NCBI GenBank assembly: GCA_015232165.1
Contig: JADGAE010000004.1
Coordinates: forward strand, 17,866-27,661
Origin: Nitrospirota bacterium
Lineage (GTDB): Bacteria; Nitrospirota; Thermodesulfovibrionia; Thermodesulfovibrionales; Magnetobacteriaceae
Reading direction: 5' to 3'
Length of the DNA stretch: 9,796 nt
Below, in pieces: positions 1 through 9,796 of this stretch. The notes beneath the pieces were generated by a model. That model saw nothing but the letters and a program-made list of their open reading frames with translations. It made no database searches and was not told where the DNA came from. The position numbers were made by a program, and so were the translations under genes. Within the stretch, counting starts at the first letter, position 1, and each line of letters opens with the position of its first letter.

Positions 1-626
1 GTGCTGATAGTGATATTGGCAACAAGATTGACGGTATGAGGGCCTCATTTAAGGCAATCACAGGGCGGCTGGATGAGATCGAGACGTTTATCGCCAAGAC
101 CAACGACACATCAAGCCAAAAGACCTATGCCGGTATCAAGGAGCTGTCAAGTCTGTTGCAGAGACCTGCTGATACGTCGATGACTCAAAAGCTCGATGCA
201 ACCTTGTCGGAGATTGCCAAGGAGATCGCGCAGTTAAAGGACAGAGCCACCGTGCAGGGTGCTGATAGTGATATTGGCAACAAGATTGACGGTATGAGGG
301 CCTCATTTAAGGCGATCACGGGCCGGCTGGATGAGATTGAGACGTTTATCGCCAAGACCAACAGTATCTTAAAGCAACATACACAAGATGGCTTAAGTGG
401 ATTATCAACTGCGCTTGGGACATCATTAAACACCTCCATTTCCGCCATGTTAGCGGCGTTGCAGGGGAGGTTGCAAGAACTGGAGGACTCCATAGTGACC
501 ATTGCCGGTGACCTCACGCAACTAAGGGATAAACCCTCAGTTGCGTGGCCGGATAATATCAAGGGTTCCTTCGATGTGATCTCCAACAGACTCGATGAGA
601 TCGAAACGTTTATAGGAAAGACAAAT
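1..626 (+). repeat. In-gene direct repeats, 86-88-residue period (three copies)
   Basis: Bases 1-104 and 259-362 match with only four differences (GCA/GCG, ACA/ACG, GGG/GGC, ATC/ATT), all synonymous, giving an identical 34-residue peptide. The match already holds at base 1, so the left copy continues out of the window. A diverged third copy lies at about 550-626 (NRLDEIETFIGKTN), 264 bp further on. Confidence 0.95.
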
Positions 627-1298
627 AACGCCATGAGGCAGAGTTCCGAGGAGCGATTGCTGGAGTTAACTCAAACGATCCAATCCATAGACACGTCCGT
701 ATCGGAGAAGATGGCAGTTGGTATAAGAAACCTCAATGACGAGCTTGTCTCATTAAGGGAGAGGGTTTCCGATATGTCAATTGACAAGGTCGTCAGGGAG
801 ACTTATAGTTCACTTGGTAAGGTTCATGACATTCTGACGGAGAAGCTGGAGGTATCCATCAGGGGGCTTTATGATGAACTGACTCTGCTCAAGGACAAAC
901 TCCCCGATATGGCAATTGTATCGGAACTGAGTATTAAGCTCGAGCAGTTGTCTCAACAGAGCATTAATGTATTTTCAACCACGGTTGATGCAGTGGACAA
1001 AAAGACTGCCGTCTTATCCCATGACCTTGTGGCCTCGTTACAGACGATAGGAAGCACCATTGACGGTATCGAGGATATAATCCGCAAGGTCTCCTACAAC
1101 CTCAGCGAAGACAACTCCGGCAGCGTCAAGGCTCAGATTATGGCAACAAGAGAAACCATGTCAGACATTATAAGATTCCTGTTGCTGTCCCAAAACCTCA
1201 ACGAAGACAACTCCGGCAGCATCAAGACTCAGATTATGGCAATAAGAGAAACCATGTCAGACATTATAAGATTTCTGCTGATGCTGTCCGAAAGGTAA
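1..1298 (+). CDS. Repetitive coiled-coil protein, 5' end outside the window
   Basis: The reading frame is open from the left edge (first full codon at base 3), and the residues before the first ATG (base 36) match an internal repeat, so the true start lies upstream. About 430 residues are visible, ending in TAA at 1296-1298. The protein is rich in Leu, Ile, Glu, Lys, Asp and Ser with heptad-like spacing, with no Cys pattern, signal peptide or membrane segment in the visible part, so a long cytoplasmic coiled coil is likely. It contains three nested repeat types: an 86-88-residue unit (core GRLDEIETFIAKTN), a 45-residue unit (SEKMAVGIRNLNDEL against TEKLEVSIRGLYDEL) and a C-terminal 32-residue tandem unit (EDNSGS..QIMA.RETMSDII). 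I do not recognise a family. A structural, scaffold or filament role is possible but unproven. The next gene is convergent, so the window shows no operon partner. Confidence 0.8.
   Translation, partial: ADSDIGNKIDGMRASFKAITGRLDEIETFIAKTNDTSSQKTYAGIKELSSLLQRPADTSMTQKLDATLSEIAKEIAQLKDRATVQGADSDIGNKIDGMRASFKAITGRLDEIETFIAKTNSILKQHTQDGLSGLSTALGTSLNTSISAMLAALQGRLQELEDSIVTIAGDLTQLRDKPSVAWPDNIKGSFDVISNRLDEIETFIGKTNNAMRQSSEERLLELTQTIQSIDTSVSEKMAVGIRNLNDELVSLRERVSDMSIDKVVRETYSSLGKVHDILTEKLEVSIRGLYDELTLLKDKLPDMAIVSELSIKLEQLSQQSINVFSTTVDAVDKKTAVLSHDLVASLQTIGSTIDGIEDIIRKVSYNLSEDNSGSVKAQIMATRETMSDIIRFLLLSQNLNEDNSGSIKTQIMAIRETMSDIIRFLLMLSER
702..929 (+). repeat. In-gene diverged repeat, 45-residue period
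   Basis: The peptide from base 702 (SEKMAVGIRNLNDELVSL) and that from base 837 (TEKLEVSIRGLYDELTLL) align without gaps and both run on to a D-M-(S/A)-I end. The 135-bp offset is 45 residues. Nucleotide identity is low, so this is an old duplication kept at the protein level. Confidence 0.7.
1098..1283 (+). repeat. C-terminal tandem repeat, 32-residue period
   Basis: Bases 1098-1187 and 1194-1283 are close copies 96 bp apart. Both encode NL(S/N)EDNSGS(V/I)K followed by QIMA(T/I)RETMSDIIRFLL. The four amino-acid changes (S/N, V/I, A/T, T/I) are mostly conservative. This repeat forms the extreme C-terminus and is unrelated in sequence to the 86-residue unit. Confidence 0.9.
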
Positions 1299-1319
1299 AA
1301 AAAAGGAGCTTACTTCGTA

Positions 1320-1402
1320 CCCCCCTGCAAGGGGGAGGTCAAGGAGGGCAGGTGCGACCTGGAGCGCCAAGAAGCGGAGCCGCCCTCCTTGTCTTTCTCT
1401 TC
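1320..1402 (-). repeat. Dispersed G/C-rich hairpin element, copy A (convergent spacer)
   Basis: This spacer between two convergent genes holds a G/C-rich structured element. Read on the minus strand it starts directly after the kinase stop codon: an AGAAAGA-type purine run, then GGCGGCTCCGCTTCTTGG. The 25-nt core at 1360-1384 matches copy B (3760-3784) with one mismatch, in inverted orientation. A 10-bp inverted repeat (CAAGGAGGGC at 1340-1349, GCCCTCCTTG at 1382-1391) encloses the core, and a small hairpin (CCCCC-TGCAA-GGGGG) lies at 1321-1335. Confidence 0.75.
1340..1400 (+). terminator. Terminator candidate for the coiled-coil gene
   Basis: On the plus strand the 10-bp inverted repeat 1340-1349/1382-1391 is followed by a pyrimidine-rich, T-rich tract (TCTTTCTCTTCTT from 1392). 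That resembles a factor-independent terminator, but the 32-nt loop is long. It is the same DNA as dispersed element copy A. Confidence 0.35.
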
Positions 1403-2695
1403 TTACGCTTTTTGCACCTTTGACAGGTCATCGCTTGTCCTTGACAGGCGCGTTATCAGGGTCTTCAGGAACATCTTGTTAAACCGTATCTGACACTGCA
1501 GCGACGTCCTGTCTATCATCGTCCCGCTGATCTTAAGCAACGTCACTTCGGTGGCGGAGATGATGCTTGCCGAGCGCTTGGCTTTGGTAATAAAGCCCAT
1601 CTCACCAAAACAATCACCCTCCCTAAGGTTTACAAGGGGTCGGTCACCCTTTTTGACCTGCACCTGTCCGGAGACTATTATGAAAAACGAGTCATCGATA
1701 TCGCCCTCGGTGATTATGGGTGCATTGACCGGGTACTCAACCCACGTGCTGGCACGCATGACCTCGGACAGCTCAGAGTTGAAAAACCCCTTAAAAAAAT
1801 CCAGCTTCTTGAGCATCTCATGCCGCACCTGTTCCTTGATTGCCCTGTCGGCGTGTTTAAGGCTCTTCATGGCGTTTACCAGGTCTGCGGCGAAGTCAAT
1901 GCCGCGCGGGTATCTCTCCTGCGGGTTTTTCTTAAGAGCCTTTTTCACTATCAGCTCCAGGACCTCGGGCATGTCCGGTTTGTAGACGTGCATGGGGGGC
2001 GGGTCCTCGTTGATTATCTTTAGTATCTGACTGGAGATGTTGTCGGCCTTTAGTGGGGGCATCCCCGTCAACAGCTCATACATTACCACCCCCAACGAAT
2101 ACAGGTCGGTCTGGTTGGTCAACTCCTCCTCCTTAATCTGCTCGGGGGACATGTACAACGGAGAACCCATCAGACCACCCACCTGCGTGACGTCGGTCTT
2201 GTTGATCTGGGCTATGCTGAAGTCACCGATCTTGACGTCGAGGTCTTCGGTCATCATGATGTTGCCAGGTTTGATGTCCCGGTGGATGATTCCAAGGTTA
2301 TGGGCATAATCAAGGGCCTTACAGCACTTGAATATTATCTCGATAACCTTCTCCCTGGGAAGCAGCTTGTCAGGTTTGCAGTAATCCTTGAGACTCATGG
2401 CACCACTAACAAACTCCATGACAAGATAACAGTGCTTTATCTCTATCCCGGCGTCATAGACGTGAACTATATTGGGGTGATCGAGTATGCCTGCACAGCG
2501 CGCCTCGTTAAAGAACATCCGTCTGTAGCGATTGGCGTTTTCGCTGTCGTGCATATTTTCGGCATTTGCAACCTTTATGGCCACCTCGCGGTTAATGTAA
2601 GGGTCTATGCCGCGGTATACGATGCCCATACCGCCACGGCCTATCTCCTCTTTGAGGTCATACTTGCCTATCCTGAAGATATGTTTCTTACCCAT
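1403..2695 (-). CDS. Ser/Thr protein kinase with C-terminal cyclic-nucleotide-binding-type domain
   Basis: A 430-residue eukaryotic-type (Hanks) kinase. Residues 10-275 form the kinase domain: glycine loop GRGGMG (19-24), VAIK lysine 41, helix-C Glu64, catalytic loop HRDIKPGN (138-145), SPE (183-185) in place of APE. The DFG triad reads D158-F159-S160, so the metal-binding Asp is kept but Gly is Ser. Residues 297-415 form a Crp/cAMP-receptor-like beta barrel with a phosphate-cassette-like stretch FGEMGF..KAKRSAS, where Glu365 and Arg374 are the expected ligand contacts. No membrane segment is visible, so it should be a soluble kinase that may be gated by a cyclic nucleotide or another small ligand. 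The ATG at 2695 has AGAGG just upstream. The gene stands alone, and its targets are not indicated by neighbours. The domain calls are firm; the ligand is inference. Confidence 0.93.
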   Translation of the reverse strand: MGKKHIFRIGKYDLKEEIGRGGMGIVYRGIDPYINREVAIKVANAENMHDSENANRYRRMFFNEARCAGILDHPNIVHVYDAGIEIKHCYLVMEFVSGAMSLKDYCKPDKLLPREKVIEIIFKCCKALDYAHNLGIIHRDIKPGNIMMTEDLDVKIGDFSIAQINKTDVTQVGGLMGSPLYMSPEQIKEEELTNQTDLYSLGVVMYELLTGMPPLKADNISSQILKIINEDPPPMHVYKPDMPEVLELIVKKALKKNPQERYPRGIDFAADLVNAMKSLKHADRAIKEQVRHEMLKKLDFFKGFFNSELSEVMRASTWVEYPVNAPIITEGDIDDSFFIIVSGQVQVKKGDRPLVNLREGDCFGEMGFITKAKRSASIISATEVTLLKISGTMIDRTSLQCQIRFNKMFLKTLITRLSRTSDDLSKVQKA

Positions 2696-2724
2696 AATTC
2701 CTCTGCTTTCATATACTATTGTTT

Positions 2725-2754
2725 AACATAGCAAAGTACCACATCTTTTGACAA
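2725..2754 (-). promoter_or_regulatory. Promoter candidate for the kinase gene
   Basis: On the minus strand, TTGTCA (2749-2754) and TATGTT (2725-2730) are separated by 18 bp, and TGC directly precedes the -10, giving an extended -10. It lies about 30 bp upstream of the ATG. The match is by eye only. Confidence 0.45.
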
Positions 2755-2759
2755 GCCCC

Positions 2760-3140
2760 GCGGCTCTTATTTCTGAAGATTACAATCCGTTCCGGTAGGC
2801 AAGGGGGGGAAAGGGACAGCAGTTGTATATATCATCCGCATGAAGGAGATATTGCGGCAAGATATGTACATAATATTAGGCGCATTTAAGGTAGGATTTT
2901 CATCTGCTGCCCCCTATACCTAAAAACTCTAAACTATAACACCTCCATTATTCATCCTTATAAAATTTACCTACTCCACTGTTGTATATAAATTGCCATT
3001 TCCAATGTCATATAATTATTGTAGCAAGTATGATTTTGGAAAACAAGATAAATCTTCTTCACATTACAATATCCGTATATGAAAAAGAAAAAAAAAAGAA
3101 AGGGACGGCTGCACATCATCTCCAAGGGGTGGCAATAATA
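2760..3140. other. Divergent A/T-rich spacer, no gene recognised
   Basis: Between the kinase promoter and the NuoB-like promoter I see no convincing coding region. The stretch is A/T-rich with many TATA-like strings. A purine run at 3081-3103 leads into AAAGGGACGGCTGC, a degenerate match to the start of the dispersed elements (AAAGGGGCGGCTCCGC at 3755-3770). An ORF of 27 codons at 2840-2923 has no supporting signal and is not called. A regulatory or small-RNA role cannot be excluded. Confidence 0.5.
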
Positions 3141-3150
3141 ACTCAAAGCT

Positions 3151-3159
3151 TGCTATAAT
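3151..3159 (+). promoter_or_regulatory. Extended -10 promoter candidate upstream of the NuoB-like gene
   Basis: TGCTATAAT is a perfect extended -10 (TGn plus TATAAT at 3154-3159). The -35 region near 3130-3136 is poor, as is common with extended -10 promoters. Transcription would begin near 3166, only a few bases before the ATG at 3169. Confidence 0.5.
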
Positions 3160-3168
3160 AAATCCAGC

Positions 3169-3237
3169 ATGAAACTAAACATATTGATAAAGATGTCGTC
3201 TAAGATGGACTTAAGATTATTGCGGCATAACGCATGA
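3169..3237 (+). CDS. Possible 22-residue leader ORF coupled to the NuoB-like gene
   Basis: The ORF runs from ATG at 3169 to TGA at 3235-3237 and encodes a basic peptide (MKLNILIKMSSKMDLRLLRH plus NA). Its stop overlaps the next start as ATGA (3234-3237), the classic arrangement for termination-reinitiation. The predicted transcript would start only about three bases before its ATG, so the ORF would be nearly leaderless, and no Shine-Dalgarno sequence is visible. The downstream gene also lacks a clear ribosome site, which makes coupling plausible. I recognise no family. Chance is a real alternative for an ORF this short. Confidence 0.35.
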   Translation: MKLNILIKMSSKMDLRLLRHNA

Positions 3238-3746
3238 TAAAGATACTTCATCAGATATTTCGGACGGGGATAGTTACGGAGCCGCTTAATCGGTTGCCGG
3301 ATGCGGCTATTGTCAAGGAGACAACCGACAGGTTAGACGAGGCTATTAAGAGACGTCTGCGACGAAGCCTTACAATCAGGCAGGTGGACGCCGGTTCCTG
3401 CAACGGCTGCGAGTTGGAGATACATGCCATTAACAATCCCATTTACAATTGCGAGCGGTTCGGGATTCACTTTACCGCCTCACCGAGGTTTGCCGACATG
3501 CTCCTGGTCACCGGGCCGGTGGCGACAAACATGGAAATCGCCCTAATCAGGACATACAACGCCACCCCCACGCCAAAGCTCGTGGTAGCGGTGGGTGATT
3601 GCGGTTGCAACGGCGGGATTTTCGGCGAAAGTTATGCCAGCCTGGGCGGGATCGACAAGGTCATCCCTGTGGACGTCTACATCCCCGGATGCCCGCCAAC
3701 CCCCGAAGTAATCCTAAACGCCATACTCCGGGCAATCGACGGGTAA
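3234..3746 (+). CDS. NuoB-like / group 4 hydrogenase small-subunit-type Fe-S protein
   Basis: A 170-residue protein of the NADH dehydrogenase 20-kDa (NuoB, EchC/MbhJ, HycG) family. It keeps the hydrogenase-type signature GSCNGCELEI, with Cys56 and Cys59 plus Cys123 and Cys153 as the expected four ligands of a single [4Fe-4S] cluster; Cys125 is extra. The N-terminus (IFRTGIVTEPL) resembles HycG/Ech-type subunits, and the length suits EchC/MbhJ rather than the longer E. coli HycG. In the family this subunit passes electrons between the catalytic large subunit and the other Fe-S subunits on the inner membrane face. The start is fixed by an in-frame stop two codons upstream (3228-3230). No clear Shine-Dalgarno is seen; ATGA overlap with the small ORF at 3169 may serve instead. 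No large subunit or membrane partner lies beside it, so it is an orphan here and its partner is unknown. Confidence 0.88.
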   Translation: MIKILHQIFRTGIVTEPLNRLPDAAIVKETTDRLDEAIKRRLRRSLTIRQVDAGSCNGCELEIHAINNPIYNCERFGIHFTASPRFADMLLVTGPVATNMEIALIRTYNATPTPKLVVAVGDCGCNGGIFGESYASLGGIDKVIPVDVYIPGCPPTPEVILNAILRAIDG

Positions 3747-3757
3747 AGAAACAGAAA

Positions 3758-3876
3758 GGGGCGGCTCCGCTTCTTGGTGCTCCAAGAGGGGGCAAGGGGA
3801 CTGGTCCCCTTGCGGGTGGGTCTGAGGGAGGGGTCGGCGACCCCCGGCTCAATTGGGCAAAGCCCTCCCTTCTTTA
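3758..3876 (+). repeat. Dispersed G/C-rich hairpin element, copy B (convergent spacer)
   Basis: The element begins 12 bp after the NuoB-like stop codon with the shared core GGCGGCTCCGCTTCTTGG (core 3760-3784, one mismatch to copy A inverted). It continues with a perfect 8-bp hairpin (CAAGGGGA-CTGG-TCCCCTTG, 3793-3812) and the string GCGGGTGGGTCTGAGGGAGG, which recurs inverted in copy C. A short hairpin (GGGGTC-GGC-GACCCC, 3830-3844) sits in a roughly 24-bp segment that copy C lacks. An A/T-richer stretch without features follows to the mtaB stop at 3945. Confidence 0.8.
3793..3876 (+). terminator. Terminator candidate for the NuoB-like gene
   Basis: An 8-bp hairpin at 3793-3812 is followed by the pair AGGGAGGG (3825-3832) / CCCTCCCT (3863-3870) and the tail TCTTTA. 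In copy C the same pair forms a tight hairpin. The tail is only moderately T-rich, so efficiency is uncertain. Confidence 0.4.
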
Positions 3877-3944
3877 CCCCAACCATTTAGGACTGGACTA
3901 TTGCTAAATATTTATGGCCCTGTACTTATAAAGGTTGGATTATT

Positions 3945-5216
3945 TCAGCCTCCATGTTCCAGTTCAACCACAGTTAACTCACCCCTTAGCGCGCCGTCTT
4001 TAATGCCGGTAATCCGAAGGCTTACAATCTCTCTCTCACAAACCATAACCTTGCCGGCATTGACCTCGAACCCGACCTTAAGGTAGTTGTCGGTGGTTGC
4101 CTGATATAGCGGTCCGTCTAATTTTTCAACTATAGCCGGCAATACACGCCCCACTTGCCTGGCCATAAAGGCAGCCTTCTTGCGCTCAGACAATTGCCGC
4201 AAGAGCAAGGCCCTGCGTTTCTTTGCCTCTTCACTGACCTGGCCGGGCAGATCAAAGGCCCGCGTCCCCCTCCGCCTTGAAAACGGAAACACGTGCAGAT
4301 ACGTCAGCGGCAGCCCGCTTAGAAAATCGTATGTCCTGCCAAAGCTCTCATCATCCTCACCGGGGTAGCCAACAATCACATCCGTGCCAATGGCAACGTT
4401 GTCAATGGCCCCGTGGATATCCAGAAGCAGTCCCCTAAAGTCGGCGGTGTCATATCCCCTGTTCATGTCCCCGAGTATCCGATCATCCCCGCTCTGAAGC
4501 GGGATATGAACATGTCTGCATAACCGCTCGCTCCCTAACAGTTCTAACAGTTTGTCGGTAAACTCGTTGACCTCAATAGATGTCAATCGCACCCTTATGC
4601 CCGTGGTGTTATTAAGTATTGCCTCAACCAGGTCGGAGAGTGTCGTCTGAGGTGCCAGGTCTATACCATAGAACCCTATATGTATCCCCGTCAACACCAC
4701 TTCGTTGTAGCCTGATAGCACAAGCCCACTGACCTCCCCGATAATATCAGTTACCGGCCTGCTGATTGACCTCCCCCTGCTCCTAGGGATGATACAGTAG
4801 GAACAACCGGCATTGCAGCCGTCCTGAATCTTTAAAAGCGCCCGACTCCTGGCGTTCTTATCGTGCGCGGGGACAACGGTCTTGTCCACCGCAAGACCGG
4901 TGTCTAAAAAATGCAGCAACTTGTCCTTGTTGCTGATAACGGAGATATCCTCGCTTATTGAACGCAGCTCCTCCCTGTTGAGTTCGGCGTAGCAGCCGGT
5001 TGCGAACACCTTTGAACCGGCCTTTATGGCACGCCTTATCAGTTGCCTGGATTGATAATCACTCTTGGCGGTAACGCTGCACGTGTTTATTATGCAGACG
5101 TCGGGCAGGTCGTTGAGTGTAACGGGGACGTGCGAGTTTCTGAGGAAGTGGTACTCGATGGTGGAGCTCTCTGCCTGGTTGGCCTTGCACCCCAGGGTGA
5201 GGATGCAAAACCTCAT
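3945..5216 (-). CDS. mtaB: tRNA t6A37 2-methylthiotransferase MtaB
   Basis: A 423-residue radical-SAM methylthiotransferase that converts t6A37 to ms2t6A37 in tRNAs reading ANN codons. The N-terminal MTTase domain has Cys10 (TLGCKANQAES), Cys46 (NTCSVT) and Cys75 (TGCYAE) for the auxiliary [4Fe-4S] cluster. The radical-SAM motif is Cys134-x3-Cys138-x2-Cys141 (QDGCNAGCSYCIIP). A C-terminal TRAM-like RNA-binding domain occupies about 360-423. The LGCKxNQ.E signature and NTC-SVTAK-D favour MtaB over MiaB or RimO, and the length is normal. The ATG at 5214-5216 overlaps the miaB stop as ATGA, so it should be cotranscribed and translationally coupled with miaB. It shares the convergent space at 3747-3944 with the NuoB-like gene. 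All catalytic residues appear intact. Confidence 0.95.
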   Translation of the reverse strand: MRFCILTLGCKANQAESSTIEYHFLRNSHVPVTLNDLPDVCIINTCSVTAKSDYQSRQLIRRAIKAGSKVFATGCYAELNREELRSISEDISVISNKDKLLHFLDTGLAVDKTVVPAHDKNARSRALLKIQDGCNAGCSYCIIPRSRGRSISRPVTDIIGEVSGLVLSGYNEVVLTGIHIGFYGIDLAPQTTLSDLVEAILNNTTGIRVRLTSIEVNEFTDKLLELLGSERLCRHVHIPLQSGDDRILGDMNRGYDTADFRGLLLDIHGAIDNVAIGTDVIVGYPGEDDESFGRTYDFLSGLPLTYLHVFPFSRRRGTRAFDLPGQVSEEAKKRRALLLRQLSERKKAAFMARQVGRVLPAIVEKLDGPLYQATTDNYLKVGFEVNAGKVMVCEREIVSLRITGIKDGALRGELTVVELEHGG

Positions 5217-6541
5217 CCACCTACAACCTCGCCCTCAAGTGTGTGCCTGTAGGCCTTCACTATACGGACGTTTAAAAACAGTGCGGGTTGCAGACCGTCC
5301 GTAGACGAAAAATTAACGATCTTATTGGTGCCGGTCCTCCCAATCCACGAGTTGGGGTCTGTCTCACTCCTACCGTCAACGAGGACCTCGGTTACACTGC
5401 CCTCAAGGGCCTTGTTTTTCCTCTGAGTGATGACGTCCTGACACCTCAGTATCTCCTGCAACCTCTCTGACTTAATGCCCTCATCCACCTGGTCGTCCAT
5501 CGATGCGGCCTTCGTGTTTGGTCTCACGGAATACTTAAAGGCAAATATGCCGTCAAACTCGATCTCGTTAAGGGCGTTTATCGTCTGCTTGTGGTCATCG
5601 TCGCGTTCTCCGGGAAAACCCGCTATAATGTCGGAGGTGACGGCGACATCGGGGACCCTCAATCGCAACCTCCTTACCTTGTCTATGTACGTCTCATAGT
5701 CGTATCGCCTGTTCATCAGAGCCAGCACCCGCGAGGAACCCGACTGCATGGGCAAATGAACGTGTCGGCAGACGCTGCCAAGCTCCGCCATCGACAGTAT
5801 AAGTTCGTCCGTGAAGTCCTTGGGGTGAGACGTTATGAAGCGGACTCGCCTGATGCCCTCCACCTTGTCGATCAGTCTGAGCAACCCGGCAAATGAACAT
5901 CCGCCGTTGTAGGAGTTTACGTTTTGTCCAATCAGGGTCACTTCCTTGTATCCGTTGTCGGCAAGGGAGGTTATTTCGTTGATGATGTTTTCGTATGGCC
6001 TTGACCTCTCTCTGCCCCTGGTGTAGGGGACGACACAGTAGCTACAAAAGTTGTTACACCCATACATTATGCTGACCAGCGCCCTGATGCCGTTTTCTCT
6101 CTCTGCCGGCAGATCGGTTATTGCGATGGCGTCGTTGTCCTCAACGGCTGCCCGGAACAACTCCGAACTCAATAGATCGGCCAGCTTCATGATATTCTGT
6201 GGGCCAAACGAAAAGTCCACGGCCTTGTTTAGCTCGTGTATGTGGCTGCCCTCATGTTGGGCAATACAGCCTGCGACGCCTATCCTCATAAAAGGACGCC
6301 TCTTCTTAAGACGAGCCAGATAGCCCAGGTAGCTGTAAAACTTGTGCCGTGCCTTCTCCCTGATGCTGCACGTGTTGAGAATTATCAGATCTGCGCTCTC
6401 CGGGTCATCCGTCAGGGCATATCCCTGAACTTTCAGGATGCCTGCTATCTTTTCAGTGTCGTGCGAGTTCATCTGGCAACCCCACGTGTGCAGATGTGCG
6501 AGCCTTTTCTCTTGCATCTTAATTATAGATATTTTTACCAC
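5213..6541 (-). CDS. miaB: tRNA i6A37 2-methylthiotransferase MiaB
   Basis: A 442-residue radical-SAM methylthiotransferase converting i6A37 to ms2i6A37 in tRNAs reading UNN codons, which helps frame maintenance. Auxiliary-cluster cysteines are Cys22 (TWGCQMNSHDTE), Cys58 (NTCSIREKA) and Cys92 (AGCIAQ). The radical-SAM motif is Cys162-x3-Cys166-x2-Cys169 (MYGCNNFCSYCVVPYTRGRE). TSHPKDF and the HLPMQSGSSRVL stretch are typical of MiaB, and a TRAM domain covers about 375-440. The GTG at 6541 has AGGAGTT eight bases upstream, so I prefer it. The ATG at 6517 would drop eight residues, has a weaker site, and would still keep all motifs. It is the first gene of a miaB-mtaB pair, divergent from the sia operon across a 135-bp spacer. 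Confidence 0.96.
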   Translation of the reverse strand: MVKISIIKMQEKRLAHLHTWGCQMNSHDTEKIAGILKVQGYALTDDPESADLIILNTCSIREKARHKFYSYLGYLARLKKRRPFMRIGVAGCIAQHEGSHIHELNKAVDFSFGPQNIMKLADLLSSELFRAAVEDNDAIAITDLPAERENGIRALVSIMYGCNNFCSYCVVPYTRGRERSRPYENIINEITSLADNGYKEVTLIGQNVNSYNGGCSFAGLLRLIDKVEGIRRVRFITSHPKDFTDELILSMAELGSVCRHVHLPMQSGSSRVLALMNRRYDYETYIDKVRRLRLRVPDVAVTSDIIAGFPGERDDDHKQTINALNEIEFDGIFAFKYSVRPNTKAASMDDQVDEGIKSERLQEILRCQDVITQRKNKALEGSVTEVLVDGRSETDPNSWIGRTGTNKIVNFSSTDGLQPALFLNVRIVKAYRHTLEGEVVGG

Positions 6542-6595
6542 AATCGAGTAACTCCTGTCAACGTAAATTCGAGGGCACCCCTGTGGATGGTTTAA

Positions 6596-6623
6596 TTGAC
6601 ATATTCAATAAACCTGTGATAAA
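6596..6623 (+). promoter_or_regulatory. Promoter candidate for the siaBCD operon
   Basis: A consensus -35 TTGACA (6596-6601) and, 16 bp later, GATAAA (6618-6623) preceded by TGT form an extended -10 promoter. The predicted start near 6630 leaves a leader of about 45 bases before the GTG at 6677. No operator palindrome is obvious. Confidence 0.55.
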
Positions 6624-6664
6624 CTTCACCAGATTAGCGCCACGGGACTTAGACTGTAATATGC

Positions 6665-6671
6665 AAGGAGG
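6665..6671 (+). promoter_or_regulatory. Strong ribosome binding site fixing the siaB GTG start
   Basis: AAGGAGG lies five bases before GTG at 6677. The upstream ATG at 6661 is out of frame, so the GTG is the start. Confidence 0.85.
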
Positions 6672-6676
6672 ATATC

Positions 6677-7222
6677 GTGTTAACGGATCTCTATGAACTT
6701 TACAAGCAGATGTTGAACGAAAAGATAATCTTTTGTTTTAGCGGTCCCGTATCGCAGCACGTTGTTGAGGGTATAGGGGCGACCTTGAAGCTCAAGATGG
6801 AGATTGATGACAATGACATAAATACCATACAGAGGGTTTTTTCCATATTCGTGGAACAAATGCAAAACCTCATGAATTACTCCGCAGAGCGGGTTTCTCA
6901 GGAACGGGAAGGCGGGGACCTGGGCATTGGGCTCTTTGTTGTTGGGTTTAAAGACGGTCATTTCTACGTCCGTTGCGGCAACAAGATAAAAAACGATAAG
7001 TTGAGCGTGATCAGGGCTCAGGTTGACGAGCTGCGAACCCTCAACGCAGACGAGCTAAAGACCCTCTATCGCCGGCGCCGCAAAGAGCCTAGCCCCGAGG
7101 GTAGCAAAGGGGGAGGGCTTGGTTTTATAGAGATGGCCAGAAAGGCCAGTCAACCAATTGAGATAGACTACACCACGGTGGATGAGACAATCTCGTTCTT
7201 GTCCGTTACCGTGTATATATAG
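6677..7222 (+). CDS. siaB: SiaB-family protein kinase (GHKL-like), SiaC regulator
   Basis: A 181-residue protein resembling SiaB/DUF6272 proteins, which phosphorylate the partner SiaC and so stop it from activating the diguanylate cyclase SiaD. A GHKL-type ATPase fold is suggested by the helix FSIFVEQMQNLMNYSAER (N-box position, about 57-74), GIGLFVVGF (about 86-94), and the glycine-rich GGGLGFIEMARKA near 130-142 that resembles the family's G-box. No histidine phospho-acceptor domain or sensor domain is fused to it, as usual for SiaB. It opens the operon: siaC follows after 14 bp and siaD overlaps siaC. The context supports the family call more strongly than any single motif does. The loop RRRRKEPSPEGSK before the G-box is unusually basic. 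No signal peptide is present, so it should be cytoplasmic. Confidence 0.85.
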   Translation: MLTDLYELYKQMLNEKIIFCFSGPVSQHVVEGIGATLKLKMEIDDNDINTIQRVFSIFVEQMQNLMNYSAERVSQEREGGDLGIGLFVVGFKDGHFYVRCGNKIKNDKLSVIRAQVDELRTLNADELKTLYRRRRKEPSPEGSKGGGLGFIEMARKASQPIEIDYTTVDETISFLSVTVYI

Positions 7223-7236
7223 CAAAGGAGCCGATT

Positions 7237-7635
7237 ATGGACATATTATGCATACAGGCAACTAAATCCACTCCTTATGTGTGTTTTGACCCAACCTCCG
7301 GTACGTTTACCATCAAGGGTGAGTGTTATCCTGAAAACGCCGCGGCATTTTTTACACCCATCTTTGCGTGGCTGGATGCCTTCCTGCCTTTAGGGCAACC
7401 CAAGACCCTGGTCTTTGACATAGAGCTGCTCTATTTCAACAGCAGCAGTTCAAAGGCATTGTTGAATCTCTTTAGTCTGCTTGAGCGTCACCTTGGGTGC
7501 AGTGATATCAACGTCAACTGGAGATACCATGCCGATAATGAAACGGCCTTGGAGTGCGGGGAAGAGTTTAAGGAAGACGCCCCTAATCTTGCCTTTAACC
7601 TTGTAGAGCTCGAGCAAACAGGCAGTAATGGATGA
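7237..7635 (+). CDS. siaC: SiaC-family regulatory phosphoprotein (DUF1987)
   Basis: A 132-residue protein with the DUF1987/SiaC pattern: STPYVCFDPTSGTFTIKGEC, then PENAAAFFTPIFAWLDAFL (about 11-50), then LVFDIELLYFNSSSSKALLNL (about 58-78). In P. aeruginosa, unphosphorylated SiaC binds and activates SiaD, and SiaB phosphorylates a Thr (Thr68) in the equivalent segment. Here the segment is YFNSSSSK, so a Ser among 69-72 is the likely phospho-acceptor (inference). The fold is thought to resemble anti-sigma-factor antagonists. AAAGGAG at 7224-7230, six bases before the ATG, is a strong ribosome site. The last eight bases overlap siaD, implying coupled, roughly matched production of activator and cyclase. 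The C-terminal stretch (LVELEQTGSNG) is not conserved as far as I can tell. Confidence 0.9.
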   Translation: MDILCIQATKSTPYVCFDPTSGTFTIKGECYPENAAAFFTPIFAWLDAFLPLGQPKTLVFDIELLYFNSSSSKALLNLFSLLERHLGCSDINVNWRYHADNETALECGEEFKEDAPNLAFNLVELEQTGSNG

Positions 7636-8413
7636 TGACTATCAACTATCCACATTTATTATGAGTCTTTTTGAAGAGGAAGAGTCCATGATACGCGAGG
7701 CTGAGGATATCCTCAACTCGGAGATGACGTGTGGCAATGCCCTACTGCCTCACTTCGATAAACTCTCCGGCGCTTACAAGAAGCTGCTAAGGCAGACAAA
7801 GCGCATCGTAAGGATGGCAGACAATCTACAGCGAGACCTTAACGTTGCCACAGACAAGCTCTCTATCCTGTGCACGGTCGATCAGCTCACCAACGTTGCC
7901 AACCGACGCTGCCTTGAGGAGACATACAATACCGAGTGGAAACGCTCCCTGAGAAACGGTACTCCATTGACCTTGATTATCATGGACATAGACTTCTTCA
8001 AGCAGTACAACGACTCCTATGGACATACCAAAGGGGATATCTGTCTGCAGAGGGTTGCACAGACGATAAAACAGACCCTCAAGCGACCACAGGACCTGTT
8101 GGCCCGTTATGGCGGTGAGGAGTTCGTTGTGGTCCTCCCCGAGACAAATGAGGCCGGCGCGTTAAGTGTCGCGGAGGGTATCAGGGTTGCCATAGAGGCT
8201 CAGTCCATACCGCATCGCATGTCAAAGGTATCGAGTTATGTTACCATCAGTATTGGTGTTTGTGTTATGACGGCCAACCTGGTTGACAACAAGGATGTTC
8301 ACCTCTTCAGGGCAGACCAGGCCCTGTACAAGGCCAAGGAAAGCGGCAGAAACAGGGTCGTGATGTGGGAGGAAGTTGAGGAGTTGCCTGAGAGGCCATC
8401 GACGGATGCTTAA
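7628..8413 (+). CDS. siaD: SiaD-type diguanylate cyclase (GGDEF)
   Basis: A 261-residue enzyme making c-di-GMP from two GTP. Residues 1-80 are helical with a coiled-coil-like stalk (about 45-80, LSGAYKKLLRQTKRIVRMAD) that probably dimerises and contacts SiaC. The GGDEF domain follows: DQLTNVANRR (85-94), metal Asp120 in MDIDFFKQYND, and the active-site loop GGEEF (162-166). The product-inhibition I-site is intact as R153-x-x-D156 with the standard spacing before RYGGEEF. KAKESGRNRV near the end is the usual terminal motif. The ATG at 7628 lies within siaC with no clear Shine-Dalgarno, so translation probably depends on siaC. Family members are active only with bound unphosphorylated SiaC. No membrane or periplasmic sensor is fused, in line with SiaD. 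Catalytic residues suggest an active enzyme. Confidence 0.93.
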   Translation: MDDDYQLSTFIMSLFEEEESMIREAEDILNSEMTCGNALLPHFDKLSGAYKKLLRQTKRIVRMADNLQRDLNVATDKLSILCTVDQLTNVANRRCLEETYNTEWKRSLRNGTPLTLIIMDIDFFKQYNDSYGHTKGDICLQRVAQTIKQTLKRPQDLLARYGGEEFVVVLPETNEAGALSVAEGIRVAIEAQSIPHRMSKVSSYVTISIGVCVMTANLVDNKDVHLFRADQALYKAKESGRNRVVMWEEVEELPERPSTDA

Positions 8414-8530
8414 TGTATTACATTTAAGGGGAAACTGTATCTTCGTTCAAGCCGGGGACATGTTTCATGGCAATGACAGGAAATGGCATTTTGCACCCAT
8501 ATGTGCCTACCCTTGGCTCGAACATGGGTC

Positions 8531-8550
8531 ATTCCTGCGCAAGCAGGAAT
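8531..8550. repeat. Palindromic intergenic repeat (ATTCCTGC / GCAGGAAT)
   Basis: A perfect 8-bp inverted repeat around a 4-base loop, flanked by GGTC and CCAGAAAGC. It belongs to the widely scattered ATTCC-N-GGAAT type of bacterial repeat (dRS3/REP-like), whose reading in one frame gives the well-known spurious peptide SFLRKQESR. It lies between siaD and the TPR gene and may mark or help end the sia transcript, though no T-run follows. Confidence 0.75.
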
Positions 8551-8606
8551 CCAGAAAGCATAGAAACATAGCTACCATAGAAATATTAAGAGACTACGGG
8601 AGACTT

Positions 8607-9053
8607 ATGTATTTGAGAGTTGTTTGCACGCTGGTTTTCTTGATAATCAGCCTGTCTGGATATACATGGGAGGGAAAGACACATGGTGGTGTTGTCTATG
8701 CCGAGGATGCGCTTACATTCTACAACAGAGGCCTTGAGTGGCATAAAAAAGGAGACTACGATATGGCTATTGCCGATTTCACTAAAGCCATTGAGATAAC
8801 CCCCCGGTATGCAGAGGCATATACCGGTCGTGGTACAGCCTGGAGAAAAAAGAAAGACCTTGACAGGGCTATAGCCGATTACAACAAGTCCGTTGAGATA
8901 AACCCCCGATATTCCCTGGCGTACTATGGTCTTTGGCTGTCCTGGGGTAAAAAGGGAGAGCCGGATAAAGCCATAGCGGCCCTGAAGAAAGGGGCACAAC
9001 TTGGAGATACCTACGCACAAGACATATTACGAACGAAGGGCATTACATGGTAA
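8607..9053 (+). CDS. Exported tetratricopeptide-repeat protein
   Basis: A 148-residue protein with an N-terminal hydrophobic signal (VVCTLVFLIISLSG, about 5-18) and a possible signal peptidase I site after VVYA (residue 32). Three consecutive TPR units follow: about 35-68 (FYNRGLEWHKKGDYDMAIAD), 69-102 (AYTGRGTAWRKKKDLDRAIA) and 103-136 (a weaker third unit). TPRs mediate protein contacts, so a periplasmic adaptor is likely; the partner is unknown. I chose the ATG at 8607 because GGGAG lies four bases upstream and a signal peptide begins there. An in-frame ATG at 8376 would overlap siaD and read through the palindromic repeat at 8531-8550, producing non-homologous sequence. The gene follows siaD by 193 bp, so membership in the sia operon is uncertain. 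The lack of a Cys lipobox argues against a lipoprotein. Confidence 0.85.
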   Translation: MYLRVVCTLVFLIISLSGYTWEGKTHGGVVYAEDALTFYNRGLEWHKKGDYDMAIADFTKAIEITPRYAEAYTGRGTAWRKKKDLDRAIADYNKSVEINPRYSLAYYGLWLSWGKKGEPDKAIAALKKGAQLGDTYAQDILRTKGITW

Positions 9054-9116
9054 TCCGGATAATCAGAGCAGAGTGCAGCAAGTGAGCACGTTGCAGATTC
9101 TCAGACTCACCCACAA

Positions 9117-9149
9117 GGGCAGGGACACATCTGTCATAAGTGCCTGCCC
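9117..9149 (+). terminator. Stem-loop downstream of the TPR gene
   Basis: GGGCAGG (9117-9123) pairs with CCTGCCC (9143-9149), with a smaller inner stem (GACA 9124-9127, TGTC 9132-9135). An A/T-rich tract (ATAATTAATTATATT) follows rather than a pure T-run. It could end the TPR transcript or be a processing hairpin. Confidence 0.35.
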
Positions 9150-9195
9150 ATAATTAATTATATTGCCTGTTGAGTTAACTCCGGTCAAGAAAAAA

Positions 9196-9237
9196 AAAGG
9201 GGCGGTAACGTCGCTGTGCGAGCGGAGTCGCCCCTTT
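9196..9237 (+). terminator. Terminator-like hairpin downstream of the TPR gene (part of copy C)
   Basis: AAAGGGGCG (9196-9204) pairs with CGCCCCTTT (9229-9237), with an inner stem (CGCT 9212-9215, AGCG 9221-9224). It is preceded by an A-run and followed by CTTTCTTG-like T-rich sequence, so it could act in both directions. Its right arm region (GCGGAGTCGCCCC, 9222-9234) is the inverted GGGGCGACTCCGC version of the start of copy B. Confidence 0.5.
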
Positions 9238-9293
9238 CTTTCTTGTATACGGGCAATTTTGATACCCGAAAAAACTCGAATACGATCAGTATA

Positions 9294-9363
9294 CGAAGGA
9301 AGGGAAAGAAGGGAGGGCTTTGCCCTCCCTCAGACCCACCCGCAAGGGGACCAGCCCCCCTTG
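9294..9363 (-). repeat. Dispersed G/C-rich hairpin element, copy C (convergent spacer)
   Basis: Read on the minus strand this repeats the second half of copy B: an imperfect CAAGGGG..CTGGTCCCCTTG hairpin, GCGGGTGGGTCTGAGGGAGG, then GCAAAGCCCTCCCTTCTTT. It lacks the roughly 24-bp insert of copy B at 3833-3856. It starts about 28 bp after the ATPase stop codon. A separate module like the start of copy B lies further on at 9196-9240, so module order differs from copy B. Confidence 0.8.
9296..9330 (-). terminator. Terminator candidate for the P-type ATPase gene
   Basis: AGGGAGGGC (9310-9318) pairs with GCCCTCCCT (9322-9330) around a 3-base loop. On the minus strand the 9-bp stem is followed by TCTTTCCCTTCC. 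The stem is strong and the tail moderately U-rich. Confidence 0.5.
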
Positions 9364-9391
9364 ACGCACCAATCATAATTCTTGCTATCAA

Positions 9392-9796
9392 TTACCCCCT
9401 TAGTGCCTTTCTGATCAGGTCTACCGGTATGATACAGGACGACAACACAAACACCACCAGCCATTCACTCGCGGACAACCCAACGGTTCTGAGTACGCTG
9501 CCGCCAAAGTACGTAAAGATTATCTGAACGGTGAAGATCAATCCCACTACCTTGAGGAAATTGTTGTTGTCAAGGATGTGATCAAAGAGGTTCAGAAGCT
9601 CCGTCCTTACGTTGAACTTATTGAAGTTGTGGATAAAGACAAAGAAGCCAAAGAAACCCGTCAAAAAGGCGGCATCAGAACTGAAATGCCCCTTTATCAG
9701 CGCGCTCTTCAAAAAGAGTATACACACAATCGTCGTAAACATCCCATTGACGAGCACCGATGACCACATGTCCTTGCTTATAATGGACTCTTCTCT
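9392..9796 (-). CDS. P-type cation (Ca2+)-transporting ATPase, C-terminal part only
   Basis: The frame is open through the right edge (upstream residues read REESIISKDM), so the ATG at 9769 is internal and the visible 134 residues are only the C-terminus. They match the C-terminal membrane domain of P2-type ATPases: helices near LVNGMFTTIVCILFLKSAL, FLTGFFGFFVFIHNFNKFNV, VVGLIFTVQIIFTYFGG, and WLVVFVLSSCIIPVDLIRKA. The order FNKFNVRTE..N..DHILDNNNFLKVV..QIIFTYFGGSVLRTVGLSASEW closely follows plasma-membrane Ca2+-ATPase-type proteins (FN.iNsR...N.F...Q...V.FGG....T..L....W). The enzyme would export Ca2+ across the inner membrane using ATP. The catalytic DKTGT domain lies outside, so ion choice is inferred. 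The gene is convergent with the TPR gene. Confidence 0.85.
   Translation of the reverse strand, partial: REESIISKDMWSSVLVNGMFTTIVCILFLKSALIKGHFSSDAAFLTGFFGFFVFIHNFNKFNVRTELLNLFDHILDNNNFLKVVGLIFTVQIIFTYFGGSVLRTVGLSASEWLVVFVLSSCIIPVDLIRKALRG

Follow-up and report, generated by a model that had tools for sequence, protein, structure and literature searches.

The three G/C-rich elements in the convergent spaces of the window (the whole 9,796-nucleotide stretch analysed), here called copies A, B and C, are most probably members of a genome-wide family of non-autonomous repeats, with hairpin cores set between differing ends; IS630-type transposases likely mobilise them in trans, and recombination likely exchanges the cores. 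Since this GC-rich hairpin family is scattered through intergenic gaps, with some members lying inside transposon remnants that have different ends, the repeats are likely mobile DNA tolerated after stop codons and not purpose-built terminators. If so, hairpin cargo and transposon ends would be separately inherited, exchangeable modules in the genus, and the family would offer a natural case in which to test how palindromic repeats can spread when they lack their own transposase. The window is part of a draft genome (G000, 57% complete) from the genus of Candidatus Magnetobacterium casense, and the genus set consisted of G000 and three congeners, G001, G002 and G003, the last being 88% complete.

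The exact core pattern (the GGGGTCAAGGGG hairpin CCCCTTG) was counted over whole genomes, giving 170 occurrences in G000, 82 in G001, 215 in G002 and 218 in G003, and none for the reversed pattern. Apart from this pattern and the TIR1 end described below, element counts refer to sampled stretches, whose densities are inflated because the stretches came largely from contigs with hits. A set of 14 module patterns returned 81 elements in 266 kb of G000 versus 1 in one block-shuffled copy, and 50 versus 6 in G001. The core is nearly confined to one genus. Among the core matches listed, 13 of 80 are look-alikes from other phyla, which share 21 fixed query bases by construction; in three of them (L197, L235 and L266) the likeness runs on into the second hairpin, which may be convergence.

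The modular relationship of the three copies and the convergent arrangement of their spacers, both proposed by the sequence-only reading, were confirmed. A and B share a module of 26 nt at 96% identity (1360-1385 versus 3759-3784, on opposite strands), while B matches C over 37 nt at 97% (3796-3832 versus 9323-9359) and over a second stretch of 24 nt at 96% (3855-3878 versus 9302-9325). When the spacers were compared with other loci by blast, the repeated stretches were 1331-1398, 3753-3877, 9137-9201, 9206-9293 and 9299-9365. The degenerate start suggested at 3095-3108 has only an A/G-rich run in common with the copies (one blast match, 3080-3101) and was not borne out. A search of the window against Rfam returned nothing at gathering score.

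The family has a polarity, with GGGGTCAAGG as head and a pyrimidine tract as tail. Copy A (1331-1402, plus strand) is a core fragment with a second hairpin of the GGAGGTCAAGGAGGG type, devoid of head and arms; its tail (1386-1402) lies directly against the kinase stop codon (1403-1405, minus strand), and its best match elsewhere extends over 64 nt at 95% (locus L032). Copy B is compound, each of its ends carrying a tail-like tract. Its first part (3747-3784, minus strand) comprises an A/G-rich run past the NuoB-like stop followed by GGGGCGGCTCCGCTTCTTGG, the module common to A, with the tail facing the NuoB-like gene, and its main core (3788-3877, plus strand) consists of a first hairpin CAAGGGGACTGGTCCCCTTG, a linker GGGTGGGTCTGAGGGAGGG, a last hairpin ending in CCCTCCC and a tail TTCTTTACC that faces mtaB. 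This main core matches two other loci, at 90% over 91 nt (L003) and 97% over 71 nt (L002). The loop of its last hairpin holds a nested hairpin GGGGTCGGCGACCCC with the tail GGCTCAATT (3829-3857, plus strand), which is missing from copies reading GGGAGGGCAAAGCCCTCC. Copy C is made up of an arm fragment of the R8 type (CTTGACCGGAGTTAACTCAACAGGCAATATAA in minus-strand reading; 9137-9201, minus strand), a hairpin module GGTAACGTCGCTGTGCGAGCGG with an A run ahead and a T-rich tail behind (9202-9242, plus strand; z -5.3), an arm fragment of the R7 type (GTATACGGGCAATTTTGATACCCGAAAAAACTCGAATACGATCAGTATA; 9243-9293, plus strand) and a second core in the inverse direction (GTCAAGGGGGGCTGGTCCCCTTGCGGGTGGGTCTGAGGGAGGGCAAAGCCCTCCCTTCTTT; 9299-9365, minus strand), whose head points towards the ATPase stop and which matches L287 at 97% over 60 nt. 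TIR1 is absent from the window, so that none of the three copies is bounded by it, and the two arm fragments of C belong to other families.

Flanks of the core change abruptly between copies. Because the core was anchored on an exact 12-mer, its sharp inner conservation follows by construction, and the fall-off outside it does not. The stems show covariation, one column of the first stem reading G-C in 184 copies versus C-G in 39, and hairpins are nested within the loops of other hairpins. At least seven recurrent arm pairs flank the core, the inverted ends of the families other than TIR1 being judged by eye, and the pairing of arms exceeded all 2000 shuffles (36 copies). A general inverted-repeat test around the cores of G000 gave 19/80 versus 11% of shuffled partners at score 10 and 5/80 versus 6% at score 12, with no clear excess in the three other genus genomes.

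TIR1 (TATAGCGCGTTTCGATTG, at most 2 mismatches) was counted over whole genomes, with 114 matches in G000, 38 in G001, 9 in G002, 38 in G003 and 29 in G008, a genome of a related genus, versus 3 for the reversed control in 19 genomes. TIR1 elements are short, non-coding and multi-copy. In the G000 sample, all 11 facing pairs less than 320 bp apart enclose a core, forming units of 142-216 bp; these 11 were the only close pairs among 54 matches, and most copies are without two intact ends. Another G000 pair, 1.6 kb apart on contig C153, was rejected as an intact insertion sequence, as it encloses reading frames named by eye as secG- and tpiA-like. At 24 loci of G008 there were 11 two-ended TIR1-like elements, ten with a different hairpin and none with the core.

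The link to IS630 comes from locus L331, where a TIR1 end adjoins a C-terminal fragment of an IS630-family transposase. This end has 37 bp at 86% in common with the arms of copies that carry a core, L121 among them, and ends of the L331 type are 99-100% identical in four contig ends of G015; the opposite end of the IS630-family element was found in L111 and L300. One arm pair, TIR1, thus matches both ends of an IS630-family element, the two ends being known from separate contigs. The NF033545 match at L331 is a fragment of 78 bits, below the cut-off of 100, and no intact IS630 with TIR1 was seen. PF13358 gave no match in G000 and four in the genus, with TIR1 only at L331. On the preferred reading, IS630-type transposases would move arm-bounded elements in trans, and cores would move from one arm family to another through recombination or their own transposition.

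The latter route leads to a reading that we regard as tenable but doubtful, in which the core parasitises other parasites as a mobile, PATE-like double-hairpin element related to IS200/IS605 ends, inserting itself 3' of ATNAH into unrelated IS-derived MITEs, into spacers and against stops, and growing by repeated insertion of hairpins of about 24 bases into its own hairpin loops. The arms would then be landing places. Consistent with this, the core has hairpins close to each end but itself lacks inverted ends, and G002 is rich in cores and poor in TIR1 (215 versus 9). Heads read ATNAH then GGGGTC, and 78 distinct contexts left of the core show A at -2 (96%), T at -4 (69%) and A at -5 (69%), with no conservation found to the right of the tail; however, these left-hand bases may be part of the element itself. 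An intact Y1 transposase is also lacking in all four genus genomes, the one interrupted fragment, in G003, having no core adjoining. No clean empty site for the core was found among 354 copies and no movement was observed, which counts against the preferred reading as well. The search returned 506 left-flank matches without a core directly after, 18 of which rejoin the right-side word; 17 of these were judged by eye to be different cores, shifted matches or runs of N, and the last (L075:5603) is the same arm family around a different hairpin. As TIR1 ends themselves read TATAGC...GCTATA, a target duplication at TA cannot be told apart from the element.

The distribution of Y1 transposases bears equally on the idea that these are REP/REPIN elements mobilised by a REP-associated Y1 transposase (RAYT), which appears highly improbable. 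The elements are short, multi-copy, intergenic, convergent-rich palindromes that at times give a stop codon, features reported for REPs in PMC3733652, but intact Y1_Tnp was detected in 0/4 genus genomes versus 5/14 control genomes, and the core has no GTAG or CGTC tag. Hardly credible is the retroposition of terminator RNAs by a reverse transcriptase. Template switching could produce the variable pyrimidine tail and the mixing of modules, yet RVT_1 matches occur only in G001 (2) and G002 (3), with none in G000 or in G003 with its 218 cores, and reverse transcriptase was rejected as the motor.

Placement relative to genes was evaluated with gene calls from a home-made hexamer model; 32 of 380 elements inside called genes and 51 of 380 not flanked by two called genes were excluded from spacer counts, and polarity statistics rest on 259 elements with clear polarity. 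In the sampled stretches of the four genomes, elements occupied 47/83 convergent, 152/431 tandem and 50/122 divergent spacers, the latter counted from 80 bp upwards. The absence of copies from divergent spacers, noted in the sequence-only reading, therefore holds in the window and fails elsewhere. Its statement that copies are always sense to one flanking gene is uninformative, because any element with a strand must, between convergent genes, be sense to one of the two, and the placement rule was mostly a three-copy coincidence.

That reading had offered two explanations, a terminator or copied 3'-end element spreading beside stops, and a non-autonomous repeat tolerated there; the second fits the evidence. 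On the first, a hairpin with a T-run would be an intrinsic terminator, kept or spread since genes need one after their stops, and we consider this unlikely. Windows of 10 nt with at least 7 T within 30 nt were found on the tail side of 111/171 copies versus 54/171 on the head side. Position is non-random, as stop-facing ends lay within 60 bp in 98/258 cases versus 26/260 for start-facing ends (Fisher P 3e-14), and the pyrimidine tract ended no more than 6 nt from the codon in 34/113 stop-facing versus 6/110 start-facing cases. All four mtaB orthologues carry an element at the 3' end, and downstream presence between orthologues (both 14, one 19, neither 25) is shared above expectation (P 0.017). 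However, strand is random, with 77 sense and 81 antisense copies in tandem spacers not oriented to end the upstream gene, divergent spacers are occupied, and stop-adjoining tails point into the gene, not outward. Of the refuting outcome named in the sequence-only reading, half was thus observed, in strand and divergent placement, while position relative to stops went the other way. For the tolerated mobile repeats that we favour, the position after stops would mainly result from copies being lost near promoters, which would account for the surplus of stop-facing ends within 60 bp; such loss does not explain the surplus of tails within 6 nt of stops, which may reflect targeting. Transcription termination in the tail direction is a predicted side effect. 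The repeats can also replace a neighbouring gene's stop codon, as in mtaB of G001.

The nearest known kinds are RUP, BOX, SPRITE, PATE and REP. Correia/NEMIS elements of Neisseria start with TATAG, as TIR1 ends do, but their interior is not known to be a mosaic of GC-rich hairpins. They have terminal inverted repeats and TA at the ends, as do the TIR1 elements here, and a target duplication (PMC2229807). According to the same source, RUP of Streptococcus pneumoniae is a MITE with IS630-Spn1 as proposed mover and, like the present elements, is short, non-coding, intergenic, present in more than 100 copies and provided with IS630-like ends and TA at the ends; however, it is one uniform element, without a GC-rich mosaic core common to several end families. 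BOX elements of streptococci are likewise modular, the same boxB modules being reported in S. suis inside two distinct end-module pairs (PMC3049150), but they form tandem arrays, whereas the present family nests hairpins in loops and has a single core shared by at least seven pairs of arms. The SPRITE element of S. pneumoniae is similarly dispersed and terminator-like, with a stem and a T-rich tract (PMC3049150); it differs in its single stem, its about 30 copies in the S. pneumoniae genome and the lack of a core common to several MITE families. PATEs/SMR-A of Haloquadratum walsbyi resemble the core in their near-terminal palindromes, their lack of inverted ends and the insertion of small elements into the palindromes of others (PMC3119063), but PATE palindromes match IS605 ends in H. 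walsbyi, while here no such match was seen and no intact Y1 transposase was found in the four genus genomes. GTAG/CGTC REPs and BIMEs are palindromic and intergenic, lie mainly in convergent or unidirectional spacers and may give stops (PMC3733652), whereas the present elements are longer and multi-hairpin, with no tag and no intact RAYT. The open-licence literature searched held no report on Magnetobacterium with MITEs or palindromic repeats, nor, among papers listed by searches that mostly did not name the genus, on these repeats in it. Finally, at least ten G000 contigs have a TIR1 end in roughly their first 110 bp, and these repeats thus likely break assemblies of uncultured magnetotactic bacteria.

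Comparison within the window confirmed the modules shared by copies A, B and C (1320-1402, 3758-3876 and 9196-9363) at the positions reported by the sequence-only reading, and all three spacers are convergent. The observation that each copy is always sense to one flanking gene is uninformative, since any convergent spacer must give that outcome. According to the polarity of the family, with GGGGTCAAGG as head and the pyrimidine tract as tail, the tail of copy A lies at the kinase stop, copy B shows tail-like tracts at either end and the ATPase-side copy within C has its head at the stop. A hairpin occurs inside the loop of copy B, at about 3829-3857. The three copies are without intact ends and are assigned to the core family alone. 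In 266 kb of the same genome the 14 module patterns returned 81 elements, compared with 1 when a block-shuffled copy was scanned; in 400 kb of Candidatus Magnetobacterium casense MYR-1 they returned 50, compared with 6 in a shuffled copy.

The core unit reads GGGGTC, a hairpin AAGGGG-loop-CCCCTT, a linker, a second hairpin with GCCCC or CCCTCC at its end and the pyrimidine tract. Among 229 first stems from all loci gathered, one column contained 184 G-C, 39 C-G and 6 other combinations and the next 187 A-T, 26 G-C, 2 T-A and 14 others (7 of them G-T), these figures being cells rather than events as the copies are related. The free column of the 21-base pattern was paired in 186 of 203 copies. 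A 10-nt window with at least 7 T occurred no more than 30 nt from the tail in 111/171 copies and from the head side in 54/171. The core loops carry further hairpins, GGGG(TCAGCGA, CGAGCCG or TCGGCGA)CCCC, with a tail of 9-11 nt and preceded by a G run.

The genome containing the window (G000:C115:17866-27661) is a 1.92 Mb draft, 57% complete. Among the 19 family genomes scanned, the exact core pattern occurred 170 times in this draft, 82 in MYR-1, 215 in MYbinv3 and 218 in nDJH13bin1, all of the same genus; G006 and G015 showed 1 and 3 matches and the remaining 13 none, while the reversed pattern, used as a control, gave no match in the same 19 genomes. Copy B as a query matched 10 of 30 genomes, its own included, and none of 12 that represent the order's other families. 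Double hairpins of a similar kind, GGGGTCAAGGGG...CCCCTTGCGGG..., were seen at three loci from Synergistaceae and goat-rumen Clostridia (L197, L235, L266), a likeness retrieved by a pattern with 21 fixed bases.

The sequences flanking the core were surveyed at 78 exact heads from the first sample of the window's genome and its extension, 44 of which had a tail under the rule applied. Nine left and nine right multi-copy arm clusters were obtained, with 13 left and 8 right singletons. Both arms were clustered in 36 copies, whose left-right pairing exceeded all 2000 shuffles; seven left clusters keep their own right arm (L0-R3, L1-R5/R6, L2-R0, L3-R1, L5-R8, L6-R2, L7-R7), and mixed combinations, each single, account for 9/36 copies, as exchange between arm families would give. 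Between clusters, identity dropped to background no more than 6 nt from the head and 1 nt from the tail, and an A stood at -2 of the head in 96% of the 78 distinct left contexts. At L075 (about 5603, same genome), L3/R1-type arms enclose ATTCCCGCT...CAGGAATCC, a hairpin other than the GC core.

A probable origin of one arm pair, TIR1, was seen at locus L331 of nDJH13bin1, where TATAGCACGTTTCGATTGGGTTAAATACAATATCCACAG adjoins a C-terminal fragment of an IS630-family transposase. This fragment aligned to positions 222-296 of 299 of NF033545 (E 7.7e-22; 78 bits, below the cut-off of 100) and scored above the cut-off for PF13358; a core, at 1831-1888, lies where the preceding part of the gene would be expected. 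The three further PF13358 loci found in the genus showed no TIR1. The L331 end was 99-100% identical to four G015 contig ends over 123-131 bp, and the second arm of the pair matched TATAGCACGTTTCGATTGCATGCAATACAGAAAGA in L111 and L300. We infer that the TATAGCACGTTTCGATTGGGTTAAATACAATATCCACAG and TATAGCACGTTTCGATTGCATGCAATACAGAAAGA ends belong to one IS. Near the end of L111, also of nDJH13bin1, the TIR1 IS end lies at a contig end, next to a Y1 transposase fragment that contains an internal stop.

G008, a genome of a related genus, contains 29 TIR1-like ends and no cores. Twenty-four of its loci yielded 11 two-ended TIR1-like elements, none with a core inside, and 10 with words of another hairpin (GGGCGAAC, GGGGCAGACC). 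At L308, L309, L318 and L324 an GTAGGGGCAGACCTATGTGTCTGCCC hairpin, reminiscent of GTAG-tagged REPs, replaces the core. Since these elements and the L3/R1-type element hold other hairpins, arms and cargo are separable. In the features that could be tested, the TIR1 family agrees with an IS630-derived MITE, and the core/arm family behaves like an IS630-type MITE system whose inner parts are modular. The nearest kinds are RUP, BOX, SPRITE, PATE/SMR and REP (PMC3733652, PMC2229807, PMC3049150, PMC3119063, PMC4853749, PMC10969869). No paper joining Magnetobacterium with MITE or palindromic was found among the open-licence papers searched.

Placement was evaluated on 1.62 Mb of stretches from four genomes, counting spacers of at least 80 bp. 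The sample contained 380 elements, of which 32 lay within called genes and 51 lacked a called gene on one or both sides. Elements occurred in 47/83 convergent, 152/431 tandem and 50/122 divergent spacers (2.4, 1.2 and 1.0 per kb), the convergent excess having a Fisher P of 0.0003 against tandem and 0.03 against divergent spacers; the absence of full modules from divergent spacers applies to the window only. The ranking varies by genome, divergent spacers being lowest in MYR-1 and exceeding tandem ones per spacer in MYbinv3 and nDJH13bin1. The proposed association with gene 3' ends stood as to distance, element ends lying within 60 bp of the gene in 98/258 stop-facing and 26/260 start-facing cases, but failed as to strand, tandem spacers carrying 77 sense and 81 antisense elements. 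The tail tract ended no more than 6 nt from a stop in 34/113 cases and from a start in 6/110, with possible shifts of 2-3 nt in tail-to-stop distances because the stop-codon complement is itself pyrimidine-rich. Promoter avoidance alone is insufficient to explain this tail excess.

An element lies at or immediately past the 3' end of each of the four mtaB orthologues, its head pointing away from mtaB, and the next gene differs among them; in MYR-1 a head fragment alone is left and provides the stop codon. Among orthologue pairs (reciprocal best hits whose downstream spacers both measure 80 bp or more), a downstream element was present on both sides in 14, including the mtaB pair of the window's genome and nDJH13bin1, on one side in 19 and on neither in 25 (P 0.017). 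Orientation was the same in 6 of the 14, different in 6 and unscored in 2. Old insertions followed by later exchange fit these shared elements, as do repeated insertions at the same place.

The window also contains another dispersed repeat at 8445-8591, in the spacer that separates the tandem GGDEF and TPR frames, 91% identical to locus L079 over 108 bp, of which 8528-8551 has up to 54 matches in the sampled loci. Consecutive frames for DUF6272, a SiaC-like protein (97.5 bits, below the cut-off of 150) and GGDEF at 6677-8413 form a row resembling a siaBCD set. The protein kinase at 1403-2695 has a cyclic-nucleotide-binding domain at its C-terminus, and the coiled-coil-like frame at 1-1283 contains internal direct repeats of 104 nt (96%) and 96 nt (91%).
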